Assembly (NCBI GenBank): GCA_944325685.1
Contig: CALVBC010000024.1
Location: forward strand, 1 to 64,000
Direction of reading: 5' to 3'
DNA length: 64,000 nt
Origin: an uncultured Erysipelotrichaceae bacterium
GTDB taxonomy: Bacteria; Bacillota_I; Bacilli_A; Erysipelotrichales; Erysipelotrichaceae
The notes under the pieces: model-generated
Told to the model about the DNA's origin: nothing
Database searches by the model: none
What the model saw: only the letters and a program-made list of their open reading frames with translations
Shown: positions 1 through 64,000 of the stretch, piece by piece
Numbering within the stretch: position 1 is the first letter of the stretch
Layout of the letters: each line of letters starts with the position of its first letter
Program-made: the position numbers and the translations under genes

Positions 1-289
1 ATCATCAGCTAACGCTTGATCATCTTTTAAGAAATACTCATATCTTTTAATAGTGCACAAACGATCTAGGCATACACTAAGATCATTTTTATAACGTTAA
101 AATTGGGCTTAATCAATATTGATTAAGACCAATTATTCATATATCCCTATCTAATATTCATTTAATTATTTCTACTGTCTACTTGACAGGGTATGCATTA
201 CATCGAGCGTTTTTTTGATAAGATGTAATTGTAAGTAATAGAAGTTCATCATTAAGATCATACAAAATAGGTATACAAAAAGGAGCGAT
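1..289. other. AT-rich non-coding stretch at the left edge
   Basis: No convincing gene. On the minus strand 96-1 is an open frame of 32 codons that begins just after a stop at 97-99, has no ATG and runs off the left edge. It could be the start or remnant of a leftward gene, but I do not recognise it. The stretch also holds the palindrome at 101-134, a short CTGTC/GACAG hairpin at 175-189, and 8-bp arms ATTACATC (197-204) and GATGTAAT (222-229). An isolated TTGACA at 183-188 has no -10 box at the right distance. Confidence 0.4.
101..134. repeat. 34-bp near-perfect palindrome
   Basis: The arms 101-117 and 118-134 pair at 16 of 17 positions with no loop; the core CTTAATCAATATTGATTAAG (108-127) is perfect and the outer AATTGG/CCAATT also pair. 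The single mismatch is G107 against A128. A loopless AT-rich palindrome with no T-run looks more like an operator or cruciform site than a terminator. It lies upstream of both the leftward edge frame (96-1) and the rightward lipoprotein pseudogene (290). Confidence 0.6.
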
Positions 290-948
290 ATGAAAAAACA
301 AAAAGGCAAGCTAATAAAGAAGGCGATCATAGTCTTAGCTATTTTAATGACTCTAACAGGATGCCACATTGAAAATACACCAAGCTCTTAATGTTGACGA
401 TCTATCGTTAATAACTAGAGACAGTTATCAAGGACCGATCTATCGAAATGTTGACTTCATCGATTTTTGTGTATCGCATTGCCGACGGATATCGTTTCTT
501 TTATCAAAGATGTCTATCCTGTCGATATCGGCTATCTGACCAATAAACTGGGTTTTATATCCAAGAAGAAGGTGATGTTGATAATGATGGATTAATAGAT
601 CTGCTTGAAAGACAGAGGAGATTATATAATTTGAGTTTGATGTTAATAAAGGTATATGATAATGATCGAAATATGGAAGAATATATCGTTGTCGAAGATA
701 TCAAGACTGAGACCGATCGGTATTATAATCTGCTAGAAGATGGTACATATGAATTAGATATCAATGGAAGTGTCAAAGTATATGAGACTGACTATGAAGT
801 GATCACGATCTAAGATACATATGGTACCAAAGAATATCGACTAGATGAATTCAATGAACAATATGATCTCTTGTCTTATATCGTATTAGATCAAAACTAT
901 GGTCGTGGTTATACTTATTGGACAAAGTGGGCAGAACTATCTCAATAA
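290..948 (+). pseudogene. Decayed lipoprotein gene
   Basis: An AAAGGAGCG ribosome site precedes the ATG at 290. The 33-codon opening frame encodes a lysine-rich start, a hydrophobic stretch and an LTGC lipobox (Cys at codon 25, 362-364), then stops at 389-391. Reading resumes in another frame from about 384, shifts again near 475 and near 560, and then stays open through a DVDNDG calcium-loop-like motif (about 572-589). It meets an in-frame TAA at 811-813 and continues in the same frame to the final TAA at 946-948. The pieces together would make a secreted lipoprotein of roughly 215 residues. The 60-codon stretch 631-813 is only the longest surviving piece, not a separate gene. The ancestral function is unknown. 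Confidence 0.7.
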
Positions 949-990
949 ATGATGTATAATATACATTATGCGAAGTAAGTGATACATCAT
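949..990. repeat. Nested inverted repeats
   Basis: ATGATGTAT (949-957) is the exact reverse complement of ATACATCAT (982-990). Inside the left arm, 952-966 is itself a 15-nt palindrome (ATGTATA-A-TATACAT). The two pairings are mutually exclusive. It lies between the end of the lipoprotein pseudogene and the hup terminator. Confidence 0.4.
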
Positions 991-1018
991 AAAAGCGAGC
1001 TTATAAACTCGCTCTTTA
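991..1018. terminator. Bidirectional terminator
   Basis: Stem AGCGAG (994-999) / CTCGCT (1008-1013) with an 8-nt loop, A-run on the left and T-rich tail on the right, so it can end hup (leftward) and anything reading rightward from the pseudogene. Confidence 0.65.
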
Positions 1019-1031
1019 TTGGATCAATGAC

Positions 1032-1313
1032 TTATCTAACTGAGTCTTTTAGGCCTTTAGAAGCTTTGAATGCTGGAGCACCATGTGCAGGAACTTGGAT
1101 CTTTTCTTTTGTTGCAAGATTCATTGCTGTTCTAGCACTTACTTCTTTCTTATAGAATTTACCAAAGCCTAGGATCTCAACTGTATCACCATTTTTCATA
1201 GCTTCAGCAACAGTGTTGAAGACAGTCGTGACGACTTGGTTAGCTTTATTTAATGATAAACCAGTTTGTTCAGCAACGCTTTCAGCTAAGTTCCTTTTTG
1301 ATAGATTTGCCAT
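1032..1313 (-). CDS. hup: HU family DNA-binding protein
   Basis: This is a 93-residue nucleoid protein that bends and coats DNA as a dimer. The length is normal for HU. The N-terminal helices (residues 4-40) and the beta-arm region (about 41-75) with EILGFGKF and the tip motif are intact. The usual RxGRNP of the arm tip appears as the divergent SARTAMN. TAAAGGAGGAAA lies just upstream of the ATG. It is a stand-alone gene with its own sigma-A promoter at 1344-1372 and a terminator at 991-1018. The call is secure. Confidence 0.97.
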   Translation of the reverse strand: MANLSKRNLAESVAEQTGLSLNKANQVVTTVFNTVAEAMKNGDTVEILGFGKFYKKEVSARTAMNLATKEKIQVPAHGAPAFKASKGLKDSVR

Positions 1314-1343
1314 ATTAAAATTTCCTCCTTTAATGACTGTTTA

Positions 1344-1372
1344 ATTATACAATAGTTGATAACATTATTCAA
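1344..1372 (-). promoter_or_regulatory. hup promoter
   Basis: On the minus strand TTGAAT (1372-1367), a 17-nt spacer and a perfect TATAAT (1349-1344), about 30 nt upstream of the hup start. This is a near-consensus sigma-A promoter. Confidence 0.8.
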
Positions 1373-1407
1373 TCACTTATGCATAATGACATGTGAAAAA
1401 TTCACAA

Positions 1408-2334
1408 TTATTTTACCCTATCTTTTAACTCTTTTAAGATCACCTTTAGATCATCTTCACTCAGATCCTTGACGCCAGCAGCATTCACATGACCACCACC
1501 ACCAAAGTGTTCAGCGATATCGTTGACGCGATATGCCTTTTTTGAACGCAAGGAGCCATCATACCTACCCTCTTTGTTTTTGGTGAAGATGCACCAGATC
1601 TTATAGCTTTCAACGCCATTCATCTCAGCTACTTGAAATCTAGCGACAGAATCAGAGATCTGATATTTGATATAGTCTTCATCCTCAAAGATGACATAAG
1701 CTAAGCCATCTTCATTGACTATCTTAGTTCTTAGATATGTCCTGAAGTTAAAGATCTTTTCACTTTGTTTAAAGATATTTTCAGTGATATCGTAGATATC
1801 GATATCGGTATCAGCTAGAATGCTAGCGGTCTTAAGCGATCTTTTATTAGTGGATGCCGTCCTAAAACTCAAAGTATCAGTCAAGATACCAGAATATAGG
1901 TATTTAGCTGCGCTTTTAGGCATTGGCTTATCAAAACCATCGAGGATGAGAGTCAAATACTCACATAAAGCCCCGGCATCTTCATCGACGTAGTTATAAG
2001 TCGCAAAATCATCGACAGCAGGATGATGATCGATCTTGATCGATTCTCTTGCAAGCGTATATCTTGTGTCATCGACTCTCTCACGGTTTGATGTATCTAA
2101 GATGATCGCCAAGCTTTCAGCGACAGTCTCATCATCAACTTCATCAACATATGGATAAGTATCGAATACCTCATTGCCTAAGGCATAGACTTCCTTTTGT
2201 GGATAGTTGTATTTGATCCATTCTTTTAAGCCGAGCTGTGACCCAGCTGCATCACCATCTGGTCGAACATGTCTAAAGATGGTGATGATATCAGCTTCTT
2301 CGATCTTTTCTAATATTTTATTGAGATCGATCAT
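1408..2334 (-). CDS. nrnA: DHH/DHHA1 phosphoesterase (nanoRNase / pAp phosphatase)
   Basis: This 308-residue member of the NrnA family degrades 2-5-mer RNA and hydrolyses pAp. Residues about 22-32 carry RPDGDAAGS, the first metal-binding DHH-superfamily motif. LDTSNRE near residue 84 gives the next Asp, IDHHPAVDD near 100 is the name-giving DHH, and GGGGHVNAAG near 282 is the DHHA1 substrate-binding signature. Length is as expected for NrnA. Its ATG overlaps the ackA TGA by 4 nt (ATGA), so translation is probably coupled. It is the last gene of the smc-ftsY-ylxM-ackA-nrnA unit. Confidence 0.93.
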   Translation of the reverse strand: MIDLNKILEKIEEADIITIFRHVRPDGDAAGSQLGLKEWIKYNYPQKEVYALGNEVFDTYPYVDEVDDETVAESLAIILDTSNRERVDDTRYTLARESIKIDHHPAVDDFATYNYVDEDAGALCEYLTLILDGFDKPMPKSAAKYLYSGILTDTLSFRTASTNKRSLKTASILADTDIDIYDITENIFKQSEKIFNFRTYLRTKIVNEDGLAYVIFEDEDYIKYQISDSVARFQVAEMNGVESYKIWCIFTKNKEGRYDGSLRSKKAYRVNDIAEHFGGGGHVNAAGVKDLSEDDLKVILKELKDRVK

Positions 2335-3527
2335 AGACCTAAAAGTCTCATCGTATCTCTAGCGATGACTACTTCTTCGTTAGTTGGAACGATCCAAACA
2401 GCTACCTTACTATCAGGTTTTGAGATCAAGCATTCCTTGCCACGGATCTTGCTGTTGAGTTCGTAGTCGATCGATAGACCAAGTGGTTCTTCGAGTTTTT
2501 GTAAGATCATCTCACGGATATGCGTATCATTCTCACCTAAACCAGCGGTGAAAGAGATCGCATCGACATGACCTAATTGCATCACATAACCACCGACGAC
2601 ATTGATGACACGGTTGACATATAAGTTTTGTGTTAAGAGCGCTCTTTCATTACCTTCATTAGCGGCATTTTCCACATCTCTTGCATCTGATGAGATACCT
2701 GAGATACCTAGCATACCAGACTTTTTATTGAGATATGTATCCATCTCATCAGGTGTACAACCTAATTTCTTCATCATGTAGAAGACGACTGTTGGATCGA
2801 TATCACCAGATCTTGTGCCCATCATGATGCCACCAAGTGGTGTTAGACCCATTGATGTATTGATACATTTACCACCTTTGATCGCAGTGATCGATGCACC
2901 ATTACCTAAATGGCATGTGATCTGATTCATCTCTTCGTTATTTCTTCCCATCAGTTCAGCCGTGCGTCTTGAAACGTATTGATGTGATGTACCATGAGCA
3001 CCATATCTTCTGATCTTGTAGTCGGTATACCATTCATATGGTACTGGGAACATATAAGATTCAGGACCCATCGTCTGATGAAAAGCTGTATCAAAGACAA
3101 AGACATGACCGATATGTGGTAATGCTTCTTTGAAAGCTTTATAGCAGACAAGATGTGCTGGGTTATGTAATGGAGCTAATTCACATAGCTCATCGACTTT
3201 GCTAACGACATCATCATCGACTTTGACTGAGCTATCAAAGTAAGCACCACCTTGGACGATACGGTGACCAGCACCTTGGATCTCGTTAAGATCTTTAACG
3301 ATATTGTGCTCTACAAGTGCATCTAATAGTAATTGCACAGCTTTCGCATGATCTTTGATCGGTAAATTGGTCGTGAACTTTTCTCCGTTGACTTTGATAG
3401 TGAAGATCCCTTCTTCAAGACCGATCCTTTCAGCTACGCCAGATGTGAGTACTTTTTCTTCTGGCATCTCGAATAATTGGAATTTCAAAGATGAACTTCC
3501 AGCGTTTACTGCGATAATCTTCGCCAT
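2331..3527 (-). CDS. ackA: Acetate kinase
   Basis: AckA converts acetyl phosphate and ADP to acetate and ATP, giving substrate-level ATP in fermentation. The 398-residue length is typical. The ASKHA-fold signature VNAGSSSLKFQLF is at residues 7-19, the catalytic-region FDTAFHQTM near 147, the RYGAHGTSH block near 176 and the CHLGNGASI phosphate motif near 205. GLGENDTHIRE near 329 replaces the more usual GIGEN form. GGAGGGGAAGC precedes the ATG. No phosphotransacetylase gene lies beside it. It sits between ylxM and nrnA in the same leftward unit. Confidence 0.96.
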   Translation of the reverse strand: MAKIIAVNAGSSSLKFQLFEMPEEKVLTSGVAERIGLEEGIFTIKVNGEKFTTNLPIKDHAKAVQLLLDALVEHNIVKDLNEIQGAGHRIVQGGAYFDSSVKVDDDVVSKVDELCELAPLHNPAHLVCYKAFKEALPHIGHVFVFDTAFHQTMGPESYMFPVPYEWYTDYKIRRYGAHGTSHQYVSRRTAELMGRNNEEMNQITCHLGNGASITAIKGGKCINTSMGLTPLGGIMMGTRSGDIDPTVVFYMMKKLGCTPDEMDTYLNKKSGMLGISGISSDARDVENAANEGNERALLTQNLYVNRVINVVGGYVMQLGHVDAISFTAGLGENDTHIREMILQKLEEPLGLSIDYELNSKIRGKECLISKPDSKVAVWIVPTNEEVVIARDTMRLLGL

Positions 3528-3540
3528 TTTGCTTCCCCTC

Positions 3541-3864
3541 CTATTTAAGTATTTCTAATTGAGCGATCTTATCGATGATATATTGATCATCACTATGTGT
3601 TTTGATCTCACGATAGATCGTATCTCTTTTTTTAGCTAGCTCGATGAGCCTTAATTTGTCTTCATATGCATCGAGCGTTTTATATGTCCGATTGATAAGA
3701 TCTTGGACACCAGGTTTTGATATAGCCAGTGAATCAGCTATCTCTTGCATACTCATGTCGTCTTCGATATACATGCGCATGACCTCATTTTGGCGATCTG
3801 TCAATAGACTACCATAATAGTCTAACAGATCATTGTCATATATCTTATCACGATGCATCTTCAT
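3541..3864 (-). CDS. ylxM: YlxM/UPF0122 helix-turn-helix protein
   Basis: This 107-residue protein is built on a sigma-70 region-4-like helix-turn-helix (residues 20-65: LTDRQNEVM, then SMQEIADSLAISKPGVQDLI). The family is almost always next to ffh or ftsY and is linked to signal recognition particle function. Here it follows ftsY with a 17-nt overlap, which supports the name. GAGGATCTAA is well spaced for the ATG at 3864; a second ATG two codons later is less well placed. Confidence 0.9.
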   Translation of the reverse strand: MKMHRDKIYDNDLLDYYGSLLTDRQNEVMRMYIEDDMSMQEIADSLAISKPGVQDLINRTYKTLDAYEDKLRLIELAKKRDTIYREIKTHSDDQYIIDKIAQLEILK

Positions 3865-4813
3865 TTAGATCCTCGATGATACTATATAGATATAGATCAA
3901 GATCAAATAGCTTGAGATCTTCTTCTGTTTCGCCCAAGGTGATAAAGAAGACCGGAACACCGATCAGATCCTTAACAGCGATGACGATACCACCCTTTGA
4001 TGTACCATCCATCTTGGTTAGGATGATACCGCTAAGGTCAGTCGCTTCATCGAATAATAGACCCTGTGATAAGCCATTTTGACCCGTATTGGCATCGATG
4101 ACAAGCCATGTGTTATGCGGTGCCCCTTCGATCTCTCTAGCGACGACTTTTTTCATCTTCGCTAATTCATTCATCAAGCTGACTTTATTTTGTAGACGGC
4201 CAGCTGTATCGCAGATCAGGATATCGATATCATTGGCCTTAGCATAGCGACAACCATCGACTAAGACACTACTTGGATCACGATTTTCGACTCCTTTGAC
4301 AATATCGACATCAAGGCGTTTTGCCCATTTATCTAGTTGATCGATAGCCCCTGCTCTAAAGGTATCACCAGCCACAAGACAGACCTTTTTGCCCATGTTT
4401 TTGAAGTAATAGGCAAGTTTAGCGGCCGTAGATGTCTTACCACTACCATTAACCCCCACTAGCATGATCACTGTCGGACCACTTTCAGCATATTGGATCT
4501 CTTTTTTATCTTCACCATAGATCTCCTTTAAACATTGGTGCAAGATATTAAAGACATCCTTTTGGTGTAATACATAATACTTATTTACCTCTTCTTGGAC
4601 CTTATCGACGATCTTTTGGGCTGTTTTATAGCCAAGATCAGCTTCTAATAAGGTGATCATCAATTCTTCGATAAAGGTATTTGGATCGATATTACCAGTG
4701 GTGATGACCTTGAGCTTTTGCCCTAAGGCTTTATTAGTATTGGAAAAACCACTGAGGTATTTATCTTTATCTTTACCAGTGATCTTATTTTTGATGTTCT
4801 CTAAAAAACCCAT
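3848..4813 (-). CDS. ftsY: Signal recognition particle receptor FtsY
   Basis: This GTPase receptor docks SRP-ribosome complexes at the membrane. The 321 residues are essentially only the NG domain; the long acidic A domain of E. coli FtsY is missing, as in many Firmicutes. GTPase motifs are GVNGSGKTS (G1, about 119-127), [11 protein letters not shown] (G2), DTAGRLQ (G3) and [10 protein letters not shown] (G4, about 265-274). A TAATG junction couples it to smc, with AAAGGATA as ribosome site inside the smc end. Confidence 0.97.
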
Positions 4814-7749
4814 TATCCTTTTTCCTCACTTTTCTCTACCATTTCGATCGCATCAACGAGCTTGACCTTGAGTATTTGTGATATCCCACGTTGTGGCATC
4901 GTAACACCATATAAGACATCACATTGTGACATAGTACCCGGTCGATGGGTGATAACGATAAATTGCGTCTTGTTCGAATAGTTTTTGACATATTTGGCAA
5001 ATCTTTCAACATTTGCTTGGTCTAGTGCTGCTTCGACCTCATCGAATAAGACTAGTGGCACTGGTCTTACTTTTAAGATCGTAAATAAGACACAGATCGC
5101 GATAAGCGTCTTTTCTCCACCGGAGAATAGTCTGATCGAACGCACGGACTTGCCAGGTGGTTGGACATCGATATCGATACCGGTATTGAGGATATCCTCA
5201 GGATCTTCTAAGATGAGCTTAGCTTTACCACCACCGAACAGCGCTTTGAAAGTCGAAGGCAATTCCGCATTGATCTTATCAAACATCTCTTTGAATTGTG
5301 CCTTCATGATCTCATCCATCTCATTGATCGCATCTAAGATCTTATCGCGAGATGCGATCAGGTCATCGTAGTTCTTCTTGGTGAATTCATATCGTTCATT
5401 GACCTTATCGTATTCTTCCGGTGCATCCATATTGATATTGCCTAAGGCCTCGATCTCATGACGCAAGCGATTTACTTCATCTTTAGCATTCTCAAGTGGC
5501 ATATCTTTGACGTTATCTTTGGCATATTCATAAGTCATTGAATATACACTGGTCAAACGAGCGATATCTTCATCGAGCTTGGTCTTTAATGCAGAACCCT
5601 GTGATATTAGGGTCTTCTCGTTATTTAGTTCATCATCTAAAGAACGACGGATCTGACGGATCTGTTGGTCTTTACGATCGATGTCGCTATTGAGTTTGGT
5701 CTTATTAGCGATCAATGTCTTGATATCGCCATTTAGTTCATCACGCAGAGAATAAGCTTCATTCAAGCGTTTGACGATATCGTCAGATACTTTGATCTCT
5801 TGGTCTTCATTAGGTTCAAGTAGTTCAAGATCGCTTTTGAGTTTTTCGTATTTTGACCTTTTGACAGCGACGACTGGCTCTAATTTAGCTAAAGTGATCC
5901 GTTTTTCAATGATCGAAGATTCAAGATTTTCTTTCTTTTTGACGATCTCGTTATATTCATTGAGATCGATGATCGATCTAGCGCGGTAGGAATCGATATC
6001 TCGAACGATATCATCGAGTTCGCTTTGGGCAGTGATGATCGACGTAGCATTCTTAACTCTACCACCAGTCATGGAACCACCGCGATTGATAACTTCACCA
6101 TCTAAGGTGACGATCTTATAACCGTGATTCAATCTCCTGCTTAATTCATTGGCATTTTCTAAGTCATCAGTGACTAAGACATTACCTAGTAAGGAATCAC
6201 GGATGCTTCCATATTCACTAGCACACTTGACAAAGCTATCAGCCGTGCCGATAAAACCTTGGCTATTTTGGGCGATGAAAAGATGATCTTGTGGGATCGA
6301 GCGCCTTTTCAAGACCGTTGTCGGTAAAAAAGTAGCTCGACCACTACGATTGCGTTTCAAAAAGTCGATCGCTTTGCGCGCACTGGCTTCATCTTTGGTG
6401 ATGATATGATAGATCGAGCCAGCTAAAGCGGTATTGATCGCTTCTTCGTAGCCCTTTTCAGCATGCATCTCTTGGCCGACGACGCCCATGACGCCGTAGA
6501 AGCTATCCTTGTTTTCGATGATGGCTTTGACGCCACTTTGCCCAGCCGAACTGAAAGGATCGCGTAAGATATTCTCTAGGACTTCTTTGCGGTTCTCTAA
6601 ACGGCGGATGACGTTTTGACTTTCATCTTTTTTTAGTGATGCTTCCGCTAGTTTATACGCCAATTCTTCTAATTCATCATTGGCAAATCTTATCTCGGCA
6701 TCTAATTTATCAAAACGGCTTTGGCGATCTTCATATTCGAGTTTTGCTTCTTCAAGCATCGATAGAGTATTAGCGTATTTAGCCTTACTGTCACCGATCT
6801 CGATCGCATATTTCCGTTTTTCATCGATCTCAAATTTACGGTTATCTAAGATCCTTATCTCATCTAAGACCTTCATCAGCCTTTCTTGTTTGCCAGCTAA
6901 AGTCCGCTCGATCGTTTTGAGTTCTTCTTTAGCATTAGCATTGTCGTTTTCATGGACTTGGATCGTCGCTTGATCCATGGTGATCTTCGTTTCAAGATCA
7001 TAACGACGTTTGTTTATCTCTTCGACCTGTTCTTTCAAAAGGCCGATCTCATCGACTAAGACTGCGACTTCGATCTCTTGTAAGAGGGTCTTCTTTTCAC
7101 GATATAGTTCAGCTTTGCGCGCTTGTCTTTTTAAAGGTGAAACCTGTTTTTCTAACTCATTCAAGATATCAAAAGTTCGATCGAGGTTTTCTTTGGTCCG
7201 CTCTAAGCGGTTGATCGATTCGACTTTGCGTTTTTTGTATTTGGCAACACCAGCTGCTTCTTCAAAGATCGCTCTTCGATCATAGGGCTTTGCCTCAGCA
7301 AAGGCACTGATATTACCTTGTGAGATCATCGATAGACTGTCTTTACCAAGACCGCTATCTAAGATCAGATCGATGATATCTTTTAAACGCACTGGATGGC
7401 GATTGATCAGATATTCGGCATCTTGATCATTGTTGTAGATGCGTCTTGTCACTTCGATCTCTTCTAGATCACTGTTGAGGTAATGCTCGGTATTATCAAA
7501 GACCAAAGTAACTTCCGCTAGATTTTGTGCTTTCCTTTTTTCAGAACCAGAAAAAATGACATCTGTCATCTTTTCTCCACGTAAAGACTTAACGCTCTGT
7601 TCACCTAATACCCACCGTATCGCATCAGCGATATTTGATTTACCACAGCCATTAGGCCCGACGACACCTGTCATATTATCTTCAAAATTTATAACAATCC
7701 GATCGGCAAAGGATTTGAACCCTTGCATCTCTATCCTTTTTAAAAACAT
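4813..7749 (-). CDS. smc: Chromosome segregation SMC ATPase
   Basis: Smc is the condensin-type ATPase that organises the chromosome. Residues 26-50 carry the Walker A block GPNGCGKSNIADAIRW. Two coiled-coil arms (about 160-400 and 520-800) flank a hinge near 410-530, and the C-terminal head has FSGGEKTL and the Walker B/D-loop VLFDEVEAALDQANV. At 978 residues it is about 200 shorter than B. subtilis Smc, the loss being in the coiled coils. The start is taken at 7749, not the longer frame at 7767, because GGAGGA at 7754-7759 lies between them. An extended -10 promoter is at 7771-7779. It is the first gene of the unit with ftsY, ylxM, ackA and nrnA. Confidence 0.96.
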   Translation of the reverse strand: MFLKRIEMQGFKSFADRIVINFEDNMTGVVGPNGCGKSNIADAIRWVLGEQSVKSLRGEKMTDVIFSGSEKRKAQNLAEVTLVFDNTEHYLNSDLEEIEVTRRIYNNDQDAEYLINRHPVRLKDIIDLILDSGLGKDSLSMISQGNISAFAEAKPYDRRAIFEEAAGVAKYKKRKVESINRLERTKENLDRTFDILNELEKQVSPLKRQARKAELYREKKTLLQEIEVAVLVDEIGLLKEQVEEINKRRYDLETKITMDQATIQVHENDNANAKEELKTIERTLAGKQERLMKVLDEIRILDNRKFEIDEKRKYAIEIGDSKAKYANTLSMLEEAKLEYEDRQSRFDKLDAEIRFANDELEELAYKLAEASLKKDESQNVIRRLENRKEVLENILRDPFSSAGQSGVKAIIENKDSFYGVMGVVGQEMHAEKGYEEAINTALAGSIYHIITKDEASARKAIDFLKRNRSGRATFLPTTVLKRRSIPQDHLFIAQNSQGFIGTADSFVKCASEYGSIRDSLLGNVLVTDDLENANELSRRLNHGYKIVTLDGEVINRGGSMTGGRVKNATSIITAQSELDDIVRDIDSYRARSIIDLNEYNEIVKKKENLESSIIEKRITLAKLEPVVAVKRSKYEKLKSDLELLEPNEDQEIKVSDDIVKRLNEAYSLRDELNGDIKTLIANKTKLNSDIDRKDQQIRQIRRSLDDELNNEKTLISQGSALKTKLDEDIARLTSVYSMTYEYAKDNVKDMPLENAKDEVNRLRHEIEALGNINMDAPEEYDKVNERYEFTKKNYDDLIASRDKILDAINEMDEIMKAQFKEMFDKINAELPSTFKALFGGGKAKLILEDPEDILNTGIDIDVQPPGKSVRSIRLFSGGEKTLIAICVLFTILKVRPVPLVLFDEVEAALDQANVERFAKYVKNYSNKTQFIVITHRPGTMSQCDVLYGVTMPQRGISQILKVKLVDAIEMVEKSEEKG

Positions 7750-7770
7750 CGTTCCTCCAATGACCAATAA

Positions 7771-7779
7771 ATTATAGCA
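7771..7779 (-). promoter_or_regulatory. smc promoter, extended -10
   Basis: On the minus strand TGC-TATAAT (7779-7771), about 22 nt before the smc ATG, preceded by TTTA. No recognisable -35 box, consistent with an extended -10 promoter. Confidence 0.6.
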
Positions 7780-7809
7780 TAAACCATCTATTCTTCTTAG
7801 ACCTATCGG

Positions 7810-10038
7810 CTAATTTGTACCACTTTCATCGTCTTGGAGTAGGCGATAGACGATCTCATTGACCTTACCGATACCTTCATCATAAAAACGTACAAAGCGG
7901 CCAAAGGCTTTCGGTCTTTGTAGTAAGGTGGTCTTTGATTCGATCAGACGGGTCTTGTCTTTATCTTTGACGATATGGAAGCTCTCTTTTTTAAGATCCA
8001 CTAAAGAAAAATGATGATCAAGATCGATATGACCTAACTCTTTGTAGACAGGATCTCTTTTTAGATACATGAGATCTCTTTTACCATAGGTGTATAGATA
8101 TAATGGTGGTCTAAAACCATAGACCTTTTCAAATCCATCATAAAGCCTTATGGCCATCTCATCATTTATCTCACTAGATAAGATGATCCCTTTTAAGCCT
8201 TTAGATAGAAGATAAGCGACAGTTTTGGTGTTAGCGACATTAAGGGTCATATAACCGATCTCCCCTAAGCTTAATCCACCGATCTCACTTGTGACCTGTC
8301 TAATATCTTTATATTCACTACCTTCGTTGATATTGGATGGTAGATATAGGATATCATCGTGATCTTTAGCTAAGCTTAGATCGCTTGTGATATATAATGC
8401 TTCAAGCTTTTTGAAGTTTTTGATCGTTTGGTATTGTTTTAGATCAGCGATCTCAAAGATGTAATGCGGTAGATCAAAAGCTTTAAGGTCATATGGTTTA
8501 TAGATACCGCGCTTTCTTTCCTTTGGTGTTATTCTTACTTCATCTAGTAAGGCGATGGCTTTTCTTCGTGTATCATTGATCATACTGACAGGTATAAAAG
8601 GCTCATCGATATCGCCTTTGATATTTTCGATGCTATAGACCGTATTATTTAGTTTGGTTAATTGTTTATTGATATCTTCAACAGTCATCGGTCGATTCTT
8701 CGCTTTTTCGACGTTCGGCCCTTCAACTTTTACTTCATGTTGGCCATCATTTAACATGACGACAAAAGGCATCCCAACTTTAGCGGTATAGTTTATCTTG
8801 ATCGGGATCTTTTTGATATCCTCCATCCCATTGATCCTTTTTTCAAGTTCTATGGATGTCGTCTTATAGACACTGGCTCCTTTTTGGATCTTGTCGCGAT
8901 AATCAAAGCTTGCGATCTCCTTAGCCTTTGCGCTATTTACCAAAAGATCGCGTTTGTAGATCTTATTGGCGACAAGACCATATTCTCTATCGTGATCGAC
9001 GATTTTTAAGCCATCACCTTGAGTGATATCTTTAGTGAAACGGATATACATACGCCCACGTTTTTGATCGATGACCTCCCCTACTTTGATGCCGATGTGA
9101 TTTGGCTTTAAAGGGTTCATGAGATCGGATCCTTTTGCCTTTAAAAAGTGGCCACTAGTAAAATCACGGTTGAATAAAAGCTTGAGATCTTCAACGATCT
9201 CTTCTGTAACTTCAAACTTTTCATGACGATAGTAAGCATCGATCGCTAGACGGTACATCCTCGTTACTAAAGCGACATATTCTGGCCTTTTCATCCTTCC
9301 TTCGATCTTGATCGATGATACACCAGCTTCGATGATCTTAGGTACCTCATCTAACAAAAATAAGTCTTTTGGGCTTAATAGATAGTCACCTTTCGTATCG
9401 ACAAAGCTCTTTTTATCTTCATCATAAAGACGATAGCGCATCCGACAACATTGTGAGCAGACACCGCGATTGCCTGATCTTTGATGCAAGACGCTGCCTA
9501 TCAGACATTGACCACTGTAGCTGATACAGATCGCGCCATGGACAAAGACTTCTGTTTCGATATCTAAAGCGCTGATCGCTTTTATTTCATCAAGATCTAA
9601 TTCACGTGCTAAAACGACACGGTGGACGTTTTGAGCCATCATTTCTTTGCAAGAAGCTATATTGTGGATGTGGGCTTGCGTTGAGACATGGATCTCGATA
9701 TCTGGATAGATCTGTCTTATCGCATCGATAAGACCAAGATCAGAAACGATGAGACCATCGACGTCACAGTCATATAAAAAGCCGATCTCCTTTAATGCAT
9801 TATCGATCTCTGGCTCATAAAGCATCGTATTGATGGTGACATAGATCTTGACGTCATGCAGATGCGCTAATTTGATCGCTTCGACCATCTCATCGTGATC
9901 GAAGTTTTTAGCTAGGGCACGAGCGCCAAAGCTCTTGCCACCGATATATATCGCATCAGCACCACCTTTAATGGCAGCCCTTAAGCATTCCATATCGCCA
10001 GCTGGGGCTAATAATTCAATCTTCTTCTTTGAAAGCAA
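7810..10038 (-). CDS. U32 family peptidase / rRNA-hydroxylase-like protein
   Basis: The 742-residue product belongs to peptidase family U32 and has an additional C-terminal DUF3656-like part. The N-terminal TIM-barrel half starts LLAPAGDMECLRAAI. The U32 signature EVFVHGAICISYSGQC is near residues 165-180, and CSQCC near 194 adds further conserved cysteines. E. coli RlhA of this family is needed for 23S rRNA C2501 hydroxylation, and others were called collagenases; which role applies here is inference. The start is TTG at 10038, selected by AGGAGGA at 10046-10052, and overlaps sdaA by 23 nt. Confidence 0.88.
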   Translation of the reverse strand: MLSKKKIELLAPAGDMECLRAAIKGGADAIYIGGKSFGARALAKNFDHDEMVEAIKLAHLHDVKIYVTINTMLYEPEIDNALKEIGFLYDCDVDGLIVSDLGLIDAIRQIYPDIEIHVSTQAHIHNIASCKEMMAQNVHRVVLARELDLDEIKAISALDIETEVFVHGAICISYSGQCLIGSVLHQRSGNRGVCSQCCRMRYRLYDEDKKSFVDTKGDYLLSPKDLFLLDEVPKIIEAGVSSIKIEGRMKRPEYVALVTRMYRLAIDAYYRHEKFEVTEEIVEDLKLLFNRDFTSGHFLKAKGSDLMNPLKPNHIGIKVGEVIDQKRGRMYIRFTKDITQGDGLKIVDHDREYGLVANKIYKRDLLVNSAKAKEIASFDYRDKIQKGASVYKTTSIELEKRINGMEDIKKIPIKINYTAKVGMPFVVMLNDGQHEVKVEGPNVEKAKNRPMTVEDINKQLTKLNNTVYSIENIKGDIDEPFIPVSMINDTRRKAIALLDEVRITPKERKRGIYKPYDLKAFDLPHYIFEIADLKQYQTIKNFKKLEALYITSDLSLAKDHDDILYLPSNINEGSEYKDIRQVTSEIGGLSLGEIGYMTLNVANTKTVAYLLSKGLKGIILSSEINDEMAIRLYDGFEKVYGFRPPLYLYTYGKRDLMYLKRDPVYKELGHIDLDHHFSLVDLKKESFHIVKDKDKTRLIESKTTLLQRPKAFGRFVRFYDEGIGKVNEIVYRLLQDDESGTN

Positions 10039-11206
10039 GAGCTAGTCCTCCTAAACTTGTCTCTTTGAATTCGGGTGAGATCATCTTACCCGTCTCACGC
10101 ATCGAACCGACGACCATATCAAAACTGACTTTGTGGTTATGTAAACGGGCGATATTGATCGCTAGTTTTGCCGCATCATAACTCCTTAAGATCGCCACCG
10201 CATTCCTTTCGATACACGGGATGATCACAAGGCCATATACCGGATCACAGGTAAGGCCAAGATGATGTTCGATACCGACCTCAGCTGCATATTCGATGGT
10301 ATCGATATCACCACCTTCTAAGTAAGTGATCGCGCTAGCGGTAAGGGCACAAGCTGTACCGATCTCCGCTTGACAACCACCAAGTGCTCCAGAGATACTG
10401 GCATTTTTCTTGATGATATTGGCAAATAAGCCACCAACAGCTAGTGCTTTTTTGATCATATCTTTACTATATCCACCATCATATAGTGAACTATAAACAA
10501 AACTAGCAGCTACGCCACATGATCCTAAAGTCGGGGCAGTACAGACGATATCACCATCGGCATTCTCTTCACTAGCAGCATAGGCATAAGCCATCCTTAA
10601 AAGATCAGGATCATTACTCTTTTGACCTTCTAAAAATAGGCCTTTAGCACTTCTAAAAACACCTAAGCGATCATTGAGCAATCCTTCCTTACTTATCCCG
10701 CGTTTGACGCTTTCACACATCATATCGATACAATGATCTAGATAGTCTAGTATATCCGGTTCAAATTTCAAAATATAGTCGATAAGCAAGAGATCATTAG
10801 CTTTACAATAAGCCTTGATATCATCAAAGTGATCATGAGGGTAGTATTCTCTTTCATCACCACTATCATATTCATTTATCTTGATCGATCCACCACCAAG
10901 TGATTCAACATGCCAAGTATCGATAAGTTTCTCACCCTGATAACCTTTGATGATCATGATATTACGTGGCTCTTCATCGAGTTTTAGACAAAAATGCACA
11001 TCAGCCTTAGCACCTAGGACTTCCTTGATGATCGCATCGGTCTTATGTCCTTTTCCTGTAAGAGCTAAAGAACCATAGAGTTCAACCTTATAATGGTCTA
11101 GATCTTTATGATTTTTTAAAAATAGATCGCAGGCTCGATAAGGAGCGATCGTGTGGGATGAGCTCGGCCCCTTGCCGATCCTAAAGATATCTTTTATCGC
11201 TTGCAT
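10016..11206 (-). CDS. sdaA: L-serine dehydratase, iron-sulfur type, single chain
   Basis: This enzyme deaminates L-serine to pyruvate and ammonia with an oxygen-sensitive [4Fe-4S] cluster. The beta part comes first (GPSSSHT at residues 13-19). The alpha part follows, with TAPTLGSCGV (about 223-232), GGCQAEIGTAC (about 276) and LTCDPVYGLVIIPCIERNA (about 314), which holds the cluster cysteines. B. subtilis splits this enzyme into two genes. At 396 residues this fused chain is shorter than E. coli SdaA. AGGAG at 11213-11217 sets the start, and 26 nt overlap holA. Pyruvate could feed the acetate pathway of ackA. Confidence 0.94.
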   Translation of the reverse strand: MQAIKDIFRIGKGPSSSHTIAPYRACDLFLKNHKDLDHYKVELYGSLALTGKGHKTDAIIKEVLGAKADVHFCLKLDEEPRNIMIIKGYQGEKLIDTWHVESLGGGSIKINEYDSGDEREYYPHDHFDDIKAYCKANDLLLIDYILKFEPDILDYLDHCIDMMCESVKRGISKEGLLNDRLGVFRSAKGLFLEGQKSNDPDLLRMAYAYAASEENADGDIVCTAPTLGSCGVAASFVYSSLYDGGYSKDMIKKALAVGGLFANIIKKNASISGALGGCQAEIGTACALTASAITYLEGGDIDTIEYAAEVGIEHHLGLTCDPVYGLVIIPCIERNAVAILRSYDAAKLAINIARLHNHKVSFDMVVGSMRETGKMISPEFKETSLGGLALAFKEED

Positions 11207-12170
11207 CGTGTTCTCCTTCTAAGTCGATGATAAAGAGTTCAAAACGGTGATAATCATCGATATCACTGTTGGATTTAAGGGTCTGTTCAAGTTCAGCTAG
11301 GTCATTGATGATCGCTAGGAAATCGGTTTTTTGATAGCGATGTAAAGTATCAAATGCTAGACGGATCCTGAATTCCTTAGCACCGGTGATCTTGACGATC
11401 TCATTCATCGTATAGCGTTTTTGGTCATAATATTGTAGTTCATAATAAAAGCGTAACTGTGACATCAAAACGGAGATGATATAGAAGATCGAATAATTAA
11501 GAGTTTGAAAGTCGCGAATGATCGCGATCGTCTTATTTAAGTCTTTGGCAAAGATCGCATTGGTCAAATTGAAGATAAGGGTATCGATCTCACGGTCACA
11601 TAGCTTTTCAACGACTGAAGTATCGATGTGTTCGGGATAGATCTTGAGCTTTTCAAGGTTTTTATAAAGCGTTGATAGTGAATTGTTGCAGTTATCGATC
11701 AAAAGGCGTTTAGCTTTATTATCGATATCAAGATGTGCTTCATCGATCATATTACTGGCGACATTATTAAAATCCTTGGTATTGCTTTTGGGGACAAGGC
11801 TTTTACCATTATCCTTGATCGCCTTCATGATCCTATTGTCGCTCACAAAGCTACTTACTTCACTATAGAAGATGACATCAAGTTCATATAGAGGGCTTTT
11901 GATATAGTCTAAGATCGCTTTTAAAGGACCTAATTCATCTTTGGTGATCTTCTTGCTTAAGAAAAAAGGATCACGGATGACGATGAATTTGGTTTCACTT
12001 AAAAAAGGTGGTGTATTGAGATCTTCGACAAAACCATCTAGATCAAAAGTCTTCTCATTACTACCTTCATAGCGATGGACATCAAAACTAGCTGTTCCCT
12101 TTTCTTTGATGAGCCTTGTGATCGCATTTTGGACAAGGACATTCTCATCTTTATCTGACCAATATATCAT
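11181..12170 (-). CDS. holA: DNA polymerase III delta subunit
   Basis: Delta opens the sliding clamp in the clamp-loader complex. The 329-residue chain has the family layout: an N-terminal AAA-like domain with NTPPFLSETKFIVIRD near residues 51-66, then a middle domain, then an all-helical C-terminal collar. As usual for delta it lacks a working Walker A. Location directly behind comEC matches B. subtilis (comEC-holA). The junction with comEC is an ATGA overlap. Confidence 0.93.
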   Translation of the reverse strand: MIYWSDKDENVLVQNAITRLIKEKGTASFDVHRYEGSNEKTFDLDGFVEDLNTPPFLSETKFIVIRDPFFLSKKITKDELGPLKAILDYIKSPLYELDVIFYSEVSSFVSDNRIMKAIKDNGKSLVPKSNTKDFNNVASNMIDEAHLDIDNKAKRLLIDNCNNSLSTLYKNLEKLKIYPEHIDTSVVEKLCDREIDTLIFNLTNAIFAKDLNKTIAIIRDFQTLNYSIFYIISVLMSQLRFYYELQYYDQKRYTMNEIVKITGAKEFRIRLAFDTLHRYQKTDFLAIINDLAELEQTLKSNSDIDDYHRFELFIIDLEGEHDASDKRYL

Positions 12171-14020
12171 CGCCCTATTATAGCAAATTTCTCATCAGTC
12201 ATGAGTATGCTTATACCATTATAGAAGCTAAAAGTGATATCACCTTGATCCAAAGTCGAAAGATGTGGTATTTGCCATTTAGTAAGAAGATCGATGGTCT
12301 CTTTAGCCGGATGGCCATATTGGCCACTAGTTGAAGATATCGCCATCTTGATATCGTAAGCTAATAAAAGCTCTTCACTAGTACCGGTCTTTGAGCCATG
12401 ATGCGATAGTTTGAGGATATCGATATCTAAATTAGGATATTGGGCGATGACATCCTCTTCAACGTGTTTTGATATATCACCAGTCAGTAAAAAGCTAAGG
12501 TCATCGATCTTTAAGGCATATACTAAGCTATCATCATTGTCATCATTATAGCCACCATCATTCAAACTCTTAAGATAAAAGCTATCTGTTTGGATATCAA
12601 GGGGTGTTGTGATGATCTCTTTGATATCGTAATCGATCTTAAGGTCTTTGATATTAGCGCTATGGTCACTGTCACTGTGAGTGATGATAAGATGATCGAT
12701 CCTATAGATGCCCTTACTTTTAAGATAGCGATCTAATTTATAGTAATTGTAGCCATTACCGGTATCGATGAGGATCACTTCATCATTAAAGCTACCTTTG
12801 ATCAATATCGCATCACCCTGTCCGACATCGATGAACGTGATCGATGGAGCGATATTGGTGACATTAAATAAAATAAACATCAGTACTATCATCCATTTGA
12901 TGATGTTGATCTTGATATTAAAGGTCTTAAAAAACGCATAGATAAGTAAGATATAAAATAAACTGATCTTCCCTCTTATGATGATCTCATAGCTCATCAG
13001 CTTATTTAAAAAATAAAATACACTCATCGCTAGATCACTAAAAGGACTGATAAAAAGACCGATGATCGCTAGGATATCGATGATGATGATCAAACTCATA
13101 AAGGGACGATAAAAGATGATATTGAGGATATTTACCTCATTGAAGAAGTAAGACTGGATGATGATAAGGATGGTCTTGAAGTCAAATGGTCCTTTTAGCA
13201 GGAGCACAAAACGCAAGATGACCGGGATCAAAAACCGATAAGCTTTTATCGCAAGCGGTTCATACAGTAATAAAGTGATCACACTTAAGGAAAAAGACAG
13301 ATGGCGATCATCTATTTTTTCCTTAAAAAAGGCAAAGATCAAGACGCGGATAAGGCTATAATCAAAGCCATATAAAAGTAGTAAGATGAGACCACTGATA
13401 AAGGATGGATGACCCGTCTTTTTAAAAAGGCGCTTTAAAAAGCCAAAGAAGTAATAGATCGATATCGTCATCGACATATCGAGATAAAACGGACTTTCGT
13501 AATCATCATAGCCAAATAAACTGTGACCGACAAAGCTCTTATAATGGCTATCTTTTAAGCTTGTATATTTTTGCCAGAGGAATGCGCGTGGAGAGACGCC
13601 ACCTGAGATCTTTATATGATCGTCGGTAGTATAGAAGATATTATCGATCTTATCATCTTCTTTAGCCATCTTCTTACTGTTTACTTTGATGATATCGCCG
13701 ATCGCTAGCTCTTTATCATAGACCTTTATATCATATAGGAGATTTGAGGCGATGACGCTTTGTGATCTGATCTCTTTGATATAGTAAAAGCCAGGATCAA
13801 AGATATTCAAAAGTAGCCTTAACAGTACAAATAAGATGATAAAAAGAAGGATGATGATCTCTTTATAGCGCTTTTTGATGATAAAGAGGACTATCGTAAA
13901 AAAGAGGATGATGATACTTTGAAAATAGAGGATGAGAAATAAAGGGAAAAGCAGAAAGAATAAACCATCAAAGGCAGATATGATCGCGGATCTTTTGAAA
14001 AGTCTTTTCACCGATGCCAC
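12167..14020 (-). CDS. comEC: Competence DNA channel ComEC/Rec2
   Basis: ComEC forms the membrane channel for single-stranded DNA uptake. The 617-residue protein begins with hydrophobic segments (about 15-70). A competence domain with many membrane spans lies near 150-385. The C-terminal metallo-beta-lactamase-like domain has VGQGDAILI, IDTGNG, ITHSDSDHSAN, LTGDIS and LSHHGSKTGTS. It is smaller than the 770-residue B. subtilis protein. The start is uncertain: the GTG at 14020 overlaps comEA by 53 nt with only GGAAG nearby, and a second GTG lies three codons later. Confidence 0.93.
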   Translation of the reverse strand: MASVKRLFKRSAIISAFDGLFFLLFPLFLILYFQSIIILFFTIVLFIIKKRYKEIIILLFIILFVLLRLLLNIFDPGFYYIKEIRSQSVIASNLLYDIKVYDKELAIGDIIKVNSKKMAKEDDKIDNIFYTTDDHIKISGGVSPRAFLWQKYTSLKDSHYKSFVGHSLFGYDDYESPFYLDMSMTISIYYFFGFLKRLFKKTGHPSFISGLILLLLYGFDYSLIRVLIFAFFKEKIDDRHLSFSLSVITLLLYEPLAIKAYRFLIPVILRFVLLLKGPFDFKTILIIIQSYFFNEVNILNIIFYRPFMSLIIIIDILAIIGLFISPFSDLAMSVFYFLNKLMSYEIIIRGKISLFYILLIYAFFKTFNIKINIIKWMIVLMFILFNVTNIAPSITFIDVGQGDAILIKGSFNDEVILIDTGNGYNYYKLDRYLKSKGIYRIDHLIITHSDSDHSANIKDLKIDYDIKEIITTPLDIQTDSFYLKSLNDGGYNDDNDDSLVYALKIDDLSFLLTGDISKHVEEDVIAQYPNLDIDILKLSHHGSKTGTSEELLLAYDIKMAISSTSGQYGHPAKETIDLLTKWQIPHLSTLDQGDITFSFYNGISILMTDEKFAIIGR

Positions 14021-14447
14021 TTACTTCCATCAGTTCTTCAAGTGTTTTAAAGCCGTTGTTTTCAAGACGATGATCGATGATCTTTTGGGCGGTCGATGGT
14101 CCGATGCCGTGTAGTGTATCAAGCTCTTCTAAAGTCGCACTATTGATCGAGATCTTTTTAGGTGCGTCCTTTTCACTTGGGATCACAAGGACCTGATGCG
14201 GATACATGCATTGGCTGAGATTGAGCGATGATATATCCGCATCATCTTTTAGTCTGGCTTTTTCTAATATCTTCGCGATCGTCATCGATCGATCGACGGT
14301 ATATACGCCAGGCTTCTCCACTTCCCCTTTGATCTCGATATCATAGCTTGCATCAACGGTCTTAGATAGATCGATCCTTTCGATATCGACGGCTTGAAGG
14401 ATGATCGTCAAAGCGATGAAGACGATCAGTATTAACTTTTTGATCAC
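13968..14447 (-). CDS. comEA: Competence DNA receptor ComEA
   Basis: This 159-residue membrane-anchored protein binds double-stranded DNA for transformation. Residues 3-20 are an N-terminal membrane anchor. Residues about 37-88 form a SLBB-like domain (VEKPGVYTVD). Residues about 98-159 carry two helix-hairpin-helix motifs (LDTLHGIGPSTAQKII and LMEVSGIGEKTFQKI). It is followed by comEC as in B. subtilis and preceded by a 4-nt ATGA overlap with the SpaA-repeat protein gene. No comGA-type pilus genes or comK are in the window. Confidence 0.94.
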   Translation of the reverse strand: MIKKLILIVFIALTIILQAVDIERIDLSKTVDASYDIEIKGEVEKPGVYTVDRSMTIAKILEKARLKDDADISSLNLSQCMYPHQVLVIPSEKDAPKKISINSATLEELDTLHGIGPSTAQKIIDHRLENNGFKTLEELMEVSGIGEKTFQKIRDHICL

Positions 14448-17035
14448 TTAGCCATCGTCTTGACGATCACGATCTTCTGCTTTCTTATGACCTCTTTTTC
14501 TGGTGGGATGATGATCATCTCATTGATCCGATAATATGGTAATCGACCGTTTATAACACCATCATCAAAGGTCAAAGTAAAGGATCTTTCATCGAGATGA
14601 TAACCGATCGGCGCATCGGTCTCTTTGAGGATGACCTTATCATCATATTTTAGATCATCGATCAAGATCATACCTCTACGCACACTTTTTGATAAGCTAT
14701 GATCATATAGCTCATTAGAATCAAGATCGCGAAGTTTTACGGTATAAGTACCATCTTTTAAACCACCGATATTGACTTCATCATTGATCCGCTTTTGGAT
14801 GATCAATTCATCATCTTGATAGACCTCGATACGATAGTTCCCTTTTTTATCAGTGAATTCATCAAGGTCGACATGCATATGACCAGATATATAGTGACCG
14901 ATATATTCTTCATCATCTTTAATATCACCATTTATCGCAACTTGATGATCTAAGCCACCCTTGTTCTTATAAACATCAAAACCAGCACCATTCAATAAGA
15001 TATCCTTGGTGGTATTGGTCTTATACAGTTCGATCTTGACATCTTTGATCTTATTGTAGATGGTGATATTTTGATAGTTGGTCTCTTTTAAGTCATCGGG
15101 ATCAAAGATGATACAGGGTTCTTGGTCACCATATTCATATCCTTCACTAGGTTTGGTCTCACATATCATATAATCATCGCTATCTTTTAGACCACTAAAA
15201 GATACATTGCCTTTGTCTTCGGTGATATCTTCTTCGATCAATTCTACTTTGACTGAACCAAAATCACCGCTTATGATCGTTGAGTCTTCATTTACGATAT
15301 ATAGATCGTAAATTGATCTTATCTTGTATATCGAATAGTCATTAGGTCGTGGTGTTATATGACTTTCGATATCATCACTGATCATATTTCTAACTATCAG
15401 ATATCGATCATCACCATCTTGTAGAAGATATTGGAGCTTTCTATCATTTATACCTATGTATTTAAGATCACTAGTTATACCTATAGTCCCCTTTTTAACG
15501 CTGATGTCTTTAAACGGGATGATGTCCCCTTCGTCATGGATATAGGTATCAAAACCAATAAGGCTTATACCAGTTGGAACTTCTTTAGTCACAGCATATA
15601 AGCTCAAATGGGCGTTTTTAGCGCCTACAAGCGTATTATTCAGTAAGCTATATCCTTCACCATTTGCGATCATCATCTCGTCATCCTGAAGGTCAAAAAC
15701 CTCTTTGAGATCGATCTTTTTATTACGTCTAGCGAAGTATATCTCATCATCGCCACTTGATCGGTATAAGGCAAAGTGTGTGTCATTGATATAGTAGTTT
15801 TCATCTTGATCTTTCTTGGTGATATTGACACTGATATCGCGTGACTTATTGGTGTGAGTTATCGTATTTGTTTTACCTTTTTCTACTTTTACCAAGATCG
15901 GTGTATCATCGATGATATAGCGATGAGAAGTCACTTTTTCAACAAGATAGTAATCACCTGGTTCGATATTTACAAGGGTCTCACCCTTTACTTCGACAGT
16001 CATATATACAGTCTCATCCATAAGATAACTATCATCATCTTGTAAGATCGCCTTATGGATATCAAAGGTCACGGTATCTAAGATCATATCGCCTTTTTCA
16101 TCGACTTTGACGATCTTAAGAGAACCTAATTGATCATCAACGGTGATCTTTAAAGTAGCTCCTTCATGGATGATCGGTAATGTATCCTTGTACATGTAGA
16201 TCGATTGTGATGCGGTAGCACTATAAAGGTCACCATAGTACATCGTCAGGACTTCATCTTGTGCGTTGGCATCGATCGTGATCTCTTTTTCATTTGGTGT
16301 ATCATCGGTAATGGTAAAAGTGAGTTTACCATCTTCGATCTTAACATCCTCGATCCCTTCGCTTGTGGATACTACCGAGTGGTCATCTTCATGTAAGACA
16401 TCATTAAGATCTTCGATCGTAACGACATCGCCGACCTTATAGGTCGATGTCACTTCAAAGCGCGGGGCAACAGGAGCAAAGTTTAAAGTCGCGATCACAT
16501 CTTGCATCTGTCTTACTTCATCAGCATATTCACTATAGGTGCTTTCAGGATCGCTTGGATCAAAGACGTATTTGACTTCATTTTTAAAGTCATAATACAG
16601 GGTCGAATAGATGAGATAAGCTGCTGCCGCATAATATTCAGTCGTCTCCATGATCTCGGCATGATCTGGCTCTAACATCTTATAAGCAGTGACGATCTTA
16701 GCTAGCTCGATGCTTTGTGGTTGAGTATAGTCTTTATTCCAGCTGATCGGCGCTACATCGGTGAACTTCTTATATCCAGCATCGGCATCAGCTGGTCGCA
16801 TTGGATGAAGACAGAAGACGGTCTCTTGTAGAGGTTTATTGAACATCTTGTGTAGTTCGATCATCCGCTCTTCAGGATAGGTCATCTTGATCGTATGGAC
16901 ATTCTCCATATCGAAAAACCACTCGTCATTTTCAAATGAGATACCTGGATCCCATTCTTGGGCACTGATATTTATCGGTGTAAAGATCAGAGTTGATAGT
17001 AATAAAGTGATAATAAGCAATAAGAATCTACGCAT
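14444..17035 (-). CDS. Secreted SpaA/Cna-B repeat protein
   Basis: An 863-residue exported protein. Residues 1-25 are a signal peptide ending near ISAQ. Residues about 50-170 resemble a thioester-type adhesin domain (VFCLHP near 72-77, then YYAAAAYLIY), but the Gln needed for the thioester is not where expected. Later SpaA-like domains show lysine strands (IVKVDEKG, ITKKDQDE) and the closing Glu motifs LVEKVTSHRY, ICETKPSEGY and LKETDAPIGY, typical of intramolecular isopeptide bonds. There is no LPXTG motif or C-terminal membrane helix and no sortase nearby, so how it is retained is unknown. It overlaps comEA by 4 nt, and its ribosome site sits in a hairpin (17036-17067). Confidence 0.8.
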   Translation of the reverse strand: MRRFLLLIITLLLSTLIFTPINISAQEWDPGISFENDEWFFDMENVHTIKMTYPEERMIELHKMFNKPLQETVFCLHPMRPADADAGYKKFTDVAPISWNKDYTQPQSIELAKIVTAYKMLEPDHAEIMETTEYYAAAAYLIYSTLYYDFKNEVKYVFDPSDPESTYSEYADEVRQMQDVIATLNFAPVAPRFEVTSTYKVGDVVTIEDLNDVLHEDDHSVVSTSEGIEDVKIEDGKLTFTITDDTPNEKEITIDANAQDEVLTMYYGDLYSATASQSIYMYKDTLPIIHEGATLKITVDDQLGSLKIVKVDEKGDMILDTVTFDIHKAILQDDDSYLMDETVYMTVEVKGETLVNIEPGDYYLVEKVTSHRYIIDDTPILVKVEKGKTNTITHTNKSRDISVNITKKDQDENYYINDTHFALYRSSGDDEIYFARRNKKIDLKEVFDLQDDEMMIANGEGYSLLNNTLVGAKNAHLSLYAVTKEVPTGISLIGFDTYIHDEGDIIPFKDISVKKGTIGITSDLKYIGINDRKLQYLLQDGDDRYLIVRNMISDDIESHITPRPNDYSIYKIRSIYDLYIVNEDSTIISGDFGSVKVELIEEDITEDKGNVSFSGLKDSDDYMICETKPSEGYEYGDQEPCIIFDPDDLKETNYQNITIYNKIKDVKIELYKTNTTKDILLNGAGFDVYKNKGGLDHQVAINGDIKDDEEYIGHYISGHMHVDLDEFTDKKGNYRIEVYQDDELIIQKRINDEVNIGGLKDGTYTVKLRDLDSNELYDHSLSKSVRRGMILIDDLKYDDKVILKETDAPIGYHLDERSFTLTFDDGVINGRLPYYRINEMIIIPPEKEVIRKQKIVIVKTMAK

Positions 17036-17067
17036 AAGGCCTCCTTTATATCTATATAAGGAGCCTT
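17036..17067 (-). promoter_or_regulatory. RBS-masking hairpin before the SpaA-repeat gene
   Basis: On the minus strand AAGGCTCCTTATA (17067-17055) pairs with TATAAAGGAGGCCTT (17050-17036) except for two bulged bases. The AAAGGAGG Shine-Dalgarno (17047-17040) is inside the stem and the ATG follows at 17035. There is no T-run on the coding side, so a terminator for this strand is unlikely. It could regulate translation or couple it to the upstream gene at 17080-17787. Read rightward, the same element has a T-run. Confidence 0.65.
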
Positions 17068-17079
17068 TTTTGAAAAATC

Positions 17080-17787
17080 CTAATAAACTGTCACATTTAT
17101 CGTAAATTCACCGATATCCGTATAGTAATAAACCGGATAGGTGCCAACTTCAGAAAGGTTGACACCACTATAGTCGATACTCACCTGGACATTGGTATCG
17201 ACATTTGATAGAAGTCTTGTGAGTGATTGTAGTGAGCTATCCTTAGCGATCGATATATCACCAGGTGCATTAAAATACGGTTTCTCTTCGATCGGCTCGA
17301 TCACTTCTTCGATCACTACTTCTTCACCTTGATCACTTATCACTTCTTTATCTGGATCATCAGTCTCTATCATCTCTTCTTTGTTCTCTTCTTTATCGAC
17401 ACTTGGTACTTCGACTACTTTTTCAACGACCTTTTCGATCGTCACTACTTCTTTTTCCCTTTCTTTGACTTTAAGTATAAATGATCCATTTATCCTCTTA
17501 TCAGCATATTCCACAGTGAATTCGATCTTTTGATCACCGAGCTTATCGGTATCAAATGAGCGATCAAAGATGATCTCATGATCAAAAGGATAGATCACAT
17601 CGACAAAAAGTTCAGGATGAAAGACATCACCTTTTTGGATGATGACTTCCCCTTCACTTTTGATGATGGGGATGATATCAGGGTCTTTGGTCATCGCGAC
17701 CTTTTCTTTAGCTGTTTTTGATAGGTAGCTAATTAGCGAAAAGGCTAATAAAAATAGACCCAGTAGTAAGCATAACTTCTTTTTCAT
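17080..17787 (-). CDS. Membrane-anchored Ig-like protein, function unknown
   Basis: I do not recognise a named family. The 235-residue chain has a lysine-rich start and a hydrophobic anchor (residues 4-22). A first beta-rich domain (about 35-105) has DVIYPFDH and DKLGDQKIEFTVEYADK, resembling the DUF5011/HYR Ig-like folds of cell-surface proteins. A charged linker rich in Glu, Val and Lys spans about 110-165, and a second similar domain (about 170-235) includes SEVGTYPVYYYTD. It precedes the SpaA-repeat gene by 44 nt and may be cotranscribed with it. The ribosome site is weak (AGAAG). Confidence 0.65.
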   Translation of the reverse strand: MKKKLCLLLGLFLLAFSLISYLSKTAKEKVAMTKDPDIIPIIKSEGEVIIQKGDVFHPELFVDVIYPFDHEIIFDRSFDTDKLGDQKIEFTVEYADKRINGSFILKVKEREKEVVTIEKVVEKVVEVPSVDKEENKEEMIETDDPDKEVISDQGEEVVIEEVIEPIEEKPYFNAPGDISIAKDSSLQSLTRLLSNVDTNVQVSIDYSGVNLSEVGTYPVYYYTDIGEFTINVTVY

Positions 17788-17817
17788 AGCTTCTACATAA
17801 GTCTAAGCACCAAAAAT

Positions 17818-17842
17818 TAAAAAATCCTAAATAAATTAGGAT
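17818..17842 (-). terminator. greA terminator
   Basis: Stem ATCCTAA (17824-17830) / TTAGGAT (17836-17842), 5-nt loop, directly after the greA TAG and followed on the minus strand by TTTTTTAATTTTT. Confidence 0.75.
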
Positions 17843-18310
17843 CTATTTGACTGCGATGATCTTTACTTGATAAGGATCATCGACTTTGACGGTGACGATA
17901 TCACCGACTTTTTGATCGAGGATCGCTTCCGCAAGCGGTGTGACATTGGATAGCTTGCCATTTAAAGGATCAGCTTCGATCGTACCGACGATCGTATAGG
18001 TGTTGAGAGCTTTTGTATCTAATTCTTCGATCTCCACTGTTGAACCAACACGGACATAACGGGTATCGGAACCGCTTTGGATGATCTCAGCATTATTGAT
18101 CAGTTCTTCGACTTGTTTGATCCTAGCTTCGACTTGAGCTTGGCGATCACGAGCGGCATCATAATCAGCGTTTTCGGATAAGTCACCTTGTGCACGAGCT
18201 TCTTTTAACTCTTCGATGACTTCAGCTCTAGTCTCATGGACTAAGCGATCTAATTCATCTTTTAACTGTTGAAGACCTTCTTCTGTGATGTAATACTTGT
18301 TATCTGGCAT
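17843..18310 (-). CDS. greA: Transcription elongation factor GreA
   Basis: GreA rescues backtracked RNA polymerase by stimulating transcript cleavage through the secondary channel. The 155-residue length is standard. The N-terminal coiled coil (about 12-75) includes EARAQGDLSENADYDAARD, which carries the acidic tip. The C-terminal FKBP-like domain ends DPYQVKIIAVK. CGGAGGAAAT precedes the ATG, and an extended -10 lies just upstream at 18332-18340. It is followed by a clear terminator. Location downstream of mltG-udk is common in Firmicutes. Confidence 0.97.
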   Translation of the reverse strand: MPDNKYYITEEGLQQLKDELDRLVHETRAEVIEELKEARAQGDLSENADYDAARDRQAQVEARIKQVEELINNAEIIQSGSDTRYVRVGSTVEIEELDTKALNTYTIVGTIEADPLNGKLSNVTPLAEAILDQKVGDIVTVKVDDPYQVKIIAVK

Positions 18311-18331
18311 ATTTCCTCCGATTTCCCATAG

Positions 18332-18340
18332 ATTTTAGCA
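18332..18340 (-). promoter_or_regulatory. greA promoter, extended -10
   Basis: On the minus strand TGC-TAAAAT (18340-18332), 21 nt before the greA ATG and in the gap after udk. No clear -35 box. Confidence 0.5.
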
Positions 18341-18344
18341 CGTT

Positions 18345-18965
18345 TTAATTCAATATACTAGCGATTTTCGTGATCAATAGATCGATCGCTACAGCGTTAT
18401 GACCACCTTCTGGGATGATGATATCCGCATACTTTTTTGACGGTTCGATGAATTGGTCATGCATGACCCTAACGACTGACATATACTGATCGATGATACT
18501 GTCGATCGAGCGACCTCTTTCTTTGATATCACGCCTTAAACGGCGGATGAAACGGACATCAGCCGGTGTATCGACATATACTTTGATATCTAATAGATCA
18601 CGTATCTCTTCATCCTCCAAGACAAAGAGCCCTTCTAAGATGATGACATCACCGCTTTCGATGAGCTCGGTCTTATCACTACGGGTATATTCAACATAGT
18701 CGTAGATCGGCTTTTCGATGGTCTTATCATTGATGAGATCTTCAAGTTGTGAGATCAACAGTTTATGGTCGAAGGCAAACGGATGATCGTAATTGACTTT
18801 TAACCTCTCTTCCATCGACATGTCGCTTTGATCGTTATAGTAGTCATCTTCTTTTATCCTGATGACGGTCTTATAATCGGCAAAGGCGTTGCGTAATTTC
18901 CTAGCGATCGAAGATTTACCTGATGCACTTCCACCAGCGATCCCAATGATGATCGGTCTTTGCAT
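18345..18965 (-). CDS. udk: Uridine kinase
   Basis: Udk phosphorylates uridine and cytidine in pyrimidine salvage. The product is 206 residues. The P-loop GIAGGSASGKSS is at residues about 8-19. EDDYYND and NYDHPFAFD are substrate-region motifs, and IILEGLFVLED near 95-105 is the Walker B-like strand. The start is set at 18965 because GGAGGTGAG sits seven codons inside the longer frame that opens at 18986. With this start the gene no longer overlaps mltG. Confidence 0.95.
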   Translation of the reverse strand: MQRPIIIGIAGGSASGKSSIARKLRNAFADYKTVIRIKEDDYYNDQSDMSMEERLKVNYDHPFAFDHKLLISQLEDLINDKTIEKPIYDYVEYTRSDKTELIESGDVIILEGLFVLEDEEIRDLLDIKVYVDTPADVRFIRRLRRDIKERGRSIDSIIDQYMSVVRVMHDQFIEPSKKYADIIIPEGGHNAVAIDLLITKIASILN

Positions 18966-18976
18966 GATCTCACCTC

Positions 18977-20035
18977 CTAGTAACATGTATTATATCGATC
19001 GATATTGGCTTGATGTTCAGCATAATCGGTCGCATAGTAAACAGTCCCATCACCACATACATCAGCCATGAAGTATAGATAATCGCTTTCGACCGGTTCA
19101 ATGACCGCTAAGATCGCGTCTTCACCGGGATTTAAGATCGGTCCTGGTGTTAGGCCATTATACATATAGGTGTTATATGGTGAATCAAAATCTGGATTGT
19201 ATTCACATACTGTCCAAGAATCACTCTCTTTATCGATGTCCATCGCATAGCAGACGGTGACACTGCTTTGAAGTGGCATATTGATCGCTAAGCGATTTAA
19301 AAAGACACTGGCGACAAGTTGCATATCTTCTTTTTTGCCGGCTTCATATTGGACGATACTGGCAAGCGTGAAGATCTCATGGGTGCTTAGATCACTATCC
19401 TCAAATGCTTCGATGTGTTCATTGTATACTTCTAAAGTCCGATCTAAAAAGCGCTCGGTGATCTCTTCGACATTGGTATCACGATAAAACTCATAGGTAT
19501 CAGGGAAGAGATAACCTTCAAGATAATAACGAACGCCTTCATTAAAGACCTCTTCGGTCAAAAAGGGATATTTATCCATATAGCCTCTTATGACCTCTTC
19601 ATCATTCCAATAGGCTAATAATTCTTCACTTTCGACATTGGTGACAGCCGATATCTTTTCAGCATAATCCTTTAGCCAATCACCCTCAGGGAAGGTGATA
19701 CTGACGGTATCTTGTAAGGCATTATCAGTATCACTTAGATAATCTACGATCTCACTTAGAGACATATCACTGTTGATGATGTAGTCACCAGCTTTAAAAT
19801 CCGCATCTAAAAAGATCCGTGCATAGTAATAAGCGATGGTATGATCTTTGATCATCCCTTCTTCTTCTAACCTTTCAAAGATCGTCATCGGGGTGTTGTT
19901 GGTCTCGATAGTGAAGGTGATCTCTTCACTAGTGCCAGGTGCTTTGACCATCGAATCAACATATAAAAATGCACCACCAAGAATGATGACGACCAGAAGG
20001 ATGATAATGATAATGATCTTATAGACCTTCTTCAT
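18977..20035 (-). CDS. mltG: Endolytic murein transglycosylase MltG (YceG)
   Basis: MltG cuts nascent glycan strands in the periplasmic or septal space. The 352-residue chain has one N-terminal membrane helix (about 5-26), then a LysM-like part (about 40-100) and the YceG catalytic domain. That domain contains ASIVQYEAG, in which the second Glu of the usual EKE catalytic triplet is kept and the first is Gln, then VASVFLNRL and LTPGPILNPGEDAI. The ATG at 20035 is favoured over 20041 because AGGAG abuts the first. Four extracytoplasmic cysteines are unusual. It overlaps yrzB by 17 nt. Confidence 0.94.
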   Translation of the reverse strand: MKKVYKIIIIIILLVVIILGGAFLYVDSMVKAPGTSEEITFTIETNNTPMTIFERLEEEGMIKDHTIAYYYARIFLDADFKAGDYIINSDMSLSEIVDYLSDTDNALQDTVSITFPEGDWLKDYAEKISAVTNVESEELLAYWNDEEVIRGYMDKYPFLTEEVFNEGVRYYLEGYLFPDTYEFYRDTNVEEITERFLDRTLEVYNEHIEAFEDSDLSTHEIFTLASIVQYEAGKKEDMQLVASVFLNRLAINMPLQSSVTVCYAMDIDKESDSWTVCEYNPDFDSPYNTYMYNGLTPGPILNPGEDAILAVIEPVESDYLYFMADVCGDGTVYYATDYAEHQANIDRYNTCY

Positions 20036-20261
20036 CCTCATCTCCTACAAAAGTATTAAATACCTCCTCAACGATCGCGAATTCCTCAGGATCTTCGATC
20101 GGTCTCAGATTCCCTTTTTCATCATAGCCGAAACTGAAGTAATCATCCGTTTCGGCGTCATGGACGATGACATAGCGATCATCGCCATTTTCAAAAGTGA
20201 AGAAGATCTCCATCTCCACTTCATTACCATTTTCATCTTTGATATATATCCTATTTTCCAT
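20019..20261 (-). CDS. yrzB: DUF1292 / YrzB family protein
   Basis: An 80-residue acidic protein of the UPF0473 family, of unknown biochemical function. It shows the family core of short beta strands (FFTFENGDDRYVIV and DYFSFGYDE) and an acidic tail. It stands in the conserved ireB-ruvX-yrzB order found across Bacilli and Clostridia, immediately before mltG. A TAATG junction shares one base with the ruvX stop, so translation is coupled. Confidence 0.93.
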   Translation of the reverse strand: MENRIYIKDENGNEVEMEIFFTFENGDDRYVIVHDAETDDYFSFGYDEKGNLRPIEDPEEFAIVEEVFNTFVGDEDEEGL

Positions 20262-20695
20262 TACTGTCCTCTATTTATACTATCGAGATATGACTGCAAG
20301 ATATTGACTGCGGCTAGGGCATCGACCTTAGCTTTGCGCTTTTGGGCTTTATGTGTCGTCTTAGTATTAGCGATCGTCTTTAAAGCCATGGTCGTCGTCA
20401 AGCGCTCATCCCACATGACGACCTTTAATCCAGGTTCTAAAGTGATAAGTGCATCTTTAAACGCCAGTGATCTTTCACCACTGATACCGACATCGCCATT
20501 CATGTGCTTTGGTAAGCCTAATACGACCGTATCGATCCGATTCTCTTTTAGATAAGCGATAGCTTTTTCAGCAAGTGAAGATAGATCATCTTGCGTATAG
20601 CGCCATGTCTCCTTACTAAAAGCGATCTTGGCGCTAAGATCAGATACAGCTATCCCTAGAGTTACTGTCCCTAAGTCAAACCCAGCGATACGCAT
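20261..20695 (-). CDS. ruvX: YqgF/RuvX putative Holliday junction resolvase
   Basis: A 144-residue RNase H-fold protein. The first catalytic Asp is in AGFDLGTVTLGIAVSD (residues 4-19). VVLGLPKHMNG (about 57-67) and WDERLTTTMA (about 95-104) give the second acidic region, and KVDALAAVNILQSYL near 121 holds the third Asp. The family acts in junction resolution or pre-16S rRNA maturation (E. coli YqgF). It starts through a TAATG overlap with ireB. Confidence 0.94.
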   Translation of the reverse strand: MRIAGFDLGTVTLGIAVSDLSAKIAFSKETWRYTQDDLSSLAEKAIAYLKENRIDTVVLGLPKHMNGDVGISGERSLAFKDALITLEPGLKVVMWDERLTTTMALKTIANTKTTHKAQKRKAKVDALAAVNILQSYLDSINRGQ

Positions 20696-20952
20696 TATTT
20701 ATGTTCTAGATAAAAACGCACTAATTCTTCGATGATCTCGTAACGTTCAACGCTTTGGATCTTGGATCTAGCGTTATTGTGTGATGAGATATAGGCTGGA
20801 TCATTGGAGATAAGATAGCCAGTGATCTGATTAGTGGCGTTATAACCCCTTTCCTTTAAAGCTTCTTCGACATCGCTCAAAAGTTGTTTGATATTTTCCC
20901 GTCTGATGAGATCAGCGTGGAATGCCATTGTTTGGTCAATATCTTTAGCCAT
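20695..20952 (-). CDS. ireB: IreB family regulator (UPF0297)
   Basis: This 85-residue protein is a substrate of the PASTA kinase IreK/PrkC in enterococci and affects cell-wall stress and cephalosporin resistance. Hallmark blocks are ERGYNATNQITGYLISNDPAYI (split here as residues about 34-55) and an N-terminal Thr (residue 8) near the known phosphorylation region. AAAGGAGG precedes the ATG. The matching kinase and phosphatase are at 47472-49920 in this window. It opens the ireB-ruvX-yrzB-mltG-udk unit. A TATAAA or TATTAT -10 near 20981-20989 is possible but has no convincing -35. Confidence 0.95.
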   Translation of the reverse strand: MAKDIDQTMAFHADLIRRENIKQLLSDVEEALKERGYNATNQITGYLISNDPAYISSHNNARSKIQSVERYEIIEELVRFYLEHK

Positions 20953-21041
20953 AGTATAGCCTCCTTTTGTATTACTTAATTTTATAATATCGAGCTCTTT
21001 TTTGAAAGATATAATGTGGTAATTAGTGAATTTCCTAACAG

Positions 21042-21080
21042 AAAAGGATGTAAAGACCTTTGGATATAGCCTTTACATCC
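21042..21080 (-). terminator. alaS terminator
   Basis: Stem GGATGTAAAG (21046-21055) / CTTTACATCC (21071-21080) followed on the minus strand by TTTTC, just downstream of the alaS stop. Confidence 0.8.
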
Positions 21081-21091
21081 ATCAATACCTA

Positions 21092-23716
21092 TTATTTGAT
21101 GACGATATCTTTGATATGTTCGATCATCGCTTTGATGTCGGCGTTTATATCACCACCACCTTGGGCAACATCATCACGGCCGCCACCTTTACCATTTATA
21201 AGGGCACAAGCTTCTTTGATGATCTGACCAGCTTTGATACCTTTTTTGATGATAGGATCACCACAAGCACAGACGACAGTCGCTTTATCGTTGGCTTTAT
21301 TGACGATAAAGACAAAGCCATCATTGAGCTTATTGCGCAAAGTGACCGCAAAGTCCTTAGCTTTGAGATCTGGATCTTTTAATTCTAAGAAGAGATAACG
21401 ATGGCCATCTTTTTCGATCGCTTTATTTAAAAGTTCATCAGCTTGATAATTGACCAATGTATTCTTCATCTTGCCGTTTTCTTCTTTAAGCTCTTTGATC
21501 TGCTCTAAAAGGCTACTTATCTTGTCTTCGATCGCACTTGTACCCTTTAATTCAAGGGACTTAGCGATATCACTCAAGCGACCTTCTTCCTTTTTGAAGG
21601 CTTCATAGGCGACCATCTTGGTCGTGCATTCGATCCTTCGGATACCCGAACCGATCGATTCCTCATTTTGGATCTTGAAGATACCGAGATCTTGCGTGTT
21701 ACTAACATGCGTACCACCACAGAATTCTAGTGATACATCACCCATCTTGACGACTCTGACCTTATCTTCATATTTTTCATCGAATAAGGCAATGGCATCT
21801 AGTTTCTTGGCTTCATCGATATCTAAGACCTGGGTTGTAACCGGATATGCACCCATGACATATTCATTGACCTTATGTTCGATCTTATTCAGATCTTCAT
21901 CATTGATCTTTTCAAAGTGGGTGAAGTCAAAACGCGCATAGGTATCCGATACATATGAACCCGCTTGTTTGATATGATCACCTAAGATCGCGATCAGGGC
22001 GCTTTGAAGTAGGTGCAATGAAGAGTGATTAGCCATTATCTTCTTACGTCTTTCACTATCGATCGTAAGGTGTACTTTATCACCTTCCTTTAGCGACCCA
22101 TATAAGACTTGGATATGATGGAGAGCTTCACCATTTGGGGCTTTTTTGACATCGACGACCTCAGCTTTGAAGTGCTCGTTTTCGATGATACCGATATCGG
22201 CGATCTGGCCACCGCTTTCAGCATAGAATGGTGACTTATCGAAGACGACATCAGAGATGCTGTCGGTCTCATCGATCTTTTTGCCATCTTTGAAGATACC
22301 GATGACGATACCATCATCTTCATCATGGTCATAGCCAGTGAAAGTATAAGGGGCTTTGAAATTTAAGAGGTCCTCTGATTGATTATGCATCGATTCAGTG
22401 ACTTGACGACTGCTTCTAGCCATCTCTTTTTGGCGCGCCATGGCTTTATCAAAGCCATCAAGATCGACTTTAAGACCTTTATCTTGTGCGATCTCGATCG
22501 ACATCTCCTTAGGGAAGCCATATGTATCATAGAGCTTGAAGATGACTTCACCGCTCAAGATACCATCTTCAGCTTTACTCATCGCTTCTTGGAGCATCTT
22601 TTCACCATTGTTCAAGGTCTCTAAGAACATCTCTTCTTCTTTTTTGATCAGTTTTTTGACCATCTCTTTTTTATCATTTAGATATGGATAATAGGCTTCA
22701 TTCATCTTGGCGACCGTATCAACGATCTCATACATGAAGGCTTTATTGATATTGAGTGATCGACCATAGCGGCATGCCCTTCTTAAGACCCTTCTTAAGA
22801 CATAGCCTCTTCCTTCATTAGAGAAGGTAGCGCCATCGGCTAAAGCGAAGGTGACCGTCCTTATATGGTCAGCGATGACCCTATAAGCCATCTTGTATTC
22901 GCCATCATATGGGCATTTAGTGAACTCTTTGGTCTTATCGATGATCGGTAAAAAGAGATCAGTGTCAAAGTTGGTCTCACCATCTTGGATGATCGAAACA
23001 AGTCTCTCTAAGCCCATACCGGTATCGATATTCTTTTGTGGCAATTCTTTATAATCCTTACGATCGACTCCTTCTTTTGCGTCAAATTGTGAAAAGACGA
23101 CATTCCACACTTCGATATAGCGGTCATTTTCCATCTCTTCAAAGAAGAGTTTTTCGCCAAGGTGGTCAGGATCGTATTTTTCGCCACGGTCGTAGAAGAT
23201 CTCACTATCAGGGCCACATGGACCTTCACCGATCTGCCAGAAGTTATCAGCGGTGCGCAAGATATGCGATGGATCGACTTTATTGATCTCAGTCCAAATG
23301 CGATATGCTTCATCATCATCGATATAAACCGTCACATATAACTTGTCTTTATCGATGCCAAGCCACTTTTCATCGGTCAAAAATTCCCATGCGTACTTTA
23401 GAGCATCCTCTTTGAAGTAATCACCGATCGAGAAATTCCCAAGCATCTCAAAGAATGTATGGTGACGAGCTGTCCTACCGACGTTTTCGATATCGTTGGT
23501 CCTTATACACTTTTGTGCATTGGTGATCCGATTGATTCTTGGTTTCTCTCTTCCATCAAAGTACTTCTTTAAAGCTGCCACCCCAGCATTGATCCAAAGT
23601 AAAGTTGGATCATTGATCGGAACTAAACTAGCACTTGGTTCGATCATATGCCCTTTTGACGCGAAGAAGTCTAAGAACAGTTGTCTTGTCTCATTGCCTG
23701 TAAGTTTTTTCATCAT
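21092..23716 (-). CDS. alaS: Alanine-tRNA ligase
   Basis: AlaS charges tRNA-Ala and edits Ser/Gly mischarging. The 874-residue protein has the class II catalytic core (residues 1-240, beginning LFLDFFASKGHM). A tRNA-recognition region follows, then the editing domain with NHSSLHLLQSAL and CGGTHV giving the zinc site, and a C-terminal DHHA1-like end (GKGGGRDDVAQGGG). AGGAGGTT precedes two adjacent ATGs; the second (23713) is better spaced. A T-box leader (23728-23916) with Ala specifier codons controls it. It stands alone, between its leader and its own terminator. Confidence 0.98.
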   Translation of the reverse strand: MMKKLTGNETRQLFLDFFASKGHMIEPSASLVPINDPTLLWINAGVAALKKYFDGREKPRINRITNAQKCIRTNDIENVGRTARHHTFFEMLGNFSIGDYFKEDALKYAWEFLTDEKWLGIDKDKLYVTVYIDDDEAYRIWTEINKVDPSHILRTADNFWQIGEGPCGPDSEIFYDRGEKYDPDHLGEKLFFEEMENDRYIEVWNVVFSQFDAKEGVDRKDYKELPQKNIDTGMGLERLVSIIQDGETNFDTDLFLPIIDKTKEFTKCPYDGEYKMAYRVIADHIRTVTFALADGATFSNEGRGYVLRRVLRRACRYGRSLNINKAFMYEIVDTVAKMNEAYYPYLNDKKEMVKKLIKKEEEMFLETLNNGEKMLQEAMSKAEDGILSGEVIFKLYDTYGFPKEMSIEIAQDKGLKVDLDGFDKAMARQKEMARSSRQVTESMHNQSEDLLNFKAPYTFTGYDHDEDDGIVIGIFKDGKKIDETDSISDVVFDKSPFYAESGGQIADIGIIENEHFKAEVVDVKKAPNGEALHHIQVLYGSLKEGDKVHLTIDSERRKKIMANHSSLHLLQSALIAILGDHIKQAGSYVSDTYARFDFTHFEKINDEDLNKIEHKVNEYVMGAYPVTTQVLDIDEAKKLDAIALFDEKYEDKVRVVKMGDVSLEFCGGTHVSNTQDLGIFKIQNEESIGSGIRRIECTTKMVAYEAFKKEEGRLSDIAKSLELKGTSAIEDKISSLLEQIKELKEENGKMKNTLVNYQADELLNKAIEKDGHRYLFLELKDPDLKAKDFAVTLRNKLNDGFVFIVNKANDKATVVCACGDPIIKKGIKAGQIIKEACALINGKGGGRDDVAQGGGDINADIKAMIEHIKDIVIK

Positions 23717-23727
23717 AACCTCCTGAA

Positions 23728-23916
23728 AAAATAAAAAAGGTGAACCTAAGGTCGCTGATGCGAGGTACCACCTTGACTTATTACTTTGATCTTTAACGCA
23801 GATTTACGCTGAGTCCATCAGACTAAAAAGCGGCTTCCTCATATATCTCGGTAAGTTTTCACCACCCACTTACTCTCTAAGGTACTGATATATAAGTACT
23901 CTTCTTTTTTACGTAC
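23728..23916 (-). promoter_or_regulatory. T-box riboswitch, alanine
   Basis: On the minus strand a stem I domain with an AGAGAG box and GGTGG apical motif is followed by GCCGCT (23834-23829), both Ala codons; GCC (23834-23832) is the best specifier. The antiterminator bears AAGGTGGTACC (T-box consensus), and the overlapping terminator stem AAGGTG...CACCTT (23737-23774) ends in TTTTTT before the alaS ribosome site. Uncharged tRNA-Ala should allow readthrough. Confidence 0.9.
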
Positions 23917-23922
23917 GGACAT

Positions 23923-23952
23923 ATTATAGCGCATTTGCCTTTATATCGTAAA
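23923..23952 (-). promoter_or_regulatory. alaS leader promoter
   Basis: On the minus strand TTTACG (23952-23947), 18-nt spacer, TATAAT (23928-23923), lying across the last codons and stop of recD2. Confidence 0.6.
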
Positions 23953-26059
23953 GGCGTTTTCGCAAAGTGGTCTTACGTCTAGCGAGCTTTTGGTGAAGAC
24001 CATCGATCAAGACGTCTTTAGGACCGACGATGACAAGATAGCGACTAGCCCTAGATAAAGCGGTATAGATGAGATTGATATTGAGCATGTGTTTTTGGGC
24101 TTTAGAAAAGATGAAAAAGACGACCGGATATTCACTGCCTTGTGCTTTATGGACAGATATACAATAAGCTAGGGCGATATTTGCTAAGGTATCACCGATA
24201 TAATCGACAAAGATACCATCAAATTCAGCGATGATCTCAATGCCTTTATTATAGGTCGTGATCTCTTTGACTTTACCGATATCACCGTTATAGACATCAT
24301 CATCCCTTTGGTTTTTGAGTTGGATGATCTTATCATTTGTGCGGATCTTACGATAACGATCGGTGTATTCCAAAGCTTCGTCACTAGGATTATAGTGCTC
24401 TTGCAAGATATGATTGAGCATATCGATGCCACTTGGTCCTTTATACATCGGGGCTAATAATTGGATATCATCAAGATCATAACCCATCTCGATGAAGCGA
24501 TCGACTAAGTGGAGCAGCTCTTCTTTTTGGATCGCCGCTTCATCGATGAAGATGATGTCGTCATCAAGCTCTTTGAAGCTTAACTTATCCTTTAAGATAT
24601 CATGGCATAGTTTGATGATCGAACTACCTTCAGCTTGCCGATGGATATGCTTTAAATAGGTTATATAAAACATATCAGAAGCGATGATATCATGTAAGAG
24701 ACCACCAGGACCAACGCTTGGTAATTGATGGTCATCACCGATGATGCACATGTGTTTGATGGGACCTAAGGCATTGATGAGTGATGCGAATAACCAATTT
24801 TCGACCATTGAGAATTCATCGATGATCAGATGATCGATGCTTAAGGGATTACCGATGTCATGCACAAAGGTATTAGATTCTTTATCCCACTTTAATAAGG
24901 CATGGATGGTCTCAGAGTGGACATCACACAGTTCCCTGATCCTTTTAGCCGCCCTACCCGTTGGCGCAACGACGACGATATTCGATGTTGGATCGACTTT
25001 GTGTAAGATCTGGATGATCGCTTTGATGATCGTCGTCTTACCGGTACCAGGACCACCGATGACCAAGGATAGCGTATGATCAAAATAAGCCCTGATGGCT
25101 TGAAGTTGTTCATCATCGTATTCGACATTATTCATCAAGCTGATATCTTTTATCGCTTTTTCGATATCTTGTGCTTTTATATCATCGTTGATACTCGTCA
25201 GATATTTAGCGATCGTAAACTCATTGCGATAGGCATTTATCGTATAGTAACGCTCTTCATCGATGACGATCTTATGCCGATCGACAGCTTCGTTTATGAC
25301 CATATCGATATCCGCATCGCTAAAGCACGAAAAAGCTTTTTTTAATGTTTGATAGTCGGTATAGGTATCACCGCTTTTGAAATTGAGCTCCGTGATGATG
25401 TGATGAACTAATGCGACAAGACGACTGGTGAAGTCATCTTCAAAACCTAGACGATGTGCGATCTCATCGCATTTTTTAAAACCGATACCATAGATATCAT
25501 AATAGAGCTCATATGGATCATCTTTTAAGACGACATCGGTCTTTTCTTTGTAGCGGGCGATGATCTTATTGATATCATAAGTGCTGACACCAGCTGATAC
25601 TAAAGAATAAAAGGTATCTTCATAGGCGATATCACTATTTAGACCATCGATGATGATCTTTTTTACCTTACTAGAAAGCTTGATCTCATCTAAGATGGTT
25701 GGATCATCCTTTATAAGTGTCAGTGTCTTTTCACCAAAGTGCTCATAGATCTTCATCGCTGTCTTTGGACCAACACCAGGAAAAAGCTCGCTCGATAGAT
25801 ATGAGACGATCCCGATATTGGTCGTCGGCAAGAGCTTTTCTAGCCTTTGGACACTGAATTCGATACCGTATTTAGGATGATCGATATATTCACCATAGAG
25901 TCTATATTCTAAGTCACTATCGATCTCAGCTAAAGCACCGACCACTAAGACCTGTCCTTCATCTTCATCTTCAAAGCGCCATACCGCATAGCCTTGGGCT
26001 TTAAAGATGCAGTAGATAAAACGACCTTTAAGTGTCTCTTCACTCATCTGTTTAGCCAT
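23924..26059 (-). CDS. recD2: RecD2-type helicase
   Basis: A 711-residue 5'-3' superfamily 1B DNA helicase of the stand-alone RecD2 type, linked to replication restart and repair in Bacillus. The N-terminal extension includes an OB-like part and tandem helix-hairpin-helix motifs (LFPGVGPKTAMKIYEHFG near 93-110). GGPGTGKTT (about 338) is Walker A, IIDEFSMVE (about 413) is motif II, and SVHKAQGSEYPVV near 642 is a late helicase motif. The start overlaps mnmA by 16 nt; an ATG four codons in (26047) makes the 4-nt ATGA overlap usual here and may be the real one. Confidence 0.94.
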   Translation of the reverse strand: MAKQMSEETLKGRFIYCIFKAQGYAVWRFEDEDEGQVLVVGALAEIDSDLEYRLYGEYIDHPKYGIEFSVQRLEKLLPTTNIGIVSYLSSELFPGVGPKTAMKIYEHFGEKTLTLIKDDPTILDEIKLSSKVKKIIIDGLNSDIAYEDTFYSLVSAGVSTYDINKIIARYKEKTDVVLKDDPYELYYDIYGIGFKKCDEIAHRLGFEDDFTSRLVALVHHIITELNFKSGDTYTDYQTLKKAFSCFSDADIDMVINEAVDRHKIVIDEERYYTINAYRNEFTIAKYLTSINDDIKAQDIEKAIKDISLMNNVEYDDEQLQAIRAYFDHTLSLVIGGPGTGKTTIIKAIIQILHKVDPTSNIVVVAPTGRAAKRIRELCDVHSETIHALLKWDKESNTFVHDIGNPLSIDHLIIDEFSMVENWLFASLINALGPIKHMCIIGDDHQLPSVGPGGLLHDIIASDMFYITYLKHIHRQAEGSSIIKLCHDILKDKLSFKELDDDIIFIDEAAIQKEELLHLVDRFIEMGYDLDDIQLLAPMYKGPSGIDMLNHILQEHYNPSDEALEYTDRYRKIRTNDKIIQLKNQRDDDVYNGDIGKVKEITTYNKGIEIIAEFDGIFVDYIGDTLANIALAYCISVHKAQGSEYPVVFFIFSKAQKHMLNINLIYTALSRASRYLVIVGPKDVLIDGLHQKLARRKTTLRKRLYDIKANAL

Positions 26060-27183
26060 TCTTTTAAGATGAGGTCTTTATCTTTGCCATCTTGATAGAC
26101 CTTATCGATGACACCACCACCTAATAAGACATCATCAAGATAGAGGACACACTGTTGGCCTGGAGTCGTCGATTTGATCGGCTCATAGCTCACAAGTAAA
26201 CTATCATCGCTTAAAAATTTGACTTTAACGGGTACATCTTTTTGGCGATATCTAAATTTAGCCGTACAGTTAAATTCATTTTTAGATAGATCATAGAGTT
26301 TATTAAAGCCCGTCACTAGACAACTATCGGAATATAGCCAATGATCATCTTGACTACTAGCTAGGTATAATTCATTTTTGATCACGTCTTTGCCAACACA
26401 AAAGTAAGGACCTTTATTACCACCGACCGCAAAGCCCTTGCGCTGACCGATGGTGTAATAGTAAACGCCCATGTGTTTACCGATGACCTCTTTGGTGTCG
26501 ATATCGATGATATCCCCTTCTTTCATCGGGATGTAGTTTTGCAAGAATGCTCTAAAATCACGCTCACCGATAAAGCAGATACCGGTAGAATCCTTTTTAT
26601 CAGCGATCGATAGATCAAGTTCATGACCGATCTTGCGCACGACATCCTTAGTGATATCTCCTAAGGGAAATAGTGACTTTTTGATCGCCTCTTTACTTAT
26701 CTGCGCTAAAAAATAGGATTGATCTTTATTTTGATCTGTCGCTTTTAATAGGACATCTTCATCATGATACAAGCCTCTTTTGACATAATGGCCGGTTGCG
26801 ATCATATCGTAGCCATTATCGATCGCAAACCTCAAAAAAGCATCGAACTTGATGTATTTGTTGCAGAGGATATCAGGATTAGGTGTCCTACCTTTAGAAT
26901 ATTCATCGATGAAATTCTGAAAGACATCATCCCAATACTCCTTGATATAGTCATGGCGTAATAGCTTGATCTGAAGCTTATCCGCAACGCTTTTGGCATC
27001 GTTGTAGTCACGCTCTTGGGTGCAGATATCATCATTTAGAGTTGGATTGCCTAAGGTGTCATTGTTTAAGGCGCTGTCCCAATTGCGCATATAGCAGGCA
27101 TCGACATCATATCCATCCCTTTTCAAAAGATAAGCGGCTACTGCACTATCGATACCACCCGATAGACCGACTAAGACCTTCAT
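26044..27183 (-). CDS. mnmA: tRNA 2-thiouridine(34) synthase
   Basis: MnmA thiolates U34 of tRNA-Lys, -Glu and -Gln. The 379-residue enzyme starts with the PP-loop GLSGGIDSAVAAY (residues 5-17). Catalytic Cys sites are PDILCNKYIKF (about 101-111) and STGICFIGERDF (about 201), and IATGHYVKR near 129 is also conserved. The two cysteines match the catalytic pair of E. coli MnmA. It overlaps the spx TGA by 4 nt. A sulfur-donating cysteine desulfurase, often adjacent, is not present. Confidence 0.97.
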   Translation of the reverse strand: MKVLVGLSGGIDSAVAAYLLKRDGYDVDACYMRNWDSALNNDTLGNPTLNDDICTQERDYNDAKSVADKLQIKLLRHDYIKEYWDDVFQNFIDEYSKGRTPNPDILCNKYIKFDAFLRFAIDNGYDMIATGHYVKRGLYHDEDVLLKATDQNKDQSYFLAQISKEAIKKSLFPLGDITKDVVRKIGHELDLSIADKKDSTGICFIGERDFRAFLQNYIPMKEGDIIDIDTKEVIGKHMGVYYYTIGQRKGFAVGGNKGPYFCVGKDVIKNELYLASSQDDHWLYSDSCLVTGFNKLYDLSKNEFNCTAKFRYRQKDVPVKVKFLSDDSLLVSYEPIKSTTPGQQCVLYLDDVLLGGGVIDKVYQDGKDKDLILKEWLNR

Positions 27184-27617
27184 TGACGGATCTCACCACA
27201 GGTCTCAAAGTGCGGACATTTATGGTCACATTTAGAGACTTCCTTTAATTCTTTAGCGATCTCATCTTGCCGTGGCGTAAAGGCATCGATCTCCTCAGCA
27301 TCATAACCCACTTGGAAATTGTTTTCGCTTAAAATGATCGGTCTTCTTAAGACCGATGGATTTTGGATCACAAAATCGACTAATTCATCGATGCTGAAAC
27401 TATCAAGATCGATCTTGTTTTCTTGGATGATCTTGGAGCGTTTAGAGATGATATCGTCGGTACCATTCTCACTGCGTGATAAGAGGTATTTGACCTCTTT
27501 ACGATTCAATAAAGTCGAAAAGATATTCTTTTCGATATATGGGATATCCCTTTCTTTTAACCAAGCCTTGACTTTGCGACATGATGCGCATCCGGGCGAC
27601 GTATATATAACGATCAT
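27180..27617 (-). CDS. spx: Spx/ArsC-family regulator with cysteine-rich tail
   Basis: Spx binds the RNA polymerase alpha C-terminal domain and redirects transcription under disulfide stress. The N-terminal CASC redox switch (residues 10-13, TSPGCASCRKVKAWL) and LRRPII near 94 are typical of the Spx branch of the ArsC fold. The 145-residue length exceeds the usual 131-135. The extra tail carries Cys at about 131, 135 and 141 (CDHKCPHFETC), which is not part of Spx as I know it and could bind metal. AAGGAAG precedes the ATG, and an extended -10 lies at 27638-27646. It leads spx-mnmA-recD2. Confidence 0.85.
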   Translation of the reverse strand: MIVIYTSPGCASCRKVKAWLKERDIPYIEKNIFSTLLNRKEVKYLLSRSENGTDDIISKRSKIIQENKIDLDSFSIDELVDFVIQNPSVLRRPIILSENNFQVGYDAEEIDAFTPRQDEIAKELKEVSKCDHKCPHFETCGEIRQ

Positions 27618-27637
27618 AGATTACTTCCTTTGGCAGT

Positions 27638-27646
27638 ATTCTAGCA
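27638..27646 (-). promoter_or_regulatory. spx promoter, extended -10
   Basis: On the minus strand TTGTGC directly followed by TAGAAT (27643-27638), 20 nt before the spx start; -35 weak (TTTAGG at 17 nt). Confidence 0.55.
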
Positions 27647-27682
27647 CAATATACATTTATCCTAAAGAGTGAATTTGCATGA

Positions 27683-27711
27683 TTGACACCTATAAGTATA
27701 AAAAATATAAT
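27683..27711 (+). promoter_or_regulatory. trpS leader promoter, consensus
   Basis: TTGACA (27683-27688), 17-nt spacer, TATAAT (27706-27711): a perfect sigma-A promoter, starting transcription near 27718. Confidence 0.9.
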
Positions 27712-27717
27712 GAATTC

Positions 27718-27867
27718 AGTAATCGCTTATGAGCTTTTCTAGAGACGATGTGGTTGGTGCAAACATCGATCGCCTAAGCTGATGAATTGGTTTATTAAAA
27801 AAAGGCTCAAATGAGTGAAGATGGGTGGCACCACGGAGAAATTTCGTCCCATAGCGGTGCTTTTTTA
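27718..27867 (+). promoter_or_regulatory. T-box riboswitch, tryptophan
   Basis: Stem I runs from about 27720. The specifier TGG is at 27788-27790 (GAATTGGTTT). The T-box sequence GGGTGGCACCACGG (27823-27836) is followed by a terminator stem whose right arm GGTGC (27856-27860) ends in TTTTTT, just before the trpS ribosome site. Predicted to respond to uncharged tRNA-Trp. Confidence 0.9.
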
Positions 27868-27883
27868 TTTAGGAGGATGTTTA

Positions 27884-28882
27884 ATGAAGAGGATGTTGTC
27901 GGCGATCAAGCCCACTGGTCAATTGACCTTAGGTAACTATATCGGTGCTTTAAAGAACTTTGTAAGCTATCAGGATGATTATGAGATGATCTGCTTTATT
28001 GCCAATCTACACTGTATCACCGTCTATCAAAAACCAGAGGAATTAAAGAAGAATCTCAAAGATGCGGTGGCTTTATATCTAGCAGCTGGCTTAGAACCAG
28101 ATAAGACGACGATCTTTTTACAGACCGATGTCTTAGAACATGCTCAACTTGGCTATATCATGGCATGTAATACCTACCTTGGAGAACTCAATAGGATGAC
28201 CCAATTCAAGGATAAACAAGCTAAAGGTGAAACAGGTCTAACAGCTGGTTTATATACCTACCCTTGTCTTATGGCCGCTGATATCTTGCTTTATGATGCC
28301 GATTATGTACCAGTCGGTGAAGACCAAAAGCAGCACGTCGAATTGACTAGGGATGTCGCTATCCGCTTTAATCATAAATATGGTGATGATTCATTTGTCG
28401 TACCAGAACCACTTGTGACTAAAGTCGGTAAACGCATCATGTCACTTGATGATCCATCACGCAAGATGTCAAAATCAGAACATAATGATAAAGGCTGTAT
28501 CTATCTGCTCGATGATCCAAAATTAGCGGCTAAAAAGATCAAAAGCGCAGTGACTGACTCCTTAGGTAAGATCAACTATGATCCGATCAACCAACCTGGT
28601 ATCACCAACCTCATCGAGATCGAATCGGCTTTGACTGGTGAAGATATCGATAGTATCGTGGCTCGCAATAAGGATAAGGGCTATGGTGAATTCAAGACGG
28701 AAGTCGCTGAGGTCGTTGAAAAGACCTTAAGTGATATCCAAGCGCGTTATAAAGAGATCATAGATAGTGGTAAGATCGATGAGATCTTAGAAGAAGGCGC
28801 TATGAAAGCACGCAAGATCGCTAGTAAAAAACTAAAAAAGATCGAACGTAAAGTCGGTATCGAGATCAAGAAAAGGAAGTAA
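27884..28882 (+). CDS. trpS: Tryptophan-tRNA ligase
   Basis: TrpS charges tRNA-Trp. The 332-residue class I synthetase has the HIGH-type motif as KPTGQLTLGNYIGA (residues 8-21) and the KMSKS loop in DPSRKMSKSEHND (about 193-205). GDQ-type recognition is read as VGEDQKQHVELTRD. The start is at 27884, set by AGGAGG at 27871-27876. The same frame is open upstream from 27815 but only through the T-box terminator. It is one of the few rightward genes and ends at a bidirectional terminator shared with the aldo/keto reductase. Confidence 0.97.
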   Translation: MKRMLSAIKPTGQLTLGNYIGALKNFVSYQDDYEMICFIANLHCITVYQKPEELKKNLKDAVALYLAAGLEPDKTTIFLQTDVLEHAQLGYIMACNTYLGELNRMTQFKDKQAKGETGLTAGLYTYPCLMAADILLYDADYVPVGEDQKQHVELTRDVAIRFNHKYGDDSFVVPEPLVTKVGKRIMSLDDPSRKMSKSEHNDKGCIYLLDDPKLAAKKIKSAVTDSLGKINYDPINQPGITNLIEIESALTGEDIDSIVARNKDKGYGEFKTEVAEVVEKTLSDIQARYKEIIDSGKIDEILEEGAMKARKIASKKLKKIERKVGIEIKKRK

Positions 28883-28889
28883 AGTACAT

Positions 28890-28917
28890 AAAAAGTCAAG
28901 GTGAAACTTGACTTTTT
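28890..28917. terminator. Bidirectional terminator, trpS / aldo-keto reductase
   Basis: Perfect stem AAAAAGTCAAG (28890-28900) / CTTGACTTTTT (28907-28917), loop GTGAAA, A-run and T-run on the two sides, between convergent genes. Confidence 0.9.
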
Positions 28918-28923
28918 GAATGC

Positions 28924-30036
28924 TTATTTATCGTATACGGCACTAGCCTTTTCAAGCAGATCTCGGATCGGTAAGTGTTGTGGACATACGCTTTCGCATT
29001 TACCGCATTTGATACAATCACCTGCTTTACCATGCCCTCTTGTCGCCCATTTATACGATAACATCAGATCGGTATCAGGGAACTTGACCGCATCATTGCA
29101 GATATCGAAGATCTCAGGAATATTGATGTCCTTTGGACAGCCCTTTGTACAGTATTTACAGTATGTACATTGGATCAGCGGGATCTTTTTGATGAGTTTA
29201 ACGATCTCATCGATCGCTTGATATTCTTTTTCTTCAAATGGTTTTAGATCTTTCATCGTCGTGATATTATCATCCATTTGGGCTTCGTCACTCATACCAC
29301 TTAAGACCATAAAGACATTATCTAAAGATGATACATAACGCAAGGCAAAAGATGCGCTAGATGCATCTTTATCGGTCTCATCTAGTTTAGCTCTTGCTTC
29401 TTTTGGTAAATTGGCGAGCTTACCACCCTTTACCGGTTCCATGACGACAACTGGCTTATCATGTTTGACACAGACTTCATAACACTTCTTGCTTTGGATA
29501 TCATCGCTTTCCCAGTCATAGTAGTTGAGTTGTAGTTGGACGAATTCAACTTCTGGATGATCATTTAAGATCTTCTCTAAGAATTCAGGTGAGTCATGGA
29601 AGGAGAAACCGACGTGTTTGATATACCCTTCTTCTTTTAACTTGAATGCTTCTTCATAGGCTTTACAATCATTGAAATGATCGTAGTTATTCTTGTTTTG
29701 CGAATGCATGAGATAAAAGTCAAAGTATCCAACACCACAGAGCTCTAATTGCTTCATGAATAATGGACGGATATCTTCTTGCGTCTTGAAATAATTAGCT
29801 GATAGTTTATTTGCTAGTAAGAAACGATCACGATCATAACGATCAGAAAGACAGCGTTTGATCGCTGGTTCGCTCCTTTCATCGACATAAGGATGAGCGG
29901 TATCAAAATAGTTGAATCCACAAGCGATGAAATGATCGACCATCTTTTTGAATGTCTCATCATCGACATTGCCATCTTTCATCGGCAAACGCATACAGCC
30001 AAAGCCGAGCTTCTTTTTCACTTCTTTAAAATACAT
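28924..30036 (-). CDS. Aldo/keto reductase with C-terminal 4Fe-4S domain
   Basis: A 370-residue protein. Residues 1-270 are an aldo/keto reductase barrel with FDTAHPY (Asp and Tyr about 49-55), LLANKLS (Lys about 83) and YLMHSQN (His about 117), the usual catalytic tetrad. The C-terminal part has two ferredoxin-like clusters, CTYCKYCTKGCP and CIKCGKCESVCP. This matches the widespread ferredoxin-type aldo/keto reductases of anaerobes, whose substrates are mostly unknown. AAAGGAGAAAG precedes the ATG. It follows yitT by 12 nt and probably belongs to the rmuC unit. Confidence 0.9.
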   Translation of the reverse strand: MYFKEVKKKLGFGCMRLPMKDGNVDDETFKKMVDHFIACGFNYFDTAHPYVDERSEPAIKRCLSDRYDRDRFLLANKLSANYFKTQEDIRPLFMKQLELCGVGYFDFYLMHSQNKNNYDHFNDCKAYEEAFKLKEEGYIKHVGFSFHDSPEFLEKILNDHPEVEFVQLQLNYYDWESDDIQSKKCYEVCVKHDKPVVVMEPVKGGKLANLPKEARAKLDETDKDASSASFALRYVSSLDNVFMVLSGMSDEAQMDDNITTMKDLKPFEEKEYQAIDEIVKLIKKIPLIQCTYCKYCTKGCPKDINIPEIFDICNDAVKFPDTDLMLSYKWATRGHGKAGDCIKCGKCESVCPQHLPIRDLLEKASAVYDK

Positions 30037-30048
30037 GATCTTTCTCCT

Positions 30049-30912
30049 TTAGTCTACCGGTTGTTGGTAGTAGTTACCGACGATCTGAACGGTTTTGGTG
30101 ATATTGATAAAGGCCCTAGGATCGACCTCAAGGACAGCTTTGATGACTTGACGCTGTTGATAGCGGTTGATGACCGTATAAAGCATCGTATACTCGCTAT
30201 GTGAGTAAGCTCCTTCGGTCTTGATCTCGGTTATACCATGTCTTGTTCCTTTTAAGACGTTTTTGATCACATCATCAGCTTTGGCAGTGACGATATTGAG
30301 GGTCACCATCTTATAGCGCTCATGGAGACGGTCGATGACTTGCGTCGAGACAAACTGGTAGATGATCGAATAAAGGGCGATCTGCCAACCGAAGATCAGA
30401 CCAGCGAGCGTTAAGACGATCGCATTAGCGGCCATGATATAGTTCCACGCTGGCTTATTGAACCGCGAGGATACAAAGATGCTGATAAAGTCTGTGCCAC
30501 CAGTTGAAGCGTTACTTCTTAAAGCGATACCTACACCAAGACCATTGATAAGACCACCAAAGACCGCGATGAGTAATGGATCAGTAACTGAGGTAAAAAG
30601 CGGTGGCATAAAGCTTGCAAAGAAAGATGATAGGACATATTGTAAGATCGAAAAGATCGTAAAATATTTACCGATGTACTTGAAAGCTAAAAAGGTCGGT
30701 AGGATATTGAGGATGAGATATAGCGTACCAAAAGAGATATGGATATCAAGATAGGTGCCTAGTAAATCTGAGATGATCCTACTGAGGCCACCAAAGCCAG
30801 CTGGATATAGACCACCGACTTCAGCGAATGATGTGATCGCTATCGCATAGATGAATGCACTCAAAGTGACCCAAAAGGTCATTGTGATATCCCTTTTTAG
30901 TTTACTGTTCAT
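30049..30912 (-). CDS. YitT family membrane protein
   Basis: A 287-residue integral membrane protein. About five hydrophobic segments lie between residues 10 and 180, including the conserved NASTGGTDFI motif near 129-138. A cytosolic DUF2179 domain (about 200-287, HGITEIKTEGAYS) is of a type suggested to sense ligands. Function is unknown for nearly all family members. It overlaps the rmuC end by 11 nt; GGGGAG lies 14 nt upstream of the ATG, rather far, so translational coupling is likely. Confidence 0.9.
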   Translation of the reverse strand: MNSKLKRDITMTFWVTLSAFIYAIAITSFAEVGGLYPAGFGGLSRIISDLLGTYLDIHISFGTLYLILNILPTFLAFKYIGKYFTIFSILQYVLSSFFASFMPPLFTSVTDPLLIAVFGGLINGLGVGIALRSNASTGGTDFISIFVSSRFNKPAWNYIMAANAIVLTLAGLIFGWQIALYSIIYQFVSTQVIDRLHERYKMVTLNIVTAKADDVIKNVLKGTRHGITEIKTEGAYSHSEYTMLYTVINRYQQRQVIKAVLEVDPRAFINITKTVQIVGNYYQQPVD

Positions 30913-32020
30913 GTTCGATCTGTCGCTCCCCTTCTAAATTGACATCATTGATCTCTTTAAAGCGTCTGACGATCTTATTAGTCGTCGTATTGAGATCATG
31001 AAAAGCGTTATATGTCATCTCAAAGTCTTTATAGACCTTGTCATAGCGTTGACGGTAACGGTCAAACTCGATCGCTAGTTTATTGAATTCCGTCTGCATC
31101 TCGATCACCTTCTCGTTGCGCTTTTGATCGAGGTAGATCGCTTTGATCGCGGTGAGATAAGCCATCAAAGTGGTCGGTGATACAAGATAGACATGTTTTT
31201 GATAGGAGTATTGGACAACTTCACTCATATGACCATAGATCTCAGCGAATACCGCCTCAGCAGGGATAAACATGTAAGCGACGGGTGCGGTTTCACCAGG
31301 GATCAGATATTTATTAGCGATATCATCGATATGTTTTAAGACATCGCGCTTAAAAGCGGTCCGGGCTTTTTGTTCATCATCTTTGGATTGGTCTAAATAG
31401 AGCCGATTGAAGTTTTCAAGTGGGAATTTAGAATCGATGATGATCTTGCCTAGAGGTTCAGGCGCGAATAAGACCGCATCAGCTTTAGAACCATTGGATA
31501 ATTCATACTGTTTCTTCCAAAAATGCTCATTGTCACCAAAGGCATCCTTTAAAAGCGAATATAATTCCACTTCACCAAAGGTCCCTCTTGATTTCTTATC
31601 CTTGAGGATATCTTGTAAAGAGACTAGTTCATTGCTTAGATCTTTGAGCCCTTTTTGGGTCTCGTCGATCTTAGCCATCCTTTCAGCGATGCTTGTCATC
31701 ATCTTTTCGGTCGTTTCAAGATTCTTATACAAGGTCGAATTGATACCGTTTTGGATCTTGCTTAGGTGATTGGTGGTATTTTCGGTGATGATATTATTAA
31801 AACGCATGAGATCTTCATTCATCTTATGGCTCATGTCGCTCATCTTCTCTTGGAGCATCTTTTCAAGTTCAAGCTGTTTGATCTCCTCTTCGTGCTTTTG
31901 ATCACTTATCATCTTGGTCATCGTCTTGTTCTGTTTCATCATCATATAGATGATAACGACTAAGATGATCACTAAGATCACGATAAGTAAGATCGTAAAG
32001 ATATAACCGATATTTTCCAT
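30902..32020 (-). CDS. rmuC: DNA recombination protein RmuC
   Basis: RmuC limits recombination at repeats and inversions. The 372-residue protein has one membrane helix (about 5-27), a coiled coil (about 35-145) and the RmuC domain (about 150-330) with DAVLFAPEPLGKIIIDSKFP and YLIPGETAPVAYMFIPAEA-like blocks that include the PD-(D/E)XK-type core. No Shine-Dalgarno precedes the ATG. Instead TATAAT ends 7 nt before it (32033-32028), so the mRNA may be leaderless. It starts the rmuC-yitT-aldo/keto reductase run. Confidence 0.93.
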   Translation of the reverse strand: MENIGYIFTILLIVILVIILVVIIYMMMKQNKTMTKMISDQKHEEEIKQLELEKMLQEKMSDMSHKMNEDLMRFNNIITENTTNHLSKIQNGINSTLYKNLETTEKMMTSIAERMAKIDETQKGLKDLSNELVSLQDILKDKKSRGTFGEVELYSLLKDAFGDNEHFWKKQYELSNGSKADAVLFAPEPLGKIIIDSKFPLENFNRLYLDQSKDDEQKARTAFKRDVLKHIDDIANKYLIPGETAPVAYMFIPAEAVFAEIYGHMSEVVQYSYQKHVYLVSPTTLMAYLTAIKAIYLDQKRNEKVIEMQTEFNKLAIEFDRYRQRYDKVYKDFEMTYNAFHDLNTTTNKIVRRFKEINDVNLEGERQIEHEQ

Positions 32021-32027
32021 GTGCTAC

Positions 32028-32033
32028 ATTATA
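32028..32033 (-). promoter_or_regulatory. rmuC -10 box, leaderless arrangement
   Basis: Perfect TATAAT on the minus strand with only GTAGCAC (7 nt) before the rmuC ATG and no ribosome site. No good -35 box is visible. Confidence 0.5.
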
Positions 32034-32054
32034 TACCAAAATAGGTCTTCTAGA

Positions 32055-32216
32055 TCACTCATCTTCATTATCGTTATAGCCGAATAGGATACCATTGGTC
32101 TTTTTCGTCTCTTGATCATTAAATACGATCGATGCGATAAATAAACGGATCGAAAAGATGACTAAAAAGATCATTACCACAAGCGATATATAGTCATTCA
32201 ACGTCTCTAACATCAT
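32055..32216 (-). CDS. Small single-span membrane protein
   Basis: A 53-residue protein of unknown function. Residues about 9-29 are strongly hydrophobic and form one membrane span. The tail is acidic (NDNEDE). GGGAGGA at 32222-32228 is spaced 6 nt from the ATG at 32216, so translation is likely even though the longer frame runs to 32264. It overlaps the uvrC 3' end by 23 nt and is the last gene of cvpA-mutS2-uvrC. I recognise no family. Confidence 0.65.
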   Translation of the reverse strand: MMLETLNDYISLVVMIFLVIFSIRLFIASIVFNDQETKKTNGILFGYNDNEDE

Positions 32217-33975
32217 TACCATCCTCCCTATGTAATTTATCATATAAAGCGATCGCCACATCATTTGGCAGATCTTGTTTTAAGTCTTCTAATGATTGGG
32301 CTTCGATATTTTTGATCGAGCCATATTTTCTCAATAGTGAAAGACGTCTTTTCTTACCAAGACCTTTTACGTTATCGAGCTTTGATGCATAAGCGTTCTT
32401 ACGTCTAAGTTTTCGGTTGTAGCTGATCGCAAAGCGGTGGACTTCATCTTGCATCGAAGCCAAAAAGAGAAAGATCGGACTTTTGGGATCGATCTTGATC
32501 GTCTTACCATCACTGTCGAGAAGATAAGCGGTATTGTGATGGTCATCTTTGCCTAAACTGACGACCTTGATCTTTAGGTCTAATGAATCGATGATCTCTT
32601 TAGCCACCTCTAATTGATGGATACCACCATCGATGATCACCATATCCGGTCTTTTGAGGTCTTCATTTAAAACACGGAAATAACGTCTATAGATGACCTC
32701 TTGCATATTCCTGAGGTCATCAAAGGAGTCTTCTAAGCGATATAAGCGATAATCCTTCTTATTGGGTTTTAGATCTTCATATACGACCATTGCCGCAACG
32801 GTATTTTTGCCACCTAGATGGGAGTTATCGAAAAGTTCGATCCGCTTTGGACAAAAGCCAAAGATATCGATGAAGCTCTTTTCGATATGGTCATGATAGT
32901 TCTCATCTTTCTTGATGATCGAAAGTTTTTGGTCAAGGTTGATCTTAGCATTTTCCTTAGCTCTTTTGAGCATCTGATAGGCAAAGCCCTTGGTGACAGA
33001 GCGGATATTGATATCGCTGTCTAAGGATGTATGATCGATATCCTTATCCAAGATCAAGACCTTAGGTAAAAGGTGTTTTTGATAAAACTGGTAAATATAC
33101 GATATGAATTCCTCTTGGGCATCACCATATAGATGATCGATATAGAGATCTTTAGCGATCAGCCGTCCATCGCGGATGAATAAGCCGACGATCGATAGGT
33201 AATTATCTTCGACATGATAGGCAAAAGTATCAAAGCTCTCTTTCCTTGTGACTTGGACGGTCTGCCGATCACTGGTGATATAGTTGATATCGTTGATCAG
33301 ATCACGATATTCCGCTGCTTTTTCATAGCGCTCTTCTTCTGCTGCTTCTTGCATCTTAGCTTTTAGATCAGCTAAGATCTCATTGTTCTCCCCTTTTAAA
33401 AAGCGTCTGACCTCATCTTTGATCTTAGCCATCTCATCTTTATCGACATCGAGCTTACAATAGCCAGGGCATTGATCAAGGTGATAATAAAGGCAGAGGT
33501 CTTTGCCGAGATTTTGACACTTACGGGTCTTGAAGATCTTATTGATGAGATCGATGGTCTTACTGGCAGCTGTGGCATCAGGATATGGGCCAAAGATCTC
33601 CCCTTTGTATTTGGTCTTTTTATTGATCCTTATATAGCGACAATATGGGATATCTGATGCATCTAATAAGATATATGGATATGACTTATCATCTTTGAAG
33701 ATGATATTGTATTTGGGGTCGTATTCTTTGATGAGATTGTACTCTAATATCAAAGCTTCTTTTTCGCTACTTGTGACGATATACTCAAAATCAGCGATAT
33801 CAGCGACAAGCTTGGTCGTCTTATGATCGTGGGCTCCTTTAAAATAGGAATTGACCCGATTTTTGAGATTGATGGCCTTACCGACATAGATGATGGTCCC
33901 ATCTTTATCTTTCATTTGATATGAGCCAGGACGACTTGGCAAGGTCGCTAATTTATCCTTTAGTTTCTGGTTCAT
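32194..33975 (-). CDS. uvrC: UvrABC system endonuclease UvrC
   Basis: UvrC makes both incisions in nucleotide excision repair. The 593-residue protein has a GIY-YIG-type N-terminal nuclease (SRPGSYQM and GTIIYVGKAINLKNRV, residues about 14-43). The UVR motif that binds UvrB is near 195-230, the RNase H-like C-terminal nuclease has ELFDNSHLGGKNTVAAM and VIIDGG, and a helix-hairpin-helix (NVKGLGKKRRLSLL) is near 543. It overlaps mutS2 by 4 nt (ATGA). uvrA and uvrB are not in the window. Confidence 0.97.
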   Translation of the reverse strand: MNQKLKDKLATLPSRPGSYQMKDKDGTIIYVGKAINLKNRVNSYFKGAHDHKTTKLVADIADFEYIVTSSEKEALILEYNLIKEYDPKYNIIFKDDKSYPYILLDASDIPYCRYIRINKKTKYKGEIFGPYPDATAASKTIDLINKIFKTRKCQNLGKDLCLYYHLDQCPGYCKLDVDKDEMAKIKDEVRRFLKGENNEILADLKAKMQEAAEEERYEKAAEYRDLINDINYITSDRQTVQVTRKESFDTFAYHVEDNYLSIVGLFIRDGRLIAKDLYIDHLYGDAQEEFISYIYQFYQKHLLPKVLILDKDIDHTSLDSDINIRSVTKGFAYQMLKRAKENAKINLDQKLSIIKKDENYHDHIEKSFIDIFGFCPKRIELFDNSHLGGKNTVAAMVVYEDLKPNKKDYRLYRLEDSFDDLRNMQEVIYRRYFRVLNEDLKRPDMVIIDGGIHQLEVAKEIIDSLDLKIKVVSLGKDDHHNTAYLLDSDGKTIKIDPKSPIFLFLASMQDEVHRFAISYNRKLRRKNAYASKLDNVKGLGKKRRLSLLRKYGSIKNIEAQSLEDLKQDLPNDVAIALYDKLHREDGNDVRDVE

Positions 33976-36254
33976 TTTAACTCCACGATCGTGACGTTAC
34001 TGCCGCCATCATAGCTATCACCATAGTGATATGCTTTGACATAAGGATATTTCTTAAGCGCTTGCCAGATAGCTTGTCTTAAAGCACCAGTACCCGCACC
34101 ATGGATGATCTTGACCTGTTTTAGGCCACTACCAAAGGCTTCATCTAGGAAGACTTGAAGTTTATCCAATGCTTCTTCGACATGCATTCCGACGACTAGT
34201 AGTTCACTAGCTGTCCTTTTAAAGCTTTTTTCTCTGTGGACTTTCTTAGTGACCTTTGGTGCTTCATAGTATTTGAGATCACTGAGTGCAGTTTTGATCG
34301 TGATACCATTAGTATCGATCGTAGCTCGATCTTTTTTGATGTCGATGATCTTACCGACTTGCGATGTCGAAGTTATCATGACATAGTCATTTACTTTGAG
34401 CTTTCTTGTCTCTTCTTCGACCTCTTCTTCATCGAGTTCTTCGATCTTCTTTTCTAGCTCGCTTTCTTTTAAAGCCTTACTTTCTTCGAGCATCTTCGCA
34501 AAAGTCTTACGCATCTTTTCTTTCTGGCGCTCAAGATAGCGTTCCGCTTTGATCTTGGCCTTTTTATATAGTTCATCCTTTTCTTCTTCAAAACGCTTTA
34601 ATTTATCGTTTAATTCATCGTTGAGTGCCTTTTGATCATCGATCATAGCTTGTAGTGATGCTTCTCTTTTTTCTAGTTCATGGCTTTTCTCTTCGATCGC
34701 CTTGATCATCTTTTCTTCATCGCTTCGACTTTCCTCTAAGATCGCTTTAGCGTGTGTGATCAGACTTAGATCATCGATGTACCTTGTCGCGATATCCAAG
34801 GCATTAGAACTACCTAGGGAGTTTTCGATATAGCGATAAGTCGGTACTAACCTTTCAGGGTCAAATTCTTGGGCTGCCAATAGGATATGTGGATCATTAA
34901 GGGCATATTCTTTGACCTTGTTGAAGTGGGTCGTGACGATAAAAGTCGATCCTTTTTCGATCAAACGGTCGATGATCGCGATCGCTAATGCTTCCCCCTC
35001 TTTTGGATCAGTGCCTGATGCGATCTCATCGATGAGGACTAGTGAGCGATCAGTGATCTTATTTAAGATCCTATTCAAAGTGACGAGCCGTGATGAAAAA
35101 GTACTTAAAGAATCAACTAGAGATTGACCATCATCGATATCATCATAGACCCCATCATACAATGGGATCTTAGCTTCATCAGCTAATATCGGGATCCCAA
35201 GATAGGTCATCAAAACGCTTAGGGCGATGACCTTTAAAGATACGGTCTTACCACCGGTATTAGAACCAGTCACGATGATGCCGCTGATCGGCTTTATGAT
35301 GTGGTAACTATTTCTGATGACCTTATCCTTATCGATCAAAGGATGAGCGATACGCTCTAATATAAGGTCATCATCACCGATATCAGCCATAATGCCATTA
35401 TTGATCGAGCCGAATTGGGCTTTAGCGAATATCGCATCAAGATACATGATGGAATCGAGATTGCTTTTGAAGTAGGTGACTTCTTTACTGGCTTCAAAGG
35501 ATAAAGAGCGCAAGATCTGCATGATCTCTTCTTCGATATTGGCCTTGATCTCATTGAGAGTATTGTTCATATCGACGAAGATCTTCGGTTCGATATATGC
35601 CGCTTGACCAGAGGCACTTAGGCCATGGTGATAACCATCATATTTGTTTTTATCGCTGTTTTTGACTAAAAAACAGATCCTGCCATCCCTTTGATAGATG
35701 ACTGCTTCTTGTAAGGAACCTTCATGGCTTTTGAGGAATTGTTGCGCTTTATCAGTCAAAGATGCTTCGATATTTTTTCTTTGACGATTGAGATCCTTTA
35801 GTTTTGGTGTCGCATCTTCTTTTACTTCACCACTATTATCGATATAGCGACTGATCAGATCGATCAGATGGTCACTGTAGTGTAGTGATATTATGTAGTC
35901 ATTGATCTCATCATCTTTAAAAGCGCTTTTGATATTTTTGATGATCCTTTTGATCTGGATATTGTGATCTAAGATATTGTTAAGTTCATTAGCTTTTAAA
36001 GTCATCCTTTTTTCTAATAAGATAAGAAGATCATCGATATCTTTGATATCTGAAAAATCAGGACGAACGAAATTAGCGAGATATTTCATCGCTTCTTTAG
36101 TAAGCCTTATATTGCGCCTTATATGTAAAGGATTAAAGGATATTGACTCATCGATGATATAAGATCTAGCACGATCAAAAGTTGCAAGGTCAGCGACCTT
36201 ACTTAATATGGCATCGAGTTCGAGATCTTGGTAATCAGTCTTTAAAGATGCCAT
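33972..36254 (-). CDS. mutS2: MutS2 ATPase/endonuclease
   Basis: MutS2 acts on recombination intermediates and on collided or stalled ribosomes in Bacillus. The 760-residue protein has core helices, an ATPase with TGSNTGGKTVSLK (about 326-338) and DEIASGTDPKEGEAL, a long charged coiled coil (about 500-630) and a C-terminal Smr domain. In that Smr domain the IIHGAGTGALR motif is intact, but the usual LDLRG motif reads as LLVVGMH, so nuclease activity may be altered. It overlaps cvpA by 20 nt and uvrC by 4 nt, suggesting one mRNA. Confidence 0.95.
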   Translation of the reverse strand: MASLKTDYQDLELDAILSKVADLATFDRARSYIIDESISFNPLHIRRNIRLTKEAMKYLANFVRPDFSDIKDIDDLLILLEKRMTLKANELNNILDHNIQIKRIIKNIKSAFKDDEINDYIISLHYSDHLIDLISRYIDNSGEVKEDATPKLKDLNRQRKNIEASLTDKAQQFLKSHEGSLQEAVIYQRDGRICFLVKNSDKNKYDGYHHGLSASGQAAYIEPKIFVDMNNTLNEIKANIEEEIMQILRSLSFEASKEVTYFKSNLDSIMYLDAIFAKAQFGSINNGIMADIGDDDLILERIAHPLIDKDKVIRNSYHIIKPISGIIVTGSNTGGKTVSLKVIALSVLMTYLGIPILADEAKIPLYDGVYDDIDDGQSLVDSLSTFSSRLVTLNRILNKITDRSLVLIDEIASGTDPKEGEALAIAIIDRLIEKGSTFIVTTHFNKVKEYALNDPHILLAAQEFDPERLVPTYRYIENSLGSSNALDIATRYIDDLSLITHAKAILEESRSDEEKMIKAIEEKSHELEKREASLQAMIDDQKALNDELNDKLKRFEEEKDELYKKAKIKAERYLERQKEKMRKTFAKMLEESKALKESELEKKIEELDEEEVEEETRKLKVNDYVMITSTSQVGKIIDIKKDRATIDTNGITIKTALSDLKYYEAPKVTKKVHREKSFKRTASELLVVGMHVEEALDKLQVFLDEAFGSGLKQVKIIHGAGTGALRQAIWQALKKYPYVKAYHYGDSYDGGSNVTIVELK

Positions 36255-36846
36255 TTTCTACTAACCATCCATCAAATGCTTCGCGATATTCATCGATATA
36301 TTCAAATCCCTGAGCGATCAAGTCATCATCGATCTTTTGGCCAATCGTGGTGATGAGCTTATCGCTGAAGGCATTAAAAGGCTTATAGATCGACCTTTCT
36401 CTGATATCGCTGCCATTTTCAAATAACGGTGTCAAAAGTAATAAGCCAAAGATCGTGACCCAGATAAAGCCATTGATCGCCCCGGTGATCAGACCACCGA
36501 CCGCATTGACACTGCCGATGATCGGGATCGCTTTGATCGTTTTGAAAAGCGGTAAGATCAAAGCGAAGATGATCTTGACGATGACTAAGACGATGATAAA
36601 CCAGATGAGGTTATTGAAAAGTGGTTGGATGATCGCATCCATCAGCGTCTCATTAGCGACATAGATCTTGACATGCTCAGCTAAGATCGGTCCTAAAAAC
36701 CAAGCGGCGATAAAGGCGATCACAAAGGATAACAGATCAGCCAACTGATATAAAAAGCCTTTTTTATAACCGATAAAAAGACATAAGGCAAAAAGTAATA
36801 TCACAAATATATCAACAAGGATGTATAAGTTCTCAGGTATGTACAT
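36235..36846 (-). CDS. CvpA family membrane protein
   Basis: A 203-residue protein with four predicted membrane spans (about 8-25, 29-49, 70-95 and 104-140), including LFIGYKKGFL after the first span and the glycine-rich VNAVGGLITGAING, typical of CvpA/YshB. In B. subtilis the homologue yshB also precedes mutS2. CvpA is tied to colicin V export in E. coli, but its general role is unknown. GGAGAGCAC precedes the ATG. The extended -10 at 36882-36890 overlaps the rnhC start region on the other strand. Confidence 0.88.
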   Translation of the reverse strand: MYIPENLYILVDIFVILLFALCLFIGYKKGFLYQLADLLSFVIAFIAAWFLGPILAEHVKIYVANETLMDAIIQPLFNNLIWFIIVLVIVKIIFALILPLFKTIKAIPIIGSVNAVGGLITGAINGFIWVTIFGLLLLTPLFENGSDIRERSIYKPFNAFSDKLITTIGQKIDDDLIAQGFEYIDEYREAFDGWLVENGIFKD

Positions 36847-36880
36847 AGTGCTCTCCTTTATCTTTGTTTATAGACTGTGT

Positions 36881-36886
36881 TATTAT
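36881..36886 (+). promoter_or_regulatory. rnhC -10 box, leaderless arrangement
   Basis: TATTAT (36881-36886) ends 7 nt before the rnhC ATG at 36894; no ribosome site lies between. -35 weak (TTTATC at an 18-nt spacer). Confidence 0.45.
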
Positions 36887-36890
36887 AGCA
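36882..36890 (-). promoter_or_regulatory. cvpA promoter, extended -10
   Basis: On the minus strand TGC-TATAAT (36890-36882), 36 nt before the cvpA ATG; its complement forms the -10-like region of the divergent rnhC gene. No clear -35. Confidence 0.6.
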
Positions 36891-36893
36891 TAT

Positions 36894-37754
36894 ATGAGCA
36901 GTATTAGTTTTAAACTGAGTGATGATGAGATCAAGACACTTATCGATCGCTACCATGACCTTATAAAAGAAAGTCCTAGTGAATATATAAGATACTTTAT
37001 CAAAACACCTGATGATACGACGATATCGATCTATAACACCAATAAAATATTGATCCAAGGCGCAAATGCCCATCTATACGGCGCTGAGTTTTTACATAAA
37101 GATAAAGCGCAAGCGGGCTCTGATGAAGTTGGCACCGGTGATTATTTTGGTCCTGTATGTGTCTGTGCTTGTATCATCGAAGAAGAGGATTATGATCTGA
37201 TCCGTGAACTACACGTCGATGATTCTAAGAAGATGGATGATGAGACGATATTAAAGGTAGCACCGATCCTCATCGATAGATTAAAGCATTCGCTTTTGAT
37301 CGTTGATGATCTAACCTACAATCGGGTCCACGAATCATATAATCTCAATATGATCAAAGCTAAATTACACAATCAAGCCTACATAAACCTCAAAAACAAG
37401 GGCTACAAGATCCCTAAAGCCGCTTATATCGATCAATTCGAGCCTGAAGATGCTTATTATCGTCACTTAGCTAACGAGAAGGAAGTCTATCGTGATGTGA
37501 CCTTTAAGACTAAAGCTGAGACTGCATATCCTGCGGTAGCCTGTGCCAGTGTGATCGCGCGTTTCGCTTTTTTAAAGTCGATCACTAAGATGGAAGCACA
37601 TTATGCCATGACCTTCCCTTTAGGGTCACATGGACCAGTTGATGAAAAGGCCTATGAATTTGTCAAAAAATACGGTCTTGAAAGGCTCAAGGAAGTTGCC
37701 AAGTGGCACTTTAAAAATACCGAGCGCGTCATTGAAATGTTGGATAAACGTTAA
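36894..37754 (+). CDS. rnhC: Ribonuclease HIII
   Basis: RnhC degrades RNA in RNA-DNA hybrids. The 286-residue protein has the N-terminal TBP-like substrate domain (about 1-75) and the catalytic core starting AGSDEVGTGDYFGPV (about 81-95), whose Asp-Glu pair is diagnostic for HIII. A further Asp is in the VDDSKKMDD region and another in AYIDQFEPED. A TTG at 36864 would extend the frame, but the ATG at 36894 gives the usual family N-terminus. No Shine-Dalgarno is seen. It is divergent from cvpA and ends at a terminator shared with the IMP dehydrogenase gene. Confidence 0.95.
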   Translation: MSSISFKLSDDEIKTLIDRYHDLIKESPSEYIRYFIKTPDDTTISIYNTNKILIQGANAHLYGAEFLHKDKAQAGSDEVGTGDYFGPVCVCACIIEEEDYDLIRELHVDDSKKMDDETILKVAPILIDRLKHSLLIVDDLTYNRVHESYNLNMIKAKLHNQAYINLKNKGYKIPKAAYIDQFEPEDAYYRHLANEKEVYRDVTFKTKAETAYPAVACASVIARFAFLKSITKMEAHYAMTFPLGSHGPVDEKAYEFVKKYGLERLKEVAKWHFKNTERVIEMLDKR

Positions 37755-37762
37755 GTTTAAAA

Positions 37763-37790
37763 AAGGTGTCGACATCGAGTCAGACACCTT
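37763..37790. terminator. Bidirectional terminator, rnhC / guaB
   Basis: Stem AAGGTGTC (37763-37770) / GACACCTT (37783-37790) with A-run to the left and GTTTTATTATT to the right, between convergent genes. Confidence 0.8.
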
Positions 37791-37796
37791 GTTTTA

Positions 37797-39299
37797 TTAT
37801 TGGTTGTTGTTTTGGTTTTTGACGATGACGTCGTGTGCGCCACCTTCGGTGATCGATGTCTCAGACACTAAGGTCAACTTAGCATTTTCTCTTAAGTGCT
37901 TGAGATCGGTCGAACCACAAGAGCACATCGTCGATTTGATCTTGGCTTCAGTGATCGCGACATTGTCTTTAAGGAATCCGGCATATGGGACATAAGAGTC
38001 AACACCTTCTTCAAAGCTCAAGCCTTTTTTACCACCCATATCATATCTTTGCCAGTTACGAGCACGATTAGATCCTTCACCCCAGTATTCCTTGTAGTAG
38101 GAGCCATTTAAGGTGATCTTAGCATTAGGTGCTTCTTCAAAACGGGCAAAGTATCTACCTAGCATCACAAAGTCAGCGCCCATGGCTAAGGCCAAAGTGA
38201 TGTGATGGTCATAGACGATACCACCATCAGAGCAGATCGGGATATAATAGCCGGTCTCTTTAGCATATTCATCGCGCGCTCTGGCGACATCGATGACAGC
38301 ACTAGCTTGACCTCTACCGATACCTTTTGTTTCTCTGGTGATACATATCGATCCACCACCGATACCGACTTTGATGAAATCAGCGCCTGCATCCGCAAGA
38401 TATCTAAAGCCTTCTTCATCGACGACATTACCTGCACCGACCTTTACATTGTCACCATACTGCTCCTTGATCCAACCGATAGTGATCTTTTGCCACTCGG
38501 AGAAACCATCGCTAGAATCGATACACAAGACATCGACACCTGCTTTGACAAGTGCAGGCACCCTTTCTTTGAAGTCTCTTGAATTGATACCAGCACCAAC
38601 TAAGAAACGCTTGTGATCATCTAATAGTTCATTAGGATTGTCCTTATGAGCTTCATAGTCTTTTCTAAATACAAGGTATACAAGATGCCCTTCTTCATCG
38701 ATGACCGGTAATGAATTGAGCTTATGTTCCCAAATGATGTCATTGCATTCAGATAGATCGTTTGATACATTACCGCAGATCAGATCTTTGAATGGTGTCA
38801 TATACTTTTCTACTGGCTCATCTAAACTTACCCTTGATAAGCGATAATCGCGTGAAGTGATGATACCCATGAGTTTACCAAATGGTTTACCATCATCAGT
38901 TACAGCGACTGTTGAATGGCCAGTCTTTTCGATCAGTTCAAGTAATTCACCGATCGTCTGTTCAGGTTTGATATTAGAATCCGATACGACAAAACCCGCT
39001 TTGTGATTTTTGACCCTTTTTACCATCTCAGCCTGACTTTCGATCGATTGGGAACCGAAGATAAAGGCGATACCACCCTCTTTAGCTAAAGCGACCGCTA
39101 ATTTATCATCGGATACTGACTGCATGATCGCACTAGTTAAAGGGATCTTTAACTCGATATTGCTTTTTTCACCGACTTTATATTTGACAAGCGGTGTTGT
39201 AAGATCGACTTTGTCCGGTGTGCAATCGGTCGTCGTTAGACCTGGTACTAATAGATACTCATTGAATGTATGTGATATATCACTGAAAAATATAGCCAT
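37797..39299 (-). CDS. guaB: IMP dehydrogenase
   Basis: It oxidises IMP to XMP in guanine nucleotide synthesis. The 500-residue barrel enzyme has a CBS pair inserted near residues 95-225 ([23 protein letters not shown]). The catalytic Cys is in [10 protein letters not shown] (about 325), and the flap region has [16 protein letters not shown] reductase is less likely because of the CBS insert and flap. The start at 39299 follows GGAGGGGGTC; the frame itself is open to 39326. A promoter is at 39322-39350. The C-terminal tail is long and ends in an Asn/Gln run. Confidence 0.93.
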
Positions 39300-39321
39300 G
39301 ACCCCCTCCTTCTTTTGGAGT

Positions 39322-39350
39322 ATCATACACGCAATAATAGATTTTTACAA
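39322..39350 (-). promoter_or_regulatory. guaB promoter
   Basis: On the minus strand TTGTAA (39350-39345), 17-nt spacer, TATGAT (39327-39322), upstream of the guaB ribosome site. No purine-riboswitch leader fits in the gap. Confidence 0.7.
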
Positions 39351-39360
39351 GTTAATGTTA

Positions 39361-39366
39361 TATAAT
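39361..39366 (+). promoter_or_regulatory. proS -10 box
   Basis: TATAAT at 39361-39366, 25 nt before the proS ATG; the -35 (TAGATT at 17 nt) is poor. The short leader leaves no room for a T-box. Confidence 0.5.
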
Positions 39367-39391
39367 TCTAAGGATCTATAGGGAGATAAAT

Positions 39392-41083
39392 ATGCGTTTA
39401 AAAAACAGTTACTTTTATACACTAAGAGAAGATGTCAAAGACGAAGATTCCGTAAGTGGTAACCTGCTATGTAAAGGTGGATTCATCAAAAAGACCTCAG
39501 CTGGTATCTATATGATGTTGCCACTGGGCTTAAAGGTCGAAAAAAAGATCGAAGCGATCATCCGCAAGCACATGGATGAAGCTGGTGCACAAGAGCTCAG
39601 GATGCCAGCGCTTATCGCTAGTGACTACTATGAAAAGTCTGGACGATTAGAAAACTTTGGTCCTTCACTATTCAAGCTAAAGGACCGCACTAATAAACAG
39701 ATGGTCTTAGGACCGACACATGAAGAACTCTTTGCGGTCGCTAGTAAGATGAAGATCAGATCTTATAAGGACATGCCTTTTAATCTCTATCAATTCCAAA
39801 GCAAGTATCGCGATGAACCAAGAGCGCGTTTTGGTCTTATCCGTGTCAAAGAATTCATCATGAAGGATGCTTATTCATTCGATATCGACGAGAGTGGTCT
39901 TGATATATCATATAAGAAGATGTTTGATGCCTATGTCAAAGCATTTGATGAGATCGGGGTCAAATATTTGATCGTCAAAGCAGATACTGGTGTCATGGGT
40001 GGTCTTTTGTCAGAGGAATTCCAAGCGATAACTCCGATCGGTGAAGATACGATCGTGTATTGTGATGATTGTCATTACTCATCTAACCTTGAAGTCGCAA
40101 ACTTCAAAAAAGACACCAAGGAAAGCGAAGAAGCACAACTAATGCCAGAGCTAGTTGAAACGCCAAATGCTGGTACGATCGAAGAAGTCTGTGCTTTCTT
40201 GAATAAGGATGCGGATAAATTCGTCAAGACGATGATCTACAAGCTCGATGATAAATTCTATGCGGTATTAGTTAGAGGTGATCGTGAGATCTCTGAGACA
40301 AAGCTCGCTAAAACAGTCGGTGCTTTTGAAGTTGAACTTGCTGATATGAGCGATGTGGAAAGGATCACTAATGCTAAAGTTGGCTTTGCTGGTCCGATCG
40401 GTCTAGATGTGCCGATCATCATGGATGAAGAAGTGACCAAGATGCACAATTTCATCACCGGTGCTAATAAGACTGATCATCACTTGATCAATGTCAACAC
40501 TAAGGATTTCAAAGCCTTTAAGATCGCTGATGTCACTAAGGTCAAGGAAGGTGACTTGTGTCCTATATGTGGTAAACCACTAAAGTTCACTAAGGGTATC
40601 GAGATCGGTAATACCTTTAAATTAGGTACTAAGTATTCTAAAGCTTTAGATCTAACCTACCTCAACAGCGAAAACAAGACTGAATATGTCTGGATGGGTT
40701 CTTATGGTATTGGACTTGGTCGAGTCATGGCTGCCGTCGTAGAACAAAATCACGATGATAAAGGTATCATTTGGCCAAAGAATATCGCTCCATTCCCTGT
40801 CAGCATCGTCCTTATCAACACTAAAGATGAAAAACAAGTTGAATTAGCTGATAAGCTATATGATGAACTGATGGCTAAAGGTGTTGATGTCTTATATGAT
40901 GATCGTGATGAAAGAGCTGGGGTCAAATTCAACGATGCTGAACTCATCGGTATCCCTTATCGTTTGACCGTTGGCAAAAAGGCAAGCGAAGGGATCATTG
41001 AGATCAAAAAGCGTGATGATGATACACTTATCACCATGTCATATGTAGAAACGATCGATTATATCTTGAATGAATTAAAATAG
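39392..41083 (+). CDS. proS: Proline-tRNA ligase, bacterial type
   Basis: ProS charges tRNA-Pro. The 563-residue class II enzyme has motif 1/2 (RYRDEPRARFGLIRVKEFIMKD, residues about 137-158, interrupted here only by line of reading). An inserted YbaK-like editing domain (about 220-390) is marked by CDDCHYSSNLEVA and KTMIYKLDD, motif 3 is GIGLGR near 438, and a C-terminal anticodon domain follows. GGGAG precedes the ATG. Unlike alaS, trpS and valS it has no T-box; the gap to guaB is only about 90 nt. Confidence 0.97.
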   Translation: MRLKNSYFYTLREDVKDEDSVSGNLLCKGGFIKKTSAGIYMMLPLGLKVEKKIEAIIRKHMDEAGAQELRMPALIASDYYEKSGRLENFGPSLFKLKDRTNKQMVLGPTHEELFAVASKMKIRSYKDMPFNLYQFQSKYRDEPRARFGLIRVKEFIMKDAYSFDIDESGLDISYKKMFDAYVKAFDEIGVKYLIVKADTGVMGGLLSEEFQAITPIGEDTIVYCDDCHYSSNLEVANFKKDTKESEEAQLMPELVETPNAGTIEEVCAFLNKDADKFVKTMIYKLDDKFYAVLVRGDREISETKLAKTVGAFEVELADMSDVERITNAKVGFAGPIGLDVPIIMDEEVTKMHNFITGANKTDHHLINVNTKDFKAFKIADVTKVKEGDLCPICGKPLKFTKGIEIGNTFKLGTKYSKALDLTYLNSENKTEYVWMGSYGIGLGRVMAAVVEQNHDDKGIIWPKNIAPFPVSIVLINTKDEKQVELADKLYDELMAKGVDVLYDDRDERAGVKFNDAELIGIPYRLTVGKKASEGIIEIKKRDDDTLITMSYVETIDYILNELK

Positions 41084-41089
41084 TTATAT

Positions 41090-41118
41090 AAAGCGGTATC
41101 TTGATGGTATCGCTTTTT
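41090..41118 (+). terminator. proS terminator
   Basis: Stem AAAGCGGTATC (41090-41100) / GGTATCGCTTT (41106-41116), with two G-U pairs, loop TTGAT and a short T-run. Confidence 0.75.
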
Positions 41119-41136
41119 ATATGCGCTAAACGATAT

Positions 41137-41157
41137 AAAAGGGTCAGATGATGACCC
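41137..41157 (-). terminator. Terminator of the ftsA-ftsZ-fucosidase unit
   Basis: Stem GGGTCA (41141-41146) / TGACCC (41152-41157) followed on the minus strand by TTTTATAT. Confidence 0.75.
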
Positions 41158-41188
41158 TGCTAAAGTATATTTGTTAGATCCTTTATTA

Positions 41189-42424
41189 TCATTTATCTCT
41201 GATCGCTTCAAAGATCGGCAGATCTTCATTGTATTCTAAAGCGATACAGAACTTTTTGTCATGATATTCCTTTGGGATATCGATCGCGATCTCACCATAA
41301 CCTTCACAACTCATCGTCTGTAAGAATGGCAGTTCTTGTTTAGAGTCGACGATATAAGCTCTCTTTATCTTATTGGCGATATTTTGGATATCTAAGCTGC
41401 GCTTTGGTCTTAGGATATGCAAATACAGATGACCTTTATTAGCTGTCATCTCACCCCATTCGATATCATAAGGATAATAAGGTAGACCAAAGGTCTTAAA
41501 GATAGCCTCTTCATTGGCATTTACATAATCAGCTACTTCATCTAATATCGCGATACTTTCATTTGGGATCATACCTAAGTGATCAGGTCCGATATTGAGA
41601 AGATAATTACCGCCACGGTTATTGATCTTCAAAAGCAGTTTTAAGATGGTATCAGCGCTTTTAAAGGTCTTGTCATATTTACTATAACCCCAAGTATCAT
41701 TAAGTGTACAAGGTACCTCAAAATCGCCGTTAAATGTAAGTCTTGGGATATAGTTATCAGTCGTTGTCATATAATCACCTAGATCATGACCGATACGACC
41801 ACTGATGATACAATCAGGTCGGATATCTTTGATCATCTTATATAGGTTACTACACTCTTCATATGACATCGATATCGGTGTATCGAGCCACAATAGATCG
41901 ACCTTGCCGTAGTTTGTGAGCAGTTCCTTTATTTGCGGCAAGCATTTTCTAAGATAGTATTCATGGAAATCTTTTGTATCTTTACCACTCCATAGGCCAT
42001 TTTTATCATGCCAATCCTGAGCTTGGGAATAATAGATACCAAAGTATAGACCATACTTTTTGCACGCATCACTGACCTCTTTGATGATGTCTTTGTGATA
42101 TGGTGAATTCATGATATTGAAGTCATCGTATTTGGTATCAAAAAGGGCAAACCCTTCATGGTGTTTGGAGGTAAAGACGACATATTTCATCCCCCAGTCC
42201 TTAGCCCTTTTGACTAAATCATCGATATCGAGCTTATAAGGATCAAAGCTATCGATGAGTTTAGCATATTCATCTGGATCGATATCAAAGCTATGTTCGA
42301 TCCACTCTGCAAGTCCATTTGTCACTTTCCTTTTGTAGGACCCTTCTAAGATGCTATAGAGCCCAAAATGGACAAAAAGGCCATACTTAGCCTCTTTGAA
42401 CCATTTTTGTTTAGTGTCGTACAT
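41189..42424 (-). CDS. Alpha-L-fucosidase, GH29 family
   Basis: A 411-residue glycosidase that should release L-fucose from glycans. It shows the GH29 blocks WFKEAKYGLFVHFGLYS (about 8-24), VVFTSKHHEGFALFD (about 81-95) and YGKVDLLWLDTP (about 171-182), whose Asp is the expected nucleophile. GGNYLLNIGPDHLG near 277 is also typical. There is no signal peptide, so it is probably cytoplasmic and would act on imported oligosaccharides. The start shares one base with the ftsZ stop (TAATG), an unusual place for a sugar-degrading gene. No sugar transporter is adjacent. Confidence 0.9.
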   Translation of the reverse strand: MYDTKQKWFKEAKYGLFVHFGLYSILEGSYKRKVTNGLAEWIEHSFDIDPDEYAKLIDSFDPYKLDIDDLVKRAKDWGMKYVVFTSKHHEGFALFDTKYDDFNIMNSPYHKDIIKEVSDACKKYGLYFGIYYSQAQDWHDKNGLWSGKDTKDFHEYYLRKCLPQIKELLTNYGKVDLLWLDTPISMSYEECSNLYKMIKDIRPDCIISGRIGHDLGDYMTTTDNYIPRLTFNGDFEVPCTLNDTWGYSKYDKTFKSADTILKLLLKINNRGGNYLLNIGPDHLGMIPNESIAILDEVADYVNANEEAIFKTFGLPYYPYDIEWGEMTANKGHLYLHILRPKRSLDIQNIANKIKRAYIVDSKQELPFLQTMSCEGYGEIAIDIPKEYHDKKFCIALEYNEDLPIFEAIRDK

Positions 42425-43506
42425 TAGCGAGTGCGGAAGAAGCTTGGGATATCGCTATCGTCTTCTTCCTCGATGATGACAGTGTCATCGTTGTAGTTTT
42501 CGTTTTTAGTGAAAGTGACTTCAGTTGGTTGATTTAAGATCGGTTGGCTCTTGCGGGTCTTTGGTAGATCAAAACCAGTTGCGATGACTGTGACGATGAT
42601 CGATTGACCTATCGCTTCATTTAAGGCTACACCATAGATGATATTGAGATCAGATCCAGCTGCTTCCCTGATATAGTTGACTGCTTCTGAACCTTCACGT
42701 AAGTTGACATTTGGGCCACAGGTGATATTGACGATGGCATTCTTAGCACCAGAGATCTGTGCTTCTAGAAGTGGCGAATGGATCGCTTTTTGCGCTGCTT
42801 CCTTAGCCTTGTTTTCACCTTCAGCCATACCGATACCGATCAGGGCACTACCTTGGCCTTCCATAACGGTCCTGACATCAGCGAAGTCGAGATTGATGAA
42901 GGCTGGTACGGCGATAAGATCAGTGATCGTTTGGACACCTTGCCTTAGGATATTATCAGCTTCTCTAAATGAATCTTGGAAGGATAATGAACCAGTGACT
43001 TGTAGTAATTGGTTATTAGATACGATGATCATCGAATCGATATATTGTTTGAGAGCTTCTAAGCCACTAGCTGCTTGTTCGACCCTTTTTCTGCCTTCAA
43101 AGTCAAATGGCTTAGTGACGACACCGACAGTAAGTGCACCGGCATCCTTAGCTACCTTGGCAAATATCGGTGCAGCACCAGTACCGGTACCACCACCCAT
43201 ACCAGCGGCGATAAAGACCATATCCGCTGAATCGATAGCCGCTTTGATCTCATCTTGTGACTCTTCAGCTGCCTTTTTACCGATCTCTGGATTACTACCA
43301 GCACCAAGTCCTTTGGTCGTTTCTTTACCGAGGATGATCTTATTTTCGCACTTCGATAAGTTCAAGCTTTGAACATCGGTATTACATACCCAAAATTCAA
43401 CGCCTCTGACCCCTTCTTCGACCATGCGGTTGACGGCGTTACAACCGGCGCCGCCGATGCCGAATACTTTTATCTTCGCGATCTGATCATATCTTAATTC
43501 ACTCAT
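42424..43506 (-). CDS. ftsZ: Cell division GTPase FtsZ
   Basis: FtsZ is the tubulin-like protein that forms the division ring. The 360-residue chain has [16 protein letters not shown] (about 9-24), the tubulin signature [13 protein letters not shown] (about 103-115), a flexible C-terminal linker from about 315, and a conserved C-terminal peptide DIPSFFRTR that binds FtsA and other partners. GGAGGAGATAACC precedes the ATG. It overlaps ftsA by 8 nt. The usual downstream ylmE-sepF group is replaced by a fucosidase. Confidence 0.98.
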
Positions 43507-44767
43507 GGTTATCTCCTCCCTTGTCCTTTAATTGAAATAGGTTCTTTATTTTTGTCGTTAGTGATTCACCTTCACTATCCTGTCTTTTTTCGATCGATTC
43601 ACTTAATTCATATAGATCGATACTACTGATCTTGCGGTCTTTGAATTCATTGGCATCACGATAGCCATATATCGATCCTAATAAAGCTGAATACTTGGTA
43701 TCACGAGCGCCGATCGTCTCAGGTGAATAGACCTTGACTGCGACACCGCATGTCCTTTGGATCTCATTTACAAGTGCATCCATCTTGGCTCCTTCACCAA
43801 CCATCACGATCTGAACTAGACCATTGGCTAAGATCGGCTCACAGGCATTTCGGATATTAGCTGCCAACTTTTGGATCTCATCTTTGACGACGCTTGAAAG
43901 ATCAGCTTCAGTGATCGTATTTGACTTACCATCGGCATCATTCCATGCGAAGATGACATCATCGGAATATTCATCCTTTTGCATCTTGGCATTATATTTT
44001 ACCAGACGATCGATATGACTGAATTGGAGCCCGAAACGCTTGCTGACGACATCGTAGATATTCATAAGCCCTTCGTATAAGATCTCGACATTAAAGAGCT
44101 TACCTTTTGATAGTAAAGCCATCGATGTCGTTTGATAATCCGATTTGATCAAGATCAAATTCTGATTGACTGTCTGTTCGAATAAAACAGCTTCCTTGCA
44201 TATCGCATACATATCTAAACTGATATCGAGGACTTCGATACCACATTCTTCAACTAACGAAACATAATCAAAGACGATCGTCTTATCAGCGCATAAAAGA
44301 TCGATATCGACGATCAACTCATTCGCAACTTCATTCTCTGGCAATCTTCTTGATGATATACCATTGCAGGTATATTTGACACAGACCGCATTGACGATCG
44401 TGATATTGTTGTCGATATTAGTCCGCATCGCTTTTTTTAGTGATCTATTCACATCGTCTTTTGTGACGATACCATTAGCACAACGGACATTGACCTTAAG
44501 TGGATAACGCTTAAAACCGACCGGTGGTACGATGATGATCAATCTTTCAACAGAAGCATGTAGATGTTCATGTGCTCTTTCAATAACGGTATTGATCGCC
44601 GCTTTGACTTCATCTTTAGCTTCTTTACTGTTGATCATGAATTCACTGACACCGTGACATGGTTCGGTCTCGATCGCTATAATATTAAAACGAGTTTTGA
44701 AAAATTCTCCAATGATCAATCTTACTTCAACATCAGAAAATTCGATCGCACCCAAAATTTCCTTCAT
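43499..44767 (-). CDS. ftsA: Divergent FtsA-like cell division protein
   Basis: Assigned by position upstream of ftsZ, by the actin-like fold pattern over 422 residues and by a C-terminal amphipathic stretch ([14 protein letters not shown]) suited to membrane binding. The nucleotide motifs are degenerate: the phosphate-1 loop normally reading DIGT reads as IEFSD (about 8-12), the phosphate-2 strand reads [10 protein letters not shown] instead of DIGGGTT, and the adenosine motif reads VGEGAKM. It may bind ATP poorly or not at all. AAGGAGTTGAGCG precedes the ATG. Confidence 0.8.
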
Positions 44768-44788
44768 CGCTCAACTCCTTACCGATAT

Positions 44789-44799
44789 ATTTTATCACA
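44789..44799 (-). promoter_or_regulatory. ftsA promoter, extended -10
   Basis: On the minus strand TTGTGA directly followed by TAAAAT (44794-44789). A 6-bp hairpin (ATCCTT/AAGGAT, 44808-44824) overlaps where a -35 box would be. Confidence 0.5.
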
Positions 44800-44870
44800 A
44801 CTATCCTATCCTTAAAACAAGGATTTACACAAACTAAAAGCTATAAACGCTATTTTTGCGGTTTATCGCT

Positions 44871-44876
44871 TATAAT
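44871..44876 (+). promoter_or_regulatory. -10 box of the 44883 hydrolase, leaderless arrangement
   Basis: Perfect TATAAT ending exactly 6 nt before the ATG at 44883, so the expected +1 is the A of that ATG. No ribosome site and no clear -35. Confidence 0.55.
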
Positions 44877-44882
44877 ATGCTC

Positions 44883-45620
44883 ATGGAAGGTTCGATATTA
44901 AGACATCAAAGAGAAACGATACCTTATATCTATCAAGATGGTGACAAAGATCTGATCGTCATCATGTGTCATGGTTTTGGCTCAGATAAGAATGAAGTCG
45001 GAGATATGTTTAAAAGAACAGCTGACGTATTATACACCCATAACATCGCTACCATCCGTTATGATCAAGTTGGCCATGGTGATAACGATTGTGAACTTGT
45101 ATATCGTACATATCAAAGACAAGTCGATGATCTCAAGTTTATATGTGACTATACTAAAAAGCTAGGCTATCAAAAGATCATCCTATTGGGTTTTAGTCTC
45201 GGTGCTAAGGTCATCGGTGACTTACTCAATGACGAAAATGACTTTAAGATGATCATATCTTGGTCAGGGGCGATCGAAAATGGACTTGGTTCACTTAAAG
45301 GAAAACATCGATATGATGTCCAAGATGATAAGCTTATCTTCTATTTCGACTTTCGTTCTCCCCTTGTCTTATCGAGTTGTTGGTCACAAGAGATATCACA
45401 AAGTCGAGCGCTAGATGGATATAATGCCTATGATGGTAAGATCTTGGCCTTTAGAGGTCTTAAAGATACGATCGTCGATCCAGACTGTTTAAAATCGATA
45501 ACTAGTGATATCAAGATCATAAGCTATGAAAGCGATCATATCTTTGATGCATTAAATGATAGTGATATCGCTGATGAAGTGATAAAGATCACTGTCAAAG
45601 CGATCATCGAGCAGAAATAG
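44883..45620 (+). CDS. Alpha/beta hydrolase, likely serine esterase
   Basis: A 245-residue cytosolic hydrolase. CHGFGSDKNEVG (about 24-35) is the oxyanion-hole turn, LLGFSLGAK (about 98-106) is the nucleophile elbow with Ser, and DTIVDPD and SDHIFDA give the expected Asp and His. The substrate is unknown; such proteins are often esterases or acyl hydrolases. Two further in-frame starts lie upstream (44856 TTG, 44877 ATG), but the -10 box position favours 44883 and neither has a ribosome site. It is divergent from ftsA. Confidence 0.82.
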   Translation: MEGSILRHQRETIPYIYQDGDKDLIVIMCHGFGSDKNEVGDMFKRTADVLYTHNIATIRYDQVGHGDNDCELVYRTYQRQVDDLKFICDYTKKLGYQKIILLGFSLGAKVIGDLLNDENDFKMIISWSGAIENGLGSLKGKHRYDVQDDKLIFYFDFRSPLVLSSCWSQEISQSRALDGYNAYDGKILAFRGLKDTIVDPDCLKSITSDIKIISYESDHIFDALNDSDIADEVIKITVKAIIEQK

Positions 45621-45640
45621 TGCAAATTTTGCCTATACGC

Positions 45641-45670
45641 TTGCATTACATACCCCCTTTGTGCTAATCT
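45641..45670 (+). promoter_or_regulatory. rpmB promoter
   Basis: TTGCAT (45641-45646), 18-nt spacer, TTGTGC directly before TAATCT (45665-45670). An extended -10 compensates for the weak hexamer. Confidence 0.55.
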
Positions 45671-45681
45671 ATTTAGGCATT

Positions 45682-45703
45682 GTGATGAGAAAGGAGGTAT
45701 CAC
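45682..45703 (+). promoter_or_regulatory. Hairpin presenting the rpmB ribosome site
   Basis: GTGAT (45682-45686) can pair with ATCAC (45699-45703), placing AAAGGAGG in the loop, 10 nt before the rpmB ATG. It is short and may be chance. Confidence 0.3.
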
Positions 45704-45707
45704 GGTT

Positions 45708-45902
45708 ATGTCAAGAGTATGCGAGATCACAGGAAAAGGACCAATGTCAGGAAATAACCGTTCCCATTCCCTACGTGCTACACGCCGTAAATGGAACGTT
45801 AACCTCCAAAACGTAACCATCATGGTCGATGGTAAACCACAAAAGGTCCGTGTTTCAGCTAGAGCTTTAAAGACATTGAAAGCTAAAGCGAAACTAGCCT
45901 AA
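45708..45902 (+). CDS. rpmB: 50S ribosomal protein L28
   Basis: A 64-residue ribosomal protein with the full family pattern: [17 protein letters not shown] (residues 5-21), then [19 protein letters not shown] (about 40-58). It lacks the four-Cys zinc set of some L28 forms. It is rightward, isolated, and convergent with rpe, as in the B. subtilis spoVM-rpmB area. It ends at a bidirectional terminator. Confidence 0.97.
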
Positions 45903-45903
45903 T

Positions 45904-45936
45904 AAAAAAAGGAACTGACGCGAAGTCAGTTTTTAT
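45904..45936. terminator. Bidirectional terminator, rpmB / rpe
   Basis: Stem AACTGAC (45913-45919) / GTCAGTT (45925-45931), loop GCGAA, A7 on the left and TTTTATTTT on the right. Confidence 0.85.
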
Positions 45937-46577
45937 TTTATCCTCAATCTTTCGATATTGGTCTTGATATCACCTTTTAAGATATACGAGCCACTTACTA
46001 AGACATCAGTGCCGCATTCAACTAGAGATGTGGCATTTTTATCATTGATGCCGCCATCGACTTCGATCAGATAGTCAAGGTCATATTCATGACGGAATTG
46101 ATCATAGTAAACTATCTTATCATAGGCACTAGCTAAAAAGCTTTGACCACCAAAACCCGGTTCAACGCTCATGACAAGCACAAGATCTAACCTTTCAAGA
46201 TATGGGATCAAGGCAGTTGGATCGGTATTGGGTTTGATCGACATACCGACCTTGATGCCCTTCTCTTTTAAATGATCGATGATCTTATTAGCTGTCTCAT
46301 TATCGACAGCTTCCTGATGGAAGGTGATAAGATCAGCACCCGCTTCGATAAAACGATCAAGGTATGCATATGGATCACTTATCATCAAATGGACATCGAT
46401 GAATAACTTCGTGGTCTTTTTGATGTCTTTTAAGATATCAGGACCAAAGGATATATTGGGTACAAAATGGCCATCCATGACATCATAGTGGAGCCAATCA
46501 GCGTACTTCTCGATCTCAGACATCTGTCTTTCGATATTAGCGAAATCAAAGGCTAAAAGCGATGGTGCTATCTTCAT
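45933..46577 (-). CDS. rpe: Ribulose-phosphate 3-epimerase
   Basis: Rpe interconverts ribulose-5-phosphate and xylulose-5-phosphate in the pentose phosphate pathway. The 214-residue barrel has APSLLAFDF at residues 4-12, HYDVMDGHFVPNISFG (about 30-45), VHLMISDPYAY (about 63), VEPGFGGQSF (about 137) and EVDGGIND (about 171), covering the metal ligands and catalytic Asp pair. AAGGAGG precedes the ATG. It ends the priA-to-rpe run as in B. subtilis. Confidence 0.97.
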   Translation of the reverse strand: MKIAPSLLAFDFANIERQMSEIEKYADWLHYDVMDGHFVPNISFGPDILKDIKKTTKLFIDVHLMISDPYAYLDRFIEAGADLITFHQEAVDNETANKIIDHLKEKGIKVGMSIKPNTDPTALIPYLERLDLVLVMSVEPGFGGQSFLASAYDKIVYYDQFRHEYDLDYLIEVDGGINDKNATSLVECGTDVLVSGSYILKGDIKTNIERLRIK

Positions 46578-46590
46578 AATATCATCCTCC

Positions 46591-47475
46591 TTACTTTAGT
46601 GTGCGATGACGATCACCATATATATTACCACTTATCAAAAACTGCATTAGATCTTTATAAGTGGCATAAAAAGATTCAGGTATTAGACCCTTTTCTAGAG
46701 CCTCTTTTAAAGCGCAATCAGGCTCATTCAAGTGTTTACAATCAAGGAAACGACAACCATCTATATAAGGCTTAAAAGCCGTGATCTTACTTGCGAGGAC
46801 ATCCTTATCGACACTCGTCAGATCAAGAGATGAAAAGCCTGGTGTATCGGCTAATAAACCACCGAATTCAGGATACAGTTCAACATGTCTAGTAGTGTGT
46901 TTACCTCTATTCAAAGCTTTGGATATCGCTTGCGTCTTGATATTTAAGATCGGATCGATCTTGTTTAAAAGTGTGCTTTTACCAACACCGCTTTGGCCAC
47001 ATAAGACCGTGACCTTATCCTTTAAAAGATCTTTGAGAAAATCCGCATCATCATTTGATCCGGTATCAAAGATCTGATAACCGATCTTTTGATAATAAGA
47101 TTTGATCTTATATATTTCTAGTGGGTCACTTAAGTCATTTTTAGTGATACAGATGATCGGCGTGATATCGTTATATTCGATAAGGATGATCATCCGATTA
47201 CAAAGCTCATAGGAAAAGCTAGGATCTTGCATCGACATGACGATGATGACCTGATCGATATTGGCAAGATTTGGTCTTATCAGATAGTTCTTGCGCTTTT
47301 GATAGCTTTGGATGATATAACGATCATTGATATATCGATAATCGACGATATCACCGGCGACCGGATGATCGCCTTTGCGCATCTTGCCAGCTAAAGAAGC
47401 TAGCTTTAAACTACCATCTTCAAGCCTTATCGTATAGTCTTTTGATATGATCTTGACGATCAGGGCCTTATTCAT
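46591..47475 (-). CDS. rsgA: Small ribosomal subunit biogenesis GTPase RsgA
   Basis: RsgA is a circularly permuted GTPase that checks late 30S maturation. The 294-residue protein has an N-terminal OB fold (1-65). The motifs are in permuted order, with G4 ITKNDLSD (about 107) before G1 GQSGVGKSTLLN (about 162) and G3 DTPGFSSLDL (about 209). A C-terminal zinc region follows (CRFLDCKHLNEPDC). It overlaps the prkC stop by 4 nt. Confidence 0.96.
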   Translation of the reverse strand: MNKALIVKIISKDYTIRLEDGSLKLASLAGKMRKGDHPVAGDIVDYRYINDRYIIQSYQKRKNYLIRPNLANIDQVIIVMSMQDPSFSYELCNRMIILIEYNDITPIICITKNDLSDPLEIYKIKSYYQKIGYQIFDTGSNDDADFLKDLLKDKVTVLCGQSGVGKSTLLNKIDPILNIKTQAISKALNRGKHTTRHVELYPEFGGLLADTPGFSSLDLTSVDKDVLASKITAFKPYIDGCRFLDCKHLNEPDCALKEALEKGLIPESFYATYKDLMQFLISGNIYGDRHRTLK

Positions 47476-49181
47476 GATGCGAGATAGTATAATGTGACAA
47501 AAGTGTCTTGCATCTGCATATAGGATGTACCGACATCAGGGTCACATCTGACAACGGTATTTGCTACAAGATCAGCTTTTTCATCTTCCGTATATTCATC
47601 GAGTTCATCTAAGGATATCGCTTGCGCTACCGATTCGATGCCCATCTCCGTTAAGGTATTTTGGGCACTAGTGATATCCATACCAATGATACTCATCGGG
47701 ATGATCTCAGATACATAAGCACTATAGGTGAAGGTCATCGTTTGACTCTTAGTTGGATCAAATTGCGTATCTGCCTCGATCGATTGGGAGATGATCGTAC
47801 CTGGTGCTTGGTCAGATACTAATGCTTCACCGACGACCCTGATATTGTCATAAGTACTAGTCAATTCATCGCGCGCATCTTCAAATGTACGACCAACATA
47901 GTTATCCATGACAGCATAGATGCCATCAGATACGGTGATCTTGATGACGGTGCCTCTTTCGACTTCACTGCCGACCTCAGGATCGGTGCTGATGATGAGT
48001 CCTTCTTCAACATCCTCCGTCAAGACCCTTTCGATATCATCGAGATCTAATAGTAGCCCCTTTGCATCTAAGATCTCATTAGCTTCTAAGACCTTATGGT
48101 CGATGATATCAGGCACGACGATCATATTGGTACCAAAGTTGATGATACCACCGAGATATAAGATCACAAAGACGATGATGGCAGTGACTAAGGTGACACA
48201 ACCCAAGTAGATGCCCATCATGACATTGGTCTTCTTACTTTTAGCTTTCTTTTTCTTCTTAGTGGCCTTTTTTGGTTTCGGTCTTTTCTTATCTATATCC
48301 TCTTCGCTTAGATTTAGATCTTCTGGATAATCAAAGACGATGCGCTCGTCATTTTGATGCTTATCACTTAGGCAAACATTGAGATCTTTAAGCATATCAG
48401 CGACATTCTCATAGCGGTTGAGCTTATTTTTAGCTGTCGCCTTTAGGATGATATTCTCAACGGATTGTGGGATCTTCTTATTGAAGTTTTTGACATATGG
48501 GATCGGCTTTTTGATGCTTTGCATGACGACTTGGACAGCACTATCACCTTTAAATGGGACATCACCACATAAAAGCTCATAAAAGACGATACCTAAGGAG
48601 TAGATATCTGATTGCATCGAAGCCGTCTCGCCTTTGGCGACTTCCGGTGCGATATAGTGCACTGAACCCAAGACATTGTCTTGGCTTGTTATCTGCATGG
48701 CATTATTCGCTAAAGCGATACCAAAATCCACGATCTTGACCGTACCATCGTCTTTGATCAGGACGTTTTGCGATTTGATATCACGATGGATGATGCCATT
48801 ACGGTGAGATTCCATGATCGCACTGCACAGTTGTTTCATCATCGATATCGCTTCTGTATAGTAAAGTGGTCCTCGTTTTTGGATCAGTTGCTTCAAGGTC
48901 TGACCTTTGATATATTCCATGACGATATAATGGCTCATACCATCATCACCGACATCGTAGATATCGACGATATTCGGATGACTTAGACGTGTTGAAGCTT
49001 GTGCTTCCCTTTTAAAGCGCTCTAAGGCCACTGGATCACTTGATAATTCACCCTTTAAGATCTTGATCGCGACTTCGCGATTCAAGACCGTATCGACAGC
49101 GACATAGACATCAGCCATGCCACCTTTACCGATATGCTTGATGATCAGATAACGGCCAGCTATCAAAGACACCTTACTCAT
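47472..49181 (-). CDS. prkC: PASTA-domain Ser/Thr protein kinase
   Basis: PrkC senses cell-wall fragments and controls growth and wall metabolism. The 569-residue protein has a Hanks-type kinase domain (about 8-270; GKGGMADV loop, HRDIKSQN, DFGIA), a Lys-rich juxtamembrane segment (about 300-320), one membrane span (about 325-347) and three extracellular PASTA repeats (about 355-569). The ATG at 49181 is preferred to the GTG at 49193 because GGTGGTGAT precedes it and it matches the family N-terminus. It overlaps prpC by 8 nt. The likely target IreB is encoded at 20695-20952. Confidence 0.95.
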   Translation of the reverse strand: MSKVSLIAGRYLIIKHIGKGGMADVYVAVDTVLNREVAIKILKGELSSDPVALERFKREAQASTRLSHPNIVDIYDVGDDGMSHYIVMEYIKGQTLKQLIQKRGPLYYTEAISMMKQLCSAIMESHRNGIIHRDIKSQNVLIKDDGTVKIVDFGIALANNAMQITSQDNVLGSVHYIAPEVAKGETASMQSDIYSLGIVFYELLCGDVPFKGDSAVQVVMQSIKKPIPYVKNFNKKIPQSVENIILKATAKNKLNRYENVADMLKDLNVCLSDKHQNDERIVFDYPEDLNLSEEDIDKKRPKPKKATKKKKKAKSKKTNVMMGIYLGCVTLVTAIIVFVILYLGGIINFGTNMIVVPDIIDHKVLEANEILDAKGLLLDLDDIERVLTEDVEEGLIISTDPEVGSEVERGTVIKITVSDGIYAVMDNYVGRTFEDARDELTSTYDNIRVVGEALVSDQAPGTIISQSIEADTQFDPTKSQTMTFTYSAYVSEIIPMSIIGMDITSAQNTLTEMGIESVAQAISLDELDEYTEDEKADLVANTVVRCDPDVGTSYMQMQDTFVTLYYLAS

Positions 49182-49920
49182 GATCATCACCACCTATCTT
49201 GACCAATATCAAAGTTATGTTGTCATAGCCACCTTTAGCTAAGGCGCTCTTTAGTAAAAACTGGGCTTTTTCTTCTAGAGAAAAATCATTGTTGTCGATG
49301 ATATTCTCCATCTGGCTTTTAGATACATAGCCATGAAGGCCATCTGATGATAATAGATAGTACTCATTAAAGCTACTGACAGCATACACATCACAAGTCG
49401 CATCTTCATAAACACCCAAAAACTTGGTCAGATAATGCCTTTTTGGATGTACTTTAGCTTCTTCCTCGTTGATCAATTTGCGATCGAGTAGTTCATTGAC
49501 TAAAGTATGATCAGTAGTTAATTGACGTAATTGATGATCATGGAAACCATAGACCCTCGAATCACCAGCGTTGATGACAAAATTACCGACCGAAGAGATG
49601 AGAAGGCCAGCGATCGTCGTACCCATACCTTCGTATTTTTTACTAGTTAAAGACATCTTATAGACGTGATTTGATGCTTGGCGTACCTGATACTTCAAAT
49701 AAGTTATCGCTTCATCAGCATCCTTAAAACCGTGATTAGAAGCAAATACTTCACCAAAGTACTTAACGATCTCTAAGGATGCTACCTCACCGGCTTTCGC
49801 CCCACCGATACCATCACATACCAAAAGCAATAAGTCGTGATTCTTATTATAGACACTGATATAACTATCTTGATTGACCTTGCGGACAAGGCCGATATCA
49901 CTCAAACTAACTAGTCGCAT
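49174..49920 (-). CDS. prpC: PP2C-type Ser/Thr phosphatase
   Basis: PrpC reverses PrkC phosphorylation. The 248-residue metal-dependent phosphatase has IGLVRKVNQDSY (about 8-19), LVCDGIGGAKAGEVAS (about 33-48), NAGDSRVYGF (about 117-126) and GGYDNITLILV near the end, giving the Asp ligands for the metal pair. AAGGAGAG precedes the ATG. It overlaps rlmN by 14 nt and prkC by 8 nt. Confidence 0.96.
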   Translation of the reverse strand: MRLVSLSDIGLVRKVNQDSYISVYNKNHDLLLLVCDGIGGAKAGEVASLEIVKYFGEVFASNHGFKDADEAITYLKYQVRQASNHVYKMSLTSKKYEGMGTTIAGLLISSVGNFVINAGDSRVYGFHDHQLRQLTTDHTLVNELLDRKLINEEEAKVHPKRHYLTKFLGVYEDATCDVYAVSSFNEYYLLSSDGLHGYVSKSQMENIIDNNDFSLEEKAQFLLKSALAKGGYDNITLILVKIGGDDHE

Positions 49921-50956
49921 TTCTCTCCTTAATAGCCATGGCTCTTAATTGGCCACAGGCAGCATTGATATCATCACCCTTTTTCTGTCTTAGGGTGACG
50001 GCGATATCTCTTTTTTTAAGCATATCATAAAACTCTAAGGCTTTGCGCTCTGAACAAGAGCGAAAATCCTTTTCTTCAACAGTGTTATAGGGTATCAGAT
50101 TGATATAGGCATTGCGTCCTTTTACTAGCTCTTTTAATTCATCAGCGTTTTTCTCTAAATTATTGATGCCATCTAATAGAAGATATTCTAAAGTTATACG
50201 ACGATTATTGGTCTTACTGTATTCATCTAAAGCAGAAAAGAGCTCTTTTAATGGATAGGCTTTATTGATCGGCATCAAACTATCACGCAAGGTATCATTC
50301 GATGCATGCAAAGAGATCGCCAGATTATATTGGACATTTTCACTGGCGAAACGTCTTATCATCGGGGCGATACCACAAGTCGATATCGATATATGTCGAG
50401 CACCGATCTCTAAGCCGTTTGGATCGTTGATGATCTTTAAAGCCTTCATTAATGTATCGTAATTATCAAAAGGTTCACCTGTGCCCATGACGACAAGATT
50501 TGCTAGTCGTTTGTCTTCTTTATCAAGATACTTTTGTAGGTACATGACTTGACCTATGATCTCACCTAAAGAAAGGTCACGGACCTTTTTTAGTAAGCCA
50601 CTTGCACAGAACTTACAACCCATATTGCAGCCGACCTGTGTTGATATACAAGCACTATAGCCATAATCAAAGACCATGAGCACTGATTCGATAAGATTGC
50701 CGTCTTTTAATTCAAATAAGAATTTCGTCGTCTTGTCTTTAGCGATATGGATATCGACAAGGCGCATATTCTCGATATAAAAACGACCTTTGAGATCTTC
50801 GATGACCTCTTTTTTGATATCGGTCATCTCATCAAAGCTACAGGCGCGTTTTTTATAAAGCCAAGTATAGATCTGTTTGGCCTTATAAGGCTTTTGACCG
50901 ATACTTTGGACATAAGCTTGTAATTCTTCTAGACTTAAGCTGTATATTTCTTCCAT
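49907..50956 (-). CDS. rlmN: 23S rRNA (A2503-C2) methyltransferase RlmN
   Basis: RlmN is a radical SAM enzyme that methylates A2503 of 23S rRNA and A37 of some tRNAs. The 349-residue protein has the cluster motif CNMGCKFCASG (about 109-119), VVMGTGEPFDNYD, ISTCGIAP and the catalytic Cys in AACGQLRA near the end. The start is placed at 50956; the longer frame to 51031 lies inside rsmB. No Shine-Dalgarno precedes it, but TATAAT ends 7 nt upstream (50969-50964). Confidence 0.95.
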   Translation of the reverse strand: MEEIYSLSLEELQAYVQSIGQKPYKAKQIYTWLYKKRACSFDEMTDIKKEVIEDLKGRFYIENMRLVDIHIAKDKTTKFLFELKDGNLIESVLMVFDYGYSACISTQVGCNMGCKFCASGLLKKVRDLSLGEIIGQVMYLQKYLDKEDKRLANLVVMGTGEPFDNYDTLMKALKIINDPNGLEIGARHISISTCGIAPMIRRFASENVQYNLAISLHASNDTLRDSLMPINKAYPLKELFSALDEYSKTNNRRITLEYLLLDGINNLEKNADELKELVKGRNAYINLIPYNTVEEKDFRSCSERKALEFYDMLKKRDIAVTLRQKKGDDINAACGQLRAMAIKERNATS

Positions 50957-50963
50957 AAGAGTA

Positions 50964-50969
50964 ATTATA
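50964..50969 (-). promoter_or_regulatory. rlmN -10 box, leaderless arrangement
   Basis: Perfect TATAAT in the 19-nt gap between the rsmB stop and rlmN ATG, followed by TACTCTT then ATG. No Shine-Dalgarno; -35 poor. Confidence 0.45.
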
Positions 50970-50975
50970 ATCGAT

Positions 50976-52181
50976 TTAGGATATTTTTGATAGCTTAGCG
51001 CTGTAAAAGCGATCAGCAGATGGCTCATCAAAATACATCACTTCATTTAATAGTTTGATATCAGGATGATCTTTGAGGGCTTTTTTGATCTGGCGCTCAT
51101 TTTCTTTGGTGTTAAGTGTACAGGTACTATAGACTAAGACAGCATCTTTTTTCATATTATTTAAGGCATGATCTAAGATCTTACTTTGGATATCACAAAG
51201 ATCATCGATATCGGTGCTCTGCAAACGATAGCGGATCTCAGGTTTTCTTTTGATGACACCTAAACCGGAACACGGAGCATCGATCAAGATCTTCGTTGCC
51301 TTTTGGATGATCACTTCATCAAGCTCACTGGCATCCATCGTATAGATATTATCAAGTTCAAATCCAAGCGCTTTAGCCTTATCACTTATGAGTTTAGCCC
51401 TTTTTGGATTGATGTCATTCACATAAGCATTTTCGGGTCTTATTATATCTAATGCATTGAAAAGCTTTGACCCTGGTGCTGCACATAGGTCTAAGAAGAT
51501 ATCATCTTCATTTAAGTCGAGCTCTTTATAGATCTTGGCACTATTGATATCTTGGATATAGAAATATCCTTCTTTAAAACGCTTTTCTTCAACTAAAGAA
51601 GAATCAGCGATAAAACTATCTTCATTTAAGATCGTGATTTTGAGGTCTTTAAGATCATCAAATGTAGCTTTATGATGATTGAGTCGATAGTAGACCTTCG
51701 GGATATTATCAAGATCTAATAAGATCATCTTTAAAGTTTCACTAGGATATTGTGCCTTTAGCATCCTATAGATCCAAAGTGGTAAGCTGTATTTGATCGC
51801 TACTCCTTCATCGGTTTCCATATCTGGCTCTTTTAAAGATACGATCTTACGCATTAGGGCATTGATAAAACCACGCTCGCTTTTACCGTCGATCATCTTG
51901 ATATATTCATTGGCGACATAGTCTTTTTTGTGCATATAAAAGCGCTCATATAAGGCCATGGCTAATAAGATCTTTAGATCCATCTTCGTATTAGGGCGGA
52001 TATCATCTTTGAATTGATATTCAAGATAGTAGTAATGACGAAGGACTCCGTTGACGATCTCAGTGATAAAACCCCTTCTTTCGACAGGGACACTCTTTAA
52101 GGTCTTCTTTAAAGTCAGGGAGGCATATTTACCATCGATCAAGACTTCTTTTAATATTTGATAAGCTCTTTCTCTTTCCAT
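50976..52181 (-). CDS. rsmB: 16S rRNA (C967-C5) methyltransferase RsmB
   Basis: RsmB has an N-terminal NusB-like RNA-binding domain (about 1-135) and a SAM methyltransferase domain. The latter carries FLDLCAAPGSKLF (about 229-241; normally APGGK), IDAPCSGLGVIKRKPE (about 293-308) and VYSTCTLNTKENE, whose Cys is the catalytic nucleophile. It is 401 residues. GGAG at 52187-52190 overlaps the priA stop region and is 5 nt from the ATG. B. subtilis has def and fmt between priA and rsmB; here they are absent. Confidence 0.95.
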   Translation of the reverse strand: MERERAYQILKEVLIDGKYASLTLKKTLKSVPVERRGFITEIVNGVLRHYYYLEYQFKDDIRPNTKMDLKILLAMALYERFYMHKKDYVANEYIKMIDGKSERGFINALMRKIVSLKEPDMETDEGVAIKYSLPLWIYRMLKAQYPSETLKMILLDLDNIPKVYYRLNHHKATFDDLKDLKITILNEDSFIADSSLVEEKRFKEGYFYIQDINSAKIYKELDLNEDDIFLDLCAAPGSKLFNALDIIRPENAYVNDINPKRAKLISDKAKALGFELDNIYTMDASELDEVIIQKATKILIDAPCSGLGVIKRKPEIRYRLQSTDIDDLCDIQSKILDHALNNMKKDAVLVYSTCTLNTKENERQIKKALKDHPDIKLLNEVMYFDEPSADRFYSAKLSKIS

Positions 52182-52183
52182 GA

Positions 52184-54346
52184 TCACTCCATATATAAAG
52201 GGTCAACATCGACTTTGATCGATGAGACATTATTAGTAGATAGATATCGATCGATGATCTTCGTTAAGGCATTGATCGATGCGAATAGGTCTTTAGAGAC
52301 AAAGGTAAAGCGATAACGCTCTTTTTTCATCACTTTGCCCAATTTATAGGGTCGATAGTGTTTGTCTTTGATATCGATGATGAGCTCATCTAATAGTTTG
52401 ACTGAGCGTTTGATCCGCTTATGGTCTTCATCAGTCATGATGATACTGATGAAATGTGTGTAAGGTGGATATTCAGCACGGTAGCGATAATTCATCTCGA
52501 TATTGTAAAAGTAGTTATAATCCTGCTTTTTGACGGCATTTATCACATAGTGATCGGTATTGAAGGTTTGGATGATGACCTTACCTTCATCCTTAGCCCT
52601 ACCACTTCGCCCTGATGCCTGCATAAGAAGGTCAAATGTCGTCTCAGGGCTATTGAAAGATGTCCTAAGTAAGCCGCTATCAGCATTTAAGATCCCGACT
52701 AAGATGACATCAGGATAATCAAGGCCCTTAGCGATCATCTGGGTACCGACAAGGATGTCAAATTCCTTATTGCCAAAAGCTTCTAAGATCTTTGCGTGGC
52801 CATTTTTGACATGGGTATTATCGGCATCCATCCGCCCGACTTTGGCGCCAGGGAACATCTTCTCTAAAGTCTCAACGACCCTTTTGGTACCAAGGCCATA
52901 GCTTACAAGATGGTCTTTACCGCACTTTGGACAGTGATCGACCATCTTATAGGTCTTACCGCACATATTGCATTTGAGCTCATCGGTGTCCTTATGATAG
53001 GTCAAAGCTGTCTCACAATCTTCACACATCAAGACACTATCACAATCTGCGCATCTGATGATCGGTGAATAGCCACGGCGATTGAGCAAGATGATGGCCT
53101 GTTTTTTAGTATCCAAGACTCTTTTTAATTCATCTTTGAGTTTAGAGGTGATGATATATGAGCCACCGTTTTTGATCTCTTCTTTAAGATCGACAACTTC
53201 GATCTTAGGCATTGATTCATTGATCCTTTTAGCTAGCTTAAAAAAGCCATAATCGCCTTTTAAGGCGCGTGAATAAGTCTCTAAACTCGGTGTAGCGCTA
53301 GCTAATAAGACCTTAGCTTTAAAGTCGTTAGCTCTTTTAAAAGCGACTTGTTTCGCATTATAACAGGGCGTATTGTCTTGTTTATAGGAATGATCGTGTT
53401 CTTCATCGATGATGATGACACCAAGATCTTTAAAAGGCAAAAAGATGGCTGACCTTGTGCCGACGACGACATCGACCTCCCTATTTTGGACCCTTTTATA
53501 TTCATGATACCTTTCATTGTCAGTCAGATATGAATGATATATAGCTACATCACCAAAGCGCTCCTTGACCCTTTCGATCATCTGTGGTGTCAAGGCGATC
53601 TCAGGGACTAAGATCAAGACTTGTTTACCAAGATCTAAGTAGTGGCGTGCTAGATGCAAGTATACTTCAGTTTTACCACTACCGGTGACACCATATAAAA
53701 GATCGACTGAATGATCAGAATTTAAGATATCACGATAGGCACTTTCTTGATCTGAAGTCAGCTTTTTAAATGATGTCATTGCTACCTTTTTTTGGACCAA
53801 TGATGTATCTTCCTTAGCATATTTTTCGATCGCACCTATATCGACTAGTTTTTTAACGATACCTTCTGATATCATCCGTGCATCTTTATAGCGCATGTCA
53901 TCGATGATCAAGTCATATACTTCCCTTTGTCTTGTGGTCATCGGCACTTGAGTGTCCATTTTCCTTACAAAATAAGCCATCTTGACGCTCGTCTGGGTTT
54001 TTTTGATCTTGATAGCCTTTGGCAGCATGATATTAAGGCATGTCATAAAGGGGCTGATCGTCGTCTTGGCAAGCCAGCTAGCGAGATCAATGATATCTTT
54101 AGTGATGATCGGATCATCATCAATGGTCTTTTCGATCGGTAAGATGTGATAGCCAAGTTCCTTTTCGATACTTTCGATCTTTTGATCCACGGCTTTTACT
54201 TCATATACTAAGCCCATCATATCAGCGCGATTGAACTTTAATAAGACCCTTGTATATGGTTTTACAAAAGTCGTACTGTAATAAGTAAAAGTGCGGTCGA
54301 TCTTGAGATTAGAGCGCATGACATAAACATCCAAAAGATATAGCAT
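52184..54346 (-). CDS. priA: Primosomal helicase PriA
   Basis: PriA restarts stalled replication forks. The 720-residue protein has a 3'-DNA-binding domain (1-100), a helicase core with GVTGSGKTEVYL (about 219-230) and IIIDEEHDHSYK, a zinc region with eight Cys (CADCDSVLMCEDC ... CNMCG ... CPKCG, about 432-475) and a C-terminal domain. The ATG at 54346 has no ribosome site; TGT-TAAAAT ends 6 nt before it. An ATG ten codons later has none either. It begins the priA-rsmB-rlmN-prpC-prkC-rsgA-rpe run. Confidence 0.96.
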   Translation of the reverse strand: MLYLLDVYVMRSNLKIDRTFTYYSTTFVKPYTRVLLKFNRADMMGLVYEVKAVDQKIESIEKELGYHILPIEKTIDDDPIITKDIIDLASWLAKTTISPFMTCLNIMLPKAIKIKKTQTSVKMAYFVRKMDTQVPMTTRQREVYDLIIDDMRYKDARMISEGIVKKLVDIGAIEKYAKEDTSLVQKKVAMTSFKKLTSDQESAYRDILNSDHSVDLLYGVTGSGKTEVYLHLARHYLDLGKQVLILVPEIALTPQMIERVKERFGDVAIYHSYLTDNERYHEYKRVQNREVDVVVGTRSAIFLPFKDLGVIIIDEEHDHSYKQDNTPCYNAKQVAFKRANDFKAKVLLASATPSLETYSRALKGDYGFFKLAKRINESMPKIEVVDLKEEIKNGGSYIITSKLKDELKRVLDTKKQAIILLNRRGYSPIIRCADCDSVLMCEDCETALTYHKDTDELKCNMCGKTYKMVDHCPKCGKDHLVSYGLGTKRVVETLEKMFPGAKVGRMDADNTHVKNGHAKILEAFGNKEFDILVGTQMIAKGLDYPDVILVGILNADSGLLRTSFNSPETTFDLLMQASGRSGRAKDEGKVIIQTFNTDHYVINAVKKQDYNYFYNIEMNYRYRAEYPPYTHFISIIMTDEDHKRIKRSVKLLDELIIDIKDKHYRPYKLGKVMKKERYRFTFVSKDLFASINALTKIIDRYLSTNNVSSIKVDVDPLYME

Positions 54347-54352
54347 GCGCCC

Positions 54353-54361
54353 ATTTTAACA
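54353..54361 (-). promoter_or_regulatory. priA promoter, leaderless arrangement
   Basis: On the minus strand TTGTGT-TAAAAT (hexamer 54358-54353) with 6 nt to the ATG, so the expected +1 is the A of ATG. The weak -35 (TTTTTA) would lie in the T-run of the ppdK terminator. Confidence 0.55.
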
Positions 54362-54374
54362 CAAGTATAGGGTT

Positions 54375-54402
54375 TTAAAAAGCGTACCCGAAGATACGCT
54401 TT
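54375..54402 (-). terminator. ppdK terminator
   Basis: Stem AAAGCGTA (54379-54386) / TACGCTTT (54395-54402), 8-nt loop, then TTTAAAA on the minus strand, after the ppdK stop. Confidence 0.8.
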
Positions 54403-54407
54403 AAAGA

Positions 54408-57035
54408 TCATTTATTTCTGATCGCTGCTTGTGCAGCTGCAAGTCTTGCGATCGGAACACGATATGGTGAACATGATACATATGTTAGTCCTACACGATG
54501 ACAGAAGTCGATCGTCGTTGGATCACCACCGTGCTCACCACAGATACCGAGCTTGATATCTGGACGGGTCTTACGACCTAGTTCAGATGCCATCTTAACG
54601 AGCTTACCTACGCCCTTTTGATCTAGACGAGCAAATGGATCTTGTTCGTAGATCTTGCGATCATAGTAATCCTTTAAGAATGTGCCAGCATCATCACGAG
54701 AGAAACCGAAAGTCATCTGCGTGAGGTCATTAGTACCGAAGGAGAAGAAGCTTGCTTCTTCAGCGATCTCATCAGCGAGTAGTGCTGCTCTTGGGATCTC
54801 GATCATCGTACCGACCTTGTATTCTAAGGTGACACCATTTTCTTCCATGACGCGTTTCGCTGTAGCATCGACGATATCCTTGACATATTTGAGTTCAGCA
54901 CGATCACCGACAAGTGGGATCATGATCTCAGGATGGACATCGTATTCTGGATGGCGTTTGTTGACGTTGATCGCTGCTTGGATAACAGCTTCTGTCTGCA
55001 TTTCTGCGATCTCAGGATATGTGACTGCTAAACGGCAACCGCGGTGACCCATCATCGGGTTGAACTCATGGAGTGAATTGACGACATCTTTGAGCTCATC
55101 AAAGGTCATATTCATCTCTTTGGCGATCTCTTTGATCTCATCATCAGTATGAGGTAAGAATTCATGTAGAGGTGGATCTAAGTAACGGATCGTGACTGGT
55201 AATCCTTCCATCGCCTCATAGATCGCTTCGAAGTCACCTTGTTGCATCGGTCTGATCTTAGCGAGGGCTTGTTTTCTTTGTTCAGTGGTCTTAGAGACGA
55301 TCATCTCACGGACTGCTTTGATCCTTTCGCCTTCAAAGAACATATGTTCTGTACGGACAAGACCGATACCTTGAGCACCGAATTCCTTAGCTTGTTTTGC
55401 ATCTCTTGGTGTATCGGCATTAGTCCTGACTTGGAGCTTCCTTCTTTCATCAGCCCAATTCATGAAGCGTTCAAAGTAACCGCTGATCTTAGCTGGCACT
55501 GTCTTGATCTTTTCACCATATACTTTACCAGTTGTACCATCAAGAGAAATGAAGTCACCTTCATGGTATTCAACACCACCGACACGCATGACTTTCTTAT
55601 CTTCATCAACAACGACATCGCCACAACCAGATACACAGCATGCACCCATACCACGAGCTACGACTGCCGCATGCGATGTCATACCACCACGGACAGTCAT
55701 GATACCTTCAGCTGCTGCCATACCTTCGATATCTTCAGGTGAAGTTTCAAGTCTTACTAAGACGACTTTGTGACCACTTTTAGCCGCTTCGATCGCATCT
55801 TCAGCGGTGAATCTGATCTCACCACAAGCTGCACCTGGTGAAGCAGCGAGACCAGTAGCGATCGGTGTCGCTTTCTTTAGTTCTTCATCATCAAATTGTG
55901 GGTGTAATAGTGAATCAAGCGCTTTTGGTTCGACCATCATAACTGCTTGATCTGGATCGATGAGGCCTTCATCAACTAGGTCACAAGCGATCTTTAAAGC
56001 AGCTGCTGCTGTACGTTTACCATTTCTGGTCTGGAGCATGTATAGTTTGCCACCTTCGATCGTGAATTCCATATCTTGCATATCATGGTAGTGATGTTCA
56101 AGGGTATCACAGATCTTGACGAAATCATCATATGCATGTGGCATGACCTCTTTTAAGTGATCGATCGTTTGTGGTGTTCTGATACCAGCGACGACATCTT
56201 CACCTTGAGCATTCATAAGGAATTCACCAAAGAGCTTTCTTTCACCGGTAGCTGGGTTACGAGTGAAAGCAACACCAGTTCCACAGTCATTACCCATATT
56301 ACCAAAGACCATCATCTGGACATTGACAGCTGTACCCCATGATGATGGGATATCATTTTCTTTACGATAGAAGATCGCCCTTGGGTTATTCCATGAACGG
56401 AAGACAGCTTCGATCGCTTTTTCCATTTGGACATTTGGATCAGTAGGGAAATCTTCATGAAGATTATCATGATAGAACTTTTTGAAACGGACGACCATTT
56501 CCTTTAAGTCATCAGCATCTAATTCAGTATCTAATTTGACACCTTTCTTCTCTTTTAATTCATCGATGATGACTTCAAATTCACTCTTAGGTAGACCCAT
56601 GACAACATCGGCGAACATCTGGATGAAACGACGATATGAGTCATAAGCGAAACGCGGATTATTTGTTCTCGTGGCGATCGTCTCAACGACTTCATCGTTG
56701 ATACCGAGGTTCAAGATGGTATCCATCATACCTGGCATGGATGCTCTCGCACCTGATCTTACTGATACTAATAGTGGATTTTCTTTATCGCCAAGTTTTT
56801 TGCCACTGATCTCTTCGAGTTTGGCTTTAGCTTGAGCGATCTGTTCTAAGATCTCAGGAGCGATCTTTTCGTTATCTTCATAATAACGATTGCAGGCTTC
56901 CGTAGTGATGGTGAAACCCTGTGGTACAGGCATACCGAGATTGGTCATCTCAGCGAGGTTGGCACCTTTACCACCGAGCAGTTCACGCATACCGCCGTTA
57001 CCTTCCGTAAACATATACACGTATTTTGTGCTCAT
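54408..57035 (-). CDS. ppdK: Pyruvate, phosphate dikinase
   Basis: PpdK interconverts pyruvate, ATP and phosphate with PEP, AMP and pyrophosphate, and often replaces or opposes pyruvate kinase in anaerobes. The 875-residue enzyme has the ATP-grasp domain (GGKGANLAEMTNLGMPVP near 17-34), the phospho-His swivel domain with GGMTSHAAVVARGMG (about 452-466), and a PEP-binding barrel with FGTNDLTQM and the conserved Cys in GICGEHGGDP. GAGGAGGAAAT precedes the ATG. The DUF299 regulatory kinase/phosphatase is not adjacent. It stands alone with its own promoter and terminator. Confidence 0.98.
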   Translation of the reverse strand: MSTKYVYMFTEGNGGMRELLGGKGANLAEMTNLGMPVPQGFTITTEACNRYYEDNEKIAPEILEQIAQAKAKLEEISGKKLGDKENPLLVSVRSGARASMPGMMDTILNLGINDEVVETIATRTNNPRFAYDSYRRFIQMFADVVMGLPKSEFEVIIDELKEKKGVKLDTELDADDLKEMVVRFKKFYHDNLHEDFPTDPNVQMEKAIEAVFRSWNNPRAIFYRKENDIPSSWGTAVNVQMMVFGNMGNDCGTGVAFTRNPATGERKLFGEFLMNAQGEDVVAGIRTPQTIDHLKEVMPHAYDDFVKICDTLEHHYHDMQDMEFTIEGGKLYMLQTRNGKRTAAAALKIACDLVDEGLIDPDQAVMMVEPKALDSLLHPQFDDEELKKATPIATGLAASPGAACGEIRFTAEDAIEAAKSGHKVVLVRLETSPEDIEGMAAAEGIMTVRGGMTSHAAVVARGMGACCVSGCGDVVVDEDKKVMRVGGVEYHEGDFISLDGTTGKVYGEKIKTVPAKISGYFERFMNWADERRKLQVRTNADTPRDAKQAKEFGAQGIGLVRTEHMFFEGERIKAVREMIVSKTTEQRKQALAKIRPMQQGDFEAIYEAMEGLPVTIRYLDPPLHEFLPHTDDEIKEIAKEMNMTFDELKDVVNSLHEFNPMMGHRGCRLAVTYPEIAEMQTEAVIQAAINVNKRHPEYDVHPEIMIPLVGDRAELKYVKDIVDATAKRVMEENGVTLEYKVGTMIEIPRAALLADEIAEEASFFSFGTNDLTQMTFGFSRDDAGTFLKDYYDRKIYEQDPFARLDQKGVGKLVKMASELGRKTRPDIKLGICGEHGGDPTTIDFCHRVGLTYVSCSPYRVPIARLAAAQAAIRNK

Positions 57036-57058
57036 ATTTCCTCCTCTATGTTGAAACT

Positions 57059-57069
57059 ATTTTAACACA
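57059..57069 (-). promoter_or_regulatory. ppdK promoter, extended -10
   Basis: On the minus strand TTGTGT directly followed by TAAAAT (57064-57059), 23 nt before the ATG and followed by a good ribosome site. The hexamer and its upstream TTGTGT are identical to those of priA. Confidence 0.6.
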
Positions 57070-57080
57070 ACTAATATCGA

Positions 57081-57989
57081 TTAGAGCGATTTGATAAAAT
57101 TTTCGATGACTTTTGGATAATCTTCATCGAGATAGTTGCCCATATGCGTCGCTTTTTCAAAGATATGGATATCCTTAGGACCACTATTTGCCTCACTTAA
57201 GACGACTGTATTCTTCACATCGACGATCGGATCCTTGGCGCTGTGTAAGAATAGCGTTGGGGTATGATTTGATATCACACCATCATAGCCACTGATCTCA
57301 TCGAGGTTAAGGCCGATATAGCGGCGGTAATTATCATTGATCCCATTAAACAAGAGCTTATCGCTGAAGTTTTTGGCTAATTGGTCATACGCATCGATAA
57401 AGGCGCTTTCGATGATCGTAAATATGACATTTTCTTTGACATCATGGGCTAGATATTGTAAGACCGCTTGGGCACCAAGACCGATGCCATAGATACCGAT
57501 CTTTAAACTTGGATCTTCCTTTATGAGGGCACTAACATATTCAGCTAGATCGATGCCTTCTTTAAAGCCTAAGCTCGTATACTCCCCTTCGCTTTTACCA
57601 TGCGCCCTTAGATCACACATCAAGACATCAAACCCTAGATCATAGAAGATATGAGCTTGATGTAAGATACCATAGTGATCATTATTGACGCCATGTAATA
57701 AGATGACAAGCTTATGATCGTTATTTTTGACTCTGACCGCATGTAATTTTAAGCCATCATACGAAGTGATATCAAAGTCACTATACTCAGTATCCTTGAG
57801 CCAATTAAGGTCGACTAATAGCGTGTTCTTGAAAAGATCTAAAGGGATGCCATCTGGTTTATTAGCCTCGATATCGATATCCTTTTTGGTCTTGAATAGT
57901 TGATCGAATTTGATCTTACTGGCTTGGATATACGCAAGTGGTAATCCAGCAGCTACTGCGCCTAAAATTATCGCTTTCTTTAGTTTCAT
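57081..57989 (-). CDS. Alpha/beta-fold protein lacking the catalytic serine
   Basis: A 302-residue protein with an N-terminal hydrophobic segment (about 5-22) that could anchor or export it. The fold pattern of the alpha/beta hydrolases is clear: ILLHGVNNDHYG (about 96-107), CDLRAHGKSEGE, SAKDPIVDV and KATHMGNY supply oxyanion turn, Asp and His. The nucleophile elbow normally reading G-x-S-x-G reads YGIGLGAQ (about 170), so the Ser position is Gly (GGT). It may be inactive or work differently. It overlaps valS by 4 nt and may share its T-box control. Confidence 0.8.
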   Translation of the reverse strand: MKLKKAIILGAVAAGLPLAYIQASKIKFDQLFKTKKDIDIEANKPDGIPLDLFKNTLLVDLNWLKDTEYSDFDITSYDGLKLHAVRVKNNDHKLVILLHGVNNDHYGILHQAHIFYDLGFDVLMCDLRAHGKSEGEYTSLGFKEGIDLAEYVSALIKEDPSLKIGIYGIGLGAQAVLQYLAHDVKENVIFTIIESAFIDAYDQLAKNFSDKLLFNGINDNYRRYIGLNLDEISGYDGVISNHTPTLFLHSAKDPIVDVKNTVVLSEANSGPKDIHIFEKATHMGNYLDEDYPKVIENFIKSL

Positions 57990-60571
57990 ATACGTACCTT
58001 CAATTCTTCAAGTTTTGCGACTAGCGTATCATAAGAAGCCTGATATTTAGCTTGCTTGTCCTTTTCTTCTTGGACTTTGAATGCTGGCGCTTTATTTAAG
58101 AAGCTCGGATTAGCGAGGATATGGTTGCTTCGAGCAAGTTCAGCCTTTAGACCTTCAAGCTCTTTTTCGATCTTAGCGATCTCTTCTTTGACATCGACGA
58201 TCTCTTCCATCGCAAACTCGATCTTGTCTTCGCCGATCGGACGGACTAGAGTCTCGTTTTCGATCTTATCGACGACTAAGACATGACACATCTTATATAG
58301 CGTATCCTTCATATTCTGATCGATAGTGAAGCTAACAGTCGCTTGCATATGGAGATCTTTACTCGGCTTGATATCATTCTCACTGCGTAATTCTCTAACT
58401 TGCTTGATGATCTGGATGATCGTTTGGGCGTTATCTGCTAGGTTTTGATCGATACCATCGATCTTATCAGGCCAATGAGCGATACATACCGACTCTTCTT
58501 TTGAATGGATCTCTTGATAGATCTCTTCGGATACAAATGGCAAGTATGGATGGATCAAGATCGTGATCTTATCGAGGATGTAGATGAGATTTTTGAGCGT
58601 ATCTTCCTTTAATTTAGGATCATTTAGACTGCTCTTAGCGAATTCGATATAGTTACTACAGAAATCGTTCCAGATGAAGTCAGATAGTTCATTACCAGCG
58701 ATACCGAATTCATAACGATCAAGGTTCATCGTGACCTGATCGATCGTCTTATTGAGGCGATCATAGATCCAGTGATCATAGATCGTATGTGGTCTAGCTT
58801 CGATCTTGATATCTTTATCTTCCCTATTCATTAGGACAAAGCGTGCTGCATTATAGAGCTTGTTGATGAAATTCCAAGCTGCTTCAAGTTTTTGTGTTGA
58901 ATAGTTAGTATCAAGACCTGGGGCAGCATTGGTCAAGATATAGTAACGTAAAGCATCACAACCATACTTATCGATGATATCAAGCGGATCGATACCATTA
59001 CCAAGCGATTTTGACATCTTGCGACCCTTTTCATCACGGATAAGACCGTGGATCAAACAATCCCTGAATGGGACATCATCCATGAAATGACGAGCACTAA
59101 AGGCCATCCTAGCAACCCAGAAGAAGATGATATCATAACCGGTCACAAGACAAGATGTTGGGAAATAGCGTTTTAGATCCTCTGTTTCTTCAGGCCAACC
59201 AAAGACGCTGAAAGGCCATAGAGCACTAGAGAACCATGTATCGAGGACATCTTCATCCTGATGCCAGTTTTCGATATCCTTTGGCGGATCGATCTCACAA
59301 TAGATCTCACCAGTCTCATTGTGATAGTATACTGGGATGCGATGTCCCCACCACAACTGTCTTGAGATACACCAGTCTTCGATATTCTCAAGCCAGCCGA
59401 TAAAGGTCTTTTCAAAGCGTTTTGGATAGAAATTGATCTTTGTCTTAGGATCTTTTTGTTTTTCTAAAACCGCATCAGCTAATGGTTTCATCTTGACGAA
59501 CCATTGTTTAGATAGATATGGTTCGACCATGACGCCAGTCCTTTCGGAGTGACCAACACTGTGCATGATCTCTTCTTCTTTGATGAAGTGACCTTCATCT
59601 TTGATCCTTTGAACGACTTTTTCACGGCATTCATAGCGATCAAGACCATTGAATTCACCAGCTAATTCATTCATCGTCGCATCTTCATTCATACAGATCG
59701 GCATATCTAAACCATGACGTAAAGCGATCTGATAGTCATTTGGATCGTGAGCTGGCGTACATTTCATCGCCCCACTACCAAAGCCGATCTCGATATATTC
59801 ATCACCGATGATCGGTAGGATATCACCATTGGCTGGATTGATACACTTTTTACCGATGAGGTGATTCAATCTTTCATCATTTGGATTGACGACGACACAT
59901 ACATCACCAAACATCGTCTCTGGTCTTGTGGTCGCAACTTCAAAAGTCTCATCACTATCGACGACATCATATAGGAAATAATACATCTTACCTTTGACAT
60001 CTTTGTGGATGACTTCGATATTGCTTAAAGCGGTCTTAGCTTCAGGGTCCCAGTTGATGATGCGCTTGCCCTGATAGATAAGGCCTTCTTTATAATATTC
60101 GACAAAGACCTTTTTGACAGCATTAGAAAGACCTTCATCTAAAGTGAAACGCTCTTTAGCATAGTCAACTGATATACCAAAACGCGCCCATTGTTTATGG
60201 ATGTGGTCAGCATATTCATCTTTCCACTCCCAAGCTTTCTCTAAGAATTTCTCACGACCGATATCATAACGCGAGATACCCTGCTCCTTAAGCCTTTCAT
60301 CGACTTTGGCTTGGGTCGCGATACCTGCATGGTCCATACCTGGTACCCATAAGACATCTTCGCCTTTTAAACGATGATAGCGCGCCAATAGGTCTTGCAT
60401 CGCATTATCCATCGCATGGCCCAAATGTAATTTACCAGTGACATTTGGTGGAGGGATGACGATCGAATATGGTTTCTTTGATAGATCACCACAGCTGAAA
60501 TAGCCGTGTTTTAGCCAACCTTCGTACTTTCCCTCTTCAACTTTTTTAAAATCGTACTTATTGTCTAGCAT
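57986..60571 (-). CDS. valS: Valine-tRNA ligase
   Basis: ValS charges tRNA-Val and edits Thr. The 861-residue class I enzyme has PPPNVTGKLHLGHAMDNA with the HLGH motif (about 40-57). The CP1 editing domain (about 185-340) has ATTRPETMFGD. KMSKSLGNGIDP lies near 517-528, followed by the anticodon domain and the C-terminal coiled coil with KIEKELEGLKAEL typical of ValS. GGAAGGAG precedes the ATG. It is controlled by the T-box at 60580-60800. Confidence 0.98.
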   Translation of the reverse strand: MLDNKYDFKKVEEGKYEGWLKHGYFSCGDLSKKPYSIVIPPPNVTGKLHLGHAMDNAMQDLLARYHRLKGEDVLWVPGMDHAGIATQAKVDERLKEQGISRYDIGREKFLEKAWEWKDEYADHIHKQWARFGISVDYAKERFTLDEGLSNAVKKVFVEYYKEGLIYQGKRIINWDPEAKTALSNIEVIHKDVKGKMYYFLYDVVDSDETFEVATTRPETMFGDVCVVVNPNDERLNHLIGKKCINPANGDILPIIGDEYIEIGFGSGAMKCTPAHDPNDYQIALRHGLDMPICMNEDATMNELAGEFNGLDRYECREKVVQRIKDEGHFIKEEEIMHSVGHSERTGVMVEPYLSKQWFVKMKPLADAVLEKQKDPKTKINFYPKRFEKTFIGWLENIEDWCISRQLWWGHRIPVYYHNETGEIYCEIDPPKDIENWHQDEDVLDTWFSSALWPFSVFGWPEETEDLKRYFPTSCLVTGYDIIFFWVARMAFSARHFMDDVPFRDCLIHGLIRDEKGRKMSKSLGNGIDPLDIIDKYGCDALRYYILTNAAPGLDTNYSTQKLEAAWNFINKLYNAARFVLMNREDKDIKIEARPHTIYDHWIYDRLNKTIDQVTMNLDRYEFGIAGNELSDFIWNDFCSNYIEFAKSSLNDPKLKEDTLKNLIYILDKITILIHPYLPFVSEEIYQEIHSKEESVCIAHWPDKIDGIDQNLADNAQTIIQIIKQVRELRSENDIKPSKDLHMQATVSFTIDQNMKDTLYKMCHVLVVDKIENETLVRPIGEDKIEFAMEEIVDVKEEIAKIEKELEGLKAELARSNHILANPSFLNKAPAFKVQEEKDKQAKYQASYDTLVAKLEELKVRI

Positions 60572-60579
60572 CTTGACTC

Positions 60580-60800
60580 CTTCCTAAAAAATAAAAGTCG
60601 CCCTAAAGGACGACTTGATCGTGTTACCACCTTATTTCGTATCTTTTGATACCTCATTATCTTTAACGCAGATATACGGGATGACTTACTTTATTTCAGT
60701 CACCGGCTCCAGGATGACCTCTTCAAGATCTTGCGTATCTTTTTCAGCGACCAAGATATCTCTTATGTCACAGATCTTGACTTTCCTTCCCTTCTTAACC
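60580..60800 (-). promoter_or_regulatory. T-box riboswitch, valine
   Basis: On the minus strand the leader contains a long stem I with GTC (60718-60716) as likely specifier. The T-box AAGGTGGTAACACG is followed by terminator stem AAGTCG...CGACTT (60595-60616) with TTTTATTTTTT. Predicted to respond to uncharged tRNA-Val. Confidence 0.88.
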
Positions 60801-60806
60801 ACTAAA

Positions 60807-60835
60807 ACTATAACAGAGTGTCTGAAGAAACACAA
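60807..60835 (-). promoter_or_regulatory. valS leader promoter
   Basis: On the minus strand TTGTGT (60835-60830), 17-nt spacer, TATAGT (60812-60807), lying over the last codons of engB. Confidence 0.65.
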
Positions 60836-61386
60836 GTGACGATATAGTTTTTTAGTTTTTCGATACCCTTTTTATTAAGAGTGCTTGTCTTAAAGATATT
60901 TGCTTCATCGACACCAAGTACTTCTTGGATCAATTTGCCACTGGCGTGAAGCTCACTTTGATTCAATTTGTCGATCTTATTAGCGACGATGCAGATCTTT
61001 AAATGATGGTGTCTTAAATATTCGATCATATCGAGGTCATCTTTTGATGGTTTATGACGACTATCGACGATCATGACAACGAGTTTGATCCTATCTTTTT
61101 GATCAAAGTAATCATCCATCATCTTACTAAAAGCAATGATCTCCGCTTTACTGCGATTGGCAAAGCCATAACCGGGGACATCGACCGCCAGATACTTATG
61201 ATCGACATCAAAGAAGTTGATCATCTTGGTCATACCGGGTTTCTTGCCGACAAAGGCGATCTTTTGGCCATAGATGGCATTCAACAATGATGATTTACCG
61301 ACATTACTGCGCCCGACAAAGACAACATCACATGTGCTTTGGGGAAAACCATCTTTCGCAATTGCCCCTTTGATGAACTCAACCAT
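60808..61386 (-). CDS. engB: Ribosome-biogenesis GTPase EngB/YsxC
   Basis: A 192-residue essential-type GTPase in 50S assembly. The motifs are VGRSNVGKSSLLNAI (about 25-39), DVPGYGFA (about 69-76) and NKIDKL (about 135-140). B. subtilis ysxC likewise follows lonA, and here the overlap with lon is 8 nt. The valS leader promoter lies inside its 3' end. Confidence 0.96.
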   Translation of the reverse strand: MVEFIKGAIAKDGFPQSTCDVVFVGRSNVGKSSLLNAIYGQKIAFVGKKPGMTKMINFFDVDHKYLAVDVPGYGFANRSKAEIIAFSKMMDDYFDQKDRIKLVVMIVDSRHKPSKDDLDMIEYLRHHHLKICIVANKIDKLNQSELHASGKLIQEVLGVDEANIFKTSTLNKKGIEKLKNYIVTCVSSDTLL

Positions 61387-63700
61387 GGATGATCGCTCGC
61401 TTTAAGACCTGTTCAACATTTTCAACAGGGATGAATTCGATATCGTTTTTGACTGTATCAGGTACATCTTTTAGATCTTTGACATTCGCTTTCGGGAATA
61501 AGATCGTCTTGATGCCACTGCGATGAGCGGCTAGTGATTTTTCTTTTAAGCCACCGATCGGTAAGACATTACCTCTTAAGGTGACTTCACCAGTCATCGC
61601 GATATCGGCATGGACCGCTTCTTTAGTGATCGCTGAGACGATCGCTGTCGTTAAGGTTACACCAGCGCTTGGTCCATCCTTTGGTACGGCCCCTTCTGGC
61701 ACATGGACATGGATATCGTGTTCATCGAAGAATTTAGGATCGATATGATACTTATTGGCATTGGCTTTGATATAGTCAAGAGCGATCCTTGTCGATTCCT
61801 TCATGACATCACCGAGTTGACCAGTAACGATGAATTTACCAGTACCAGCGAAGTAATTAACTTCAACTTGTAACACATCGCCACCAAACGATGTATAGGC
61901 AAGTCCAGTTACGACACCGACTTGATCCTTCTTCTCTTTGGTGCCATATTCAAAGATCTCTGGACCTAACCATTCATTAACGGTCTTTTTAGTTACACTT
62001 ACCTTCTTTTTACCTTCTGATAAGATCTGTAAGACAGCCTTACGGCAAAGTGATCCAATGACCCTTTCAAGTTGTCTAACACCGGCTTCTCTTGTGTAAT
62101 GTCTGATCAGATATAAGATCACATCATCGGTCAATTTGAATTGGCTATCTTTTAAGCCATTAGCTTCTAATTGCTTGCGAATGAGGTGTGCTTTCGCAAT
62201 ATTAAGCTTTTCATATTCGGTATAAGATGATATCTCAATGACCTCAAGACGGTCTTTTAAAGCTGCTGGGATATTTTCGATATAGTTTGCAGTAGCAATA
62301 AATAGCACATCCGATAGATCATAAGGCTCTTCTAGATAGTGATCAGAGAAAGCAGAATTCTGTTCTGGATCGAGCACTTCAAGCATCGCACTTGATGGAT
62401 CACCTTTATAATCAGAAGCCATCTTATCGATCTCATCGATAAGGAAGACTGGATTTAAGGTCTCCGCTTTCTTCATACCTTGGATGATCCTGCCTGGTAA
62501 TGCGCCAAGATAGGTCCTTCGATGGCCCCTGATCTCCGCTTCATCACGAACACCACCCAAAGATATCTTGACAAAGTGACGATCTAAAGCTCTGGCGACT
62601 GATCTAGCTAGCGATGTCTTACCAACACCTGGTGGGCCGACTAGGCATAAGATCGGACTCTTTAGTGAAGATGTCATCTGTTTGACAGCTAGATATTCCA
62701 AGATCCGCTCTTTGACCTTTTCAAGACCATAGTGATCTTCATCTAAGATCTTCTTAGCGACATTGATATCTTCATTGTCGACGCTTTTTTGCCACCAAGG
62801 GACTTTTAATAACCAATCGAGGTAATTACGGACAACACCGTATTCCCCACCAGCTTGTGGTAATAATTCAAGCTTGTCGATCTCTTCTAAAGCCTTGACT
62901 TTGACATGTTCTGGATATGGATTCTCTTCGACTAATTGCCTTAGTGAATCTTCATCGCTAGCTGAACCACCATCGTTGAGTTCGCTCTTGATCTGTTTGA
63001 CCTTTTCACGCAGATAGTAATCGCGTTGTGATTCTTCCATGCTTTCGCGGACCTTTGATTCGATCTCAGCATCGATCTCATCGAGCTTTTCTTGACGACC
63101 GATATTCTCTAAAGTCATCTTCAAGCGTTCAGTGACATCCGACTGTTCACTGAACTTTTGGCGTTCAGTATAGTCAAATAACACTTTATCCGCATAGTAA
63201 TCAGTTAGTTCAGCAGCAGCGACACCGATCTTTTGGTTTTTGATGAAATCGATATTGAAAACACCATTGGCGTGTCTTTTGATCTTGTCGATCGATGCGA
63301 TGACTTTAAACATCAGTTCTTTGACGATATCTTCATCTTGGTAGTAGTCTTGCATCACTTCTACTTCAACAGCACTCGTTCCATCACCCAATGTCAAATA
63401 TCTGATGATATGAGCCCTAGCGATACCTAATAATGTCGTTTGATAGTAGTTTTCTCCCTGTGTACGCTTATTGATCTTTAGGGTCTGACATAGAGTTCCA
63501 TATTCAAAGACATCATTGATACCAGGATGATCAGTGGTGATCACCTTCTGGGCTGAGAAAAAGACATAAGTATTATGATCCTGGCTATGATCGATCGATC
63601 GGATGCTTTCCTTGCGACCGATATCGATCGTATATTGTTGATTTGGAAAGAATACTAGGCCTCTTGTACATACTAATGGTACAGTATAAATTTCTCCCAT
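61379..63700 (-). CDS. lon: ATP-dependent protease Lon
   Basis: Lon degrades misfolded and regulatory proteins in the cytosol. The 773-residue enzyme has a LON substrate domain (about 1-190), a coiled coil, an AAA+ module with GPPGVGKTSLARS (about 350-362) and a C-terminal Ser-Lys protease (PKDGPSAGVT; catalytic Ser near 675). The ATG at 63700 is chosen because AGGAGGTCAA directly precedes it, although the frame is open to 63751. A hairpin terminator lies between tig and lon. Gene order tig-lon-engB resembles Bacillus, but clpX is not between them here. Confidence 0.97.
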   Translation of the reverse strand: MGEIYTVPLVCTRGLVFFPNQQYTIDIGRKESIRSIDHSQDHNTYVFFSAQKVITTDHPGINDVFEYGTLCQTLKINKRTQGENYYQTTLLGIARAHIIRYLTLGDGTSAVEVEVMQDYYQDEDIVKELMFKVIASIDKIKRHANGVFNIDFIKNQKIGVAAAELTDYYADKVLFDYTERQKFSEQSDVTERLKMTLENIGRQEKLDEIDAEIESKVRESMEESQRDYYLREKVKQIKSELNDGGSASDEDSLRQLVEENPYPEHVKVKALEEIDKLELLPQAGGEYGVVRNYLDWLLKVPWWQKSVDNEDINVAKKILDEDHYGLEKVKERILEYLAVKQMTSSLKSPILCLVGPPGVGKTSLARSVARALDRHFVKISLGGVRDEAEIRGHRRTYLGALPGRIIQGMKKAETLNPVFLIDEIDKMASDYKGDPSSAMLEVLDPEQNSAFSDHYLEEPYDLSDVLFIATANYIENIPAALKDRLEVIEISSYTEYEKLNIAKAHLIRKQLEANGLKDSQFKLTDDVILYLIRHYTREAGVRQLERVIGSLCRKAVLQILSEGKKKVSVTKKTVNEWLGPEIFEYGTKEKKDQVGVVTGLAYTSFGGDVLQVEVNYFAGTGKFIVTGQLGDVMKESTRIALDYIKANANKYHIDPKFFDEHDIHVHVPEGAVPKDGPSAGVTLTTAIVSAITKEAVHADIAMTGEVTLRGNVLPIGGLKEKSLAAHRSGIKTILFPKANVKDLKDVPDTVKNDIEFIPVENVEQVLKRAIIHG

Positions 63701-63710
63701 TTGACCTCCT

Positions 63711-63736
63711 TTTTTAAAAGACGCGTTAGCGCCTTT
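63711..63736 (-). terminator. Terminator or attenuator between tig and lon
   Basis: Stem AAAGACGC (63717-63724) / GCGCCTTT (63729-63736), loop GTTA, one G-U pair, then TTTTAAAAAA on the minus strand, directly before the lon ribosome site. Confidence 0.6.
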
Positions 63737-63747
63737 AATGTTTTTTA

Positions 63748-64000
63748 TCAAGCTTTGATCAGATCTAAAGCCTTTTGCATCCGTAAGTCATTGGCGATGA
63801 GCTTACGATCGACCATCTTGCTGATATCTTCTTTTTTCATCTGATATTTGCTAGCTAGATCATCGATCTCTTTATCGATATCCTCATCATTTACTTCGAT
63901 GTTTTCGACTTTAGCGATCTCTTCTAAGACTAAACGCAATTTGACGCGTTTCTCAGCATCGTTTTTGAAGTTCTCACGGATCTTAGTCATATCCATCTTG
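63748..64000 (-). CDS. tig: Trigger factor, C-terminal fragment cut by the window
   Basis: The last 84 or so residues of an open frame that runs off the right edge; the internal ATGs are not starts. The charged helical sequence (VKLRLVLEEIAKVENIEV, then EIDDLASKYQMKKEDI) matches the C-terminal substrate-binding arm of trigger factor, a ribosome-bound chaperone. Position upstream of lon supports this. The peptidyl-prolyl isomerase and ribosome-binding domains lie outside the window. Confidence 0.85.
   Translation of the reverse strand, partial: KMDMTKIRENFKNDAEKRVKLRLVLEEIAKVENIEVNDEDIDKEIDDLASKYQMKKEDISKMVDRKLIANDLRMQKALDLIKA

Follow-up and report, generated by a model that had tools for sequence, protein, structure and literature searches.

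Loss of catalysis within the alpha/beta hydrolase fold is a known event, represented by neuroligin and the NDRG family, and here it has probably taken place in a bacterial family. According to the available portion of PMC5943944, neuroligin and other noncatalytic cholinesterase-like proteins have a hydrolase fold without a functional triad that has been retained for binding. The NDRG family, as described in the accessible part of PMC7022630, has the fold with its triad replaced and is thought to be nonenzymatic; in human NDRG3, every triad residue has been replaced and cap helices block the substrate path. The protein described here is like neuroligin in having a hydrolase fold that lacks the full triad, although neuroligin is an animal adhesion protein and the two are likened by description, not by sequence. 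It differs from human NDRG3 in keeping its Asp and His. For pseudoenzymes in general, scaffolding, allosteric, and competitive roles have been set out, together with a warning about migrated catalytic residues (PMC10211241, in the text available). The noncatalytic hydrolase-fold proteins in the literature that we found are animal proteins (neuroligin, PMC5943944; NDRG, PMC7022630; each source as far as available), and no paper on a valS-linked hydrolase-fold family was found among the matches listed from the open-licence literature, judged by title and the start of the abstract.

On the enzymatic side, the Pf2001 esterase of Pyrococcus furiosus (5g59), of the Hydrolase_4 or S33 type, has the same predicted fold and the same elbow, Asp, and His positions, and the HG and D-x-R-x-x-G-x-S motifs are common to both proteins; the difference is that the protein described here has Gly where the nucleophilic Ser is expected. 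Orthologs linked to valS in a second genus occupy the same locus, belong to the same family, and have also lost catalytic residues. They usually replace both Ser and His, whereas the present protein keeps the His, as do three of them (Ser to Gly in L111 and L255 and Ser to Asp in L262). A bacterial series at a single conserved site on the chromosome, running from intact through half-lost to fully lost active sites in related species, would lend itself to asking how an enzyme turns into a pseudoenzyme, in what order the residues go, and which function remains.

The valS-linked gene and its active site

The gene lies in the window, by which we mean the whole 64,000-nucleotide stretch of DNA that was analyzed, on a 77.6-kb contig of a 1.36-Mb genome in 31 contigs. 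It occupies 57081..57989 on the minus strand and encodes an alpha/beta hydrolase-fold protein of 302 residues, an assignment based on the open frame, a Pfam Hydrolase_4 match (E 3.2e-14; 53.2 bits against a curated cut-off of 27), an AlphaFold2 model (pLDDT 95.4, pTM 0.92), and same-locus orthologs in related genera. Upstream on the same strand is a gene (57986..60571) that we take to be valS, as it was named earlier and from the look of its sequence; its stop overlaps the hydrolase-fold start by 4 bp. Next downstream, 45 bp past the hydrolase-fold stop, is what is presumably ppdK (pyruvate phosphate dikinase; 54408..57035, minus strand), a name suggested by its sequence. The open reading frame, its coordinates, the YGIGLGAQ elbow, the Asp in SAKDPIVD, and the His in KATHMG all agree with the original prediction, as does an intact frame coupled to valS.

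An ortholog stands directly after valS on the same strand in seven of nine same-genus genomes, that of the window included, with valS stop to ortholog start distances of −14 to +1. Neither of the remaining genomes, G003 and G007, is informative on the presence of an ortholog because the contig ends just after valS in G003 and inside valS in G007; a search of both found no ortholog, and G003 has a distant homolog only. These genomes are the nearest by ValS, and their breaks fall inside or just after valS (G007:C134 and G007:C10; G003:C142), G007 resuming inside ppdK. G007 is the nearest species compared, its truncated ValS (378 residues) being 95% identical, and its assembly gap lies exactly at the hydrolase-fold locus.

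The model keeps the layout of a nucleophile elbow, with a strand at residues 163 to 169, a turn, and a helix at residues 171 to 180. At the turn, codon 170 (57480..57482, minus strand) is GGT, so that the elbow reads IYGIGLGAQA and has GIGLG in place of the G-x-S-x-G of an active serine hydrolase. Glycine also occupies the serine position in neuroligins. The alignment with homologs that had been proposed for this residue places Gly170 in the column of the Ser of intact homologs, and the Ser is kept in the nearest ortholog compared (L003, 48% identity). By alignment, the catalytic acid is kept as Asp253 (GAT, 57231..57233, minus strand) and the catalytic base as His282 (CAT, 57144..57146, minus strand). 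The oxyanion-loop motif His99-Gly100 (57690..57695, minus strand), which falls in the conserved columns H99 and G100, is kept as well. L003 has Arg in place of the His and HA in place of HG; thus, the window protein and L003, which are closest sisters, lack different triad residues. Because Ser170 is absent, a classical acyl-enzyme mechanism is impossible in the window protein.

The best solved match to the predicted fold is the Pf2001 esterase (Z 29.3, rmsd 2.5, 257 residues aligned, 24% identity), whose elbow Ser aligns with Gly170. The structure alignment comprised the window protein and 65 of the 80 loci kept in a second scan of named genomes; one partial protein and 14 others were left out. 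Curated NCBI families gave only weak matches far below their cut-offs, the best being the UilS lactonase (33 of 400 bits).

Catalytic residues among homologs

A family-wide search of 272 genomes from 59 genera gave a match in 188 genomes, and the triad was examined in 113 of the best-matching loci from those 188. Homologs were termed linked when valS or ppdK lay on the same strand in the flank (90 by valS and 3 by ppdK alone); three linked rows sit 898 to 1128 bp from the valS match. By this definition, 93 homologs, from at least 12 of the 59 genera searched, were linked and 20 were unlinked, some of the latter lying near contig ends (e.g., L121) and being possibly misclassed. L002 and L012 fell below the alignment threshold and were dropped, and L068 and L071 are identical proteins. 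The triad was intact in all 20 unlinked homologs; among the linked ones, it was intact in 58, altered in 34, and unreadable in 1. A further ten loci, taken from the second genus alone and so a sample enriched for altered rows, comprised eight complete rows, every one of them altered, and two truncated rows (Asn and Ser at the nucleophile). With the added second-genus rows included, Ser, His, and/or Asp had been lost in 42 of the 100 linked rows with a readable triad, and a fold-based "hydrolase" label would probably misstate the activity of these members. By genus, the altered rows number 2 among 7 readable linked rows for that of the window and 40 among 54 for the second, with none elsewhere among the linked rows examined. 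The second scan of named genomes kept 80 of 175 loci, and its triads were left untallied because one of its two patterns requires Ser.

The main pattern in the second genus is Ser to Asn or Asp with His to Phe. Among the first 34 altered proteins, drawn from both genera, His99-Gly100 is present in 28 and Asp253 in 31, and for 10 of the 34, S170 and H282 are the sole departures within a set of 32 highly conserved columns. In those ten, catalysis has apparently been lost selectively and the remainder kept. L135 and L261, in or beside the Asn-type clade of the second genus, have kept Ser, have Ser at the catalytic Asp position, and show a gap at His; they may have followed another path of loss or have regained Ser. 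In another second-genus pair, L109 and L116, all three catalytic positions are altered (to Asp, Asn, and Phe) at 86% identity and a dN/dS of 0.092.

With the triad columns removed, the window protein and L003 formed a pair (SH-aLRT 100) in a quick tree of both genera. The pair falls within a 13-row set (SH-aLRT 99) that stands apart from the second genus and in which all 11 remaining rows are intact; the number of separate losses is thus two or more. Every row is linked in the sets of 2, 13, and 36 rows that include the window protein. Within the second genus, one quick tree gave two losses and another gave three. In the tree of both genera, the state changes four times, once at L079, which has X in the His column. 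In the second genus, several forks are open and long branches meet, and a more careful tree does not reject a grouping of the Asn-type with the Asp-type clade (AU P = 0.148). The second-genus loss groups are therefore not taken as certainly independent, a single shared loss of the two large clades passing that test.

Linked and unlinked homologs also differ at the N terminus. In the window protein, DSSP on the model gives a helix at residues 2 to 32 (57894..57986, minus strand) that may anchor the protein in the membrane. The original prediction had the protein anchored at this end; the helix is indeed predicted, yet with a best 19-residue mean hydropathy of 1.68 it is a borderline case, which makes an anchor no more than possible. 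A 19-residue mean of 1.6 is reached in 8 of 93 linked versus 18 of 20 unlinked homologs. The helix is weakly hydrophobic in the linked group (median 1.28, n = 93) and strongly so in the unlinked group (median 2.53, n = 20), medians that suggest a difference in membrane behavior.

Selection, rate, and the case for a maintained protein

From these comparisons of sequence, we think it probable that the window protein is a maintained pseudoenzyme that would bind or scaffold instead of hydrolyzing. A catalytic residue is missing; selection is seen directly in altered pairs of the second genus, and the window's own line, where dS is saturated, shows a codon-position bias. The dN/dS ratio was computed for 22 chosen pairs; in two of them, the window pair and one intact pair, dS was undefined. 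The ten altered pairs, all from the second genus, gave 0.022 to 0.103, and ten intact pairs gave 0.042 to 0.184. These values show strong purifying selection in the altered second-genus pairs. Between the window gene and L003, codon positions 1, 2, and 3 differ by 0.38, 0.35, and 0.61, against 0.35, 0.24, and 0.59 for the intact pair L004/L006; the window sequence is thus constrained, though less than the intact pair. The original suggestion of a maintained, possibly noncatalytic binding protein gains from this selection on altered second-genus pairs and from the losses at the same locus in two genera.

Branch lengths were also compared as hydrolase/ValS ratios, on a topology that was fixed by hand and departs from the free ValS tree. 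The ratio was 7.4 on the stem of the window protein and L003, 2.9 on the window tip, and 4.9 on the L003 tip; elsewhere, eight branches had 2.3 to 3.4 and the last four had 0.6, 1.8, 3.9 (an inner branch), and about 15 (a deep branch with a ValS length of 0.02). In a wider set, the same stem had 4.23 against a median of 1.80 and ranked sixth of 112 branches. Above it were three branches without a loss and one inside an altered clade. The Asp-type clade had a stem at 5.11 and an inner branch at 7.01, the highest of all, and the Asn-type stem had 2.23. Median ratios were 1.46 for altered-only branches (n = 41) and 1.95 for intact-only branches (n = 56). The rate is therefore fast near two loss events and not generally raised later; since fast branches also exist without a loss, they are not peculiar to losses.

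We propose that the ancestor would have been a serine hydrolase of the Hydrolase_4 type sited directly behind valS. From the fast stem branch, the ancestor shared by the window species and L003 had probably already been freed from catalytic constraint. The two lines would then have diverged, with Ser to Gly in the window and with His to Arg and oxyanion Gly to Ala in L003, both keeping the fold, the position, and most of the pocket motifs. By analogy with neuroligin and NDRG, the protein most likely would work by binding, either by holding a ligand where the active site used to be or by engaging another protein through its surface.

The same data bear on another reading, in which constraint has simply relaxed, the gene is drifting to loss, and the window protein and its sister represent early decay without a present function. 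The two sisters have lost different catalytic residues, their stem is fast, and the genome is small; moreover, the window protein departs from the 32 conserved columns at 5 and L003 at 8, compared with 0 to 2 in 56 of 58 intact relatives, a count compatible also with relaxed constraint. Further reservations about a maintained pseudoenzyme are that the Gly170 allele comes from one genome, that dS is saturated in the window lineage, and that the stem is exceeded by branches without a loss. However, at 48% identity neither frame is broken, and codon position 3 has changed more than positions 1 and 2; the overlap with valS is retained in both lines (−4 in the window and −8 in L003); the window tip has a ratio like that of most other branches in the genus; and altered second-genus relatives are under strong purifying selection. 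On balance, we regard decay as unlikely and a maintained pseudoenzyme as the better account.

Possible residual chemistry and the codon at position 170

Some catalysis might persist if the protein used another nucleophile, as the original prediction had allowed, or if its Asp-His pair activated water directly. The window protein still has Asp253, His282, and its oxyanion motif, and pseudoenzymes with migrated catalytic residues are on record (PMC10211241, in the text available). However, there is no Ser or Cys within residues 166 to 175. Ser195, which ends strand beta-6, is not a newly gained substitute: the same position carries Cys or Ser in 54 of the 58 intact linked homologs and in 19 of the 20 unlinked ones. 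The idea of another nucleophile therefore finds no support in the sequence. In addition, His is missing from the sister, and both Ser and His are missing from most altered second-genus proteins, so a common replacement mechanism would have to run without either residue. We consider a surviving enzyme quite improbable, less likely still than outright decay.

The change from AGT to GGT by one base, as first proposed, is possible but not the obvious route. In 78 intact homologs, the nucleophile codon is TCN in 69 and AGT or AGC in 9; it is TCT in L003, from which GGT is two changes away. Two intact members of the same genus (L007 and L008) use AGC, so that an AGY ancestor is possible, and 12 of the 15 serine codons in the window gene are AGT or AGC. 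A first scan of named genomes for the same or a near species gave no match, and the allele is known from one genome, that of the window. A base-calling or assembly error, with Ser at codon 170 in the organism and an ordinary hydrolase as its product, draws on this single genome, on the gap in the nearest species compared, and on a conceivable one-base slip from AGT, but it is very unlikely, given the TCN codons of most intact homologs and of the nearest ortholog and given that an error in this genome cannot yield the sister's separate loss of the His and the oxyanion Gly or the fast stem.

Because many relatives at the same locus have likewise lost catalytic residues and yet the protein is kept, the main job of the valS-linked protein is probably not catalysis. 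A tentative extension, which we find tenable without favoring it, is that an ancient noncatalytic job is common to intact and altered members and that catalysis was optional, dropped on at least two occasions and possibly on three or four, Ser often going before His. If so, the window protein would represent an early stage, with Ser gone and His present, as in L111, L255, and L262.

Regulation of an active close paralog was considered as a role and finds no support in the window's genome: no other protein there matched at E ≤ 0.001, the next match being at 0.067. More distant Hydrolase_4 proteins are present in that genome. A second alpha/beta hydrolase (44856-45620, plus strand), with Hydrolase_4 above the cut-off and an apparently intact GFSLG elbow, lies about 12 kb away in the window, and a hydrolase gene of the same size (L012) shares a contig with the sister's ortholog.
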